Shown in pieces: positions 1 through 48,670 of a stretch of DNA of 48,670 bases (the first letter of the stretch is position 1; each line of letters opens with the position of its first letter). The position numbers and the translations under genes were made by a program. Source of the DNA: a virus; IMG/VR virus record IMGVR_UViG_3300030104_001760, positions 1 through 48,670 of that record; one strand, written 5' to 3'. Below the pieces are notes generated by a model. The model did not search any database, was not told the origin of the DNA, and worked only from the letters and a program-made list of their open reading frames with translations.

Positions 1-1721
1 TTGTTGAGGATACCTCTCCACAATTAGGCGGTAATTTAGACACTAATTCTCACAATATACTTATTGACGATGCACACTTCATAGCAGATGAAAACGGCAA
101 TGAGCAAATCATATTTCAAACAACAAGCAGTGCGGTCAATCAATTTGATATAACTAATGCTGCAACAGGCAATCCTCCTGAATTATCTGCAACAGGCGGT
201 GACACAAACATTAGTTTAAAGATAACACCAAAAGGTTCTGGACAAGTTATACTAGATGGTAATGTTGGAGTTGAGTCTGGGCTGATTGACTTAAAAAACG
301 CAGGTTCAAGGTCACAAATAAAGTTTTATTGTGAGTCTAGTAATGCTCACGCACAGACATTACAGGCTGCACCTCATTCAGAATCTGCGTCAAACACTTT
401 AACACTGCCAAGTACAGGCGGTGATGTTGATTTAGTTTCAACAGCTTCCACAGCAACACTAACAAACAAAACCTTAACAAGCCCTGTTCTTAACACAGCT
501 ACAGTGGGTACATCTATCGTTCCCTCTAGTGCTGATGGTGCTACATTAGGTACAGCAAGTGCAGAGTTTTCTGATCTGTTTCTCGCAGACGGTGGCACGA
601 TACAGTTTGGTAACGATCAAGACGTAACGTTAACGCACGTTGCAGACAGTGCATTATTATTAAATGCTGCAATGAAATTAACATTTAGAGACAGTGCATT
701 ATCTATTAACTCTAGTACAGACGGTCAATTAGATATTGCCGCAGACACAGAAGTAGAAATAACATCTGCTTTAGTTGAAATATCTGCAGATGCAACTGTT
801 GGGGATGATCTTACTCTAAAGTCAGACGCTGCGGTTTTAGGCTTTGGCGCAGATACAGATGTCACTTTAACACACGTTGCTGATACAGGTCTGTTGTTAA
901 ACTCTACAATGCAACTTCAGTTTAATGACGCATCACAGTATATCAATGCTCCTAGTGCAACAGTTTTAGACATAAACGCAACAGACGAGATTGAACTTAA
1001 TGCAACACTCGCAGATGTAAACGCAAATTTAGATGTAAGCGGAACTTATACAGGCGGTGGCTTAATGACCACAGGTGGCAACATTGTAATACCTGACACA
1101 GGTAATATTGGTTCAGCTTCTGACACAGATGCCCTTGCAATCGCAGCTAATGGTGTGGTAAACTTTACGCAACAACCAACGGTGGCTAGTGCTGCTGTTA
1201 AGGTTGCAGGAAAAGAAACGATATGGATACCTGCCGCAGCTATGTATCCCGAAACAACAAACGGATGTTCAGACTTGACACAAGTAGAATTATCAAACGG
1301 ACCTGAATTAAAATGTTTAGACTTTGCAACAGGGTCAGATGAACACGCACAATTTACAGTAGCTTTTCCTAAATCGTGGAATGAAGGAGTGGTTACGTTT
1401 AAAGCATATTTTACAGTGACGGGTACAAACACGGGAACAACAGCTTGGGGGTTAGCAGGAGGATCTTTCTCTGACAATGGAGACTTAAACACAGCGTTTG
1501 GTACTACGGTAGTAGCTACTGCAAAAGCTCACTCAGGAACAAGTAACGACTTAGATGTTACAGCAGAAAGTGGTGACGTAACTATAGCAGGTTCGCCTGC
1601 AGCAGAAGACTTGTGCTTCTTTCAAGTTATGAGAGATGTTTCTGCTGATGATCAATCAGGAGATTCTAGGCTTTTAGGTATTAAACTATTCTTTACAACA
1701 GACGCAGCAAATGACGCATAA
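1..1721 (+). CDS. Tail fibre / tail-associated structural protein (5' partial)
   Basis: The reading frame is open from the first complete codon at base 3 to the stop at 1721, so the gene enters from outside the window; the ATG at 504 is only an internal methionine. The protein is low in aromatic residues and rich in Thr, Asp, Ala and Leu. It contains the phage-fibre phrases EDTSPQLGGNLDTNSHNI near the start and LTLPSTGGDVDLVSTASTAT followed by TLTNKTLTSP. Two imperfect repeats share the core DVTLTHVAD.(A/G)LLLN (bases about 620-665 and 858-905), typical of beta-helical fibre shafts. The C-terminal ~170 residues contain cysteines and look globular. The likely role is host attachment on the virion. 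It is followed 16 bp downstream by the glycine-rich protein, which may be its tip or partner. The fibre class is secure; the exact family is not. Confidence 0.8.
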   Translation, partial: VEDTSPQLGGNLDTNSHNILIDDAHFIADENGNEQIIFQTTSSAVNQFDITNAATGNPPELSATGGDTNISLKITPKGSGQVILDGNVGVESGLIDLKNAGSRSQIKFYCESSNAHAQTLQAAPHSESASNTLTLPSTGGDVDLVSTASTATLTNKTLTSPVLNTATVGTSIVPSSADGATLGTASAEFSDLFLADGGTIQFGNDQDVTLTHVADSALLLNAAMKLTFRDSALSINSSTDGQLDIAADTEVEITSALVEISADATVGDDLTLKSDAAVLGFGADTDVTLTHVADTGLLLNSTMQLQFNDASQYINAPSATVLDINATDEIELNATLADVNANLDVSGTYTGGGLMTTGGNIVIPDTGNIGSASDTDALAIAANGVVNFTQQPTVASAAVKVAGKETIWIPAAAMYPETTNGCSDLTQVELSNGPELKCLDFATGSDEHAQFTVAFPKSWNEGVVTFKAYFTVTGTNTGTTAWGLAGGSFSDNGDLNTAFGTTVVATAKAHSGTSNDLDVTAESGDVTIAGSPAAEDLCFFQVMRDVSADDQSGDSRLLGIKLFFTTDAANDA

Positions 1722-1737
1722 TTCATAAGGAGTTTAT

Positions 1738-2697
1738 ATGAGTAGTTTTGGATATAGTGTACTAGGTTTTGGTTCTTTCGCCAATAGATCAATAAGAGTT
1801 ACAATAAGTAGTGACGTAAACAACCCAGACTTAGACGGAAATTCATACTTTGGATCTACCGTTTGGCAAGGTGGAACACCAAAGATACTTGAGATAACAA
1901 GTGGCACAGAAGTCGGTAGTCTAGTTATTCCCGGAAGTATGGGCGGTACGCTGACTATTGAAAATTCAGGTGATATACGTGGTTCAGCAGGATCAGGAGG
2001 TAGTGCAAATGCAGGATCAGGAGGAGCAGGCGGTCACGCAATAACATCTTCAGGCTCTTTCATTTACAAAGGTAAGTCTGGTTCAGAGCTATCAGGAGGC
2101 GGTGGCGGTGGAGGTGGTGGTGGAAGAGCAGGTAACACAAGCGTGACCAATCAAACATACACTAGAGAACCCCCTTCTGGACACGCTCCGTTAAGTCCGG
2201 GAGGTGTATACTATGCCAATCATATGCAATTTCCTGGTGGGCAAGGCGGTAATTTAAAGTGGAATGATAATAACGTAGGTGCGCCAAGCTACGGTTTTTC
2301 CGATCCTTTTAATTCACCTGATGGATGGTCTTATAAACGATATGGTAGAGTCCCTGATTGGAGTCACCTTTATTATATATATCGCTATAAAACCACTCAA
2401 AGCACATCTAACTATCAAGGAGGAGCAGGTGGTGCAGGAGGATCAGGTGCAGGATATGGTGACGCATCAGCAAATTCTGGATCAGGAGGATCAGACGGTC
2501 CGGGGCCTGCAGGAACAGGTGGAACAGGTGCAACAGGAGGTGCATTTGGAGCTGCAGGAGGTACAGGGCAAACAGGAGGACCTCCATCAGGTCAAGGTGG
2601 TGGATCAGGAGGTTCTGCAGGTAAAGCAGCAAGCTTTTCAAGCGGATCAATTACAATAGCAGAAAACGATGGTGACATAAATGGAGCAACAAGTTAA
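1738..2697 (+). CDS. Glycine-rich adhesin-like tail protein
   Basis: 319 residues with AAGGAG eight bases before the ATG. The first ~80 residues look like a beta-rich attachment domain (ending in VIPGSMGGTLTIENSG). Long glycine tracts follow: residues ~82-102, a run of ten glycines near residue 120, and ~226-296 almost entirely Gly/Ser/Ala/Thr. Between the tracts lies an aromatic-rich segment (about residues 135-220). Alternating glycine runs and variable loops recall the gp38-type adhesins of T-even-like phages, where polyglycine helices pack into a sandwich. That comparison rests on composition and position after the fibre, not on alignment. Likely role: receptor-binding tip of the fibre. 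Its stop overlaps the next ATG (TAATG). Confidence 0.55.
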   Translation: MSSFGYSVLGFGSFANRSIRVTISSDVNNPDLDGNSYFGSTVWQGGTPKILEITSGTEVGSLVIPGSMGGTLTIENSGDIRGSAGSGGSANAGSGGAGGHAITSSGSFIYKGKSGSELSGGGGGGGGGGRAGNTSVTNQTYTREPPSGHAPLSPGGVYYANHMQFPGGQGGNLKWNDNNVGAPSYGFSDPFNSPDGWSYKRYGRVPDWSHLYYIYRYKTTQSTSNYQGGAGGAGGSGAGYGDASANSGSGGSDGPGPAGTGGTGATGGAFGAAGGTGQTGGPPSGQGGGSGGSAGKAASFSSGSITIAENDGDINGATS

Positions 2698-3548
2698 TGA
2701 ATAATGCAGATATTGATGTGTTAAAATTAGTAGATAGTAAGATAAACATAAAATTCGCTTTAGATCCAATTTTTGCAGAAAGGTACGGATTTGAAAATAT
2801 TCCTAAACCTGCTGAAATGTCTAAGTTTTTCCCAAAAGAAAATAAGAGAAATTTATCATTAGAAAATAATTTTGGTAGAAATCACGCTAGAACGTGTGTG
2901 CCAATGATGGACGCTATGAATTTAGGTATAGGCATACCTCTTTGGTCAGATATGCGTTTTGATAAGGGCGTTAGTATGGATAGTTTTGATGGTGAAGAGT
3001 TTGGTATAGAAAGTGATGTCACGTTAGGGCAAAAAGGAATTTTAGGATGGTCTGACCCACCTTCACAATCGTCTAGTAAGTTTCACAGAGTAATACATCA
3101 CAACCACTCTCAACTAGAGGGTATGAGCCTAGACCGTGATAAAATAAAACACGGGCCTGTTGATACAAAAACAGGACAAAGGAATTATATATATCCTAAG
3201 TTAGACTCGCCTTGGAAAATAAAAACTCCTCCTGGGTGGTCCGTTTTGTTAATTCCACCTATAAACAACTTTGATTTACCTATTCAACCTTTTTCAGGAG
3301 TAGTTGATACGGATGCAGGTTTCGGAACATTTAACCTACCGTGCTACGTTTCTGATAAAACTTTTACAGGCATAATAACTAAAGGTACGGTTGTAGCCAC
3401 TATAATACCTTTTCCACGAGTGCAAAGAAAAATAAACCTTCAAGTGCAGGACGAGGAAGACGAGAAAGACAAAAGAAAGATGCGTTACGTTATGGAATCT
3501 GCTCATAGTAATCAATACTTAAAAGAATATAGAGACAAAAGGAGATAA
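2697..3548 (+). CDS. Conserved hypothetical protein, possible DUF6065-like beta-sandwich
   Basis: 283 residues, translationally coupled to the preceding gene through TAATG. The C-terminal half has a recognisable pattern: PPGWSVLLIPPINN, then LPIQPFSGVVDTDAGFG, then a short beta segment and ITKGTVVATIIPFPRV. From memory this resembles a family in marine phages (DUF6065-like) of unknown role; I could not verify the assignment. The N-terminal half contains conserved-looking Trp and Asp positions but no catalytic motif I recognise. Its place inside the tail gene cluster suggests a virion-associated or assembly role, which is inference. Confidence 0.6.
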   Translation: MNNADIDVLKLVDSKINIKFALDPIFAERYGFENIPKPAEMSKFFPKENKRNLSLENNFGRNHARTCVPMMDAMNLGIGIPLWSDMRFDKGVSMDSFDGEEFGIESDVTLGQKGILGWSDPPSQSSSKFHRVIHHNHSQLEGMSLDRDKIKHGPVDTKTGQRNYIYPKLDSPWKIKTPPGWSVLLIPPINNFDLPIQPFSGVVDTDAGFGTFNLPCYVSDKTFTGIITKGTVVATIIPFPRVQRKINLQVQDEEDEKDKRKMRYVMESAHSNQYLKEYRDKRR

Positions 3549-3551
3549 AAG

Positions 3552-4031
3552 ATGTCTACTAAATATACAACATCTGATTTAAACACCGATCAAGGTACAA
3601 TACTTATAACTTTAGCGAATGGCAAACAAACTACTGTTCAATTACAGAAAGATTGGACTGCTGAAGACCTAGATGACGCAGTATGGAGATTTCAAGGGGG
3701 TGCAGGCGTTCCAAGTTTTCTTCAAAATGGATTAGAAAGAGACTTCACTCAAAAAGCTTCAGACAACCCTAGTGACTCTTCCGCTGAAACGGCTAGGGCA
3801 ATGAGAGAGGAAAAACTAGAACAATCAGATATTCTTATGCTACCTGATTTCCAAGCTCTTATGACGGATAGTGAAAAAACATCTGTAATTGCGTATAGAA
3901 AAGAATTAAGAGGCTTGCCTGCTGCAGGAACAAGCAAATGGAATCCATCCTATAGTGGGGAAACATTTACGGGCGTTACTTGGCCTACAAATGTAGCAGA
4001 AACTATTTTAACTAAGTATAAAGACCAATAA
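3552..4031 (+). CDS. Tail assembly chaperone-like protein (Phage_tail_APC type)
   Basis: 159 residues, with AAAGGAGA upstream of ATG. The middle segment RAMREEKLEQSDILMLPDF, followed about 12 residues later by YRKELRGLP, matches the family pattern R..RN.LL..SDWTQL.D...YR..LRDLP of the short phage tail assembly chaperones (Phage_tail_APC). Such proteins are encoded next to fibre genes and probably help fold or attach fibres. The N-terminal ~75 residues (starting STKYTTSDLNTDQGT) are an extra, unrecognised extension. Position after the fibre and adhesin genes supports the call. Confidence 0.6.
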   Translation: MSTKYTTSDLNTDQGTILITLANGKQTTVQLQKDWTAEDLDDAVWRFQGGAGVPSFLQNGLERDFTQKASDNPSDSSAETARAMREEKLEQSDILMLPDFQALMTDSEKTSVIAYRKELRGLPAAGTSKWNPSYSGETFTGVTWPTNVAETILTKYKDQ

Positions 4032-4052
4032 CTACTCTAGGGGGAGGTAACT

Positions 4053-4532
4053 ATAGATCCATTAACGGTAGGGGCTGCGCTGTCTGCGGCTACACAGGCA
4101 TACAACGGAATTAAAAAGGCCTTTGCTGCAGGACGGGAACTAGATGCGATGGCATCAGATTTGTCTCGTTGGATGGGGGCAGTCAGTGACGTAGACCACA
4201 TACACAAGTCTTCTAAATCGCCCTCTATGTTGAAGAAGATGTTTTCCGCACAGTCGGTAGAGCAAGAAGCAATAGAGGCATTTACAGCGAAAAAAAAGTT
4301 AGAACAGCAGCGTGATGACCTAAAGACTTACATAATGTTTTCTCAAGGAACTAAAGCTTGGGATGAACTACTTCAAACCGAGTCTAATATTCGTAAGCAA
4401 AGAAAGAAACTCGTGTATGAAGCCCAACAACGAAGAGAAAAGCTTATTGGTGGCCTACTTATCGGTCTTGCTTCTACTGCTTTGGTGGCTCTTGCTAGTA
4501 CATTGGGATACATTATCATCTATAATATCTAG
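4053..4532 (+). CDS. Small protein with C-terminal membrane segment; apparent ATA start
   Basis: The frame opens after a TAG at 4038-4040 and reads GGG GAG GTA ACT ATA GAT CCA. A strong Shine-Dalgarno (GGGGAGG, 4041-4047) sits five bases before ATA at 4053. The product then begins (M/I)DPLTVGAALSAATQAYNG, the kind of MDP(L/I)T start I remember for this marine-phage family, so I choose 4053 rather than the first ATG at 4149, which has no ribosome site and would lose 32 residues. The middle is a charged helix (EQEAIEAFTAKKKLEQQRD) and residues ~131-158 form one hydrophobic segment. Likely a membrane-anchored small protein of the tail or lysis region; function unknown. The non-canonical start could also be an assembly error or a genuine AUA start. 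Confidence 0.7.
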   Translation: MDPLTVGAALSAATQAYNGIKKAFAAGRELDAMASDLSRWMGAVSDVDHIHKSSKSPSMLKKMFSAQSVEQEAIEAFTAKKKLEQQRDDLKTYIMFSQGTKAWDELLQTESNIRKQRKKLVYEAQQRREKLIGGLLIGLASTALVALASTLGYIIIYNI

Positions 4533-4809
4533 TGCTTACGCCCACGAACACAAGTATAAGCCTTCTCTTGATAACGGTCATCTAACAATATGTAGGCTAA
4601 AGAAGGTAGAAAGAGCGCACCAAAACGCTAGTGGTAAAGACGGAATAGCTTGGTGGTGTTTATACGAAGGAGCAAACGGAAGCGGATTTTTGGAGTTAGT
4701 AGACTCTCACAAGCTCTGCCCAAAACAAGTGGTCTGCATGTATGACCCAAAAGAGAAACCACCAAGCATAGACGATATGCTAAAAGCAATGAAGGATGCG
4801 TTTAAGTAA
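4417..4809 (+). CDS. Small exported protein with signal-like hydrophobic N-terminus
   Basis: About 130 residues if started at ATG 4417. An in-frame upstream ATG at 4363 would add 18 residues but has no better ribosome site. Residues ~11-30 are a leucine-rich hydrophobic stretch (VLLLLLWWLLLVHW), followed by SSIISSAYA, a plausible signal peptidase site. The mature part begins HEHKYKPSLDNGHLT and contains three cysteines in a soluble region. It overlaps the previous gene by 116 bases in another frame, so the same DNA encodes the membrane segment of one protein and the signal segment of the other. This resembles the logic of nested Rz/Rz1 pairs, but no spanin motif is seen. Function unknown. Confidence 0.6.
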   Translation: MKPNNEEKSLLVAYLSVLLLLLWWLLLVHWDTLSSIISSAYAHEHKYKPSLDNGHLTICRLKKVERAHQNASGKDGIAWWCLYEGANGSGFLELVDSHKLCPKQVVCMYDPKEKPPSIDDMLKAMKDAFK

Positions 4810-5039
4810 TGGAAATAAGCCCCGTAATATTTTGGAACATAATACTAACACTTGTTATAGCTCCTGCGTTTTGGACTTTTAGAGGCTTAATAACTGAAGT
4901 TAAGCGTATAGATATACTTGTAAATAAAACACGGGAAGAGTATGCTTCACGAGAAGATGTTAAAGAAGAGATGAAAACAGTTCACGAAGCCATGCACCGC
5001 ATTGAAGACAAGCTTGATAGAATTTTAACCAGAGGATAA
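4809..5039 (+). CDS. Small membrane protein with coiled coil
   Basis: 76 residues starting in a TAATG overlap with the previous stop. Residues ~5-25 are one hydrophobic segment (VIFWNIILTLVIAPAFWTF). The rest (EVKRIDILVNKTREEYASRE to the end) is a charged amphipathic helix with heptad spacing. This one-TM plus coiled-coil form is common in small phage membrane proteins, including XhlA-like lysis accessories, but nothing here proves a lysis role. Co-expressed with the two preceding membrane-associated genes. Confidence 0.65.
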   Translation: MEISPVIFWNIILTLVIAPAFWTFRGLITEVKRIDILVNKTREEYASREDVKEEMKTVHEAMHRIEDKLDRILTRG

Positions 5040-5045
5040 AACACA

Positions 5046-7193
5046 ATGCCTGTAATTTTTACACCGCAACAAGAAAAAGTCATACTAGATAAGAAAGGCT
5101 TACAACCCGGCAGTCGAGGTGCCGCAATGGAATTAGCTAGACAAGCTATAAGGTATGACAACTTGTTAAAGAAACACGCAGGGAAGTTTCAAGAAGGGGG
5201 TATGGTAGGAGGTAACAGACCTGATGATTACGTTGCGCCACCTGTGCAAGTTGGTCCTGCCCCTATGGGAGAAATACAGCTTCCTTCTACACCCGAAACC
5301 ACAAAAGCACAACTTAACGCTGCTCAAGCCCGTGTCGCTGATGCAGAACTAAAGTTAGCTAATCTCACACAACAACTTGCCGATCTTTCTACGGATGCAG
5401 AATCAGACGCACAAAGAGAGTTGCTAACCAAAAGTATCAATGAGCAACGGGCAGTTATAGCTCAAGCACAAGCAAGTCTTGCATCTTCCTCTACTGCGTT
5501 TGGTACAGTATCAGTTCCTACTGCAGCTGAAACTGTTGGCATGGGTATGTCAACACCTTCTGATCTTGTTACAAAAACTGCCGTAAACCAAATACAGTAT
5601 GACCCTAATCAAGAGATAGCCGCAGGAACGGGAGAGGTAGGCGATGCACCTGACCTTACTGCACAGCAAGCAACAGCAGGTCAATCTGACGCACCAACTA
5701 TTACGGATGCTAACCTAGCCACCACATCAACGACAGCAGAAGGAGTTTCAGATGCGTTAGAAAATTTAGCACCTGCTTCAGGTACGCCATCCGCAGATGC
5801 TATAGCAGGAGCAGCTCAACAAAATTTAGAGGATCTAGGAGTATTTGATCTGGAAGGGGCAAAGTACGGAGAAACTGTACCAACGGAAGACGTTAAAGTA
5901 AAAGATATGCCTGAACGTGTGTTAAAGGAAGGCGAACTTGTAAAGAATATACATAATGCTGAAAACGCAGCGAACTTTGTAAATGGCTTTGAGGCTGCGA
6001 CAGGTTCACCATCAACTGCGGCAACTGTTCAAGGGCAGTACACTAAAATGATGGCTGACTTTGAAACGGGTAAAAACCCTCCTGCTTATGCGGCAGGTGC
6101 AATGCGACAGGCTGTAGCTATAATGGCACAAAAAGGTATGGCTGCTTCAACAATGGCGGCTGCGGCTGTAATGAACGCAGCTATGGAATCGGTAATGCCT
6201 ATTGCATTAGCTGATGCCAAGATACACGGTGATTTTGAACTACAAAATTTGAGTAACAGGCAAGCTACGGCTACGTTGCAAGCAAAGTTTAGGGCTGATT
6301 TTTTAGGCAGACAGTGGGATGAAGAGGCGAAGTTTGCAGTGCAAAACGCAGCGAAGATTACTGATATAGCTAATATGAATTATGGCTCTGGTGTACAGAT
6401 AGCTTTGGAGAACGCAGGACTAACTCAAACTGCAAATTTAGCTAATATGAAAAGCTTTGATGCAGTTATTGCTGCCCAAGCTGCTTCCGTTTCTATGATA
6501 GATAAAGCTAATTTAGACAATAGGCAACAAACAGAACTAGCTAATGCTAACGCTTTTCTGCAAATGGATTTTTCTAATCTGTCAAACGAACAACAAGCTA
6601 CTATGTTTAAAGCTCAATCTGTTGTACAATCTTTATTTACAGATGCCGCGGCAGAAAATGCTACAAGCCAATTTAACGCTTCTAGTGAAAATCAAGTACA
6701 ACAGTTTTTCTCTAACCTATCGACAATGAATAATCAGTTTAACGCTGCACAGCAGTCAGCAATCAGTCAGTTCAATGCAGGTGAAGGAAACTCTATGGAG
6801 CAGTTTCAAGAAACTATGCAAAACATGAGAGAACAGTTTGATGCACAAAATCAACTTATCATTGCTCAAGCGGCTACACAGTGGAGACAACAATTAACAA
6901 CAGTTAACAACGCAGAACAGAATGAAGCAAACAGACAAGACGCTATGCAAGCAAATGGTTATACAACTAAAGCTATGGATGAGATATGGCAAAAAGAAAG
7001 AGACTTGATGCACTATGCTTTTGCCGCGGCAGAAACAGCGGCAGAACGTTATCAACGTTTAATAGAGGCTGAATTAGGAGCAGAGGCAGAAGCTGATAGT
7101 GCCTTTTCAACAGGATTAGCTATGTTTGGTTCAGCATTGATAGGCGGTTTGTTTGAGGGCGGTGCAAATTCCGTTATGTCAAAATGGTTTTAG
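5046..7193 (+). CDS. Internal virion / ejection-like protein
   Basis: 715 residues rich in Ala, Gln and Asn. The first ~45 residues are helical and basic and are followed by QEGGMVGG, a glycine turn that recurs in other virion proteins of this window. Residues ~88-150 form a coiled coil. Residues ~350-620 are long helices with repeated FNA and Q-rich units (QFNAAQQSAISQFNAG). The end is hydrophobic and glycine-rich (ALIGGLFEGGANSVM). Size, composition and position next to a transglycosylase-like protein and a 1200-residue protein fit the internal core or ejection proteins of T7-like podoviruses. That function is inferred from context. Confidence 0.6.
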   Translation: MPVIFTPQQEKVILDKKGLQPGSRGAAMELARQAIRYDNLLKKHAGKFQEGGMVGGNRPDDYVAPPVQVGPAPMGEIQLPSTPETTKAQLNAAQARVADAELKLANLTQQLADLSTDAESDAQRELLTKSINEQRAVIAQAQASLASSSTAFGTVSVPTAAETVGMGMSTPSDLVTKTAVNQIQYDPNQEIAAGTGEVGDAPDLTAQQATAGQSDAPTITDANLATTSTTAEGVSDALENLAPASGTPSADAIAGAAQQNLEDLGVFDLEGAKYGETVPTEDVKVKDMPERVLKEGELVKNIHNAENAANFVNGFEAATGSPSTAATVQGQYTKMMADFETGKNPPAYAAGAMRQAVAIMAQKGMAASTMAAAAVMNAAMESVMPIALADAKIHGDFELQNLSNRQATATLQAKFRADFLGRQWDEEAKFAVQNAAKITDIANMNYGSGVQIALENAGLTQTANLANMKSFDAVIAAQAASVSMIDKANLDNRQQTELANANAFLQMDFSNLSNEQQATMFKAQSVVQSLFTDAAAENATSQFNASSENQVQQFFSNLSTMNNQFNAAQQSAISQFNAGEGNSMEQFQETMQNMREQFDAQNQLIIAQAATQWRQQLTTVNNAEQNEANRQDAMQANGYTTKAMDEIWQKERDLMHYAFAAAETAAERYQRLIEAELGAEAEADSAFSTGLAMFGSALIGGLFEGGANSVMSKWF

Positions 7194-7206
7194 AAGGATA
7201 TAAACA

Positions 7207-8331
7207 ATGAGTAAATTACCTGCATACAAAATGGCAGCAAGAAGCTATAACTTACTTGAGCCTACAGAAAAGAAAATTCCCGGAATTATGGGTAGAGAAC
7301 AAAGTGATTTAGAAGTACCTGAAACAGAAGGTTTAGGAGAATTTGCAGGATCGGGAAACGAGTTAAGTAGTAATAAAGAACTGGCTGTGGCGTTTGATCT
7401 ACTAGAAACAATGGCTAACGAATTACCAATACCAAAAAACATACAAAGTATAAAAGCGTGGTCAAGTAACCCAGATGAGATAGCTATGGAATCAGGCATA
7501 CCTACAATTCTCCTGGATAAAATAAATAGGGAGCGTGGGATAGACATTTTTGATTTAAAACTAAACGATAAGGTTTACACAAAAACTCCCCCTGTGAGAT
7601 ACGCTCAATATGCAGGAGGAACAATGACGGATGCTGACCCTAGTGAAGTACCTTATGATGTAAGGCAGGAAGCTAAAGAGAACCCTGCTATCGTAACAAG
7701 AATGACACCACCAACTAAAACACCAGAGCGAACACTAAAAGGTTTAGGCGTTAGAAATGTTGAAAAAGCTGAAAAGGAAGAAGAAGAAGAGGTTATAGTT
7801 GATGATGCAACTTTATTAAGTCAGATAACAGGCGTAGGAAAAGGTAGGCTTAAAAAAGAGCGTGGTGTAGAAATATCAGATTATATGATAGACGGTATTT
7901 CGGATTACATAGCTATGATTGAAACTAAAGATAGAAACATACCTAACAGAAACAAGAACATAAGCGCATCAGGTTATTTTCAAATGACTAACGCTGCAAC
8001 AAGAACTGCAGCAACTAGAACTATCAAAGCTCTTTCCCGTAATGACTTTAAAATTCCTACTTGGTTAAAAGAAACACAAAAAGGTAACACTTCTATAATG
8101 GATTTGTCACGAGACAGACAAAAGATGTTGATGCTAGGAGATTTGTTTGAGCAAGATAAATCAGACGAATATTGGGAGAGGATAGCTAACGGAGAATCAC
8201 AAGCCGTTAAAGATATGTGGACAGAATTATGGCACACAACAAAGAATGTAGACGATGATGTTCTAGCTTCTGCAAAAACTAATATGGATCAATATGACGA
8301 TATGCTAGAACGTTTATTTAGAAAGGACTAA
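7207..8331 (+). CDS. Virion protein with transglycosylase-like domain
   Basis: 374 residues with AGAAGGA before the ATG. Residues 1-200 are variable, acidic and contain a stretch EEEEEVIVDD. From ~225 the sequence reads YIAMIETKDRN then SASGYFQM (E239; residues 255-260). This is the arrangement of lysozyme-like lytic transglycosylases, in which a catalytic Glu lies ~15 residues before a (S/A)xG(L/Y)(F/M)Q(I/M) motif. Such domains sit in podovirus internal proteins (as in T7 gp16) and open the peptidoglycan during DNA ejection. Neighbouring internal virion genes agree. The domain call is moderately strong; enzymatic activity is inferred. Confidence 0.6.
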   Translation: MSKLPAYKMAARSYNLLEPTEKKIPGIMGREQSDLEVPETEGLGEFAGSGNELSSNKELAVAFDLLETMANELPIPKNIQSIKAWSSNPDEIAMESGIPTILLDKINRERGIDIFDLKLNDKVYTKTPPVRYAQYAGGTMTDADPSEVPYDVRQEAKENPAIVTRMTPPTKTPERTLKGLGVRNVEKAEKEEEEEVIVDDATLLSQITGVGKGRLKKERGVEISDYMIDGISDYIAMIETKDRNIPNRNKNISASGYFQMTNAATRTAATRTIKALSRNDFKIPTWLKETQKGNTSIMDLSRDRQKMLMLGDLFEQDKSDEYWERIANGESQAVKDMWTELWHTTKNVDDDVLASAKTNMDQYDDMLERLFRKD

Positions 8332-8334
8332 CTA

Positions 8335-8928
8335 ATGAGTGAACCAACCTTCAATTCTCCGCTTCCCGGACAAAGCTTAACGAGTGAGCCAAGGTCATTA
8401 CCTTATGAAAGACCTCCTGAAATGGATACGGTTACAGATGCGTTAAAATTTTATACTACAAAGTTTGACGATGAAGATGTATTAGATGATCTTTATGCTG
8501 CATTGGAAGAGGGCTTTCCGTTAGACATATTAGTTGGCACTATCCTTACGGGTGGCGTGATGGAAGGAAAACATAGTTTAGATGTTAAGCTATTGATTAG
8601 ACCCGTTGTACATGAACTTTTATTAATCAAAGCTAATGCTCAAGGGATAGACGTAGTAGAGTCAGCAAAGTCTCTCAAAAGGCGTAAAGAAGAAAAAGAC
8701 AAGAGGAAATTAATAACAAAGTTGGAAAGAGCTATAGAAAGGATGCCTGAAAACGATGCAGGAACAGACATCCTTCAAGAAGCTAAAGAAAATTTAACTA
8801 TGGGGGATTCGTTAGAAGAGGCTACTCCAGAGATGCCATTACAACCCGTAGAAAAAACACCACCTAATACTCCTCCAATGGAAGAACCAATGGAAGAGCC
8901 AATGGGTCTAATGTCTAGGAGAAATTAA
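8335..8928 (+). CDS. Virion-associated protein with Pro/Met-rich tail
   Basis: 197 residues, starting 3 bp after the previous stop with AAGGA upstream. Residues ~30-110 look folded (KFYTTKFDDEDVLDDLYAAL through LLIRPVVHELLLIKANAQG), then a Lys/Arg/Glu helix (~115-140). The tail is Pro/Glu/Met-rich, ending EEPMGLMSRRN, a G-L-M-x-R ending I associate with structural proteins of marine phages. Coupled to the next gene by TAATG. Function unknown; probably virion or assembly because it lies between internal virion genes. Confidence 0.55.
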   Translation: MSEPTFNSPLPGQSLTSEPRSLPYERPPEMDTVTDALKFYTTKFDDEDVLDDLYAALEEGFPLDILVGTILTGGVMEGKHSLDVKLLIRPVVHELLLIKANAQGIDVVESAKSLKRRKEEKDKRKLITKLERAIERMPENDAGTDILQEAKENLTMGDSLEEATPEMPLQPVEKTPPNTPPMEEPMEEPMGLMSRRN

Positions 8929-10190
8929 TGAGTTTACCTGATACAAGTTTTTTAAAAGATATACACGCTTACAGAGATAGAAGACGATCAACACAAAAAA
9001 AGAACCAAAAGAAATTATTTTGGGGGCATCTAATGCAAGGTCTTGCAGGGAAAATAAATGACGCTAGAAAAGAAGCTAGAGAAGACTTTAAAACGGAGCA
9101 AGCTAAAGCAGACGCTAACATAAAGTTTTTAGTAGAAAGAGAGGCCGAAAAGGACTCTTTACAGAATATAGCCGAAGGTCTAAAGAATTACGGAGTTTCT
9201 GAAGATGCTATAATGTGGTACGCTAAAGACGGACCAGAATCTTTAAAGTCTATGAATAAGCAAGTTACTAAACTAATTTCTGATGCTACGGCTGTCGGAG
9301 TTGAGCTTGATAATGAAACTATACAAGAGATACTTAATGTGCCTATCGACTTTAAACCAGACGGTAAAACACTAGATACGTTTTTTGATGAGATGTATGG
9401 AGGTTACAAAAACCTTAATAAAGAAGATCCTCCAAAAGACCCTCAAGGGTTTCTTGAGAATTTGCAGTTAGCAGCATCTGGTATAACAGGAGACAGAGCG
9501 TATCAACAAAGAAGGCGTGAAGCATATTATAAGGACTATTCTATAGACGATATTAACAGGATAGCAAGGCAAACAGGTACATCTGATCCTTTTGGCGATG
9601 TATTTTCAGCTTCTTCAGTAGACCTTACTGCCTTTCCTAGAATGTTAGACGATACTGATGTAGGCACATATCAGAGAGGGTTTGACAAAGCTGTAGAAAC
9701 AGCCTTAAAGGATAAAGAGAATAGGTATGAATGGTACGCAAAGAATGTTGATCCTGATGTGACTGATGATATATTTACATCAGGTTCAGTAGCGTGGGGA
9801 GATATGGTAGATCCAAATTCCCAAATATATAAAGCTTACACAGAAGACACGAGAAGAAAGATAGCACCACAATACTTAGCAGACTATAACTTTGATAACG
9901 TTGAGACTAACAGGTTTATACTAGAACAACTTTCTAACATTAAACCTTACGTTATGGACACGACAGGCCCAAGTGGTGATGGTTATAGGTGGAGTAGACA
10001 AGATAATCCTGCTACTGAAGTCGTACCATCAAATGAATTTAAGGATAAGATGGAAGGATTGGATTTAGAGTATAAAAGAAAAGGATACGCTAAAGGAGAT
10101 ATTGTTAGAGTTATTCATCCAGATAAAGGTATCTTATTTATTGAACTTGGAAAAGGGCTTACACCTGATGCGTGGGAGAACTTAACATAA
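8928..10190 (+). CDS. Putative virion structural protein
   Basis: 420 residues, starting within the stop of the preceding gene (TAATG). The first ~75 residues are strongly basic and helical (YRDRRRSTQKKNQKKLFWGH), suggesting nucleic acid or protein contacts. The rest is acidic and soluble with many Asp and Tyr and no membrane segment. I recognise no enzymatic motif. It is flanked by internal virion proteins, and its stop overlaps the next ATG, so it is probably made in step with them. Confidence 0.55.
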   Translation: MSLPDTSFLKDIHAYRDRRRSTQKKNQKKLFWGHLMQGLAGKINDARKEAREDFKTEQAKADANIKFLVEREAEKDSLQNIAEGLKNYGVSEDAIMWYAKDGPESLKSMNKQVTKLISDATAVGVELDNETIQEILNVPIDFKPDGKTLDTFFDEMYGGYKNLNKEDPPKDPQGFLENLQLAASGITGDRAYQQRRREAYYKDYSIDDINRIARQTGTSDPFGDVFSASSVDLTAFPRMLDDTDVGTYQRGFDKAVETALKDKENRYEWYAKNVDPDVTDDIFTSGSVAWGDMVDPNSQIYKAYTEDTRRKIAPQYLADYNFDNVETNRFILEQLSNIKPYVMDTTGPSGDGYRWSRQDNPATEVVPSNEFKDKMEGLDLEYKRKGYAKGDIVRVIHPDKGILFIELGKGLTPDAWENLT

Positions 10191-13100
10191 TGGCTATGTC
10201 AGCACAAGAAGCTTTAAAAATGTGGGGTAGCAATTCACCTGAATCATCTGATGAAAGCGTGAGTATTGCAGACGGAGTAGATATAGGTAATAAGGGTGGA
10301 AGAACACGAGACTATTTAAAGATAGACGATATTGTTAACGATCCCGAAAAAGTTGAAAAAGTAAGACGCTACATGGTTACTACAAAAGGTAAACAGTACG
10401 CAGAAAGACCTGCAGAAGATATGGTGGATGAATGGGTAGAGCATATGCGTTACTTCAATACCAACGAAGTCAGCACAATTAAAGAAGCGATGCGAGTTTC
10501 TAAAATGTCGGACAAGCAAAAAGATGCTACGGCTGACGCTTACAATTTGTATGATGAACTAGGTTATTTTTGGCAGAACGATGGTATTGCAGGAACGGTA
10601 GACGGTTTATGGGATTATATGAAAGCTGTAGCTACATCACCTAGTACATACGTAGGTTTTGGTGTGGCTAAAGGTTTAGGCTTTGGGGCGCAGAAAATGG
10701 GTGTCGCAGCAGTTAGAAGAAAAGCTATGAGAGATGCTGTAAGAAATAAAACTCAAGGGGCATCAACAAAAGAAATAGTAAGAGACATGGCAAAACGCAA
10801 CGCTAAAAAAGATGCGTGGTCTGTTGCGTTAACAACGGGGGCTATTGATGGAGGTATTGCTGCTTATCAAGATAAAACACAACAAGGAGCAGAACTTGAA
10901 GCAGGCTCTCGTGAAGAATATAATCCGTGGCAAACACTAGTATCATCAGCTATGCAAGGGGGTTTGTCTACGCTAGTGACACGACTTGCTCCTGAAGCTT
11001 CTCTAAAAGCAGGTATATCTGGACAAGCACGACAGATGCGTTCTGTACGACACAAAAGGCTGACAATGCAGGAGGGTGTAGATAGGGATAAAGCTTTTGA
11101 AAAAGCAGGAGAACAATTAGCAAAAAACTATAAAGATTTTAGAGAAGGTGCATTAAAAGGTGCGGAGATGCGAAAGCTTCAACCTGATGAATGGAGATCA
11201 AGGTTTCCTGATGATGTGAGAAGACGAGATCTTCCAGAAGGAACTCCCGAAATACCTACTATGAAAGAGAGAAACGCAGCAGTAAAGGCAGAAGAGTCAG
11301 GAAGACCCATTAGAGCATATGAAACACCTTTACCAAAAGAAGTAATAAAAGAAATGCTTGATACTGTTAGAAAAATAGATTTTGATGAGTTAGGAATTAA
11401 CTTTGCGCCTAATATAAATGATTCGGAAAAGTTCGCTATCCTTGTACAAAATCTTAACCCTAAAAAACTTGAAGAGTTTAGAGATATGATATGGGGTGAA
11501 ACAGGTCTTTGGTTGGGCGATATTGCAGATAGGATTCAACTTGGAAGAAATATAGGAAATCAATTACGGTTTTCTGCAAGTGAAGTAGGAACGACTTTAC
11601 AAATGTTTAATGATTCAAGCTCTAGAAGAGTAGTAGACGAGGCTCTCGCTGAAGGTGAACAAGTAGCAGGAAGACACGCACAAGCACTTTTAGAAAGCAG
11701 ACTAGAAAATAAATCATCATTTATGTGGATGAAAGAGGTAGATACAAATCCGGGGCAAAGACTTTCTTACTTGCAAAATATATGGAAAAGACTACTTGTT
11801 TCTACACCGCAAACGACAGCTATCAACGTTATTGGTTGGGGGCAACTGCAGATTGGACATACGTTAGCAGAATTAGTACAAGCAGCACAGTTAGCTGCAT
11901 TAGGAGGAGGACAATTTGTTGTAGGAAGTAAAGGGTATGCACAATCACTACAACAAGCAAAAGCTTTGGGATCGTTGCAATTTGAAAAGTTAAGACGATT
12001 AGTAGACCCATACAGCACAAGAGAGATGTATATGGAAGCTTTGAACGCTAATCCTGCATTAAAAGAAAAACTTTACAATACCACTATGGGTGGTGTTATT
12101 GCCAACGCTGACCGATTTGAATTTGAAAAAGCAGGAAAAGTTTTTAGAGGAACAGAAGCTTATGTTAAAATGTCACAAGACATTTCTATGGTTCGCTTAC
12201 AAGATCAGCTTACTAAATCTCAAGCGTTTATAAATGCGTTAGATAAACACTTACGTCTTGATAAAGGTATGAACCTATCGGAAGCTCTACAAAAAGGAGA
12301 TTTACGAGCGTTAGATGAAGATATTATGTCAAAGGCAGGTGCTGATACATTGGAATCTGTGTTCTCAAAAGACTATAGGGCAAAAGCTAAAATAGGTGAC
12401 AAGAAAGCAGGACAATATTTCTTAGGGCCAATAGGAAAAGCTATTGCAGAAGGTGCTGAAGCACCGGGAAATATAGGTCAACACATGGCTACAGCCATAG
12501 AAGCTATATCTAATAACTCGATGTTAGGTTATTTGCTCCCCTTTGGACGTTTTATGAATAACGTAGTTGCTACATCTTATAAGTGGACTATAGGTGGAGC
12601 GTTAAACGGAACGGCTGCGGTGATGAAGGGGGAAAAAATATCCGCTACCGAAGGTTTTGCTAGAGCTACAGTTGGTATTACAGCCATTGGAGTATTTACG
12701 GATATTGATAAGGAAAAAGAAAAAAGAGGTTTAGCTTGGAATGAGATACAGTTTAATGACGGGTCAATCATAGACGGAACAAACATGTTTCCAATGTCGT
12801 TACTAATGGTAACAGGAAGAATATCAAATAGAATTTCTAACGGACAAACTGTTTCACCTGAACTTTTTGAGGATTTTGGTAAACAAATAGCTATAGGTCA
12901 AGCAGCTAAAGATTTGCAGTTTGGGAATGATATTGCCAAGTTAGGACAAGCGATGAATTTGACAGCCTATGCTGATAAAGGAGAAGGAGGCAGTGTTGCA
13001 GGTTCTGCTTTTGATAATTGGAAGAGGCAAGGAGATTGGGCTAAATCTCTTGGTCAAGGTCTTGCAGACTCAGGAATTGGAAATGTAGTAGCAGGTTTCA

Positions 13101-13792
13101 GCAGACCCATTGATCCTCTTAATAGAATAGTAGGAGTGGCTACAGGAACAGACCTGATGGTAGACAGAAGACTACCTAAAAGTGGTTTTGCTAGATTTGG
13201 TATGCAATCAGGTAGATATGTAGATAATATTTTTGAAGCTCTTTCAGGGGAGGTGTACGGAGAAAGTTTACAAAAAGCTAGTAGACCAGAACAAGAACTC
13301 CGTGATCCTTCCGCTATATCGGGAATGGCAGGCTTTAAAGAGTTACCGCCCAAGACGTATGGGGAAATGGTTTTTGCTATGGTAGATCTACCAAATTGGA
13401 AAACGAATATGTATACGGGTGTGCCAGAGCATGATAGGTTTGTCGATAGAGTTATTACTCCTGCCATAGAAGAAAAAGCACAACTTCTTTTAAAGAACAA
13501 AAGGTTTGTAAATTCTAAAAACTTAGATTGGAAACGTGATCAAGTAGACAAGATGCTTAAATCCGCTAAAGCATCAGTAACCGACTTTTTCTTTAAAGGT
13601 GATCCATCAGGAGAAGGAGGTTTAGCCTACCGAAAAAAGAAACTTGATCGTACTCCTCGCAAATATATGAAAACTGCTAGGCGTATGACGGGGATACAAA
13701 CATCTATCCGTGAGTTAAATGAAGCTGAAATAAAACGGCTTGAAAACACCATAACGATGATACGTCAAGAGCCTAGCATAATCGAGGATTAA
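10190..13792 (+). CDS. Very large internal virion protein
   Basis: The start is ATG 10190, overlapping the upstream stop (TAATG) and giving MAMSAQEALKMWGS. An ATG 18 bases earlier lies inside the previous gene and is less likely. About 1200 residues, mostly helical, with several glycine/alanine-rich weakly hydrophobic stretches, for example around residues 155-175 (FGVAKGLGFGAQ) and 780-830 (LLPFGRFMNNVV and GGALNGTAAVM). These could insert in membranes. Size, location and composition fit the largest core or ejection protein of podoviruses, which helps carry DNA across the cell envelope. No lysozyme motif is seen in it; that motif lies in the 7207-8331 gene. Its last codon overlaps the stop of the convergent methyltransferase gene. 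Confidence 0.65.
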   Translation: MAMSAQEALKMWGSNSPESSDESVSIADGVDIGNKGGRTRDYLKIDDIVNDPEKVEKVRRYMVTTKGKQYAERPAEDMVDEWVEHMRYFNTNEVSTIKEAMRVSKMSDKQKDATADAYNLYDELGYFWQNDGIAGTVDGLWDYMKAVATSPSTYVGFGVAKGLGFGAQKMGVAAVRRKAMRDAVRNKTQGASTKEIVRDMAKRNAKKDAWSVALTTGAIDGGIAAYQDKTQQGAELEAGSREEYNPWQTLVSSAMQGGLSTLVTRLAPEASLKAGISGQARQMRSVRHKRLTMQEGVDRDKAFEKAGEQLAKNYKDFREGALKGAEMRKLQPDEWRSRFPDDVRRRDLPEGTPEIPTMKERNAAVKAEESGRPIRAYETPLPKEVIKEMLDTVRKIDFDELGINFAPNINDSEKFAILVQNLNPKKLEEFRDMIWGETGLWLGDIADRIQLGRNIGNQLRFSASEVGTTLQMFNDSSSRRVVDEALAEGEQVAGRHAQALLESRLENKSSFMWMKEVDTNPGQRLSYLQNIWKRLLVSTPQTTAINVIGWGQLQIGHTLAELVQAAQLAALGGGQFVVGSKGYAQSLQQAKALGSLQFEKLRRLVDPYSTREMYMEALNANPALKEKLYNTTMGGVIANADRFEFEKAGKVFRGTEAYVKMSQDISMVRLQDQLTKSQAFINALDKHLRLDKGMNLSEALQKGDLRALDEDIMSKAGADTLESVFSKDYRAKAKIGDKKAGQYFLGPIGKAIAEGAEAPGNIGQHMATAIEAISNNSMLGYLLPFGRFMNNVVATSYKWTIGGALNGTAAVMKGEKISATEGFARATVGITAIGVFTDIDKEKEKRGLAWNEIQFNDGSIIDGTNMFPMSLLMVTGRISNRISNGQTVSPELFEDFGKQIAIGQAAKDLQFGNDIAKLGQAMNLTAYADKGEGGSVAGSAFDNWKRQGDWAKSLGQGLADSGIGNVVAGFSRPIDPLNRIVGVATGTDLMVDRRLPKSGFARFGMQSGRYVDNIFEALSGEVYGESLQKASRPEQELRDPSAISGMAGFKELPPKTYGEMVFAMVDLPNWKTNMYTGVPEHDRFVDRVITPAIEEKAQLLLKNKRFVNSKNLDWKRDQVDKMLKSAKASVTDFFFKGDPSGEGGLAYRKKKLDRTPRKYMKTARRMTGIQTSIRELNEAEIKRLENTITMIRQEPSIIED

Positions 13793-14319
13793 CGTCCGTA
13801 GAACTGTGTCACTTCTTTATTAGTCGCATCAAATAGATACCAACAACAGTTGTCCTTACCCGTCATCTTGCTATCTGGTATCCACTTCAATCTCCCAACA
13901 CTAACGATCTTCACGAGCCAATCCATATAGGGTTGGCTTTGCTTTGTGTGAGGCCAATCAGCATCGAACAATAGCCAAGTCGGGCATTGTAAAGCAAAGT
14001 GATCTATCATTGGATGCAGTATCTTTCTGTTCCAAGGAGGGTTTGTTATCACAAAGGATTGCCTACCCGTAGGAGGGATGGACACCCGAAACATATCTTT
14101 CTTTTGTATCCAGGATTGTTTAGGCACAATATCGCTGTGCGTCATGCCAACACCTTTGGTGTGTTTCGTTATCCACTTAACTAACGCACCGTCACCTGCA
14201 CAAGGTTCAGTGTAGTAAAACTTTTGTTTCGGTAAATGCGAAACTAAAGGTAAGAACCCTTCTTCAGGTGTAGGGTAGAAGTCACGCTCAATGCGATCAA
14301 AGTTACTTCTCTTGCCCAT
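13789..14319 (-). CDS. DNA adenine methyltransferase-like protein (NPPW)
   Basis: 176 residues. ERDFYPTPEE near residue 11 precedes motif I, EPCAGDGAL (residues 38-46), which binds S-adenosylmethionine, and motif IV NPPW (93-96), typical of N6-adenine methyltransferases. The order is gamma/beta-like, but the protein is short and I see no clear target recognition domain. It could methylate DNA or be a degenerate SAM enzyme. It is the last gene of the leftward module, and its stop codon shares bases with that of the rightward virion gene. Target sequence unknown. Confidence 0.7.
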   Translation of the reverse strand: MGKRSNFDRIERDFYPTPEEGFLPLVSHLPKQKFYYTEPCAGDGALVKWITKHTKGVGMTHSDIVPKQSWIQKKDMFRVSIPPTGRQSFVITNPPWNRKILHPMIDHFALQCPTWLLFDADWPHTKQSQPYMDWLVKIVSVGRLKWIPDSKMTGKDNCCWYLFDATNKEVTQFYGR

Positions 14320-14443
14320 CTTTTGTCTTTCTTTTGATAAACGATGAAGCTTCTTGTTGTAACTTACTTTCTTTTGTTCTCTTTTTGTTCCTGTAGTATT
14401 GCTCGACTTCTTTTTGAAGTTTCTTTTCCAACTTGTCGTTCAT
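14303..14443 (-). CDS. 46-residue basic small protein
   Basis: A short frame from ATG at 14443 to TAA at 14303, bridging the end of the RMF-like gene and the beginning of the methyltransferase gene. The product starts MNDKLEKKLQKEVEQYYRNK and is almost all charged, predicting one long helix. It overlaps the upstream gene by 80 bases and the downstream gene by 17. No strong ribosome site is visible, so translation would rely on coupling. It fills what would otherwise be a gap in a tightly packed module; still tentative. Confidence 0.4.
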   Translation of the reverse strand: MNDKLEKKLQKEVEQYYRNKKRTKESKLQQEASSFIKRKTKDGQEK

Positions 14444-14618
14444 TAGGACGAACTCTTTCTAGCTGTTCAAAATAAGCAGCATTAAAGCCTCGCTCCCATT
14501 CCCGGTAGCTACTCGTTTTTGACTTAAATGGGTTAGGCACGAGGTTCTTATGCCTCGCTTTCCTATCCATTATACCTCTCCGAAATACTGTAAACCCCTT
14601 TTCAAAGGCTTGTGCCAT
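14364..14618 (-). CDS. Ribosome modulation factor-like small protein
   Basis: 84 residues, directly after the RNR gene. The pattern AFEKGFTVFRRG near the start, then NPF and YREWERGFNAAY, resembles ribosome modulation factor proteins (A..G..A...G....NP......W..GF..A), which dimerise 70S ribosomes in stationary-phase bacteria. The C-terminal ~30 residues are a Lys/Arg/Glu tail outside that fold. RMF-like small proteins occur in phage genomes, but a ribosome role here is only suggested by pattern. Confidence 0.45.
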   Translation of the reverse strand: MAQAFEKGFTVFRRGIMDRKARHKNLVPNPFKSKTSSYREWERGFNAAYFEQLERVRPNERQVGKETSKRSRAILQEQKENKRK

Positions 14619-14622
14619 ATAG

Positions 14623-16530
14623 TTATGCTCCTATATCTACTATTTCGCAAACGTCACCAGAACATGCAAACGTTTGATTACCTGCTGTCGTATCTTCTTT
14701 TTCGTAGTCAGCGAGTTTAGACCAATCAATGCTAGTAGGCATTTTATTTCGCATCGAATGATATTCGTCTTCCGTACAATCTTGGTACGGAGCTTGTTGG
14801 TATGTGTGGTCAGAGTGAGGTAAGAATGATACACCTGACATCTCATCAAAGTGTTCAAACACAAATGCCCCGACTTCCATCCACTCGTTATCCTTCACAG
14901 AAATCGTCACAGATGGCTTATGTTCACACCAGTGCCGTTGATATAAAAGCCACATCTCTAGCTGTTGTATAGCCGTTAAATCGTTTCTAACAATGCTTCC
15001 TTTGGGAGACATAACGGGAAAGCTAAATACAGTGGTATCATTAGGTTTACTAGCGTCTGGTTCAGACGGTATGCCTTGATCTACCATAAACTGTGTGAGT
15101 GGGTCTTTGTTATCACCACGTACAGTCCTTATGTAATACTCATTATGTCTAGCGTGTATACCAGATGCACTGTCCACAAGTTGAGACACAGTGCCAGATG
15201 GTTTAACACAGGTTATTGCAGCAGACATAGGTACACCTAACTTCTGTGACCAATTTGCATTAGTCTTAATAGCTACGTTACGCAAATGTTCTAACGCTTG
15301 CTCTAATCCGTTTTTAGTGCCGTTAGTAAGAGGATTATCCATAATACCCGTTAAGGATACACCTAACAATCTTTCCTCTTCTGTATTGTGTGTCCACACT
15401 TTACGTAAGTAGGGGAATTTAGTCAGCGTAGATTGAACTGTACCTAGTATAGTGGCAAGCTCTACTTTTTTAGCTAGTGTGTCTATCGTATCTTCTGCTC
15501 TAACAACAACTTCCGTTAAGTTACAGAATTGGTAAGGGCGCAGTATAATCTCACTGCAAGGGTTAGTGCCAAATTCGTAGTTAGAATCTCTACGCTCATG
15601 CTTCTCCACCTGCCTCTTTGCAGACACCCTATTAAATATACCTCGCTCACCTGATTTAGACTCAACAAGACTTGTCCACTCTCGTAAGAATGTCTCACCG
15701 TCAGGCTTATCGGTATACGCAACAGAGTTGTTTGACAGAGCCATGTGGGGAGCGTCCTGCCACCATTGTCCTGACTTAGCATGTCTCATCCGTATGTCAC
15801 TTAAATTAGATAAACTAATCATAGCGGATCTTCTAACACCACCTACCACAACAATCTCACCTATCTTACACATCAAGGAGTGACAATCGTAGCTAGAAAG
15901 CTTGCGCCCTACATTTGTGCTAAAGAGACTAACCGTGAAGTTGAATAGATCAACGAGAGGTGCAGGTCCGCTTGCTCTACCACCGAATACCTTTAGTCTA
16001 GCACCTGCAGGTCTAACTTTAGAAACATCCCAGGAAGGTATCTCGCCCATGTATAGATGTCCTATTAACTTACGTAGAGCCTTTGACCAACCCTCTTTGC
16101 TATCAGCTACAACTATAGTGGTGTCGCAGGATTCAAGCTCATTAGGTATGTGAGGCAGTTTGCTAACATAGTCTCTCTCAACAGAGAAGCCAACACCCGT
16201 ACCACATAATAGTATATACATAGCCTCATCAAAAGACTTTGGATCGTCTACGGGAAGGTAGCTACAGTTGTAGCCTGCAGTATTGTCTCTGTCCAACGCA
16301 GGTCCTGCAGTCATCAATGCTCTCATGGAGGGCATAACGTCTAGCTTGTGTATAGCATCCCACAACTCTTCAGGTGTATCATAATCCATGTTTGTGCGAC
16401 TAGCTATAAAGTCTACATAACGGGAAACTGTCTCGCTCCAAGTCTCTCGTCTTTGTTCATCATCAAGCCACCTAGCATATCTAGATGTGGCTATAAAGTT
16501 TTGATAGTCTGTCGGTAGTTTCGTATTCAT
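14623..16530 (-). CDS. nrdJ: Class II (adenosylcobalamin-dependent) ribonucleotide reductase
   Basis: Start chosen at ATG 16530 because AGGAGG (16535-16540) lies just upstream; a start at 16557 would sit inside the preceding gene. The 635 residues match monomeric RTPR-type enzymes, which reduce ribonucleotides using B12 and need no oxygen or second subunit. Visible features: C89 (GYNCSYLPV), the radical-site motif FGTNPCSEI with C325 and E327, C336 (YQFCNLTEV) exactly eleven residues later as in the Lactobacillus enzyme (C408/C419), and the C-terminal redox pair C623/C628 in CSGDVC. All key cysteines are present. It supplies dNTPs for the neighbouring replication genes. Very confident. Confidence 0.95.
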   Translation of the reverse strand: MNTKLPTDYQNFIATSRYARWLDDEQRRETWSETVSRYVDFIASRTNMDYDTPEELWDAIHKLDVMPSMRALMTAGPALDRDNTAGYNCSYLPVDDPKSFDEAMYILLCGTGVGFSVERDYVSKLPHIPNELESCDTTIVVADSKEGWSKALRKLIGHLYMGEIPSWDVSKVRPAGARLKVFGGRASGPAPLVDLFNFTVSLFSTNVGRKLSSYDCHSLMCKIGEIVVVGGVRRSAMISLSNLSDIRMRHAKSGQWWQDAPHMALSNNSVAYTDKPDGETFLREWTSLVESKSGERGIFNRVSAKRQVEKHERRDSNYEFGTNPCSEIILRPYQFCNLTEVVVRAEDTIDTLAKKVELATILGTVQSTLTKFPYLRKVWTHNTEEERLLGVSLTGIMDNPLTNGTKNGLEQALEHLRNVAIKTNANWSQKLGVPMSAAITCVKPSGTVSQLVDSASGIHARHNEYYIRTVRGDNKDPLTQFMVDQGIPSEPDASKPNDTTVFSFPVMSPKGSIVRNDLTAIQQLEMWLLYQRHWCEHKPSVTISVKDNEWMEVGAFVFEHFDEMSGVSFLPHSDHTYQQAPYQDCTEDEYHSMRNKMPTSIDWSKLADYEKEDTTAGNQTFACSGDVCEIVDIGA

Positions 16531-16538
16531 TATTCCTC

Positions 16539-17360
16539 CTAAGTTAGTTTTTCCCAAGGTATATCGGGGGTAATCATTTTTTGTTCTTTAATACTAGGTC
16601 TTTCCATATCGTCATTTGCAAGTTTGTTTCCACCGTAAAACAATCTGTTTTCTGCATTAGCTATCATTACATTTCTTCTGGGTACGGCTAAACAAGGTCT
16701 TTCATCGTAACCCATATCTGGTTTGTAGAGAGGTCCGTTCTTGTCGTTGTAGTGCATAAAAACTTGTGCTTGTTGTACGCCTTCATACGCATGTCTCCAA
16801 TGAGTTACATCACAACCTCTGTATATTATAGCATCTCCTTGTTGTAAGGTTATGGGATTGCTTTCATCTTCTCCCATAAAAATATCCCACGGCTTATCTC
16901 CGTTTTCATAACCAAGACACAACGTTACAGAAATTTCACAAGCAGATCTGTCTTTATGCTTTTTTAATTCATTGCCCGTTCTATATATTCTACAATAAGA
17001 ATAGTTTGGGTGTAATTCTTTTTTTAGTATTTTACCTAACGGATCAACCATTCCTCCTAATAATGTTTCAAAAGCAGGATCTGCGTAGCGACAATAACAA
17101 TTAGTACGATTATCGTCCACTTTATCAATCCTTTTTCCAAGAGCAGGGTCAAAGAAGGATATTTTTTCGTTATCTATAGCACCAAAAAAGTTCCTATAAT
17201 CTTCTGCTATCTTATCGTATATAAGATTATTATCCACCAAGTATTTCATAGAGCTTTCTTGCATTACAATGTACTCATACAAAAATTGAGACATCCCTTC
17301 GTTTAAGAATTGTGGTATCTTTACGTATTTATTATTTTCAAATTCTTTTGCATAATCCAT
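16539..17360 (-). CDS. 2OG-Fe(II) oxygenase-like protein
   Basis: 273 residues. The central pattern SYCRIYRTGNELKKHKDRS gives an HxD iron ligand pair (H135, D137). About 50 residues later GDAIIYRGCDVTHWRHAY supplies the distal histidine (H187 or H190). This is the double-stranded beta-helix pattern of 2-oxoglutarate/iron dioxygenases (prolyl hydroxylase-like). The substrate is unknown: nucleic acid, protein and small molecule are all possible. It starts in a TAATG overlap and lies directly upstream of the RNR gene. It is the only one of five such genes in the leftward (early) module. Confidence 0.65.
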   Translation of the reverse strand: MDYAKEFENNKYVKIPQFLNEGMSQFLYEYIVMQESSMKYLVDNNLIYDKIAEDYRNFFGAIDNEKISFFDPALGKRIDKVDDNRTNCYCRYADPAFETLLGGMVDPLGKILKKELHPNYSYCRIYRTGNELKKHKDRSACEISVTLCLGYENGDKPWDIFMGEDESNPITLQQGDAIIYRGCDVTHWRHAYEGVQQAQVFMHYNDKNGPLYKPDMGYDERPCLAVPRRNVMIANAENRLFYGGNKLANDDMERPSIKEQKMITPDIPWEKLT

Positions 17361-17536
17361 TAGGTGTTCTCCATTGAAACTTTTATGTTTTTAATATCCA
17401 TTCCGTCTATATCAAATATTGCGTTCTCAATTAAATCTTGAACAGTTTCTTCATGCCCGTCATCCGCAACAGATAAAACATTTTCTTCTTCATCAACCTG
17501 TAGTGTCATGTGTACCTTAAACCTTATGCTTTTCAT
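17360..17536 (-). CDS. 58-residue acidic small protein
   Basis: A short frame filling the space between the MazG-like and oxygenase genes. ATG at 17536 follows GAGG and overlaps the MazG-like gene by 20 bases; an internal ATG at 17509 is possible. It begins MKSIRFKVHMTLQVDEEENV and contains IENAIFDIDGMDIKNIKV, a beta-alpha-beta pattern seen in small phage proteins of unknown role. The stop TAA overlaps the next ATG (TAATG), good evidence that it is translated. Confidence 0.6.
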   Translation of the reverse strand: MKSIRFKVHMTLQVDEEENVLSVADDGHEETVQDLIENAIFDIDGMDIKNIKVSMENT

Positions 17537-17945
17537 TAACTAAATCCTCTAAATTAGGAGGACGATAGTTAGGACCTTTCATAACTTTACCGTCTTCCCG
17601 ATAAATAGGATTTCCGTCTGCGTCTAGTTTAGACATATTACTTGCGTGAACCCTATTAAATGCAGGTTGCAAAGGCAACCCAAATGCAACAGCTAATCCT
17701 GAAATAACATATTGAAGATCACAAAGTTCCTTTAATAGATTTGCTTTTCGTTCTACGGGAGGTTTTCTGCCTCTAGCTAAATCCAATGAGATAGAACTTA
17801 TCTCTTCCATCAATTCTTGATACTCTTCAGTTATAAGACTTCTCCTTAACTCTAGGTTGTCTACGGTCATCACTTCATCAATAGGATGCCCAAAAGCCTT
17901 GTGAAAATCAATTAGTCTACTCTCTCTGCTTATCGTCATAATCAT
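17517..17945 (-). CDS. MazG-like nucleotide pyrophosphohydrolase
   Basis: 142 residues. The segment ITEEYQELMEEI followed by LLKELCDLQYVI gives the ExxE...ExxD metal-binding pattern of all-alpha NTP pyrophosphatases (MazG/PRA-PH type). The tail FNRVHASNMSK, then DGKVMKGPNYRPPNL, matches phage members of that group. These enzymes hydrolyse nucleoside triphosphates to monophosphates; phage versions may tune (p)ppGpp or dNTP pools. Start is in an ATGA overlap with the upstream gene; ATG 17939 is an alternative. Confidence 0.8.
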   Translation of the reverse strand: MIMTISRESRLIDFHKAFGHPIDEVMTVDNLELRRSLITEEYQELMEEISSISLDLARGRKPPVERKANLLKELCDLQYVISGLAVAFGLPLQPAFNRVHASNMSKLDADGNPIYREDGKVMKGPNYRPPNLEDLVNEKHKV

Positions 17946-18295
17946 TTACCCTTCCTCATATCTACATGAATTACGTTGTCCTCTACTTTAATAATAGGCG
18001 TAAAGGCTACCTCTATTTCTTCCTCTCCGTTATATTCAAAAATAGCGTTTAACTCTCCTCTATCTATTAAGTCATCCCTCTCTCTTTGAGCATGTTTTAA
18101 AAACGAATCATCCTGCTCTAGTAAAGGTATGCAGGACGTTAAAAGTGTTATCATCTCCATCATAATTAGAGCATCTTTTTTATCCCATGTGCTAGAGTTA
18201 AACACAGAACGCACCAAACAGTTGCCTCCCCACTTACCCTTTTTATCTTTTTCAGGAGAAAATATTATAGCAAAATCATTATCATTTATAACCAT
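17942..18295 (-). CDS. Hypothetical protein of replication cluster
   Basis: 117 residues, overlapping the upstream endonuclease gene by 10 bases and the next by ATGA. Beta-rich at both ends with a central helix (ALIMMEMITLLTSCIPLLEQ). No motif recognised. Its coupling between endonuclease I and the MazG-like gene suggests a role in DNA metabolism, by location only. Confidence 0.65.
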   Translation of the reverse strand: MVINDNDFAIIFSPEKDKKGKWGGNCLVRSVFNSSTWDKKDALIMMEMITLLTSCIPLLEQDDSFLKHAQRERDDLIDRGELNAIFEYNGEEEIEVAFTPIIKVEDNVIHVDMRKGK

Positions 18296-18708
18296 GTAAA
18301 CCTCGGTCCTGTTGTGTTATCGAGAACTCCTAGTTGTACTCGCTTTTTTCTTTCCGTCAACCATTTCTTTGGAATAATACGATTAGCGTATTTATAGCCG
18401 TGTCTATCGCACCAATCCGAATATTTAGTCTTTGATCCTTTGTATAGTCTATTGTTCTCATTGCCAAAGATAAACCTGATGTCTAGCTTTGGGTATTGCT
18501 CTTTGATAAGTAAATGTTTTTTTCTGTCGGCTGCCCGAAACCATCCCTTAACTTCTATGATGATTCCGTTGTCTAATACAAAGTCAGGCTTATAGGAAGC
18601 GACTTTAATAACAACATACTTAATAGACAGCTTCTCATAACGGATTTCTTTTTGTTTAGGTTTAAGATAATCCGCTACCTCTTCCTCAAGTGAACTTCTA
18701 TACAACAT
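18286..18708 (-). CDS. T7-type endonuclease I (Holliday junction resolvase)
   Basis: 140 residues with clear similarity to T7 gp3. The N-terminal RSSLEEEV carries the acidic residue equivalent to T7 E20 (E8 here). YKPDFVL gives D42, and IIIEVKG gives E52 and K54. ADRKKHLLIKEQYPKLDIRF and LYKGSKTKYSDWCDRHGYKY follow, closely matching T7. The enzyme cuts four-way junctions and branched replication intermediates, and in T7 also helps break down host DNA. All catalytic residues are present. It works beside the Cas4-like nuclease and polymerase. Confidence 0.93.
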   Translation of the reverse strand: MLYRSSLEEEVADYLKPKQKEIRYEKLSIKYVVIKVASYKPDFVLDNGIIIEVKGWFRAADRKKHLLIKEQYPKLDIRFIFGNENNRLYKGSKTKYSDWCDRHGYKYANRIIPKKWLTERKKRVQLGVLDNTTGPRFTWL

Positions 18709-19540
18709 GTGTGTAATATACTATAGGAGGTTCTTTTGCTTTAGAAACCCGGGAAGGTAGTGCTTGTAAGTTTTCCCAACATTTATACTTAAAAGAACAG
18801 AAGCCACACTCTACTCCTAGCTTTCTGTTACCACTTGGCTTGCTGTAGTAAGCTTCTGGTTCATCTGTGTAGCATCTTTCAAATGGCTCATCGTTATCTA
18901 TGTAAGCTATCGTATCTTCTATTTTAGCCATCTCTTCGTCCGTATCTACGTTTTCAGCTTCTACATATTTAAACTCACCCGTGTTCTTATTGACTACCCA
19001 CCATCCTCCTAAACCTTTTTCTGTAGCTTTAGCGTACCCTACTAGTTGTGCTATATAACCAAAGGCATCGCTCTTCTTCAATGTGGTAATATCTTCAAAC
19101 TTATTTATGTATGACCAACCAGACGCAGACTTAATATCATCTATCTTATTGTCTAGTATCATGTCGTACTCGCCTTTAATCTCTCTGTGTTTTGTTTGTA
19201 AAGTAGCCACTCCACTATCTTCAAACTTAACATTAGACGCTCTCATCAGACCTTTGAACACAGCTTCTATTATGTCTCCTATTAACATATTGATTAGAAA
19301 GTGTGGAGGAAATGCCTCCTTTGATTCAGGGTGATTTTTCTCAAACCAAAGTTGACACTTCTTCCTACCAAGATTAGACATTCTTAATCTGAAGTCTTCT
19401 CTCTTACCTGCGAACTGACGAATTACAGCTTTCTTAACATCTTCAGCAACGGTATCAGCGATTGAGGAGGAGACACTAGCCTCGCCTTTAAGAGCCTTGT
19501 TTAAAAAACTGTGTATCGCCAGTTCTGCAGGATGGTTCAT
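18698..19540 (-). CDS. Cas4/RecB-like PD-(D/E)XK exonuclease with four cysteines
   Basis: 280 residues. The nuclease motif runs GEYDMIL (D126), then IDDIKS (D135, K137), then QLVGYA (Q165, Y169), as in RecB-family nucleases. C62 (GRKKCQLW) and the C-terminal trio C245, C248, C254 (CGFCSFKYKC) form the four-cysteine arrangement that holds an iron-sulphur cluster in Cas4 and AddB-like proteins. It probably acts as the phage 5'-3' or end-processing exonuclease, in the place of T7 gp6 between endonuclease I and the ssDNA-binding protein. No Cas genes or CRISPR array are present, so a CRISPR role is unlikely. Confidence 0.8.
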   Translation of the reverse strand: MNHPAELAIHSFLNKALKGEASVSSSIADTVAEDVKKAVIRQFAGKREDFRLRMSNLGRKKCQLWFEKNHPESKEAFPPHFLINMLIGDIIEAVFKGLMRASNVKFEDSGVATLQTKHREIKGEYDMILDNKIDDIKSASGWSYINKFEDITTLKKSDAFGYIAQLVGYAKATEKGLGGWWVVNKNTGEFKYVEAENVDTDEEMAKIEDTIAYIDNDEPFERCYTDEPEAYYSKPSGNRKLGVECGFCSFKYKCWENLQALPSRVSKAKEPPIVYYTHVV

Positions 19541-19545
19541 ACTAC

Positions 19546-20427
19546 TTATTCCTCGATGTCTACTATTGAGCCAACAATATCAGATTCATCTTTCGATAAA
19601 TCATTTGTTTGTTTTTCCTGCCAATAGTCAGAGGTACGAGCATTACTAGTTTCAACCCAATCAGCAAAGTTCTGAAGAACCTCTTGTTGATCTGTGGTAA
19701 TCTCAAGAGTTTTGCCTAGTGTAGTAATTATTACACCATAAGAGTTGCCTGACTTACCCTCTCGTAATTCGCCCTTGAGAGAAATCTCATACGCAATCGG
19801 AAGTTTGTTCTTCCTTTGAATATCTTTGTAGATAGTGTCAAAGTTTTTGAAACTTTCCTTGTTTCGTATGTGCATCTTAAAAGGAAACTCATCCACATCA
19901 ACGGGATTTCCATCAGCATCAGTTGCTTTGTCAAGTTTACACAAACCAAAAATCACTTTGGTTCGCTTTACTTCACGCATAAGACTTTGCATCGCAGGAG
20001 GAAGCGACTCCCAATCTTTTACGTATCCTGATGGTCTGCCACAGTTGTATGTACCATTGTTATCCTTAAGGTCTTGGTTTAAAGACTTTGCAAACACAGT
20101 TCGTAACATATTTCCTTGTGATCCATCAGACTTAACGGCATTAGCATCCCATCTCTCGTAACAAAATCTTTGTAGAAAAGGTCTAATCGTCACGGTTGAA
20201 CTGTAATACTCTGTACCGTCAGGTAGTTTAACAGAGAACGAGCCTGCTTTAATTATAGCAACCTCCATTTGCTCTCCGTTAACATCTTTAGTACCCATAA
20301 TGTTCGTATGGATTTGTCGTAGTTCCGCTAATGCTGAACGGGATGGGGCAGAGACTTCGCCTCCAACACCCATCAAGTCAGCTAAATCAGATTGGGAACT
20401 TTCAATTACACTTAAATTATTTTCCAT
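19546..20427 (-). CDS. Probable single-stranded DNA-binding protein
   Basis: 293 residues, with AAGGAG upstream of ATG 20427. No catalytic motif. The middle is beta-rich and aromatic (EYYSSTVTIRPFLQRFCYER). The C-terminus is acidic (KDESDIVGSIVDIEE), the kind of tail that lets phage SSBs such as T7 gp2.5 recruit polymerase and helicase. It lies between DNA polymerase and the recombination nucleases, where SSB or annealing proteins are usual. Assigned from context and tail, not from a fold I can prove. Confidence 0.55.
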   Translation of the reverse strand: MENNLSVIESSQSDLADLMGVGGEVSAPSRSALAELRQIHTNIMGTKDVNGEQMEVAIIKAGSFSVKLPDGTEYYSSTVTIRPFLQRFCYERWDANAVKSDGSQGNMLRTVFAKSLNQDLKDNNGTYNCGRPSGYVKDWESLPPAMQSLMREVKRTKVIFGLCKLDKATDADGNPVDVDEFPFKMHIRNKESFKNFDTIYKDIQRKNKLPIAYEISLKGELREGKSGNSYGVIITTLGKTLEITTDQQEVLQNFADWVETSNARTSDYWQEKQTNDLSKDESDIVGSIVDIEE

Positions 20428-20465
20428 AATAAATTTACTCCTTATATATATTATGATTCGTAATG

Positions 20466-22505
20466 CTAGACATCTTTAGTGTCAAGCCAATTATTACCTA
20501 TCTTTGCTTCTAACAACATAGGTACAACTAAATCTATCTCATAGTAAGATTCAATTATCTCTTTTAGGTTATTATTAATTTCCTGGATAATGGATATAAC
20601 CTTTTGTTCTTCATCAGGATGTATGTCAATTACAACACTATCGTGAACCGTGTTGACTAGACAACTCGATAGCTTATCTAACGCTTTCTCAATCTCTACC
20701 AAAACGATGGGAACAATGTCACCCGTAGCGAAACCTTGAACGGGATAGTTCTTGATCATAGTGAAATGTGAAAACTTCTCACCTTTACGCTCTACATCAG
20801 GGAAAGCATACTGCCTGCCTGATGGAGTAGTTATCTTTAAGAAACGAACTGCCTCATTGCCAAGCTTTTTGTGCCACTCTGCTATGCCTTCATACTTCTC
20901 TATAAAGTGCGTGTAGTATTCAGCTTCTGCCTTGCTTCTGCCATAACCCGTTGCTCCGTAAAGAGGGGCAAATGTGTGAGCCTTTGCTTCCTGCCTAGAG
21001 GTAGGTTGTCCTGCTTCTGATATAATCTTTGCAGTGTAACTGTGTACATCAAATCCCGTTTCCACTTCTTCAATAGCTACCTTGTCTCCCGAAAGTTGTG
21101 CAGCCACACGGAACTCCAACTGTGCAAAGTCAGCTTCCATAATCTTACCACCCTGCCAACGGGATACGAATACTCGCTTAACGGGGAACGTACCACCACG
21201 GGGCATGTTCTGCATATTCGGATTGCGTCCACTGAACCTTCCCGTAGCCGTAACATGTTGGGTCAAGCCTACATGTAAAAACCCATCAGGTTTAGTAAAA
21301 GTGTCTATCCCATCGACAAAGCTAGAGAGATAGCTAGAGATAGCACTCTGACGTTTGAGATCAGATAGAAACTGATGTGCTACCTCAATACCTTTCATTT
21401 TCGCATTGGACATAAGTATATCTAAATGTGATTTACTTGTTGAAAAACCATTAGCACTAACCCACTTCTTTGAGGGTGGACGTAAGTTTAGCCCTGCCCT
21501 TACGTTTGTGTCTTCTAGTAAGTAACCTCTAGCTTCACACTCTTTACACCTGTTAGGTTTAGAGAATAAAGACCCATCTTTCTTTGTCTTATAAACCTTA
21601 CCTTTACCCTTACACACACTGCATGTTTTTGCCCTAGTTCTAAAAATTTGAGAGCTGTTGGCTTCCACTGCTTCATGGAACTCCGTCTTCGTATAAGTAA
21701 AGTTAAATAGATCTGCCCACTCTTTCTTGTTGTGAACTTTCCTAGAGTATATAACTTGACTGACTTGTTCAGGGGAGTTGAGGTTGATAGGAGTGTCTCC
21801 CATTATCGTCTTAACTGTTATAGTTAATCTAGTTTCAATATCCCGTAACTCTTTTTCAAAGTCATTACGAACTTTTTCTAGTGCTTCCCTATCTATCTTG
21901 AAGCCGTTCATATACATTCTAGTCAAGGTCTGACACACTTGATTTGTTATATCTAAAACCGACACCAGAGATTGAGCTTCAGGTTTGTCATACTCTTGTT
22001 CAAGCCTATCAAACAAAGCCTTTGTTACTAACAAGTCGTAGGTTAGATACTCCGAAAGTTCTTGTAGTGGTATCTCATTGGTTGCGTAGTCTTTCTTGAA
22101 ATACTCTTTGAGAGTGTCTTGCTTGTTGTACTCTAGATTGTATCTCTCTGCACAAGCCTCTAGAGATACGGATTGTTTCTGTCCTCTTTGTAATACATAC
22201 TCTGCTAACATCGTGTCGTAAACGTCACCCCCATAGGTAAACCCACATGCCCACAACCATTGTAAATCGTGTTGCAGATTGTGTCCTACGAGCAGGGTAG
22301 TCTTATCCAAAACTGCCTGCAGCATCTTACGTTGTGATCCATCCTCGTCTTGTTTCTCAACATGATCAAAAGTAAAAATGTGATGCTTACCCTTCAAGTT
22401 TAGCACACCAACCTGCGTCAATGTGTTTGATGGCTCAAAAGGATCTAGGTGTAACTTACCATCGCGTTTTACTGTTGTGTTCTCTACATCAAGAACTAGT
22501 TTCAT
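20466..22505 (-). CDS. polA: Family A DNA polymerase with 3'-5' exonuclease and DnaJ-like zinc insertion
   Basis: Start set at ATG 22505 (MKLVLDVENT), preceded by a GAGGGTAGG site; 22541 would add residues that belong to the HNH gene. 679 residues. Exonuclease: D6/E8, N76/D80 (GHNLQHD), Y153/D157. A central insertion has C295, C298, C320 and C323 in CSVCKGKGK and NRCKECEARGY, the CxxCxGxG pattern of DnaJ. Polymerase: motif A D459 (EADFAQLEFR), motif B R504-K508-F512-Y516 (RQEAKAHTFAPLYG) and motif C H621-D622. The residue equivalent to E. coli Pol I 762 is Phe, as in E. coli. A partial DnaJ domain in this place was described for HMO-2011-type phages. Replicative polymerase. Confidence 0.95.
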   Translation of the reverse strand: MKLVLDVENTTVKRDGKLHLDPFEPSNTLTQVGVLNLKGKHHIFTFDHVEKQDEDGSQRKMLQAVLDKTTLLVGHNLQHDLQWLWACGFTYGGDVYDTMLAEYVLQRGQKQSVSLEACAERYNLEYNKQDTLKEYFKKDYATNEIPLQELSEYLTYDLLVTKALFDRLEQEYDKPEAQSLVSVLDITNQVCQTLTRMYMNGFKIDREALEKVRNDFEKELRDIETRLTITVKTIMGDTPINLNSPEQVSQVIYSRKVHNKKEWADLFNFTYTKTEFHEAVEANSSQIFRTRAKTCSVCKGKGKVYKTKKDGSLFSKPNRCKECEARGYLLEDTNVRAGLNLRPPSKKWVSANGFSTSKSHLDILMSNAKMKGIEVAHQFLSDLKRQSAISSYLSSFVDGIDTFTKPDGFLHVGLTQHVTATGRFSGRNPNMQNMPRGGTFPVKRVFVSRWQGGKIMEADFAQLEFRVAAQLSGDKVAIEEVETGFDVHSYTAKIISEAGQPTSRQEAKAHTFAPLYGATGYGRSKAEAEYYTHFIEKYEGIAEWHKKLGNEAVRFLKITTPSGRQYAFPDVERKGEKFSHFTMIKNYPVQGFATGDIVPIVLVEIEKALDKLSSCLVNTVHDSVVIDIHPDEEQKVISIIQEINNNLKEIIESYYEIDLVVPMLLEAKIGNNWLDTKDV

Positions 22506-23031
22506 ACCTACCCTCTGAACTATACACTTTCTTTTCTCCACTCTTTGCCCGATTCTTTATAGCACTCATATTTTCAGAAACAGTTACCCACCGCAAGTTA
22601 CTTAATGAATAATCTAACTTATCTTCATTAACATGATCCACATTATACGTATCCAGAGGAAGATCGTTTGGTATAAAAGCCATAGCAAATAGCCTATGTA
22701 CATAGTAACTAACGTAATTCTGTGTATAACCTAATTTGACGCTTGGATAAACAGATCTACTAGTAGATGGTTCTAAGTTTTTATCGGCAATAGCACTATA
22801 TACATACGGAAATATATTTCCTTTGTCTTTATAAGAGGGAAGAGGGTGTTGTCCTCCCGTAGGGTACAAAAAGTATCTCCCCTTTGGTATGCTTCTAAGA
22901 AAAAAAGACGCTCTAGTTAAATCTATTCTTCTTTGACCCCTATCTCCAAAGTCAATGCCTATTTCAGATACATCTATCCTTTTATCTGATATATGTTTTA
23001 CTTCTGGTAAAAATAAATCTAACTGTTTCAT
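22489..23031 (-). CDS. HNH homing endonuclease
   Basis: 180 residues. The C-terminal half reads YYVHRLFAMAFIPND, then YNVDHVNEDKLDYSLSNLRW and VTVSENM, the HNH pattern (H-DH-N) of freestanding homing endonucleases in phages. The N-terminal half begins MKQLDLFLPEVKHISDKRID and may bind DNA. It sits between helicase and polymerase genes, overlapping the first 17 bases of the polymerase. This is a typical place for a selfish insertion, since homing enzymes favour conserved polymerase loci. The start shares bases with the helicase stop. Confidence 0.85.
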   Translation of the reverse strand: MKQLDLFLPEVKHISDKRIDVSEIGIDFGDRGQRRIDLTRASFFLRSIPKGRYFLYPTGGQHPLPSYKDKGNIFPYVYSAIADKNLEPSTSRSVYPSVKLGYTQNYVSYYVHRLFAMAFIPNDLPLDTYNVDHVNEDKLDYSLSNLRWVTVSENMSAIKNRAKSGEKKVYSSEGRYETSS

Positions 23032-24260
23032 GCTGTAAACCTTGCTCTTTCACCATCAAGCTGAACGTCTATCTTCCCGTGCCATCCACCCTTAAGTTTA
23101 TTCTTTGCTATAACTAAATGTCGTATGGTATCTTCGCTTTCACAACCCTCTATCACGGGATCTTTACTAATGAGTATCATCAGGTCAGCTTCAGATGCCT
23201 TGCCCGTCTTACTACCCTCAAGCATAGATTGATCTACCATGATCTTACCTTCGGCTTCGGCTGAAAGTTGTGACATCCAAAGGATAGCACACTTGTATTG
23301 CTTCGCTATGTTTCTGGCATGGATTGCTGCCTCCTTCAAGTAGATGTCAGACCTATCCCCCGTTCTACTAGCAAACTTGTCACCCATATCTAATACCACA
23401 ATGTCAGGTTCGTATGCTTTAACGACTGCCTCAACCCAATCCATACCCTTACCCGTAGTATCCTTAACACTAATGTTAGCATTAACGGGATCATATCTCT
23501 TGGATGCCAAAGCCGTATTGCCCTTCACTTCATCCATACTCATGTTTGTTGCAGACGATAGATACCTAGCACCAACTCTGTCTGTTGATTCCTCATTACA
23601 GAAGATCAAGCACTTCGCTCCTTGAGATGCAAAGCCTCCCTCTGATGCGACAAGACTAGCATGAAAGGATGTCTTACCCGTATTAGGTCTAGCACCAATG
23701 ATAACAAGATGCCCACCACTAATACCCTCGATCCTTCGGGCAAGTGTGGGTATGTTAAACTTCCATTGAGATTGTATATCGTTAGCCTTTAGCAATGTGT
23801 CTATACTCATGTCATCCCACTCCACAGTTAAGTTAGGTATAAAGTTATCCTGATAATCGTTCAACAATTTGCGTAATGGCTCAAGACTATTCTTCTGCCC
23901 ATTCACATAATCAAAGCCCAAGTTAGCTATATCTTCGCCTATAACTTGTTGAAATAACTTGGAAAACACTTCTTGAGCAATGTCTGGGTTCATAGGTTTT
24001 TGGTTGCCAAGTTTAGTAAATATGATCTGATATGCTTCTTTGTTAGCAGTAGTCATAGTAGTGTTCTGGACATCAAACAAAGCATTTAACTCTTGCACAG
24101 TTACATCCTTATCGTGAAGATCCATAGCATAATCTAATGTATTCTTAATCTTTCTAACATCCTTACTGAACAATCTGTCTGGACACTTGATACCTTTATG
24201 GTCATCATAAAAATCCTTCTGCATTAGGCTTCGTAGTAAAGTTAACTCAACTGACATCAC
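23028..24260 (-). CDS. Replicative DNA helicase (DnaB/gp4 RecA fold)
   Basis: 410 residues. Walker A is GARPNTGKTS (residues 189-198). Residues 217-223 (CLIFCNE) carry the conserved Glu region, and Walker B is DIVVLD (286-291). AILWMSQLSAEAEGK and MLEGSKTGKASEAD are H3/H4-like segments of hexameric helicases. The N-terminal ~160 residues are helical, as in DnaB. It unwinds DNA ahead of the polymerase. Primase is a separate gene directly upstream (14-base overlap), unlike the fused T7 gp4. ATG 24257 is an equally good start. Confidence 0.9.
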   Translation of the reverse strand: MMSVELTLLRSLMQKDFYDDHKGIKCPDRLFSKDVRKIKNTLDYAMDLHDKDVTVQELNALFDVQNTTMTTANKEAYQIIFTKLGNQKPMNPDIAQEVFSKLFQQVIGEDIANLGFDYVNGQKNSLEPLRKLLNDYQDNFIPNLTVEWDDMSIDTLLKANDIQSQWKFNIPTLARRIEGISGGHLVIIGARPNTGKTSFHASLVASEGGFASQGAKCLIFCNEESTDRVGARYLSSATNMSMDEVKGNTALASKRYDPVNANISVKDTTGKGMDWVEAVVKAYEPDIVVLDMGDKFASRTGDRSDIYLKEAAIHARNIAKQYKCAILWMSQLSAEAEGKIMVDQSMLEGSKTGKASEADLMILISKDPVIEGCESEDTIRHLVIAKNKLKGGWHGKIDVQLDGERARFTA

Positions 24261-25053
24261 ATGCCCTCCTTAATCCGTTTATATCTTCTTTCTTTCTGTA
24301 CTTAACATCATCCTTTAACCTATAAGCTATCACCTCTGTTTCTCTGTCCTCACAAAAATACTTTAACTCTTTAGTATAAGATACTGTTTTAGAACTAGCA
24401 TCTGGGTCTAATGCTATAATAATCTTGTTAAAGTATTCCAGGAATTTCTTATGTTCATAGGTAAAAGATGTTCCCAAGATAGCCACTCCCGTGACTTGGG
24501 GAAAGAGTAAACCAATCGTTGTAGCAGAGATAACATCCTCTACCACTACGGCTACCCCGTTGTCCTCTCCTACACAACAAGAATAGTGCGTAGCAAGACC
24601 GCTATAGCGTAACCACTTTGGTGTCTTATCTGTAAGCGATCTTCCAACTGCGTCTACTAACCTGCCTTTGTACAATATAGGAAACACGGCTCGATTATCC
24701 TTAACATCATACATCAAAAAGATGTGATGCAATCCCCATCGTTCTATGAACCTTCGCATGTATGAGTTTGCAATATCAGTAGTCACATATTCGGGTAGCA
24801 TAAAATGAGAATCTTGTTCCAAGTATTCTTTAGGGCTATGTCCATTCAACTTACGCTTAACATCTTCGGCAGCCATGTTGACTTTAATCGCTCCTTTGAC
24901 ATCACAACTTGCTCTGTAACAATTATATACAACTATCCCATCCAAGTTTGATACGCTGAACTTTTTGTATCCACCACATACGGGGCAGTTTAATGTTAAA
25001 CTATCTCCTGATTTAATGTCTAAACCTTTGACGTATTCCTTAACACTAACCAT
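24247..25053 (-). CDS. DNA primase (zinc finger plus TOPRIM)
   Basis: 268 residues from ATG 25053, chosen because AGAGGAG lies nine bases upstream; an in-frame ATG at 25083 would sit within the integrase gene. Zinc finger cysteines C23, C26, C45 and C50 (LNCPVCGG, YNCYRASC). TOPRIM fold: VAVVVEDVISATTIG supplies the acidic residue and IIIALDPDASSKT the DxD. It makes RNA primers for the lagging strand and works with the adjacent helicase. Overlaps the integrase stop by eight bases. Confidence 0.85.
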   Translation of the reverse strand: MVSVKEYVKGLDIKSGDSLTLNCPVCGGYKKFSVSNLDGIVVYNCYRASCDVKGAIKVNMAAEDVKRKLNGHSPKEYLEQDSHFMLPEYVTTDIANSYMRRFIERWGLHHIFLMYDVKDNRAVFPILYKGRLVDAVGRSLTDKTPKWLRYSGLATHYSCCVGEDNGVAVVVEDVISATTIGLLFPQVTGVAILGTSFTYEHKKFLEYFNKIIIALDPDASSKTVSYTKELKYFCEDRETEVIAYRLKDDVKYRKKEDINGLRRACDVS

Positions 25054-25972
25054 CTTTGTATGCTCCTCTTTTAGATAAGGCATTATTAGCTGAAGCGAAT
25101 GTGTGCTTCAAGTAAGGTGACATTGAGTTGGGTGAATTGTGTCCACTAACAGACATAATCTGTGTTGTGTCTACTCCTGCTTCCACCATCTCTGTAATGG
25201 CAGTCCTACGCATATCCATCGCTTGTAACTCCATAGGAAGACCACAGACAGCCTTTATCTCATTTACGATGGGTGAGACTTCAACATCCGTATAAGGTCT
25301 GTATGCCCCGTTTTTCGGGTAGACATGGGGAGTGACGTATTTTTGGAAACCAAAGTCATACTCTTGTTGTTGCAACATTTTGAGCAGGTCTGTTTGAATG
25401 GGCATACTAACTTCGGCTCTCTTCTTTGATTGGACAAGATGTAGTGTTCCTTCTTCTAAGTTTAGATTATCCCACTCCAACAACCTCATATCTCCAACTC
25501 TTTGAGCGAACTCATATGCCATATGCACAATAAGTCCTACACTTCTCCATTTAAACTCTCCGTAAGCACAATCCAGGAAATCCCGTACTTGGCTCTGTGT
25601 CCACATTACCTTACGTTGCTTCTCCTTCATCTTACTGACCAAACGCATTGGGTTCTTTGTTAAGACTTCTAGCTCTTCTCCAAAGTTTAACACTACAGAC
25701 ATTATAGTAGATATAATATTGGCAGTCCTAACTCCTCTTTGTAACCACTCTTGATATGCAAGCTTACAATCAGAAACTAAAAGGTTCTTCAGCTTGATTG
25801 CCCCAAATTTCTCCCAACCCATGTCGGTCTTACTTGCCCTAGCAAGATTGTACTCATAGTTCTTTTGGGTCTTCCCTCTTAATGCTAAGTATTGTGGTGA
25901 ACCCATATAAATTTCTATTAGTTCATCGACAGTAGACTTACCATTGAGAGTGGTAATATTTCTCCTCTGCAT
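25046..25972 (-). CDS. Tyrosine recombinase / integrase-like protein
   Basis: 308 residues. An SAM-like core-binding domain (~11-115) precedes the catalytic domain, with R158 (AQRVGDMRLLEW), K183/K184 (VQSKKRAEV), R255 (MDMRRTAIT), H278 (SVSGHNS) and Y287 (MSPYLKHT). The histidine normally three residues before the second arginine is methionine (M252), a position that varies in some families. It could integrate the phage, resolve genome multimers, or be inactive. No attachment site, tRNA gene or repressor gene is visible, and it lies within the replication operon rather than by an att site. It occupies the slot reported for integrase in HMO-2011-type phages. Confidence 0.8.
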   Translation of the reverse strand: MQRRNITTLNGKSTVDELIEIYMGSPQYLALRGKTQKNYEYNLARASKTDMGWEKFGAIKLKNLLVSDCKLAYQEWLQRGVRTANIISTIMSVVLNFGEELEVLTKNPMRLVSKMKEKQRKVMWTQSQVRDFLDCAYGEFKWRSVGLIVHMAYEFAQRVGDMRLLEWDNLNLEEGTLHLVQSKKRAEVSMPIQTDLLKMLQQQEYDFGFQKYVTPHVYPKNGAYRPYTDVEVSPIVNEIKAVCGLPMELQAMDMRRTAITEMVEAGVDTTQIMSVSGHNSPNSMSPYLKHTFASANNALSKRGAYKDG

Positions 25973-26234
25973 CTCTATACTCCTTCCGTACCTTCTTAGT
26001 ATTATCTCTGGCTATCCTCCAAGACACCCAACTTTCCATACAATGATCTTTACCTAAACAGTAATCAATCACTGTGACTAAATTAAACAGACCTCGCCTC
26101 TTCCATTCCCAATTCCTGACACTAAAAGATTGATATGCCTTTCCTCCTATGGCTGCATTAAGTAAACAACTTATCATCAGGAAAACTTTAAACAAGTATG
26201 TTTTAATTTTTCTTTTTCTTATCATGCTCATCAA
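25938..26234 (-). CDS. Small membrane protein upstream of integrase
   Basis: Up to 98 residues from ATG 26234; ATG 26225 (MIRKRKIKTYLFK) is equally plausible. Positive residues then one hydrophobic segment (YLFKVFLMISCLLNAAIGG) indicate an inner-membrane anchor. The soluble part has Trp-rich pieces (FSVRNWEWKRRGLFN) and ends in a charged helix. I recall similar proteins in marine phages; function unknown. It overlaps the integrase start by 35 bases and the preceding 53-residue protein by 32. Confidence 0.6.
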   Translation of the reverse strand: MMSMIRKRKIKTYLFKVFLMISCLLNAAIGGKAYQSFSVRNWEWKRRGLFNLVTVIDYCLGKDHCMESWVSWRIARDNTKKVRKEYRDAEEKYYHSQW

Positions 26235-26364
26235 GACCTTTACTTATTTTCCTAAAACTCTCCCAATACACTATGATATACACGAATAACATTATACCTA
26301 ACACTATCCACATCTCTATCAAAAAGCCGTAGGGTTTATACTCTGTTACAAAAGGTGTCTTCAT
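26203..26364 (-). CDS. 53-residue single-pass membrane protein
   Basis: Short frame from ATG 26364 with GGGAGG upstream. It begins MKTPFVTEYKPYGF, then IEMWIVLGIMLFVYIIVYW is one transmembrane segment, followed by a charged tail ending in lysines. The ATG overlaps the stop of the preceding 58-residue gene (ATGA). Together with the next protein this makes two small membrane proteins in a row; function unknown. Confidence 0.6.
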   Translation of the reverse strand: MKTPFVTEYKPYGFLIEMWIVLGIMLFVYIIVYWESFRKISKGLDEHDKKKKN

Positions 26365-26537
26365 CTTTTATAATCCTCCCGTAACCCGAACTCCAAATTC
26401 TTTATGCCTCGCATACCTTTGGCAGTCTTCTTCATCTCATCAAGCTCCTGCTTGTCTGCACAAATTAAAACTAAAGGCATCGTACCTCTAGTAAGTAACT
26501 TTGCATCCTCAATCCTTTTTCTTGCATTGTTTTTCAT
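26361..26537 (-). CDS. 58-residue soluble small protein
   Basis: Short frame from ATG 26537 with AGGAGA just upstream. It begins MKNNARKRIEDAKLLTRGTM and contains PLVLICADKQELDEMKKTA, a small alpha/beta pattern. Both ends are ATGA overlaps with neighbours, which strongly supports translation. Function unknown. Confidence 0.6.
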   Translation of the reverse strand: MKNNARKRIEDAKLLTRGTMPLVLICADKQELDEMKKTAKGMRGIKNLEFGLREDYKR

Positions 26538-26731
26538 TTCTTCTCCTTCTCATGTTTAATGGACATTTCTTTTATTCTATCAAACAAGCCCATCTCCCTC
26601 GATTGACACGCTCTTAATACATATTGAGCATTTCTAACGGCAATGATATGCCCTTCTAATTCTTCAACAAGCAGTCTTGCTTCCTCTGTGTCGGGCAAGC
26701 CCCACTGCTTTCCATCTAATTGAACTCTCAC
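26534..26731 (-). CDS. 65-residue small protein (GTG start)
   Basis: The start is GTG at 26731 with AAAGGAGA eight bases upstream. The product begins MRVQLDGKQWGLPDTEEARL and is then mainly one helix, ending in KHEKEKK. No recognised domain. Ends in an ATGA overlap. Confidence 0.6.
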   Translation of the reverse strand: MRVQLDGKQWGLPDTEEARLLVEELEGHIIAVRNAQYVLRACQSREMGLFDRIKEMSIKHEKEKK

Positions 26732-26744
26732 TTATTTTCTCCTT

Positions 26745-26918
26745 TCAAAAGTTTGGCTCACCATGTTCATCAAACACGATGCTACTTGGTGGTTTCCAAT
26801 TGCGTCCTTCCATGCACGGCTCAATCACTCTATTCTCCTCTGTGTCTTTGATGCCAAAATTTCTTAAAAACATTTCTAGACTGTCGGGTATGACACTAAT
26901 CTCCTTCTTCGTCATCAT
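26745..26918 (-). CDS. 57-residue hypothetical protein
   Basis: Short frame from the double ATG at 26918 to TGA at 26745. It begins MMTKKEISVIPDSLEMFLRN and ends SSIVFDEHGEPNF. The ribosome site is weak (a G-run about 10 bases upstream). It fills the gap between two better supported small genes. Unknown function. Confidence 0.45.
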   Translation of the reverse strand: MMTKKEISVIPDSLEMFLRNFGIKDTEENRVIEPCMEGRNWKPPSSIVFDEHGEPNF

Positions 26919-26955
26919 CCATCCCCCAATTCGGTCTGTATAAAAAACTTGTCAT
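26896..26955 (-). CDS. 19-residue micro-ORF
   Basis: ATG 26955 overlaps the stop of the 51-residue gene as ATGA and has GAGGAGG a short distance upstream. The peptide is MTSFLYRPNWGMDDDEEGD. It overlaps the start of the 57-residue gene, so it may serve to couple ribosomes onto that start. Very short, hence low confidence. Confidence 0.3.
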   Translation of the reverse strand: MTSFLYRPNWGMDDDEEGD

Positions 26956-27107
26956 TCATCATCACCTCCTCTCTTTTTATACTCTTGTACCACCTTCTCT
27001 GCAATTCGTCTAGCTTCATCTTTCTTGCGTCCAGGAATTATCTTTTGTTGAAATTTCCTAGATTGAAGCATTTGCTTATGAACGGGATTAGGTGGTTTTA
27101 TTTTCAT
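26952..27107 (-). CDS. 51-residue basic small protein
   Basis: Short frame from ATG 27107 to TGA 26952, overlapping the preceding gene by 20 bases. It begins MKIKPPNPVHKQMLQSRKFQ and contains GRKKDEARRIAEKVVQEYKK, a basic helix. Function unknown. Confidence 0.5.
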   Translation of the reverse strand: MKIKPPNPVHKQMLQSRKFQQKIIPGRKKDEARRIAEKVVQEYKKRGGDDE

Positions 27108-27393
27108 GTTGCCTTTTAAATCTCGCTTCTTTCAATACTCTTTGATTAACCAGAGTATATTTTCGTTCCTCTGGTCTAAACTTCTTCCAATACTCATTCG
27201 GGTCTAATGGTATAACAGTGTTATCCCTTTTCAATTCTTCTTGGAGTTCTTCTTGCAAGGATATACTGTCATCAAATAACATAGCCACCCTCTCCCATTG
27301 TTTATCCTTAAGTGTTTCGTTTTGATCTTCCTTCATTACACTTAACACTCTCGTTATACTCTTTAAGGATTCTATTATTTCAGCCTTTGTCAT
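27088..27393 (-). CDS. Hypothetical helical protein
   Basis: 101 residues. An N-terminal acidic helical pair (MTKAEIIESLKSITRVLS through QEELQEELKRD), then a segment with NEYWKKFRPEERKYTL and a basic end. Overlaps the DUF3310 gene by 14 bases. No family recognised. Confidence 0.6.
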   Translation of the reverse strand: MTKAEIIESLKSITRVLSVMKEDQNETLKDKQWERVAMLFDDSISLQEELQEELKRDNTVIPLDPNEYWKKFRPEERKYTLVNQRVLKEARFKRQHENKTT

Positions 27394-27682
27394 TAGACTT
27401 CTCCTCTATCATCTTCTCTAAATACCATTTGGCTTTCTTTAGATCTTCCACTCCATTTTTATAACGGTATCTCCAAAGGTATTTCATTATGTTTCCTTGA
27501 AGGTAGTATTCCATTCCTTCGCCCAAAGCAGCCGAAATAGCATCTATACATTCTATCCCTTCTTTGTTGTAGTGTGGTGGGTGGTTAACCATGTCCGACT
27601 CATCAGGCAAACCATCTAATTGTTTAGCTGATAACTGCATCAGCTTCTCCACTTCTTTATCTGCGTTTTCAAATATGCTCAT
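27380..27682 (-). CDS. DUF3310 protein (T7 gp1.7-related family)
   Basis: 100 residues. The core MVNHPPHYNKEGIECIDAIS, then GNIMKYLWRYRYKNGVEDLK and KAKWYLEKMI, is the DUF3310 signature (NHPxHY...E.ID......GN..KY..R...K.....DL.KA..YL). The family includes T7 gp1.7, reported to act as a nucleotide kinase, so a role in thymidylate or nucleotide metabolism is possible. The family call is strong; the activity is not proven. Confidence 0.85.
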   Translation of the reverse strand: MSIFENADKEVEKLMQLSAKQLDGLPDESDMVNHPPHYNKEGIECIDAISAALGEGMEYYLQGNIMKYLWRYRYKNGVEDLKKAKWYLEKMIEEKSNDKG

Positions 27683-27860
27683 CTAATTCTCCCTTAATAT
27701 GATTAGGCAGGTTGTCGATCTTCCAAGCTAGAATATGTGCCAAACCTTTATGAGCATTATCTGAATCTAGGATTATTCTAATCAGTTCAGCCTTCCACCC
27801 ATCGAGGTAACGACAATCCATTTTCATCCGATCATGTACTAATTTCATAGCTTCACTCAT
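27669..27860 (-). CDS. 63-residue hypothetical protein
   Basis: Begins MSEAMKLVHDRMKMDCRYLD and contains LIRIILDSDNAHKGLAHILA. Helical, no motif. Start in an ATGA overlap with the upstream gene, end overlapping DUF3310 by 14 bases. Clearly part of the same translationally coupled run. Confidence 0.6.
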   Translation of the reverse strand: MSEAMKLVHDRMKMDCRYLDGWKAELIRIILDSDNAHKGLAHILAWKIDNLPNHIKGELDEHI

Positions 27861-28009
27861 TTTACCTCCTTCAATTCAAATGTATCGTCTTTAGTCAGTA
27901 ATATTTCATACAGTTTGTCATTATACTCAAAGTCTAATGGATAATAACCAAACTCGTTGTAATGGTCATCACACCACTCATGTAAAGCCTTTTTCATTTT
28001 GTCACTCAT
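27857..28009 (-). CDS. 50-residue hypothetical protein
   Basis: I choose ATG 28009 (MSDKMKKALHEWCDDHYNEF), which overlaps the upstream stop, over an in-frame ATG at 28066 inside the upstream gene. It ends with a beta hairpin (LDFEYNDKLYEILLTKDD). Function unknown. Confidence 0.55.
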   Translation of the reverse strand: MSDKMKKALHEWCDDHYNEFGYYPLDFEYNDKLYEILLTKDDTFELKEVK

Positions 28010-28199
28010 TATCTTCCCAATCCTTTTTGGCTTCATCCAACTTATCAAGATAAAAGAAATGCTCATCTCTAGTCAGACCTTTAATTTTTATTTTGTATAA
28101 TTCGTCAGCATCTTCATAAACGTTGACACTCTTCGGGTAGGTGGTATCACCCATGTGACCCACCCACATATGACCTAATTTCCAACTCCACCTACTCAT
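28002..28199 (-). CDS. 65-residue hypothetical protein
   Basis: Started at ATG 28199 (MSRWSWKLGHMWVGHMGD), which overlaps the previous stop; 28232 is a less likely upstream in-frame ATG. Contains VNVYEDADELYKIKIKGL then an acidic helix. No recognised family. Confidence 0.55.
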   Translation of the reverse strand: MSRWSWKLGHMWVGHMGDTTYPKSVNVYEDADELYKIKIKGLTRDEHFFYLDKLDEAKKDWEDNE

Positions 28200-28566
28200 T
28201 AACTTCATACCTTGGATTACCCTCATCATCAATCAATAGAGTTGATAGAGATGGACTCATCATATCAGTAGTAACATCTGCATCTGTTAAATTATATGCG
28301 TTTTTGCTTTCCCAGGAATTTGCAGCCTCCTTCTCCGATATGTAAACTCGCATATGGGTTGAGGTTGCTAGCGTTGAACCATAAGTATGCTCTTGCCAAT
28401 TATGTTTCTTGCTATTGAGGTATTGCCCCCTAACTCTGACTTTGTATCTGCCCTTGTTCAAATACTTTCGTAATTGCTTGATGAAGAACTTACCCTCCGC
28501 ATCGTTAGGTATCTCGCAGAATTGATACCATGATCTTGATTGATAAAAATCGTATTTATGTGCCAT
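28192..28566 (-). CDS. Hypothetical protein
   Basis: 124 residues. The N-terminal half is beta-rich and basic (RKYLNKGRYKVRVRGQYLNS), then a short helix (ISEKEAANSWESKNAYN) and an acidic end. The basic strand pattern could bind nucleic acid, but there is no clear motif. Two bases separate it from the upstream gene. Confidence 0.6.
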   Translation of the reverse strand: MAHKYDFYQSRSWYQFCEIPNDAEGKFFIKQLRKYLNKGRYKVRVRGQYLNSKKHNWQEHTYGSTLATSTHMRVYISEKEAANSWESKNAYNLTDADVTTDMMSPSLSTLLIDDEGNPRYEVNE

Positions 28567-28568
28567 GT

Positions 28569-28778
28569 CTATTCCTCCTCATGGGTTTGTAATGTGCCTT
28601 TCATATCGTCAGGCAAGTTCATAAATTCTTTGCCAAAAGCAGACTCGTATAGTTGCTTTCTAGCTTTAGCAAGAGTTTTAAAATCATAGGATACTGTTCG
28701 CTCCCCTACCTTGCCATCTGATACTTGATACTCAAACGTACCATCTCTCATTTTACTTTTAACGATAGTCCAACTCAT
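28569..28778 (-). CDS. 69-residue hypothetical protein
   Basis: Started at ATG 28778 (MSWTIVKSKMRDGTFEYQVS), which overlaps the upstream stop; a TTG two codons earlier is weaker. A beta hairpin then a helix (DFKTLAKARKQLYESAFG). No recognised family. Confidence 0.55.
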   Translation of the reverse strand: MSWTIVKSKMRDGTFEYQVSDGKVGERTVSYDFKTLAKARKQLYESAFGKEFMNLPDDMKGTLQTHEEE

Positions 28779-28969
28779 GCCCAAACTCCATCGTTAGTTC
28801 TCCACTCCAAGCCTTCATTCTCTAAACCATGCTCAATGCAGTTCCAACAAGTTTCATACTCATAATCCCAATTTGTATCAGCTAATTCGCAGATAGCATC
28901 AGCAGTCTTTTGAGCATAGTTGTTTAAACTAGGCTCGTGGTCTAACGGTAATTCATTCTTGAATATCAT
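28775..28969 (-). CDS. 64-residue acidic hypothetical protein
   Basis: Started at ATG 28969 (MIFKNELPLDHEPSLNNYAQ), 16 bases inside the end of the methyltransferase gene; 29005 would reach further into it. Acidic and Trp/Cys-containing (ETCWNCIEHGLENEGLEW). Function unknown. Small acidic early proteins of phages sometimes mimic DNA, but nothing specific shows that here. Confidence 0.55.
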   Translation of the reverse strand: MIFKNELPLDHEPSLNNYAQKTADAICELADTNWDYEYETCWNCIEHGLENEGLEWRTNDGVWA

Positions 28970-30158
28970 TTGGTATACCTCCCAAGATGTGGGCAATAAC
29001 ATCAACAGTGAAGCCGTTGCCTATCATCTTATATCGTTGTGTGTTTGAAATTTTCTTGCGTGACCAAAATGAGGGTGGAAGCTTTGGATCTTCAAAGATG
29101 CCATACTCAGTATAATCATCATGTAGCGTTTGGAGTCTTTCGCACTCACGAACTGTAAGCTTTCTCCATTTTAACTCATCAAGATTGACTGCTACGTTAT
29201 CCTTCTGAACTGTAGTGAGGGTGTTAGTCTTGGCATCAACCCTCATTTCAAGTTGTTGCGTTGTCATGCCTGCTACACTGTGCTTGTGATCCTGACGCAC
29301 CCCATCAACCTTGTATCTACCTCTAAACGCTCCACAGATTATCTTTGGCTCTCTGTGTCCACCTTGCATAGTTGTGAGGGTGGGTGCTTTACCTTCAGTA
29401 GAATACACTCTCCTGATAGCATCAAACCCATTGATGTCAGCTTCACCAACTTGAATACACTTCTTATCAAAGACAAGTTGTCTTCTGTGTTTCCCAAAGT
29501 AGCTACGCAGATTACCACCTTTGAAATAATTGGCATCAATGCAATGCGCCTTTTCCCTATCGACAGCACCATCTTCGATAATGTCCTCTAGTATGATGCC
29601 TTTGTCATCCCAGGAATTTACGGGAATGTTAGTCCAATACAATCTTTGCCTATTCTGTGCAGAGAAATCAGCAGAGTTGATAGCTATTGGCTCAACACCT
29701 AGCAGATCGGTGATAACGTCCATATGCTCTTTCTTCATCTTGACGTTTTCTAGTAAGAAATACTTTGGCTTGAGTTCTTTCAGCAATCTAACATACTCAA
29801 AGAATAAACCAGATCGCTCACCCTCTAACCCTTTGCCTTTGCCTGCAAATGATAAATCCTGACAAGGTGATCCACCGACTAGCAAAAATACTTTAGATTT
29901 ACGGTAGCCTTTCCTACTCCTAATACTATTAACATTCCCACCATTAATAGGCTCTAACAAATAACCATCTTCAGTCTTGATGTTTTTGATGTCACCTAAA
30001 TGCGTTGCAGTAGGGTTGTTGAACCTAGCTACTGCTGAAGCATACTTGTCTATCTCTGAAATGCACCATCTGGTGTAAGGTAGCTTGGCTTTACGCCAAG
30101 CTTCCCCAACCATATTGCAACCGTCAAAGACAGAGAGATTTACGGTTGTCTCTTCCAT
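28953..30158 (-). CDS. C5-cytosine DNA methyltransferase
   Basis: 401 residues. Motif I region LSVFDGCNMVGEA (8-20). Motif IV GGSPCQDLSFAG contains catalytic C99. Motif VI ENV (137-139), motif VIII QNRQR (168-172). Motif IX region RKLTVRECERLQTLHDDY and motif X MIGNGFTVDVIAHIL near the end. All are in standard order with a target recognition stretch between about residues 190 and 330. It methylates cytosine in an unknown DNA target, probably to protect the phage or mark its genome. No cognate restriction enzyme gene is adjacent, so it is an orphan enzyme. Confidence 0.92.
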   Translation of the reverse strand: MEETTVNLSVFDGCNMVGEAWRKAKLPYTRWCISEIDKYASAVARFNNPTATHLGDIKNIKTEDGYLLEPINGGNVNSIRSRKGYRKSKVFLLVGGSPCQDLSFAGKGKGLEGERSGLFFEYVRLLKELKPKYFLLENVKMKKEHMDVITDLLGVEPIAINSADFSAQNRQRLYWTNIPVNSWDDKGIILEDIIEDGAVDREKAHCIDANYFKGGNLRSYFGKHRRQLVFDKKCIQVGEADINGFDAIRRVYSTEGKAPTLTTMQGGHREPKIICGAFRGRYKVDGVRQDHKHSVAGMTTQQLEMRVDAKTNTLTTVQKDNVAVNLDELKWRKLTVRECERLQTLHDDYTEYGIFEDPKLPPSFWSRKKISNTQRYKMIGNGFTVDVIAHILGGIPNDIQE

Positions 30159-30553
30159 TATGCCAAACCTCCTTCCAATGGCACAACTGTGAACCCATGA
30201 TAACCCATGTTGATCTCTTGCAATCCCAAAAAGGTAATCTTCTTTTTAAGATCAGCTAGAGTAATATCAGGAGAAGAAGTTTCGCCAAGTTCTGAACCTA
30301 ATACCAAACCATTACCCATCAAGACTCCATTATAGCCTTCAAACTTAAAACCATAATTGGTGTCGATAAGTAAACCCTCATCATCAACAAAGATAGCATC
30401 TCCATCATAATCAGCATAATCAATAAGCACTCTAGTGAATAAAGATACTGCTTTATGGGTTGTGGATAAGTTTTTACAGATGTCGTTATAATCTGAATAG
30501 TCTACTTCAGTTATTGTCTGATCTATTACGTTTATTTTTAAAGCTTTCATCAT
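30158..30553 (-). CDS. DUF3846-like protein
   Basis: 131 residues with TTGGAGG upstream of a double ATG at 30553. The segment DYADYDGDAIFVDDEGLLID, then FKFEGYNGVLMGNGLVLGSE, resembles the DUF3846 pattern (V.D.EG......N......GN.VV.G) of small phage proteins with unknown role. Its stop overlaps the methyltransferase start. Moderate family confidence. Confidence 0.5.
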   Translation of the reverse strand: MMKALKINVIDQTITEVDYSDYNDICKNLSTTHKAVSLFTRVLIDYADYDGDAIFVDDEGLLIDTNYGFKFEGYNGVLMGNGLVLGSELGETSSPDITLADLKKKITFLGLQEINMGYHGFTVVPLEGGLA

Positions 30554-30594
30554 TCGTTTACCTCCAAGTTTTAAAATGATTCTTCCTCAGTTAT

Positions 30595-30630
30595 GAGTCT
30601 TACGCTCTTTTTTTAGGAAGCGCAAGACTC
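30595..30630 (-). other. Stem-loop with GANTC arms between early genes
   Basis: Arms 30595-30606 and 30619-30630 are complementary at 11 of 12 positions around a 12-base loop. Each arm contains GAGTC/GACTC. No T-run follows in the leftward transcript, so it does not look like a terminator. It may be an RNA processing or regulatory hairpin, or a protein operator. Another GATTC lies at 30578-30582. Confidence 0.5.
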
Positions 30631-30639
30631 AAAGTTAAA

Positions 30640-31041
30640 TTAAATTAATGAACTATCAACCATCCTTAAATCATTGTTTCTTGATACGATGCGTTTGATG
30701 GTGTCGCTACTTGTCACAAATTCTTTGCCATCTATCACATCTTTAATAATGATATTATTCTTTGTAGCTTTTCGCTTGTAGCCAATGGCATTAAATGTGC
30801 GTCCTCTAATAGTTATATTCGACAAGCTTTCCATGTCTAGAGAATGAGTCTCTGCCCAAGTTCTTAAATCTTTTTGGGTTAGCGTTTCCTTTCCCTCTGT
30901 TGCTACTATTCTCATAGTGATCAATCCATCTTGAGAATTGATTGTAACGGGTGTTTGAATTTCAAATGTATAACCTGATACTGTCATCATCTTCTCGTTT
31001 AAATCTTTGATCATCTGATCTACTTTATCTTTATCTCTCAT
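30640..31041 (-). CDS. Hypothetical early protein
   Basis: 133 residues with a strong GAGGAGG before ATG 31041. It begins with a helix (MRDKDKVDQMIKDLNEKMMT), then beta-rich segments (TFEIQTPVTINSQDGLITMR). The C-terminal half has RKATKNNIIIKDVIDGKEFV and a basic patch. No family recognised. It is a separate transcriptional or processing unit, flanked by stem-loops on both sides. Confidence 0.65.
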   Translation of the reverse strand: MRDKDKVDQMIKDLNEKMMTVSGYTFEIQTPVTINSQDGLITMRIVATEGKETLTQKDLRTWAETHSLDMESLSNITIRGRTFNAIGYKRKATKNNIIIKDVIDGKEFVTSSDTIKRIVSRNNDLRMVDSSLI

Positions 31042-31132
31042 TTTTTCCTCCTCAAGGAATCTAGGTTAAATCTTCTGCTCTCCCAGGAATCCAGGAATTG
31101 CAGCCTTAGTAGAGAAAACGCTAAAATCTGCA

Positions 31133-31211
31133 TCTGCTCTTATGATAACACCAATTAAGGGAAACAATCGGGGAGAGAAAAAACCTCAACTGATGTTATC
31201 GTAAGAGCAGA
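31133..31211. repeat. 20-base inverted repeat in early leader
   Basis: Arms 31133-31152 and 31192-31211 match as reverse complements at 18 of 20 positions, separated by 39 bases. The region lies in the 205-base gap upstream of the 31041 gene and could form a long hairpin in the leader RNA or be a paired protein-binding site. The rest of the gap shows no coding potential. Confidence 0.6.
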
Positions 31212-31229
31212 CTCTTATAATGTGAGTCT
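31209..31229 (-). other. Small stem-loop AGACTC/GAGTCT
   Basis: A perfect six-base stem (31209-31214 with 31224-31229) around a nine-base loop, both arms being GANTC sites. It shares three bases with the larger inverted repeat next to it. It lies just downstream of the 31247-31507 gene. Confidence 0.4.
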
Positions 31230-31246
31230 ACTCTCTGCCCGTTAGT

Positions 31247-31507
31247 CTAACCTCCTATCGTTATTTTTTGGGCTTGTCGTAAATCTAAAATTACTGCTCT
31301 TTGATCTGCTAGCATTTGATTAGCTTGTGCTAGTTCTCTTTGAAGCTTTGCATAATCTCTAATAAAATGCACTAAATCCATGTTGCCTATCTCTGTGGCT
31401 ACACCCCTTGAATTGGTGTGGATTTGCCTAGTAATTTTTGTCACATCAATCGTGACGGGATTACTGTGAGCATTGTTTTGAAATTTTAAAATGCTGTTTA
31501 TTTTCAT
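31247..31507 (-). CDS. Hypothetical early protein with coiled coil
   Basis: 86 residues with AGAGAGGA upstream of ATG 31507. The N-terminal part is beta-like (MKINSILKFQNNAHSNPVTI). The second half is a helix (FIRDYAKLQRELAQANQMLA, then DQRAVILDLRQAQ) suited to dimerisation. A small DNA-binding or regulatory protein is conceivable, without direct evidence. Confidence 0.6.
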   Translation of the reverse strand: MKINSILKFQNNAHSNPVTIDVTKITRQIHTNSRGVATEIGNMDLVHFIRDYAKLQRELAQANQMLADQRAVILDLRQAQKITIGG

Positions 31508-31529
31508 AGCGTGATTCCTCTCTCTGTTG

Positions 31530-31865
31530 TTATGCTACGTTTTCTGTTGGTGTGATCTCTAATAGATCAACGAAATTAGATTCAATGGTATTGTAGAATG
31601 TCATTTCATAAAATGTTGCATCACCTAGAACATTTAAGAACTTACCATTTAAATCTAAAATTGGTCTGTCTGTCGTGCCGTTTATCTTTTGCCTTCCAGA
31701 CTCTGTAAATACTATTGATACTTTGCCTTGGGATACGATCTTGTTAAATCTCATGTTAACCTTGATTCCCATTTGATCTAGAATATTGCCTTCTGCCCAA
31801 CATCTTTTAAAACCTTTGTTGTAGCAGACTCTTCTAGTAAATTTTCCTAAAATTCTTTTTTTCAT
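31530..31865 (-). CDS. Hypothetical basic early protein
   Basis: 111 residues. The basic N-terminus MKKRILGKFTRRVCYNKGFK suggests nucleic-acid contact; the rest is beta-rich (KVSIVFTESGRQKINGTTDR). ATG 31865 has GGAGAA upstream. Located second in the leftward early series. No family recognised. Confidence 0.6.
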   Translation of the reverse strand: MKKRILGKFTRRVCYNKGFKRCWAEGNILDQMGIKVNMRFNKIVSQGKVSIVFTESGRQKINGTTDRPILDLNGKFLNVLGDATFYEMTFYNTIESNFVDLLEITPTENVA

Positions 31866-31898
31866 AATAACGATTCTCCATTTTGTTTATAATTTTAT

Positions 31899-31932
31899 TT
31901 TAGGCATTTTGAAAAGATTCGCAATGCCTAAA
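31899..31932 (-). other. Perfect 10-bp stem-loop between early genes
   Basis: TTTAGGCATT at 31899-31908 and its exact reverse complement at 31923-31932 enclose a 14-base loop that contains GATTC. It lies between the stop at 31937 and the next start at 31865. The leftward transcript has no U-tract after it, so a processing or regulatory role is more likely than termination. Confidence 0.55.
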
Positions 31933-31936
31933 TTTA

Positions 31937-32710
31937 TTAATGAGTTATAAATAATATTCTTTTTGCGGGACAATCCCAACACAAAGCGCAAGTAGTACAC
32001 GCTTCAGTTTTTCCCGTTTGTTCTGGGCATATAATATCTTTCCCTTTTTCTGGCGTGTTGTGGTCAAGACTATTTGCACTGAATGAATCGGAAGGCATCC
32101 CAGAAAAACGTATTTGAAAAAGCTTACGATCTTGAAAGACTCTTCTAACATCTCTTATCGCTTTTCCTATACTTGCATATTCTGGATTCGGGTCGTTTGG
32201 CAAATTTCCCGTATATCCAAAGATTGCCAACATCCCATTATATTTATGTAATAACCTTTTCCAGAATAGAACATACGACACACTGAAAAAATCGCCTAGG
32301 ATATGGAGTCTCAACATGACTCGCTTTTTCTTTTTGATTATCAATTCATCTAGATCAATTTCTATTCGCTCTTCTAAAAGCTTTTGATCTTTATGATCTA
32401 TTCTATGAGCGAATGGCATATTGTTTCCAAAACAGTCTAGATAGTGAACGCATGATTTTGGGCATGTTTCCCTTTCAGTTAAAGTAAGAGTAAACATTTT
32501 ATAACCTTTAAAAGTACCCTTTGTGATCACGCTTGAAGCTTTGGAAAGCTTAACATTTTTAACGGGTTTAATAACGTTAGGCGTTTTATTAAACATCGTT
32601 AGATAGTCTTTTAATGGTACTTTGGTTTTAGCGTTTTTGTAAATTGTTGTGTGATTATCCGAGTCATATCCATAACCCGTAAATTCTTTATGTGTGTTAT
32701 CAAATGGCAT
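31937..32710 (-). CDS. Cysteine-rich conserved phage protein (Gp88-like pattern)
   Basis: 257 residues; the first leftward gene after the control region, so probably immediate-early. Two cysteine groups: ETCPKSCVHYLDCFGNN (~residues 81-97) and a C-terminal cluster with CPEQTG then CTTCALCWDCPAKR. Between them is RLHILGDFFSVSYVLFW and AIFGYTGNLP. The arrangement resembles phage Gp88-like proteins, which have a similar TCP..C...C opening, and suggests a metal or iron-sulphur site. Function is unknown. AGGGAAACA precedes the ATG. Confidence 0.6.
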   Translation of the reverse strand: MPFDNTHKEFTGYGYDSDNHTTIYKNAKTKVPLKDYLTMFNKTPNVIKPVKNVKLSKASSVITKGTFKGYKMFTLTLTERETCPKSCVHYLDCFGNNMPFAHRIDHKDQKLLEERIEIDLDELIIKKKKRVMLRLHILGDFFSVSYVLFWKRLLHKYNGMLAIFGYTGNLPNDPNPEYASIGKAIRDVRRVFQDRKLFQIRFSGMPSDSFSANSLDHNTPEKGKDIICPEQTGKTEACTTCALCWDCPAKRILFITH

Positions 32711-32786
32711 TTATATTGTTTCCCTAATTGTTTAAAAACCGAATCAATTAAAAGTTAAAAGATTCATAATTCATCATAGCAATTTA

Positions 32787-32871
32787 ACCCTAGGAGTCGA
32801 GTCTGGAGTCATACATCTAGGGTGTAGTTTTCAACACAATTTGAATCCTAGGGTGTACGTTAGGACTCCAG
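32787..32871. repeat. Interleaved inverted repeats
   Basis: ACCCTAGGA (32787-32795) is the exact reverse complement of TCCTAGGGT (32846-32854). CTGGAGTC (32803-32810) is the reverse complement of GACTCCAG (32864-32871). The order A-B-A'-B' cannot form one simple hairpin: it is either a pair of protein operators or a pseudoknot in RNA. CTAGGGTGTA is also repeated directly at 32817 and 32848. Confidence 0.6.
32808..32834 (-). promoter_or_regulatory. Possible leftward early promoter
   Basis: On the minus strand TTGAAA (32829-32834) is followed after 15 bases by TATGAC (32808-32813). The spacer is short, so this is weak. The -10 and expected start overlap GAGTC sites at 32794-32810. It would drive the 32710 gene and the early module. 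Confidence 0.3.
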
Positions 32872-32990
32872 ATTCTTAACTGTTATCCTATCAGTTATAA
32901 AATCTAATAGACTCAACAGATTGCTAAAACTATTTGAGCGAATACTTAAAGAGAATCCCCGAGTCCTTTCAAAATCTAGGATCGGTCTCG

Positions 32991-33020
32991 TTTTGTTCAC
33001 CTTTTGTTCTCGTTTTGTTC
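32991..33020. repeat. Three phased TTTTGTTC repeats
   Basis: TTTTGTTC occurs at 32991, 33002 and 33013, an exact 11-base period, so all three lie on one face of the helix. The first and third are extended to TCTCGTTTTGTTC. Candidate operator or iteron array. Confidence 0.6.
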
Positions 33021-33181
33021 GACCCGTGCGAGATCCATCGGGGGGTATAGGGGTCTTTACTATGTAACTCTACACGGAAGGGGTGTTTTAGGTGTTAACC
33101 ACTTTGTTTTTGTATACAGGGAGGGGCTACTTGTATCTGCGTAAATAGGAATAACAACATGTAGTGTGTCAAATTATTAGC

Positions 33182-33209
33182 TTGACTCCTTTGCGAATCA
33201 GCCTATAAC
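33182..33209 (+). promoter_or_regulatory. Sigma70-like rightward promoter
   Basis: TTGACT (33182-33187), a 16-base spacer and TATAAC (33204-33209): five of six matches in each box. The -35 overlaps GACTC (33184-33188) and the spacer contains GAATC (33195-33199). It would transcribe the 33464 gene with a ~250-base leader. Confidence 0.6.
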
Positions 33210-33352
33210 TAGTGTAACACTCCTTAGTTAAAACGTTATGTAAAACATTTTTTTAAAGTCTTAACACAAACGTCTTAACTAACTAAAAAAAGTTACAGCA
33301 AAGTGCATTTTTCTCTTGCAAAGGCTTTTTTGTTATGGCATGATTCGTTTTA

Positions 33353-33440
33353 CCTCCTCCAGTGTAGCTTTAACGAGCTACAACTTCCCGGGCGCAGGAG
33401 GCGAGTAGTGAACACATAAGTAGCTGCCACTCTTGCGCCC
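33353..33440 (+). other. Candidate structured leader RNA
   Basis: Within 110 bases of the first rightward gene. GTAGCT (33364-33369) can pair with AGCTAC (33376-33381), and an identical GTAGCT at 33420-33425 can compete for it. GGGCGCA (33390-33396) pairs with TGCGCCC (33434-33440). CCTCC (33356-33360) can pair with GGAGG (33397-33401). Some pairings exclude each other or form a pseudoknot. I do not recognise a known riboswitch or tRNA. Confidence 0.45.
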
Positions 33441-33463
33441 TCCCCTTCCAGGAAAGATATAGT

Positions 33464-34105
33464 GTGCAAACAGAACACGTACAACATGATGAAATAACTT
33501 TAGAGCATTTAATGTCTATCTCCACAGGTAGCATTAAAACGTTTGATAATTGGTTAAGTGAAGAAGACCATCACAAAGTTTTGCAATATACTGACCACGA
33601 TGGGCAACAAAAAACTTTGTATGGCTTATCATTTGATAAATACGGTGAGAGTGAATTTGATGAAAACACACCTAACTCAGGATTGGCTCACATTATTTCT
33701 CCGAATCACCCTATATACACTACGATAGCAAGTAAGGTTAAAAAGCACACAGACTCTACTATATATGATATGTCTATAAATTGTATTCCGATGGGGGAAC
33801 TTCCTTTTTGGCATCCAGATATACCTGTTCAAGCTTTACCACCTAGCGAAAAAGCCTTTACGTTTTTGTATTACCCTCATAAAGAGTGGGATGTTAATGA
33901 GGGAGGTGAAACACATTTTGTAATTGACAAAGTATGTTATGCTTTACCACCTCTACCAAATAGAATGGTTATGTTTGACTCTCGTATAGTACATAGAGCC
34001 ACTCCATTTAGAAACAGAACTAGGTTTAGTGTAGCAATAAAAGTTGCTACAAATAACGACTACAGAATAACCCCAGAAAAAAGCTATGTTCCTAAAAACA
34101 AATAA
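33464..34105 (+). CDS. 2OG-Fe(II) oxygenase
   Basis: 213 residues starting at GTG 33464 with AGGAAAG nine bases before; ATG 33512 is an internal alternative. The iron ligands are H117 and D119 (PFWHPDIP) and H177 (FDSRIVHRATPF), with R187 (RTRFSVAIK) as the 2-oxoglutarate-binding arginine. EGGETHF (146-152) is the conserved strand between them. This is the prolyl-4-hydroxylase-like fold. First gene of the rightward module and first of four such enzymes in it. Substrate unknown. Confidence 0.8.
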   Translation: MQTEHVQHDEITLEHLMSISTGSIKTFDNWLSEEDHHKVLQYTDHDGQQKTLYGLSFDKYGESEFDENTPNSGLAHIISPNHPIYTTIASKVKKHTDSTIYDMSINCIPMGELPFWHPDIPVQALPPSEKAFTFLYYPHKEWDVNEGGETHFVIDKVCYALPPLPNRMVMFDSRIVHRATPFRNRTRFSVAIKVATNNDYRITPEKSYVPKNK

Positions 34106-34107
34106 AG

Positions 34108-34647
34108 ATGATACAAATAGTAGATAACTTCTTGAGTAATCAAGATGCAATACAACTACACAGCCACGCTTTATCTGCTCCGTATTATCGTCTTCAATCT
34201 TCTGATCATAGTAACAGAGACAGCCTACGCTTTGTTCATCATTTTGATGTAGAACTTTTTGATAAAACACCCGTGATGGACGTTGTTCGTAAACACGTTC
34301 CCGGGAATACTCTTCTTTCTGCGTATATTAACGCTTCTGATTTTAACACAACAACGCTTTGTCACACGGATGGGGATACGGATAACGAGACAACCATAAT
34401 AGCGTATCTAAATTCGTATTGGCAGGTAGACTACCAAGGTTCAACAATGTTTTTTGGGGGGTTCGGAGATGATGAGGTAATTAAAACAATATTTCCTAAA
34501 CCTAGACGGGCGGTGATATTTAACTCTAGCATACCTCACTTAGCAGGTATTCCATCAGCAGACGCTCCCGTGAGATATACATTAGCCATAAAGCTAACAA
34601 AAAAAGAAGATGAAAAACAAAAAGCAGAAGCTTTACGCATCAGATAG
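34108..34647 (+). CDS. 2OG-Fe(II) oxygenase
   Basis: 179 residues, two bases after the previous oxygenase. H86 and D88 (LCHTDGD), H144 (FNSSIPHLAGIP) and R156 (APVRYTLAIKL) form the full ligand set. ETTIIAYLNSYWQVDYQGST contains the core beta strands. It differs clearly from its neighbour in sequence, so this is not a recent tandem duplication. Substrate unknown. Confidence 0.8.
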   Translation: MIQIVDNFLSNQDAIQLHSHALSAPYYRLQSSDHSNRDSLRFVHHFDVELFDKTPVMDVVRKHVPGNTLLSAYINASDFNTTTLCHTDGDTDNETTIIAYLNSYWQVDYQGSTMFFGGFGDDEVIKTIFPKPRRAVIFNSSIPHLAGIPSADAPVRYTLAIKLTKKEDEKQKAEALRIR

Positions 34648-34900
34648 GGTATTAGAGGATTTTTATGACACTATTGCGGAAAATAACCCCAATAAGATAC
34701 ACAAAGTCCACATTCCTAAATCTGACGTATTTTATGTCCGAAAAGCCATCGAAACAAACACGGGTATTACCTATTCTTTGGATCATGTGGAACGAGCTAT
34801 GTTTCTAGAGGGGCATTTAAGAAGGGATGAAGTGTTAGATCCCGACAGACCAAGGGGGTATTGTAAATATGACACAAAAAAAGTTTCAAAAACACAGTGA
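34610..34900 (+). CDS. Hypothetical basic protein
   Basis: 96 residues, overlapping the previous gene by 38 bases. It begins MKNKKQKLYASDRVLEDFYD and contains IPKSDVFYVRKAIETNTG then a basic C-terminus. The helix-turn-helix-like spacing DVFYVRKAIETNTGITYSLD could bind DNA, but this is weak. Confidence 0.55.
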   Translation: MKNKKQKLYASDRVLEDFYDTIAENNPNKIHKVHIPKSDVFYVRKAIETNTGITYSLDHVERAMFLEGHLRRDEVLDPDRPRGYCKYDTKKVSKTQ

Positions 34901-35189
34901 ATACGAGGACTACGATATGGACGGTGACGGAATCGTGACAGATGAAGAACTTGCACACGCAAAAGAGATAAATAAGGCCGAGGCCGAGCTGCGAAAACAA
35001 AAAGCGCAGCGTAGAATGGCTACAGGTACGTTAATTGGCATGGGCTTGTTCACAGGAGGCATGTTTTTTATGCCAATCGAGCATATTGAGGCACTTTCTG
35101 ACATTTCTAACTTGTTTTACATTTCTGGTGCAGGTATAGTTGGCGCATATATGGGAACTTCAGCATGGATGTCAAACAGGAGTAAATAG
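34869..35189 (+). CDS. EF-hand membrane protein
   Basis: 106 residues. Residues 16-27 (DMDGDGIVTDEE) are a perfect calcium-binding EF-hand loop, with ligands at positions 1, 3, 5, 10 and 12. A charged helix follows, then two hydrophobic segments (~54-74 GTLIGMGLFTGGMFF and ~82-98 LFYISGAGIVGAYMG). It lies close upstream of holin and endolysin genes, so a calcium-responsive lysis or membrane role is conceivable, but unproven. Confidence 0.65.
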   Translation: MTQKKFQKHSEYEDYDMDGDGIVTDEELAHAKEINKAEAELRKQKAQRRMATGTLIGMGLFTGGMFFMPIEHIEALSDISNLFYISGAGIVGAYMGTSAWMSNRSK

Positions 35190-35190
35190 T

Positions 35191-35409
35191 ATGGCAGATT
35201 TAACGATAGATAAACAAGGAAAAACCTTAACTATAGACAAAACTACACACGAGATTGAAAAACTTGAGGCAAAACAGCGTTATTTGGTTACACAACTGCG
35301 AGATTTAGAAAGTAAGATCGCTGCAGCTAAAATGCACACCGATCAGTTGCAAATGTCGAAGGTAACTTGTGCTAATTTGTTAATAGATAGTTTTAAGGAG
35401 AGCGAATAA
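35191..35409 (+). CDS. Small coiled-coil protein
   Basis: 72 residues from ATG 35191 with AGGAG upstream; an earlier in-frame ATG (35140) lies inside the preceding gene. A beta hairpin (MADLTIDKQGKTLTIDK) then a long coiled coil (KLEAKQRYLVTQLRDLESKI). Coupled to the next gene by TAATG. Function unknown. Confidence 0.6.
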   Translation: MADLTIDKQGKTLTIDKTTHEIEKLEAKQRYLVTQLRDLESKIAAAKMHTDQLQMSKVTCANLLIDSFKESE

Positions 35410-36008
35410 TGCTTTCTGCACATGATGATCACTTTTATTATTGGGCTAATGAAATTCCTGATTATATTTGCGACCACATAATAAAAATAGGTACAGATCA
35501 CGAAACTTTTGAAGCACGAACATTGGGAGGTAGCGAGGATTCTACAGAGCAAGAAAAATTAAACAAAAAAGTTCGTAACAGTTCTGTCGCTTGGATCAAC
35601 AATAGGTGGATAGTAGGTATGGTATACTCCTATGTTAGAATGGCAAACGGGGAAATGTTTAACTACCACATAAAGTCAGCACAAGAATTTTCTCACATTC
35701 AATTTACAACATACGACAAGGATGGTCACTACGATTGGCATCAGGACAATGGCTCAAAATCAGACGGTAGACTTGAGATGTATCGAAAGTTAAGTGTTAT
35801 TGTGCAACTTTCTGATAAAAAAAGTTATAACGGTGGCGCATTTGAAATAAAAAGCGTAACGGGCGAACCTTTAAATGTTCCAGAAAATGCTTTAAACAGA
35901 GGTTCGGTTATTGTGTTTCCTTCTTATCTAGAACACAGAGTAGCTCCTGTTACTTCAGGGGTACGGCACTCTTTAGTTTCTTGGTATCATGGAGATCCGT
36001 TTAAATAG
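35409..36008 (+). CDS. 2OG-Fe(II) oxygenase (PiuC/P4H-like)
   Basis: 199 residues. H111 and D113 (YDWHQDNG), H176 (SYLEHRVAPV) and R186 (GVRHSLVSW) are all present. YRKLSVIVQLSDKKSYNGGA and RGSVIVFPSYLEH match the family core of PKHD/PiuC-type hydroxylases. This is the best-matching of the five oxygenases. Substrate unknown. Twelve bases before the holin gene. Confidence 0.85.
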   Translation: MLSAHDDHFYYWANEIPDYICDHIIKIGTDHETFEARTLGGSEDSTEQEKLNKKVRNSSVAWINNRWIVGMVYSYVRMANGEMFNYHIKSAQEFSHIQFTTYDKDGHYDWHQDNGSKSDGRLEMYRKLSVIVQLSDKKSYNGGAFEIKSVTGEPLNVPENALNRGSVIVFPSYLEHRVAPVTSGVRHSLVSWYHGDPFK

Positions 36009-36020
36009 AAAGGATAAACA

Positions 36021-36395
36021 ATGTTTAATTTAGTAGGACCATTATTTTCTTCCGTTGGAAGTTTAGCTTCAACATGGTTAGATGGCAAAGTAGCTGCAAA
36101 TAAAGCGGAAGCTACCATCAGGATGAAAGAAGCAACAGGCGATATTGATTGGGATCTAGCCGCTATCAGGGCAACACAAGGATCGTGGAAAGACGAATAT
36201 ATACTTATATTATTCAGTATTCCACTCATACTGTCCTTCTGTGGGGAATGGGGTAGGGTAATAGTGGCAGATGGTTTCATGGCTTTGTCGGGTATGCCTG
36301 ATTGGTATCAATACAGTCTTGGAGGTATTGTGGCCGCTTCACTAGGAACGAAAGGTTTAGCAAAGTTCTACGGACCTAACAAAAAGAAAAAATAG
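36021..36395 (+). CDS. Holin (GTA_holin_3TM-like)
   Basis: 124 residues with AAAGGA before the ATG. The N-terminal amphipathic region (MFNLVGPLFSSVGSLASTWL) precedes SWKDEYILILFSIPLILSFC, then MPDWYQYSLGGIVAASLG, the pattern of three-TM holins known from gene transfer agents and marine phages. It forms inner-membrane holes that release the endolysin encoded just downstream. The lysine-rich C-terminus is typical. Confidence 0.8.
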   Translation: MFNLVGPLFSSVGSLASTWLDGKVAANKAEATIRMKEATGDIDWDLAAIRATQGSWKDEYILILFSIPLILSFCGEWGRVIVADGFMALSGMPDWYQYSLGGIVAASLGTKGLAKFYGPNKKKK

Positions 36396-36396
36396 T

Positions 36397-36424
36397 TTGA
36401 CAAATGGAAACGTTTGAATACAAC
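36397..36424 (+). promoter_or_regulatory. Possible promoter before endolysin
   Basis: TTGACA (36397-36402), 16-base spacer, TACAAC (36419-36424). The -35 is perfect, the -10 matches four of six. Same spacer length as the two better promoters in the window. Confidence 0.35.
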
Positions 36425-36431
36425 TATGTAA

Positions 36432-36617
36432 ATGGAGCATGGTAAGTTTTTACTACAGTTCATTGGAAAAGCTCCGATAGAACTAATAAAGTTTACCGCC
36501 AATTACATAGGCGAAAGACGAATACCACTATCAAGATTTAATAGTAAAAGGAAATATCGTAATGGCTTATACACTATCGGGCAGATCACTAGAAAAACTA
36601 GAAGGCGTAAAACCTGA
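36432..36617 (+). CDS. Possible 61-residue basic protein overlapping endolysin
   Basis: ATG 36432 to 36617, overlapping the endolysin start by 56 bases. It begins MEHGKFLLQFIGKAPIELIK and ends with an Arg/Lys-rich tail. It fills the 166-base space after the holin gene. No strong ribosome site and no family; it may be spurious. Confidence 0.3.
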   Translation: MEHGKFLLQFIGKAPIELIKFTANYIGERRIPLSRFNSKRKYRNGLYTIGQITRKTRRRKT

Positions 36618-37014
36618 ATTAGTTAAGGTTGTTAAACGGGCCATTGAACTGACAAAAATCGACTTTGGCGTGATTTATGGCCTACGTTCCGAAGAAGAGC
36701 AGCAGAAGTTGTTTGACGCAGGCAAATCGCAGACCATGAAATCCAAACACCTAACGGGTGACGCAGTGGATTTAATGGCATACGTAGACGGAAAAGCAAG
36801 TTGGGAACTCAACCTGTATGATGATTTAGCTGACGCTATGAAGTGGGCAGCCACCGAAGAAGGTGTAGTCATTAGGTGGGGAGCAGCGTGGACAATACCT
36901 GACATATCTACTTGGGAAGGTACGATGGAAGAAGCTATGATGTCTTACATTGATACTAGGCGTTCAGAATCACGTAGACCCTTCATAGACGGACCTCATT
37001 TCGAACTTAACTAG
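36562..37014 (+). CDS. M15-type endolysin (L-alanyl-D-glutamate / D-Ala peptidase family)
   Basis: 150 residues. SKHLTGDAVDLMAY gives zinc ligands H63 and D70 (SxHxxGxAxD), and DGPHFELN gives H146 with E148. IYGLRSEEEQQKLFDAG is the usual preceding helix. This is the VanY/T5-endolysin-like fold that cleaves peptidoglycan peptides. The segment corresponding to the usual WGGDW is RWGAAW. No signal peptide, so it depends on the adjacent holin. Confidence 0.88.
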   Translation: MAYTLSGRSLEKLEGVKPELVKVVKRAIELTKIDFGVIYGLRSEEEQQKLFDAGKSQTMKSKHLTGDAVDLMAYVDGKASWELNLYDDLADAMKWAATEEGVVIRWGAAWTIPDISTWEGTMEEAMMSYIDTRRSESRRPFIDGPHFELN

Positions 37015-37019
37015 CTTTA

Positions 37020-37697
37020 ATGATAAACTTTCCATCGACAGTGGTAGATAACTATCTGCCAGAGCCTGACAACTTTTTAGAATTAGCCTCTTCTCCTTTG
37101 ATAAAATGGTTTGCAGATCCAAAGGGTAGATGGCCAGGAGAAAGATCACAACGCATAAATGAAGTAGATGAACTTCTGTTTAAGAATATTATGCAAAAGT
37201 TCTGGCTTTTGTTTTACAATGAAGAAGAATCACATCATGTTGAATACGCTGCCGACATGTTTTTTCAAAAAATAAAACCTAAATATGATAAAGGTTGGAT
37301 ACACTCTGATTACCCAAGTATAATAACAATTATAATTTACCTGACAAAAAACGCAAACCTTAACACAGGAACAGCACTATACACTCCAAAAAATTTACAA
37401 ATCTCTAGTGGTCAACACGAAGAATTTAAACGAAGTCTTTACACAGGGCAAGCAAGTGGGGATCAGGTAAAAGATAATATGGAAAAAAACAATAGTCACT
37501 TTACCCAAAATCTTTTTGTTGGGAATGTGTACAACAGAATGTTTAGTTTCGATAGTCAAATATATCACGGGGCGCAAGATTTGACAGATAGTACAGACCG
37601 ATTAACGTTAATAACGTTTGTTACTAAACTAAAAGCACCTTGTACTGCGATAAGTAGATCAGCGAGGTTGCCTGTGTATATGGAGGTAAAAGATTAA
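37020..37697 (+). CDS. DUF6445-like 2OG-Fe(II) oxygenase-type protein
   Basis: 225 residues. GWIHSDYPSIITIIIYL gives H95 and D97, FDSQIYHGAQDL gives H183, and DRLTLITFV gives R194. GTALYTPKN sits between the strands. The form resembles DUF6445, a family with an oxygenase-like metal site but little known function. All ligands are present, so activity is plausible. Six bases after the endolysin gene. Confidence 0.65.
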   Translation: MINFPSTVVDNYLPEPDNFLELASSPLIKWFADPKGRWPGERSQRINEVDELLFKNIMQKFWLLFYNEEESHHVEYAADMFFQKIKPKYDKGWIHSDYPSIITIIIYLTKNANLNTGTALYTPKNLQISSGQHEEFKRSLYTGQASGDQVKDNMEKNNSHFTQNLFVGNVYNRMFSFDSQIYHGAQDLTDSTDRLTLITFVTKLKAPCTAISRSARLPVYMEVKD

Positions 37698-37698
37698 A

Positions 37699-38166
37699 AT
37701 GGTAAGTAAAGCACACAGAGGTATGATGCACGTTCCTCGTAGAGGAAAAGGCGGTGGTAGAACAAGACCTCCAAGACCTCCTGTACGGAGGATGGTTACA
37801 AGGGTAGATCCTGTTACAGGTAGAATAACGGGAGGAGTACGTAGAATAGAGCCTAGAAGACCACCTAGAACACATGGCGATCCTATGCCTACACGTAGAT
37901 TTCCAAAGGAAGAGCAACAAGTTGCACAAGCAGTTCGAAATCCAAAAGAAATAATGCAACTGCCTACTAATCAACAAACTACTAGATCTCAACTTGAGAA
38001 ATTTATGAAAGAAAATATGGCCAATGTTGCTAACTTTAATGCTGCTCAAGCTAGAAATCGTCAAATTACCCCACGACAACGGCAAGCAAGTTTGGAGGGC
38101 CGTAGAAGACGCAGAGATATACGCAACTCTATTTCACGCAACTTTAGGAATAGAGGTCCTAGATGA
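37699..38166 (+). CDS. Arginine/proline-rich basic protein
   Basis: 155 residues. The N-terminal half is extremely Arg/Pro/Gly-rich (RRGKGGGRTRPPRPPVRRMV), then a helical stretch with Gln and Asn, then an Arg-rich end (SLEGRRRRRDIRNSISRNF). It looks intrinsically disordered and suited to binding nucleic acid. First of four consecutive very basic proteins before the terminase genes. A role in DNA condensation or packaging is only an inference. Confidence 0.6.
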   Translation: MVSKAHRGMMHVPRRGKGGGRTRPPRPPVRRMVTRVDPVTGRITGGVRRIEPRRPPRTHGDPMPTRRFPKEEQQVAQAVRNPKEIMQLPTNQQTTRSQLEKFMKENMANVANFNAAQARNRQITPRQRQASLEGRRRRRDIRNSISRNFRNRGPR

Positions 38167-38447
38167 CAAAAGGTTCTATGAAAGGTCACACCATTGGTGG
38201 TGGTCACAAGCGTCCTACAAAAAGTGGCGCAGGAATGACTGCAAAAGGTGTAGCTAAATATCGTAGAGACAATCCAGGAAGTAAGTTAAAGACTGCAGTT
38301 ACAGGTAAAGTAAAACAAGGCAGTAAAGCTGCTAAAAGACGTAAATCATATTGTGCTAGAAGTGCAGGCCAGATGAAACAATTTCCGAAGGCTGCTAACG
38401 ATCCTAACAGCAGATTACGACAAGCCCGTAAAAGATGGAAATGTTAA
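38163..38447 (+). CDS. DUF6321-like basic small protein (copy 1)
   Basis: 94 residues, ATGA overlap with the previous gene. It starts MTKGSMKGHTIGGGHKRPTK. The C-terminus RRKSYCARSAGQMKQFPKAA, then DPNSRLRQARKRWKC, matches DUF6321: CAR..G.MK....A..DPNSR....R.W.C. A second family member is at 44392. Function unknown; the strong basic charge and final cysteine pair are shared. Confidence 0.7.
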   Translation: MTKGSMKGHTIGGGHKRPTKSGAGMTAKGVAKYRRDNPGSKLKTAVTGKVKQGSKAAKRRKSYCARSAGQMKQFPKAANDPNSRLRQARKRWKC

Positions 38448-38672
38448 ATGGCTAGAAACTATCGTAGAGAATATGTAAGGTATGACGGGAAGCCTGCTGT
38501 AAAGAGAAAACGGGCAAACCGTAATCAAGCTAGACGAATAATGACTAAAGCAGGTGTTGTTCGTAAAGGTGATGGCAAAGATGTTCATCATGTTAACGGG
38601 AACACCCGTGATAACCGCAGGAAAAATTTAAAAGCAGTTCCTGCTAGTAAAAATAGATCAAGGAGAATATAA
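38448..38672 (+). CDS. Small HNH-like basic protein
   Basis: 74 residues, starting immediately after the previous stop. Basic N-terminus, then GKDVHHVNGNTRDNRRKNLK and AVPASKNRSRRI, resembling the HH-N-N core of short HNH proteins in marine phages. It may be a nuclease linked to packaging, since HNH genes often lie beside terminase genes, or a DNA-binding relic. Confidence 0.55.
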   Translation: MARNYRREYVRYDGKPAVKRKRANRNQARRIMTKAGVVRKGDGKDVHHVNGNTRDNRRKNLKAVPASKNRSRRI

Positions 38673-38673
38673 T

Positions 38674-39087
38674 ATGCCCGGTACACATTATGGAAATAAA
38701 AAAGGTAAAGTCGCTAAAATGATGGGCGGCGGTATGATGAAGAAAAAGACATCTTCTATGGGTTACGCAAAAGGTGGGTTAAAGTCTACTGAAGGTAAAA
38801 AAGGTTTATCTAAATTGCCTAAAGATGTTCGTAACAAAATGGGTTACATGAACAAAGGCGGTCTGACAAAAGCAGAAACGTCTGCTAAAGGCAAGAAGGC
38901 TGCTATGATGGATGAGAAAAAAGGTAAGTCTAAAGGAAAACCTGCTGTAATTATCGCTATGAACAAAGGTGGTCTTTATGCTAATATAAACGCTAGAAAA
39001 AAAGCAGGCACAAGTAGGTCTAAAGCAAAGTCTACTATTAGTCCAAAAGCGTATAGCAATATGAAAAAAGGATTTCCTAAAAAGTAA
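38674..39087 (+). CDS. Lysine/glycine-rich basic protein
   Basis: 137 residues, one base after the previous stop. Repeated short units such as KGGL, MNKGG and KGKKAAM, rich in Lys, Gly and Met; ends GTSRSKAKSTISPKAYSNMK. The pattern is familiar from marine phage genomes (..KAGTSRSK..STIS..AY.NM..GFPKK). Probably disordered and nucleic-acid binding; function unproven. Confidence 0.6.
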   Translation: MPGTHYGNKKGKVAKMMGGGMMKKKTSSMGYAKGGLKSTEGKKGLSKLPKDVRNKMGYMNKGGLTKAETSAKGKKAAMMDEKKGKSKGKPAVIIAMNKGGLYANINARKKAGTSRSKAKSTISPKAYSNMKKGFPKK

Positions 39088-39167
39088 TAACGGCTTTGCA
39101 AACATGTTTGTAGTAGGTAAAAATAAATTGGTTATAACTATGTCTGTATTAGACAAGGAGATAACTA

Positions 39168-39329
39168 ATGAAATACTACATACACAAAGCTTGGTCTAGC
39201 TTTTTAGACTACCAAGAGCGCAGAGCCGCATACGTAACTTTAAACAATTTATCCGACTATTTGTTAAAAGACATGGGATTAAGCAGAGGAGAGTTACGTT
39301 ATAAAGTCTTTCATGGAGGAAAGAAATGA
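39168..39329 (+). CDS. DUF1127-like small protein
   Basis: 53 residues with CAAGGAG upstream. The second half, YVTLNNLSDYLLKDMGLSRG, is the DUF1127 (YjiS-like) signature (L..LSD..L.D.GL.R.E). Such small basic proteins are abundant in Alphaproteobacteria and have been linked to RNA turnover. Its presence in a phage hints at control of host RNA metabolism, which is inference. ATGA overlap with the next micro-ORF. Confidence 0.7.
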   Translation: MKYYIHKAWSSFLDYQERRAAYVTLNNLSDYLLKDMGLSRGELRYKVFHGGKK

Positions 39330-39406
39330 TACGATATATAAAACGATTATGGTGCGCCATATTAAATAGGAAGTGCAGTGACACTTGTACATGCTTAGAC
39401 AAATAG
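39326..39406 (+). CDS. 26-residue cysteine-rich micro-ORF
   Basis: ATG overlaps the DUF1127 stop and has GGAGG six bases upstream. The peptide begins MIRYIKRLWCAILNRKC and has four cysteines, three of them in KCSDTCTCL. Strong ribosome site for such a small frame. Confidence 0.5.
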   Translation: MIRYIKRLWCAILNRKCSDTCTCLDK

Positions 39407-39430
39407 GACAGCACTACTTAACACAAACCT

Positions 39431-39607
39431 GTGGAAAATGCTGTCTGCTCTATTTGTGGACACTCGACAGTCGTAATAGAAGGTCGCGTGGCGTGTCCTT
39501 ATTGTGAAAATTTTTATGAAGATAGCCACTGGATAAATTACAAAAGAGAAAAACATGAAACAACTGACAGAAAAACAACAAGCTTTTTTGAGCGTCTTAT
39601 TCGATGA
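39431..39607 (+). CDS. Possible 58-residue zinc-ribbon protein
   Basis: GTG start at 39431 after an in-frame TAA. AVCSICGHSTVVIEGRVACP then YCENFYEDSHW gives CxxC...CxxC, a zinc ribbon. No clear ribosome site, and the last 53 bases overlap the terminase small subunit gene in another frame. Moderate to low confidence. Confidence 0.4.
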   Translation: MENAVCSICGHSTVVIEGRVACPYCENFYEDSHWINYKREKHETTDRKTTSFFERLIR

Positions 39608-39920
39608 AGCAGGAGGTGATGTTGTTGCGGCAAAAAAACTTGCAGGTTATTCAGAAGGAACAGCCACAAGTAGTATACTTAAAACGCTAAAGGAGGAAAT
39701 CAGTGCTGCTACCACCGAATATATGGCAAGAATTGCTCCTCGTGCTGCTGTTGCTATGGGCAATGCACTTATTGATCCAACAGAACTTGGCATAAAAGAA
39801 AAAATGATTGCTGCAAAAGACTTGCTTGATAGAGCAGGTTTTGTTAAAACAGAGAGGGTTAATGTAGAATCTAGCGGAGGCCTTTTTGTCTTACCTGCTA
39901 AAGAAGGAAAAAATGAATGA
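39555..39920 (+). CDS. Terminase small subunit-like protein
   Basis: 121 residues. MKQLTEKQQAFLSVLFDEAG, then AAKKLAGYSEGTATSSILKT, is the helix-turn-helix start of Terminase_2-type small subunits, followed by helices (AAVAMGNALIDPTELGIKEK). It recognises phage DNA and delivers it to the large subunit encoded 440 bases downstream. The size fits. Stop overlaps the next gene (ATGA). Confidence 0.7.
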   Translation: MKQLTEKQQAFLSVLFDEAGGDVVAAKKLAGYSEGTATSSILKTLKEEISAATTEYMARIAPRAAVAMGNALIDPTELGIKEKMIAAKDLLDRAGFVKTERVNVESSGGLFVLPAKEGKNE

Positions 39921-40087
39921 AAGTAAATGCCCCTAAAGGTTTTCATTGGATGAAACAATCAGACGGTGGATATAAACTTATGAAGCACACAGGTGCGTTT
40001 AAAGCGCACAAAGGCGCATCTCTAACAGCTAACTTTGCTGTACAGAAAGTACATGATGGCAATAGCAAAAAGTCAAAAAAGTCTTAA
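39917..40087 (+). CDS. 56-residue basic conserved small protein
   Basis: Starts at ATG 39917 in an ATGA overlap with the terminase small subunit. It begins MKVNAPKGFHWMKQSDGGYK and has LMKHTGAFKAHKGASLTANF and a lysine/serine end. I recall near-identical short proteins beside terminase genes of other marine phages. Function unknown. Confidence 0.6.
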   Translation: MKVNAPKGFHWMKQSDGGYKLMKHTGAFKAHKGASLTANFAVQKVHDGNSKKSKKS

Positions 40088-40490
40088 AAACGAAAGTTTA
40101 GGATTTTGGACTTTACCAAAGCCAGAGTTTCATGTGAAACAATGGAACAAAATACCGAGGGTTGCAAGAACAGTTCCTTTTGGGTATAAGGTAGATGAAA
40201 CAGATGAAGATTTTCTACTTCCTATACAAGAAGAGCTAGAATTACTGGAGAAAGCTAAACAACACCTGACACAGTTTAGTTATAGAGAAGTGGCACACTG
40301 GTTAAGCAAAGAATCAGGAAGATACATTTCTCATGTTGGGTTAAAGAAGAGAATACAAGTTGAGCGAAAACGTAAGAAAGCAGCTACAATTAAACGCAAG
40401 CTTGCCGCAAGGCTCGAAAAGACGATCCAAGAGATCCAAAAGCTTGAACAAGAAACAACAGGAAGTGCCACCACAGAAGCAAGAGCCTAA
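40053..40490 (+). CDS. Conserved protein between terminase subunits
   Basis: 145 residues if started at ATG 40053 (40056 is equally possible; an upstream 40035 TTG-type start is unlikely). Contains WTLPKPEFHVKQWNKIPRVA, then TVPFGYKVDETDEDFLLPIQ and FSYREVAHWLSKESGRYISH followed by a basic coiled coil. FSYREVAHWLS looks like a helix-turn-helix for recombinase-type DNA binding. It recurs next to terminase in marine phages, so a packaging role is likely but unproven. Confidence 0.6.
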   Translation: MMAIAKSQKSLKNESLGFWTLPKPEFHVKQWNKIPRVARTVPFGYKVDETDEDFLLPIQEELELLEKAKQHLTQFSYREVAHWLSKESGRYISHVGLKKRIQVERKRKKAATIKRKLAARLEKTIQEIQKLEQETTGSATTEARA

Positions 40491-41940
40491 AGTAGTAGAC
40501 ACTATTCCTGCCGAAGTTATTGCTGAACCGTTTGACATACAACAAGCACAAGACGTTGTATTCAAACCAAATGACGGACCTCAAACAGACTTCCTAGCAT
40601 CATCTGAAAGGGAAGTGCTATACGGAGGTGCAGCAGGGGGTGGCAAAAGTTTCGCAATGCTTGCAGACCCTCTGCGAGGTTTAAACGACCCAAACTTTAG
40701 TGGGTTGCTAGTACGACACACGACAGAAGAACTAAGAGAATTAATACAGAAGTCTCAGGAGTTGTACCCTAAAGCAATTCCTAACATAAAGTGGTCAGAA
40801 CGTAAATCGCAGTGGACTTCACCTAGAGGTGGCAGACTGTGGATGTCTTACCTAGACCGTGATTTAGACGTAATGCGGTATCAAGGACAAGCGTTTAACT
40901 GGATAGGCTTTGACGAAATGACGCAGTGGGCAACACCATTTGCGTGGGATTATATGAGATCTCGACTTAGAAGTGTAGACCCTGCTTTAGGTTTATACAT
41001 GAGAGGTACTACAAATCCTGGAGGAGCAGGACATCAATGGGTAAAGAAAACATTTATAGACCCTGCACCACCTAATAAGTCTTTTTGGGCGACAAATATA
41101 GAAACAGGGAATGTAATAACATTTCCTAAAGGGCATAGCAAAGAAGGGCAACCATTATTTAAGCGTAGGTTTATACCTGCAAGTTTATTTGATAATCCTT
41201 ATTTGTCTATGTCAGGTGACTACGAAGCCATGCTTTTATCTTTGCCTGAACAGCAAAGGAAGCAACTACTAGAAGGTGATTGGGATGTAGCAGAAGGCGC
41301 TGCATTTCCAGAGTTTAACAGAAAAATACACACTGTTACTCCTTATAAGATACCTAGTAGTTGGACAAAGTTTAGAGCTTGTGACTACGGATACGGAAGC
41401 TACTCAGCCGTTGTTTGGTTTGCCGTTACTCCATCAGAGCAACTTGTAGTATACAGAGAGTTGCACGTTTCTAAAGTATTAGCAGTAGATCTAGCTGATA
41501 TGATACTGGAGGCAGAAAAAGAAGATGGAGGTATTCGGTATGGTGTGTTGGACAGTAGCCTTTGGCACAAACGTGGGGATACTGGTCCATCTTTGGCAGA
41601 ACAGATGGTACAACGAGGTTGCCGCTTTAGACCGTCAGATAGAAGCAAAGGCTCAAGAGTCTCTGGAAAGAATGAGTTACATAGACGACTACAAGTAGAT
41701 GAATTTACAGAAGAACCGCGATTGGTATTTTTTAATAACTGTATTGAGTGCATTAGTCAGATACCTACTATACCGCTTGACAAAAAGAATCCTGAAGACG
41801 TAGATACTAACGCACTAGACCATATGTATGACGCAATTAGATATGGCATAATGACACGACCAAGAAGTTCGTTATGGGATTTTAATCCTACAACACAAAA
41901 GTCAGGCTTTCAAGCGTCTGACCCTAAATTTGGATATTAA
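40360..41940 (+). CDS. terL: Terminase large subunit
   Basis: Up to 526 residues. Walker A GGAAGGGKS (89-97), Walker B WIGFDEMTQW, coupling motif TTNPGGAG; nuclease acidic residues in RACDYGYGSYS, GVLDSSLW and NALDHMYDAIRYG. It packages DNA with ATP and cuts it. The start is uncertain: no ATG occurs before the ATPase domain, so translation must use TTG 40360, TTG 40444 or GTG 40465, all inside the upstream gene. Residue numbers assume TTG 40360. Confidence 0.95.
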   Translation: MSENVRKQLQLNASLPQGSKRRSKRSKSLNKKQQEVPPQKQEPKVVDTIPAEVIAEPFDIQQAQDVVFKPNDGPQTDFLASSEREVLYGGAAGGGKSFAMLADPLRGLNDPNFSGLLVRHTTEELRELIQKSQELYPKAIPNIKWSERKSQWTSPRGGRLWMSYLDRDLDVMRYQGQAFNWIGFDEMTQWATPFAWDYMRSRLRSVDPALGLYMRGTTNPGGAGHQWVKKTFIDPAPPNKSFWATNIETGNVITFPKGHSKEGQPLFKRRFIPASLFDNPYLSMSGDYEAMLLSLPEQQRKQLLEGDWDVAEGAAFPEFNRKIHTVTPYKIPSSWTKFRACDYGYGSYSAVVWFAVTPSEQLVVYRELHVSKVLAVDLADMILEAEKEDGGIRYGVLDSSLWHKRGDTGPSLAEQMVQRGCRFRPSDRSKGSRVSGKNELHRRLQVDEFTEEPRLVFFNNCIECISQIPTIPLDKKNPEDVDTNALDHMYDAIRYGIMTRPRSSLWDFNPTTQKSGFQASDPKFGY

Positions 41941-41942
41941 AC

Positions 41943-44072
41943 ATGGCAACAGAAGAAGAACTAAATTTTGACACAGACAAAGTATCAGTAGTAGAAGACG
42001 GAGATAAATCTTTAAGATCTCCTTCAGGTATTGCTGCTTTTATAGAAGGAAAATATAAAAGAGCAGAAGATGCTAGAAAAAACGATGAAACACGATGGTT
42101 GAGAGCATATAAAAATTATAGAGGTTTGTATGGGGCTGACGTTCAGTTTACGGAGGCAGAAAAATCCAGAGTGTTTATTAAGGTTACTAAAACCAAAACA
42201 CTTGCAGCGTATGGTCAAATAATAGATGTGTTGTTTGGTAATTCATCGTTTCCTTTAACAATTAACCCTACTCGTCTTCCTGATGGAGTAGCTGATTCCG
42301 TACACCTTAATATAGACCCTAATGCCCAACAAAACTTTGAAGGGATACAAGGCGCATTTGAAGACTCTCCTTCTGACCCATATCTCTTTAGCCCAAACAA
42401 ACCGTTAGACAAAGGGGCTACTATATATGATCTACAAAAAAGGCTAGGGCCTCTTGAAGATAAGTTAGAACCTATATCAGATAAACTTATTGAAGGGCAG
42501 GGAACTATACAGCCAACTGTTACCTTTCATCCTGCGTTAGTTGCAGCCAAAAAGATGGAAAAAAAGATACACGACCAATTAGAAGAGTCAGGCGCTAATA
42601 AACAATTAAGGTCTACCTCTTTTGAAATGGCGTTGTTTGGCACAGGTATTATGAAAGGTCCGTTTGCTATGGACAAAGAATACCCTAACTGGAGTGAAGA
42701 AGGTGAGTATGACCCTCTTATTAAAACTGTTCCTTGCACTAACCACGTATCTATATGGGATTTCTACCCTGACCCAGACGCACAAAATATGGATGAAGCG
42801 GAGTATGTAGTAGAACGGCATAAAATGTCTCGTACTCAATTAAGAAATTTAAAAATGCGTCCTTACTTTAGGAAAGAGTCTATTGAAACAGCTATTGAAT
42901 TAGGCGAATCTTACACAAGAAAGTATTGGGAAGATGATATGACGGACTTTTCAATAGAAGAAGCCGTTAAGCGTTATGAAATTTTAGAATTTTGGGGGTA
43001 CGTAGATACTGACGTTTTACAAGAAAATGGGTTAGACATTCCTAAAGATTTAAAAAAGATGGAGCAACTTAATGTCAATATATGGTTATGCAATGGAGAA
43101 ATACTACGGCTTGTACTCAATCCGTTTAAGCCAGTTCGTATACCTTACTACGCCGTACCATATGAGCTTAATCCCTACAGCTTCTTTGGCGTGGGAATTG
43201 CTGAGAATATGGATGATACACAAACTCTTATGAACGGCTTTATGCGTATGGCTATTGACAACGCAGCCTTGAGCGGCAACCTAATTATTGAGGTAGATGA
43301 AACTAACCTAGTTCCAGGACAAGACCTATCAGTATACCCAGGAAAAGTATTTCGTAGACAAGGTGGCGCTCCAGGACAGGCTATCTTTGGCACAAAATTT
43401 CCAAACGTAGCAGGGGAGAATATGCAACTATTTGATAAAGCTAGAGTGCTTGCAGATGAAAGTACAGGTTTTCCCAGTTTTGCTCATGGACAAACAGGCG
43501 TGCAAGGGGTAGGCAGAACAGCATCAGGAATATCTATGCTTATGTCAGCCGCTAATGGTTCTATTAGAAATGTTGTAAAGAACGTAGACGATTATTTGTT
43601 AGCACCTTTAGGAAAAGCTTTTTATAGTTTTAATATGCAATTTGATTTTGATCCTGACATACAAGGAGACTTAGAGGTTAAAGCTCAAGGTACAGAAAGT
43701 TTGATGGCTAATGAAGTGCGTAGTCAAAGATTAATGCAATTTTTACAAGTGGCTTCTAATCCTGTGCTTGCACCTTTCGCAAAAATGGATTATATTATAA
43801 GGGAGATTGCAAAAGCTATGGATCTTGATGCAGACAAAGTTACTAACAGTATGTCTGATGCTATGATACAAGCAGAAATACTAAAAGGTTTTCAGCAACC
43901 TCCACCTCCTCCTCAAGGACCACCACCAGAAGGAGGGCAACCTCCAATGGCATCTCAACCTGCACCTGCAGGAGCAAATGTAGAAGATACAACTGGTGGC
44001 GGCGGTGCAAACATAGGTATGGGAACAGCACCGCTTCCTGAAGAAGAAGGATTTACAGGAAATGTCCAGTAG
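41943..44072 (+). CDS. Portal protein
   Basis: 709 residues directly after terminase. The body has the familiar helical and beta parts of podovirus portals (GIAAFIEGKYKRAEDARKND, YKNYRGLYGADVQF; NPYSFFGVGIAENMDDTQTL). The last ~60 residues are disordered, Pro/Gly/Gln-rich (QQPPPPPQGPPPEGGQPP). It forms the dodecameric ring through which DNA enters. Position between terL and the scaffold is diagnostic. Confidence 0.88.
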   Translation: MATEEELNFDTDKVSVVEDGDKSLRSPSGIAAFIEGKYKRAEDARKNDETRWLRAYKNYRGLYGADVQFTEAEKSRVFIKVTKTKTLAAYGQIIDVLFGNSSFPLTINPTRLPDGVADSVHLNIDPNAQQNFEGIQGAFEDSPSDPYLFSPNKPLDKGATIYDLQKRLGPLEDKLEPISDKLIEGQGTIQPTVTFHPALVAAKKMEKKIHDQLEESGANKQLRSTSFEMALFGTGIMKGPFAMDKEYPNWSEEGEYDPLIKTVPCTNHVSIWDFYPDPDAQNMDEAEYVVERHKMSRTQLRNLKMRPYFRKESIETAIELGESYTRKYWEDDMTDFSIEEAVKRYEILEFWGYVDTDVLQENGLDIPKDLKKMEQLNVNIWLCNGEILRLVLNPFKPVRIPYYAVPYELNPYSFFGVGIAENMDDTQTLMNGFMRMAIDNAALSGNLIIEVDETNLVPGQDLSVYPGKVFRRQGGAPGQAIFGTKFPNVAGENMQLFDKARVLADESTGFPSFAHGQTGVQGVGRTASGISMLMSAANGSIRNVVKNVDDYLLAPLGKAFYSFNMQFDFDPDIQGDLEVKAQGTESLMANEVRSQRLMQFLQVASNPVLAPFAKMDYIIREIAKAMDLDADKVTNSMSDAMIQAEILKGFQQPPPPPQGPPPEGGQPPMASQPAPAGANVEDTTGGGGANIGMGTAPLPEEEGFTGNVQ

Positions 44073-44280
44073 CTTAAAACCTCTCGTCAACGATAAAAAA
44101 TTGTATGACGCTTTTAAAGATTATATAGAAAATCAGATACGTATAACACAAAGATCACTAGAACAAGCACATACGCTTGTAGATGTTCATAGACTTCAAG
44201 GCACAATACACGCTTACAGAAGATTGTTAAAACTGAGAGAAGATGTAAATGGCCCAGAACAGACTAGAACAAGTAGGTAA
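44062..44280 (+). CDS. Small helical protein after portal
   Basis: 72 residues; ATG 44062 overlaps the portal stop by 11 bases. LVNDKKLYDAFKDYIENQIR, then LEQAHTLVDVHRLQGTIHAY and RRLLKLRED, a two-helix pattern repeated in short genes that follow portals in many phages. Probably a head or packaging accessory; function unknown. Confidence 0.6.
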   Translation: MSSSLKPLVNDKKLYDAFKDYIENQIRITQRSLEQAHTLVDVHRLQGTIHAYRRLLKLREDVNGPEQTRTSR

Positions 44281-44377
44281 GTGGATAGGCAAGTGGTTGT
44301 TTAGAGCATATATTTTGTGGAGTATCAGTGCAGACGTTATACTACTTTGTGGTATTGCTTATTTAATATTCATGTAA
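44249..44377 (+). CDS. 42-residue membrane micro-protein
   Basis: Short frame from ATG 44249 (GAGAGAAG upstream) to TAA 44377. It begins MAQNRLEQVGKWIGKWLFRA; ILWSISADVILLCGIAYLIF is one transmembrane segment. It overlaps the preceding gene by 32 bases and fills the space before the next. Function unknown. Confidence 0.5.
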   Translation: MAQNRLEQVGKWIGKWLFRAYILWSISADVILLCGIAYLIFM

Positions 44378-44391
44378 AGGATTAAATTAAT

Positions 44392-44640
44392 ATGCCAAAA
44401 TCAGCAGCGTGGCAAAGAAAAGAAGGAAAAAACCCTAAAGGCGGTTTAAATGCTAAAGGTAGAGCCTCTGCAAAAAAACAGGGCATGAACCTTAAAGCCC
44501 CCAGTAAAAAAGTTGGCAACAAAAGACGAGCATCTTTTTGTGCTAGAATGGGTGGCATGAAGAAAAAACTAACATCTGCTAAAACGGCACGAGATCCTAA
44601 TAGCAGAATTAATAAGTCACTAAGAGCATGGAATTGTTAA
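44392..44640 (+). CDS. DUF6321 basic small protein (copy 2)
   Basis: 82 residues. GLNAKGRASAKKQGMNLKAP, then RRASFCARMGGMKKKLTSAK and DPNSRINKSLRAWNC, a clear match to DUF6321 and related to the 38163 gene. Extremely basic. The stop TAA overlaps the following ATG. The role is not known; location among head genes suggests packaging or virion association. Confidence 0.78.
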   Translation: MPKSAAWQRKEGKNPKGGLNAKGRASAKKQGMNLKAPSKKVGNKRRASFCARMGGMKKKLTSAKTARDPNSRINKSLRAWNC

Positions 44641-47387
44641 TGGATGTAGATCAACAAACAAAGTCGGCTTTTAAAAAATATGGTAAAACCGCAGTAGATG
44701 TTGGGTCAGATTTTATTCCAGGAGTTAGTGAGACTAAAGATGTTATAGGTATAACTAAAGGTCTTAAAGAAGGTGATTACGCTACTGCAGGGATACACGC
44801 AGCAGGACTAGCTTTAGGTGCTGTTCCTATTGTGGGTGACATTGCAAGGCGAGGTTTACTAACTGTAACTAAGGCGATGAGAAAAAAAGATGTAAGTGAC
44901 GCTGAAAAACTTATTGATGATCCTGACGCATTAAAAGCTTGGCAAGACGAACATGGTGGAAAAGGACAAAGACAAGTAAATCCTGAAGACTCTGAAGCTG
45001 CGGCAGAAGCTTTATATCAAGGAGAAATAACGTCTAAAGAAGCACGTAATCGTATTAAAGATGCTATACCTGAACCACAAGAGTACACTGCTGACCAAGT
45101 AAGAAAAATGATGCCTACCGTTACTGATGTAACAGGATCAATGGGTAAAAAAGCAAAAGATTATGGTATAATTGGTGTAAAAGGTTTTGATCTAAAAGAA
45201 GGACAATTATTAGGCGCACGTTTAGATATACCTGCGTACAACAACTATGATAAGTGGGTTGTATCTATACACGATGGTACTATAGATAACGGCAGTGTTC
45301 TAGGATATGGTCAAGCAATACGGTTAAAAAATGTTAGGTTTGGTTCTAAGGCAAGCAAAGCGCTAGATATTGCTAGGCGAAAAATTATAAAAGAAGCAGA
45401 TCCAGTAAAAGGTACAAAAGAAAAACGCTTGGGTAAACTTACAATAGCTCGTGCTTTTGGTGAATACGTGCCAGAAGATCCATATAAGTTACAGGAACTG
45501 GCTGCATCTATTATTGAGTCTGGTTCAAAAGAATGGACACAGGTTGGTATGAACCCTTACAGAGGTAGCCAATTTTATGTCAAAAAAACAGGAAACATAA
45601 TATTTGATGCTGATGAGATGATACAAGTTGGACCTCTTGTTCTCGCAAAAAATGCTAAAACTGCTACTTTTTCTGACTTAAAAGAAATGGCTGTAAGAAC
45701 AAAAGATGGAAAACTAAGGATATTTAACAAAGGAGGTAGTGTACCCATGAATGTAGATCAACAAACAGAAATGGCTTTTATGCAAGAGGGAGGCCTTAGA
45801 GATGATGGCGCTAATGTAGATGCTGTTAGTGGAAATGAAGTTCCAACAGGTAGTATGGATCAAGAAGTTAGAGATGATATTCCTGCAAGGTTGAGCGAGG
45901 GTGAATATGTTGTACCTGCTGATGTTGTACGTTATCACGGTGTTAAACTTTTTGAAGATTTACGTAAACAAGCTAAGATGGGTATGTCTCAAATGGAGGC
46001 TGATGGGCGTATAGGTGGAGAACCTATGGAAGCCGAAGAAGAACCACTTCCTTTTGATACATCTGAATTAGTCACTACAGATTCTATGGCAGAAGGTGGG
46101 CTTATGGGTTTTGCAAACGGAGCAGATGTTCAACCGCCTACTTTTACTCATACTCCTAATACTCCTTACGACCAATCTAATCCTTTTGGGCAAGCTTCTG
46201 CTGCAGGTTTTGAATTAAAGCCTTATAGTAATCAAGCAGATGGTAGAACAATAATGCTTGCGTTTTATAATGGAAAACCTATGCAAGTAATTCCTGAAGG
46301 TTTTGTGCCTGCTGCGGAAGTTGCAGAAACAACCACACCAGAAGATAGTGGCACTGCACCTGATACTGCTTCTAAAGACTCATCACCGAGCGTTGGTCCT
46401 TACATCGAAACAAAAGATAGAGGCACTATGAAGCCTTTTAAGGATTACACAGGACAAGATTTCTTAGATGCTGCTGACCAACTAGACAGCCCATTAAATA
46501 AAATTCTTAGTATGTCACCTTTGTTAGGTTCTCTTGCTAGAATGAACCACGAAAGAGGTGTAGAAGCAGCTAAAGAAATAGTAGCTGAACGCGGTGATGA
46601 ACTGTCTGACTTTGAACGAATAGCTATGAGTAAATATGCAACTTCTGCCCCACAAGAAAAAGAAAGTTTTTTTGGATCAATAATAAACTTTTTAACAGGT
46701 AAAGAAGATACTTCCCCTGATTCTATGTTTAACTTTGGTTTGTATGATGATGAAAGTAAGTTTAATTACACTGCTAAAGATGGAACAGTACACGAAAATG
46801 TCACGGTTGCAGATTTATTAAAAATTTACAAACCTGAAACGCCTAAAGAGACAAGTCAGGCTAGGGGTAATAATGAACTTGAGAAAGACATTCAAAGACG
46901 GCAGTTTGAAACTACTGGACACGCGCTAACTAATTACGGAAATGTTAAATTTATGGGTGATCCTTCTGGTGTTAGAGACATGGATATATTTAGAATTGAT
47001 GACGGATCTGGTAAAATTGAAATGGTTAGGCGTTATGAAATGGAAAAAGCATTAGGCAAGAAAAATCTTACCTCTAAAGACATTATGAATTATAATCCTG
47101 CTGAATATGAAAGGGTAGACGCAAAAGATTCTGTAGTTGATAAAGTATTAAAAGTTGATAGAACAGAATTAAAGAAAAAAGAACCAGACGCTGTTGCTGT
47201 TGATCCAGCAGCAGCAGAAGCTAGAAGACTAGAAAAGCAACAAAAAAAGCAACAAAAAAAGCAAGATGAATTTGTTGCAAAAATAAAGAAAGACCCATTT
47301 GCAGATCGTAGCAAAGACTACGGAGGAGGTAAAAGAGGTGGGGGTAGAGCTACTGGAGGACTAGTTAAAAAGAAAAAGAGGAGATAA
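44640..47387 (+). CDS. Large virion-associated fusion protein with internal start
   Basis: 915 residues from ATG 44640 (TAATGG overlap); an in-frame ATG at 44628 lies in the preceding gene. Two parts: residues ~1-360, with ARLDIPAYNNYDKWVVSIHD, SQFYVKKTGNIIFDADEMIQ and VGPLVLAKNAKT, a domain I know as a free-standing or polyvalent phage protein; and a second part starting MNVDQQTEMAFMQEGGL, with ARLSEGEYVVPADVVRYHG, known as a separate gene in related phages. The second start (ATG 45747) keeps its own AAAGGAGG, and both parts begin with M(D/N)VDQQT, so two products are likely. The C-terminus is lysine-rich and disordered. Probably a head or internal structural protein. Confidence 0.7.
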   Translation: MDVDQQTKSAFKKYGKTAVDVGSDFIPGVSETKDVIGITKGLKEGDYATAGIHAAGLALGAVPIVGDIARRGLLTVTKAMRKKDVSDAEKLIDDPDALKAWQDEHGGKGQRQVNPEDSEAAAEALYQGEITSKEARNRIKDAIPEPQEYTADQVRKMMPTVTDVTGSMGKKAKDYGIIGVKGFDLKEGQLLGARLDIPAYNNYDKWVVSIHDGTIDNGSVLGYGQAIRLKNVRFGSKASKALDIARRKIIKEADPVKGTKEKRLGKLTIARAFGEYVPEDPYKLQELAASIIESGSKEWTQVGMNPYRGSQFYVKKTGNIIFDADEMIQVGPLVLAKNAKTATFSDLKEMAVRTKDGKLRIFNKGGSVPMNVDQQTEMAFMQEGGLRDDGANVDAVSGNEVPTGSMDQEVRDDIPARLSEGEYVVPADVVRYHGVKLFEDLRKQAKMGMSQMEADGRIGGEPMEAEEEPLPFDTSELVTTDSMAEGGLMGFANGADVQPPTFTHTPNTPYDQSNPFGQASAAGFELKPYSNQADGRTIMLAFYNGKPMQVIPEGFVPAAEVAETTTPEDSGTAPDTASKDSSPSVGPYIETKDRGTMKPFKDYTGQDFLDAADQLDSPLNKILSMSPLLGSLARMNHERGVEAAKEIVAERGDELSDFERIAMSKYATSAPQEKESFFGSIINFLTGKEDTSPDSMFNFGLYDDESKFNYTAKDGTVHENVTVADLLKIYKPETPKETSQARGNNELEKDIQRRQFETTGHALTNYGNVKFMGDPSGVRDMDIFRIDDGSGKIEMVRRYEMEKALGKKNLTSKDIMNYNPAEYERVDAKDSVVDKVLKVDRTELKKKEPDAVAVDPAAAEARRLEKQQKKQQKKQDEFVAKIKKDPFADRSKDYGGGKRGGGRATGGLVKKKKRR
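45729..45749 (+). promoter_or_regulatory. Internal ribosome binding site and ATG
   Basis: AAAGGAGG (45729-45736) ten bases before in-frame ATG 45747, giving an internal 546-residue product MNVDQQTEMAF to 47387. This is a stronger ribosome site than the one serving the full-length start at 44640. Confidence 0.6.
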
Positions 47388-47389
47388 TC

Positions 47390-47433
47390 CCTAAGTTTAA
47401 ACTCTTAGGCTACCTGACTTAGCCAAAAGTCAG
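47390..47433 (+). other. Two tandem stem-loops before scaffold gene
   Basis: CCTAAG (47390-47395) pairs with CTTAGG (47404-47409). CTGACTT (47414-47420) pairs with AAGTCAG (47427-47433). Neither is followed by a T-run, so they may protect or process the mRNA that carries the highly expressed scaffold and capsid genes. Confidence 0.45.
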
Positions 47434-47458
47434 CCCCAACATATAAGGAGTAAATATT

Positions 47459-48349
47459 ATGGCAGAATTAGCACAAGTAGAACCAGTAAAAAAGGCAGGG
47501 TTTGTCAGTTCACGGAAAACTAAAAACCAAGAACGTATTGAGAAGGACGAAAAAGAACTTCAAGAACTCATGGCGAACAGCGGTGAAAAAAAGGTTCAAG
47601 AAGGAACTGAAGAACAGCAAGATACACAGGCTGTTGAAACAGGCGAAAAAACTGAGGTACAAGACGAGGCTCTTAGTAAGGAAGAAGGATCTTTCAAAAA
47701 AAGATATGGTGACTTACGCAGACATATGTCATCTAAGGAAAAGGAGTTTCAAACTCGTATCGAATCTTTAGAAGGACAACTTGCCAAAGCTGCTAAAAAC
47801 GAACTTGTTTGGCCTAAGTCAGAATCCGAAGTTGATGAGTGGACTAAAAAACACCCTGATGTTGCAGCAATAGTAGAATCTATTGCAGACAAAAAAGCTA
47901 AACAAAGATCACAGGAGTTAGATGCACGACTTGCTAGTGTAGAAGAAATGAGGGAAGCCGCTATTACAGAAAAGGCTGAAGCAGAACTTTTAAAAATGCA
48001 CCCTGATTTAAAAGAGATTGAAGCAAGTGATGATTTTCACGATTGGGCTGAAAACCAACCAGAGGCAATACAAAAAGTAATATTTGACACACCAGACGCA
48101 AAAGCTACTGCGTCAGTATTACAAATGTATAAGTATGAAAAGGGTATTTCTAATTCCAATAAAGATACTGATAGGTCGGCTGCGTCTTCAGTAAAGACAA
48201 CTTCTAAAACTACTCCTACAACAAACCAAAAAAGCAAATGGTCTGAGTCAGTAGTTGAGGCAATGTCGGACAAAGAGTATGAAAAACATCATGAAGAAAT
48301 TATGGAATCAATGCGTTCAGGAACATTTGTTTATGATAGACAAAAGTAA
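47459..48349 (+). CDS. Capsid scaffolding protein
   Basis: 296 residues with TAAGGAG upstream. Highly charged, helical and almost free of cysteine. Coiled coil around residues 85-115 (RRHMSSKEKEFQTRIESLEG) and 145-180. The end is basic/acidic mixed (KYEKGISNSNKDT to YEKHHEEIMESMRSGTFVYD). Position directly before the capsid gene and composition are those of scaffolds, which guide procapsid assembly and then leave. Confidence 0.75.
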   Translation: MAELAQVEPVKKAGFVSSRKTKNQERIEKDEKELQELMANSGEKKVQEGTEEQQDTQAVETGEKTEVQDEALSKEEGSFKKRYGDLRRHMSSKEKEFQTRIESLEGQLAKAAKNELVWPKSESEVDEWTKKHPDVAAIVESIADKKAKQRSQELDARLASVEEMREAAITEKAEAELLKMHPDLKEIEASDDFHDWAENQPEAIQKVIFDTPDAKATASVLQMYKYEKGISNSNKDTDRSAASSVKTTSKTTPTTNQKSKWSESVVEAMSDKEYEKHHEEIMESMRSGTFVYDRQK

Positions 48350-48357
48350 AAAAATAG

Positions 48358-48385
48358 TTGACAGTGTGTAATTTATCACTATAAC
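48358..48385 (+). promoter_or_regulatory. Sigma70-like promoter before capsid gene
   Basis: TTGACA (48358-48363, perfect), 16-base spacer, TATAAC (48380-48385). Expected start near 48392. It would give the capsid gene its own promoter. Confidence 0.65.
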
Positions 48386-48390
48386 TACTT

Positions 48391-48421
48391 GCATACACCT
48401 AATTACTAGGTGTGTGCTTTT
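48391..48421 (+). terminator. Rho-independent terminator-like hairpin
   Basis: GCATACACCTA (48391-48401) pairs with TAGGTGTGTGC (48407-48417), including one G-U pair, around a 5-base loop and followed by TTTT. It ends the scaffold transcript and lies at the expected start of the new capsid transcript, so it may also attenuate it. The rest of the gap to 48581 (AT-rich) shows no gene. Confidence 0.6.
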
Positions 48422-48581
48422 CAAGCAAACTATACCTAAAGCTTACCAAAGTTGTATAAGCCTAAAGTTTAAAGTGTAGCGCAACACTCAAATCTTTACA
48501 ACCTTATTAATACTTTGCCCTTATCAGGAATGTTTAGCTTATAACTCATAAGCCTAGCTTAACCTATTAAGGAGGATTATT

Positions 48582-48670
48582 ATGGCTTTTAAAACTGCAG
48601 CAGGTTACGGCAATTTACCTAATGGTAATTTCTCGCCGATAATCTATTCTAAGCAGGTTCAATTAGCCTT
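48582..48670 (+). CDS. Major capsid protein (3' partial)
   Basis: AAGGAGGA eight bases before ATG 48582, a very strong ribosome site. The visible 29 residues include GYGNLPNGNFSPIIYSKQV, which closely resembles the start of capsid proteins in HMO-2011-type phages as I remember them. Position after the scaffold confirms. The gene continues beyond the window. Confidence 0.85.
   Translation, partial: MAFKTAAGYGNLPNGNFSPIIYSKQVQLA

Follow-up and report, generated by a model that had tools for sequence, protein, structure and literature searches.

Why should the divergent control region of a virus hold eleven copies of GANTC, the unit of CcrM/GcrA control in Alphaproteobacteria, within 225 bp? 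The stretch of DNA analysed here, a 49-kb virus record from IMG/VR, is referred to as the window, and the cluster lies at 32741-32965, with sites at positions 32741, 32761, 32794, 32799, 32806, 32843, 32864, 32871, 32910, 32953 and 32961. Base composition predicts 0.70 GANTC in a stretch of this length and a first-order Markov model predicts 1.16, and eleven sites per 225 bp were reached in none of 20,000 Markov simulations; the densest 225-bp cluster in any of 300 simulated whole windows contained at most seven. Among all patterns of the form XYNZW, GANTC is the most enriched in this stretch.

The GANTC-rich block of the window

The 225-bp cluster is the summit of a larger block of about 3.3 kb, which contains 36 of the 109 GANTC sites of the window (binomial P 5e-16). 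The features of the block and its surroundings are as follows.

30158..33463, no strand: whole GANTC-rich block, comprising the control region and the first five leftward genes, 36 sites
32741..32965, no strand: GANTC peak, 11 sites in 225 bp (site count and simulation)
32787..32875, no strand: nested inverted repeats within the peak, ACCCTAGGAGTC/GAATCCTAGGGT and GAGTCTGGAGTCATA/TAGGACTCCAGATTC, with GANTC in each
33184..33346, no strand: three more control-region GANTC sites, at 33184, 33195 and 33342 (site count)
31937..32710, minus strand: first leftward gene, GP88-like (Pfam GP88 slightly below the cut-off), 6 GANTC
31530-31865, minus strand: small leftward gene
31247-31507, minus strand: small leftward gene
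30640-31041, minus strand: small leftward gene
30158-30553, minus strand: small leftward gene; the gaps that separate these four genes are GANTC-rich
28953..30158, minus strand: C5-cytosine methyltransferase gene, just outside the block, with no tie to GANTC enrichment
40.4-41.9 kb: terminase large-subunit gene, without a GANTC cluster

Within the block, the control region (32711-33463) carries 14 sites in 753 bp, and 10 more fall in the 384 bp that separate the first five leftward genes from one another; the remaining 1884 bases of non-coding window DNA hold a single site. The coding sequences of the first leftward genes also exceed expectation, with 12 sites against the 6.4 predicted by codon usage (P 0.003), while the other genes of the window fall below their synonymous expectation. 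Outside the block the observed/expected ratio is 0.46, an ordinary level among the palindromes of these phages. A preliminary description of this DNA had reported eleven sites at 32741-32965 against less than one expected, and had proposed counting coding and non-coding parts separately; the count is exact, the expectation is 0.7-1.2, and the early region exceeds expectation in both parts. Its figure of about two sites in the gene at 33464 should read three.

Several other elements lie in or near the block. Three tandem 11-bp repeats of the TTTTGTTC type adjoin the peak at 32980-33021 in the control region, and a long inverted repeat, TGCTCTTACGATAACA...TGTTATCATAAGAGCA, lies between two early genes at 31100-31230 and is a candidate structured leader or terminator. 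Searches against Rfam found no RNA family in the window. A tie of the cluster to the GP88-like gene was considered and rejected, as 24 GP88 loci of other phages have 0-3 GANTC within the 600 bp upstream.

Opposite states of the early region in related phages

The window DNA polymerase is 63-65% identical, and its terminase 75-79% identical, to those of the Roseobacter phages CRP-603, CRP-2 and CRP-207, and on these identities the window belongs to an HMO-2011-type phage. The cultured relatives among the matches listed infect Rhodobacteraceae, Puniceispirillum and Pelagibacter. An assignment of the host from terminase hits in MAGs was abandoned as inconsistent: the phage-like contigs L175-L178 (genome_contigs) are binned in both a Flavobacteriales MAG and a Neomarinimicrobiota MAG, which belong to two phyla, and host calls from MAGs cannot be relied on in this case. 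Another contig matches the window at 99.9% identity and does not count as independent evidence.

Relative contigs were gathered by terminase and by the gene flanking the control region, and enrichment was scored over the 4 kb to the left of this anchor. The ratio of GANTC to expectation is bimodal, with 11 loci at 2.5-4.2-fold, 29 loci at 0-0.5-fold and none between. In nine related contigs from three lineages, the block amounts to 28-44 GANTC per 4 kb; in all nine, the richest 3.5-kb segment is the early block (27-38 GANTC, about 10 expected), and elsewhere these contigs and genomes have only 0.34-0.49 of expectation. On the anchor tree, the enriched loci form two groups (the window with lineage B, and lineage C) nested among depleted loci, and the early-region DNA of lineages A (that of the window), B and C is barely alignable, the alignments between A and B mostly covering 70-220 bp. 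The contrasts between enriched and depleted phages go back to about three independent origins, with a small number of near-complete enriched genomes.

In most other HMO-2011-type phages, GANTC is scarce in the same early region. There, GANTC and its seven-base extensions are among the most depleted palindromes (29 versus 179), while in the rest of the genome GANTC does not stand out from other palindromes; genome-wide avoidance of GANTC was accordingly rejected as the key. Since the motif is enriched in some phages and depleted in others, the early region of related phages is under opposite selection. The conservation of the cluster, which had been named as a check, is borne out in part: GANTC-rich early regions are found again in related phages and in a cultured, unrelated roseophage (see below), but not throughout the group, most HMO-2011-type phages being strongly depleted there. 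A comparable cluster is absent from 14 complete relatives, of which CRP-207 has a smaller one. The CRP-207 cluster was rejected as an instance of the same phenomenon, being an array of one heptamer, CGAATCA, in a single orientation and in a phage that lacks the methyltransferase described below. It lies in the control region of CRP-207 (MZ892987, 54224-54411) and has six direct copies, five of them at 10-14 bp steps, in an iteron-like arrangement; CGAATCA also occurs three times in the control region of the window (32740, 33194, 33341).

Selection acts on the 5-bp site itself. Of 992 palindromic classes, GANTC is the only one with Bonferroni-significant enrichment in the early 4 kb, and this holds in each of the nine enriched contigs. 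The flanks of 287 GANTC sites carry at most 0.08 bit per position; GANTC itself is the selected unit, concentrated in the early/control region, and to this extent the preliminary reading is supported. Coding GANTC exceeds synonymous permutations in all nine enriched contigs (206 against 109 in total), and the non-coding count in the same contigs is 114 versus 29. GANTC is also the best conserved of all motif classes tested, with 76% of its sites retained in aligned pairs. The site thus selected recurs without alignable sequence. In the blocks of HMO-2011-type phages the centre base is biased, GASTC being enriched about 5.5-fold and GAWTC about 1.9-fold; this counts against a reading in terms of methylation, since plain GANTC methylation predicts no such bias, and the cultured roseophage has none. 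A search for promoter architecture linked to the GANTC sites found none.

Other palindromes behave distinctively in this group. Outside the early region of HMO-2011-type genomes, many 6-bp palindromes are absent (for example ACCGGT, ACGCGT and CGATCG: 0 of 81 expected), and CTGCAG and TGCNGCA are about 4-6-fold over-represented. In other species of the group, where GANTC is scarce or absent, the same early region is enriched in other palindromes: AAGNCTT in L238, GGCC, CCGG and GATC in L256, TCCGGA in L248, and AGTTNAACT in L276/L290. These regions are possibly analogous fields for other enzymes. In yet another species (L241, L244), the early region contains repeated intergenic TGACGGA-N4-TCCGTCA hairpins, several of them directly ahead of the ribosome sites of early genes.

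A phage-encoded methyltransferase and the case of CRP-6

A comparison of gene content between enriched and non-enriched phages brought up one small gene, which in the window lies at the distal end of the leftward block of replication-side genes.

13789..14319, minus strand: predicted N6-adenine DNA methyltransferase, small (176 aa) and of the CcrM-mimic type known from phages, with EPCAGDG and NPPW motifs

All 4 enriched near-complete genomes or contigs (at least 40 kb) have the gene, and all 23 non-enriched ones lack it (Fisher 5.7e-5). The six enriched contigs without it are fragments, and the genomes behind them presumably encode it as well. Its location differs between lineages A/B and lineage C; it lies near the ribonucleotide reductase gene in the window and to the right of the control region in lineage C. 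The motifs of the window protein are EPCAGDG and ITNPPW, and across 37 sequences EPCAG-G and ITNPPW are invariant. One copy (G003) matches PHROG 799, DNA methyltransferase, and a confident AlphaFold model built with the 37 sequences (pLDDT 88.7) finds its best PDB matches in M.TaqI and M.BseCI (E 2e-5 to 7e-5), which gives the protein the fold of an N6-adenine DNA methyltransferase.

The protein has homologues in 39 phage records, almost all of them from phages of Alphaproteobacteria. The window protein is 47.8% identical over 97% to a protein of phage DSS3P8, AMO44073, which is one of the CcrM-like phage methyltransferases, some putative and some confirmed, in a published alignment; several enzymes of that set shield DNA from HinfI (PMC5537653). 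A direct comparison with PhiLM21_p027, which has been tested by experiment, gives a BLASTP E of 0.41 and an hhalign probability of 11% over residues 1-97, a similarity too weak to count and a point against the putative specificity of the window enzyme for GANTC. Among other enzymes, no CcrM-type N6_N4_Mtase (PF01555) was found in 27 phages, and the phage C5 methyltransferase was rejected as the GANTC enzyme because its occurrence is patchy and not linked to enrichment. The methyltransferase alone is insufficient for a GANTC field, since some phages with the enzyme family lack one (HMSP1-Susan, Caulobacter RW, RHph_I3_18, RHph_Y2_4, Mel-JY03); a cluster comparable to that of the window was found in none of six complete phages with a homologue, nor in phiLM21. 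Two further methyltransferase-bearing IMG/VR contigs have moderate clusters, with 9 GANTC in 225 bp (L418) and 26 in 3.5 kb (L404).

The same coincidence of enzyme and field is found in Roseobacter phage CRP-6, which was cultured on Rhodobacteraceae strain FZCC0042 and whose terminase is unrelated to that of the window. Its gp24 is a homologue of the methyltransferase (52%), and 38 of its 69 GANTC sites lie in the 2.5 kb at 42433-44882, which comprise gp66-gp69, all leftward, and a divergent control region where the record ends; elsewhere in CRP-6, GANTC stands at 0.19 of expectation. Once more GANTC is the sole significant palindrome of the 992 classes, here with even centre bases, and its coding sites number 21 against 10.7 by synonymous permutation. 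The CRP-6 protein gp68 is homologous to an early HMO-2011 protein. For a contrast between CRP-6 relatives with and without the enzyme, none closer than 47% in terminase was found.

Possible functions of the GANTC field

On balance, it is somewhat probable that the sites form the target field of a GANTC methylation switch, run by the phage itself, on the early/control region. The peak would be the densest part of a field for adenine methylation that covers the early control region and the first leftward genes. Incoming phage DNA would have one methylation state in this field, setting the strength of early-region use; with the build-up of the phage methyltransferase, and of host CcrM activity if present, the many sites would change state together, and this joint change would switch the early region and separate parental copies from newly made or fully marked ones. 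We infer this methylation state, as well as the regulatory effect, its direction and its nature. The switch would probably interact with host CcrM/GcrA. The preliminary proposal that the phage acts through host methylation is incomplete: an m6A methyltransferase of the CcrM-mimic type is encoded by each of the enriched relatives that are near-complete.

It is unlikely that the host alone accounts for the field, with host CcrM methylating it, host GcrA or RNA polymerase reading it, the host cell cycle timing early transcription, and the phage enzyme being incidental or protective. The known hosts of relatives are indeed alphaproteobacteria, GcrA binds methylated GANTC at promoters (PMC7987155), and the sites crowd upstream of genes, most of all at -15 to -1. 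However, the YGAKTCK preference is absent, with no pyrimidine preference at -1 and flat flanks over the 287 sites; GANTC is selected equally within coding sequence; and enrichment tracks the phage enzyme, whereas depletion is seen in the cultured HMO-2011-type phages that infect Rhodobacteraceae. A DNA-binding regulator of the phage, such as a repressor or coating protein that recognises GANTC in the manner of a stoperator system and from which related phages escape by avoiding the site in early DNA, would account both for the enrichment in some phages and for the strongest depletion in the same region of others, and fits the enrichment of other short motifs in the early region of other species. 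Such a regulator is nevertheless distinctly unlikely, since a 5-bp palindrome without flank preference is a poor repressor site, stoperators are long and asymmetric, and the gene-content comparison yielded no early gene present in all enriched and in zero depleted genomes.

We regard it as very unlikely that the field is a replication-origin or packaging mark whose methylation state controls origin firing or terminase cutting, as in the GATC clusters of oriC and P1 pac. The density of 11 sites per 225 bp is close to that of oriC, the minimum of the cumulative GC skew falls at the control region, and phage CcrM-mimic genes lie in replication modules (PMC5537653); yet the field is one-sided, extending 3 kb into the leftward genes and not rightward, the terminase genes are 6-8 kb away and have no cluster, and GC skew also tracks gene direction. 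An origin of the sites as a by-product of repeats, base composition, ribosome-binding sites or RNA hairpins is scarcely tenable and has been largely refuted already: some GANTC do lie within inverted repeats, GGAG-TC overlaps ribosome sites in lineage B, and the centres of adjacent GANTC are slightly complementary (P 0.018), but exactly GANTC is kept, free of flanks, across unalignable sequences and in an unrelated phage, and just one of 992 palindromes is enriched.

Methylation-site clusters of the Dam-GATC type are known from E. coli oriC and from P1 pac, the latter with the phage-encoded P1 Dam. P1 is the nearest parallel, as it has a dense cluster of methylation sites, to which the 11 GANTC in under 250 bp correspond, and itself encodes the matching enzyme; here, in contrast, the site is GANTC, and the field is spread over the early gene block, away from the terminase genes. 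The field shares with CcrM/GcrA control the GANTC unit and sites upstream of genes, but differs in having tens of GANTC per 3-4 kb, coding sequence included, in lacking the YGAKTCK extension, and in being apparently phage-run. Like the stoperators of mycobacteriophages (PMC9283540, PMC6550527), it consists of many short scattered sites that differ between relatives, whereas its information ends at a 5-bp palindromic core and stoperators are asymmetric repressor sites. In pelagiphages GANTC is depleted over the whole genome (PMC9516812), so that in both cases GANTC density is a selected trait of marine Alphaproteobacteria phages; here, by contrast, one region is enriched or depleted.

Phage m6A methyltransferases that mimic CcrM have been known for years, namely PhiLM21_p027, the Paracoccus prophage proteins JCM7686_1231/2255/2934 and AMO44073 of DSS3P8 (PMC5537653). 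In PMC5537653 and PMC7139368 no phage target region is named for these enzymes and their role is left open; the literature searched yielded no genomic field on which they would act. The window enzyme resembles them in being small and single-domain, with a SAM motif and NPPW, in belonging to Alphaproteobacteria phages and in having its gene in or near the replication block; unlike in the published cases, a dense target field lies on the early/control region, and phiLM21 itself has no field. As a broader and more tentative proposal, which we hold to be plausible without yet calling it probable, phages of Alphaproteobacteria may pair a self-encoded CcrM mimic with a self-built early field of tens of GANTC, a pairing gained independently two to three times, and relatives without the enzyme may purge GANTC there because methylation or its readers are harmful.

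The cluster suggests where the phage copy of a bacterial cell-cycle methylation system acts. With CRP-6, a cultured phage and its host are available, which makes this idea testable. Related phages that enrich or lose a single motif in one and the same region also provide an exceptionally clean natural experiment on the effect of adenine methylation on early phage genes.
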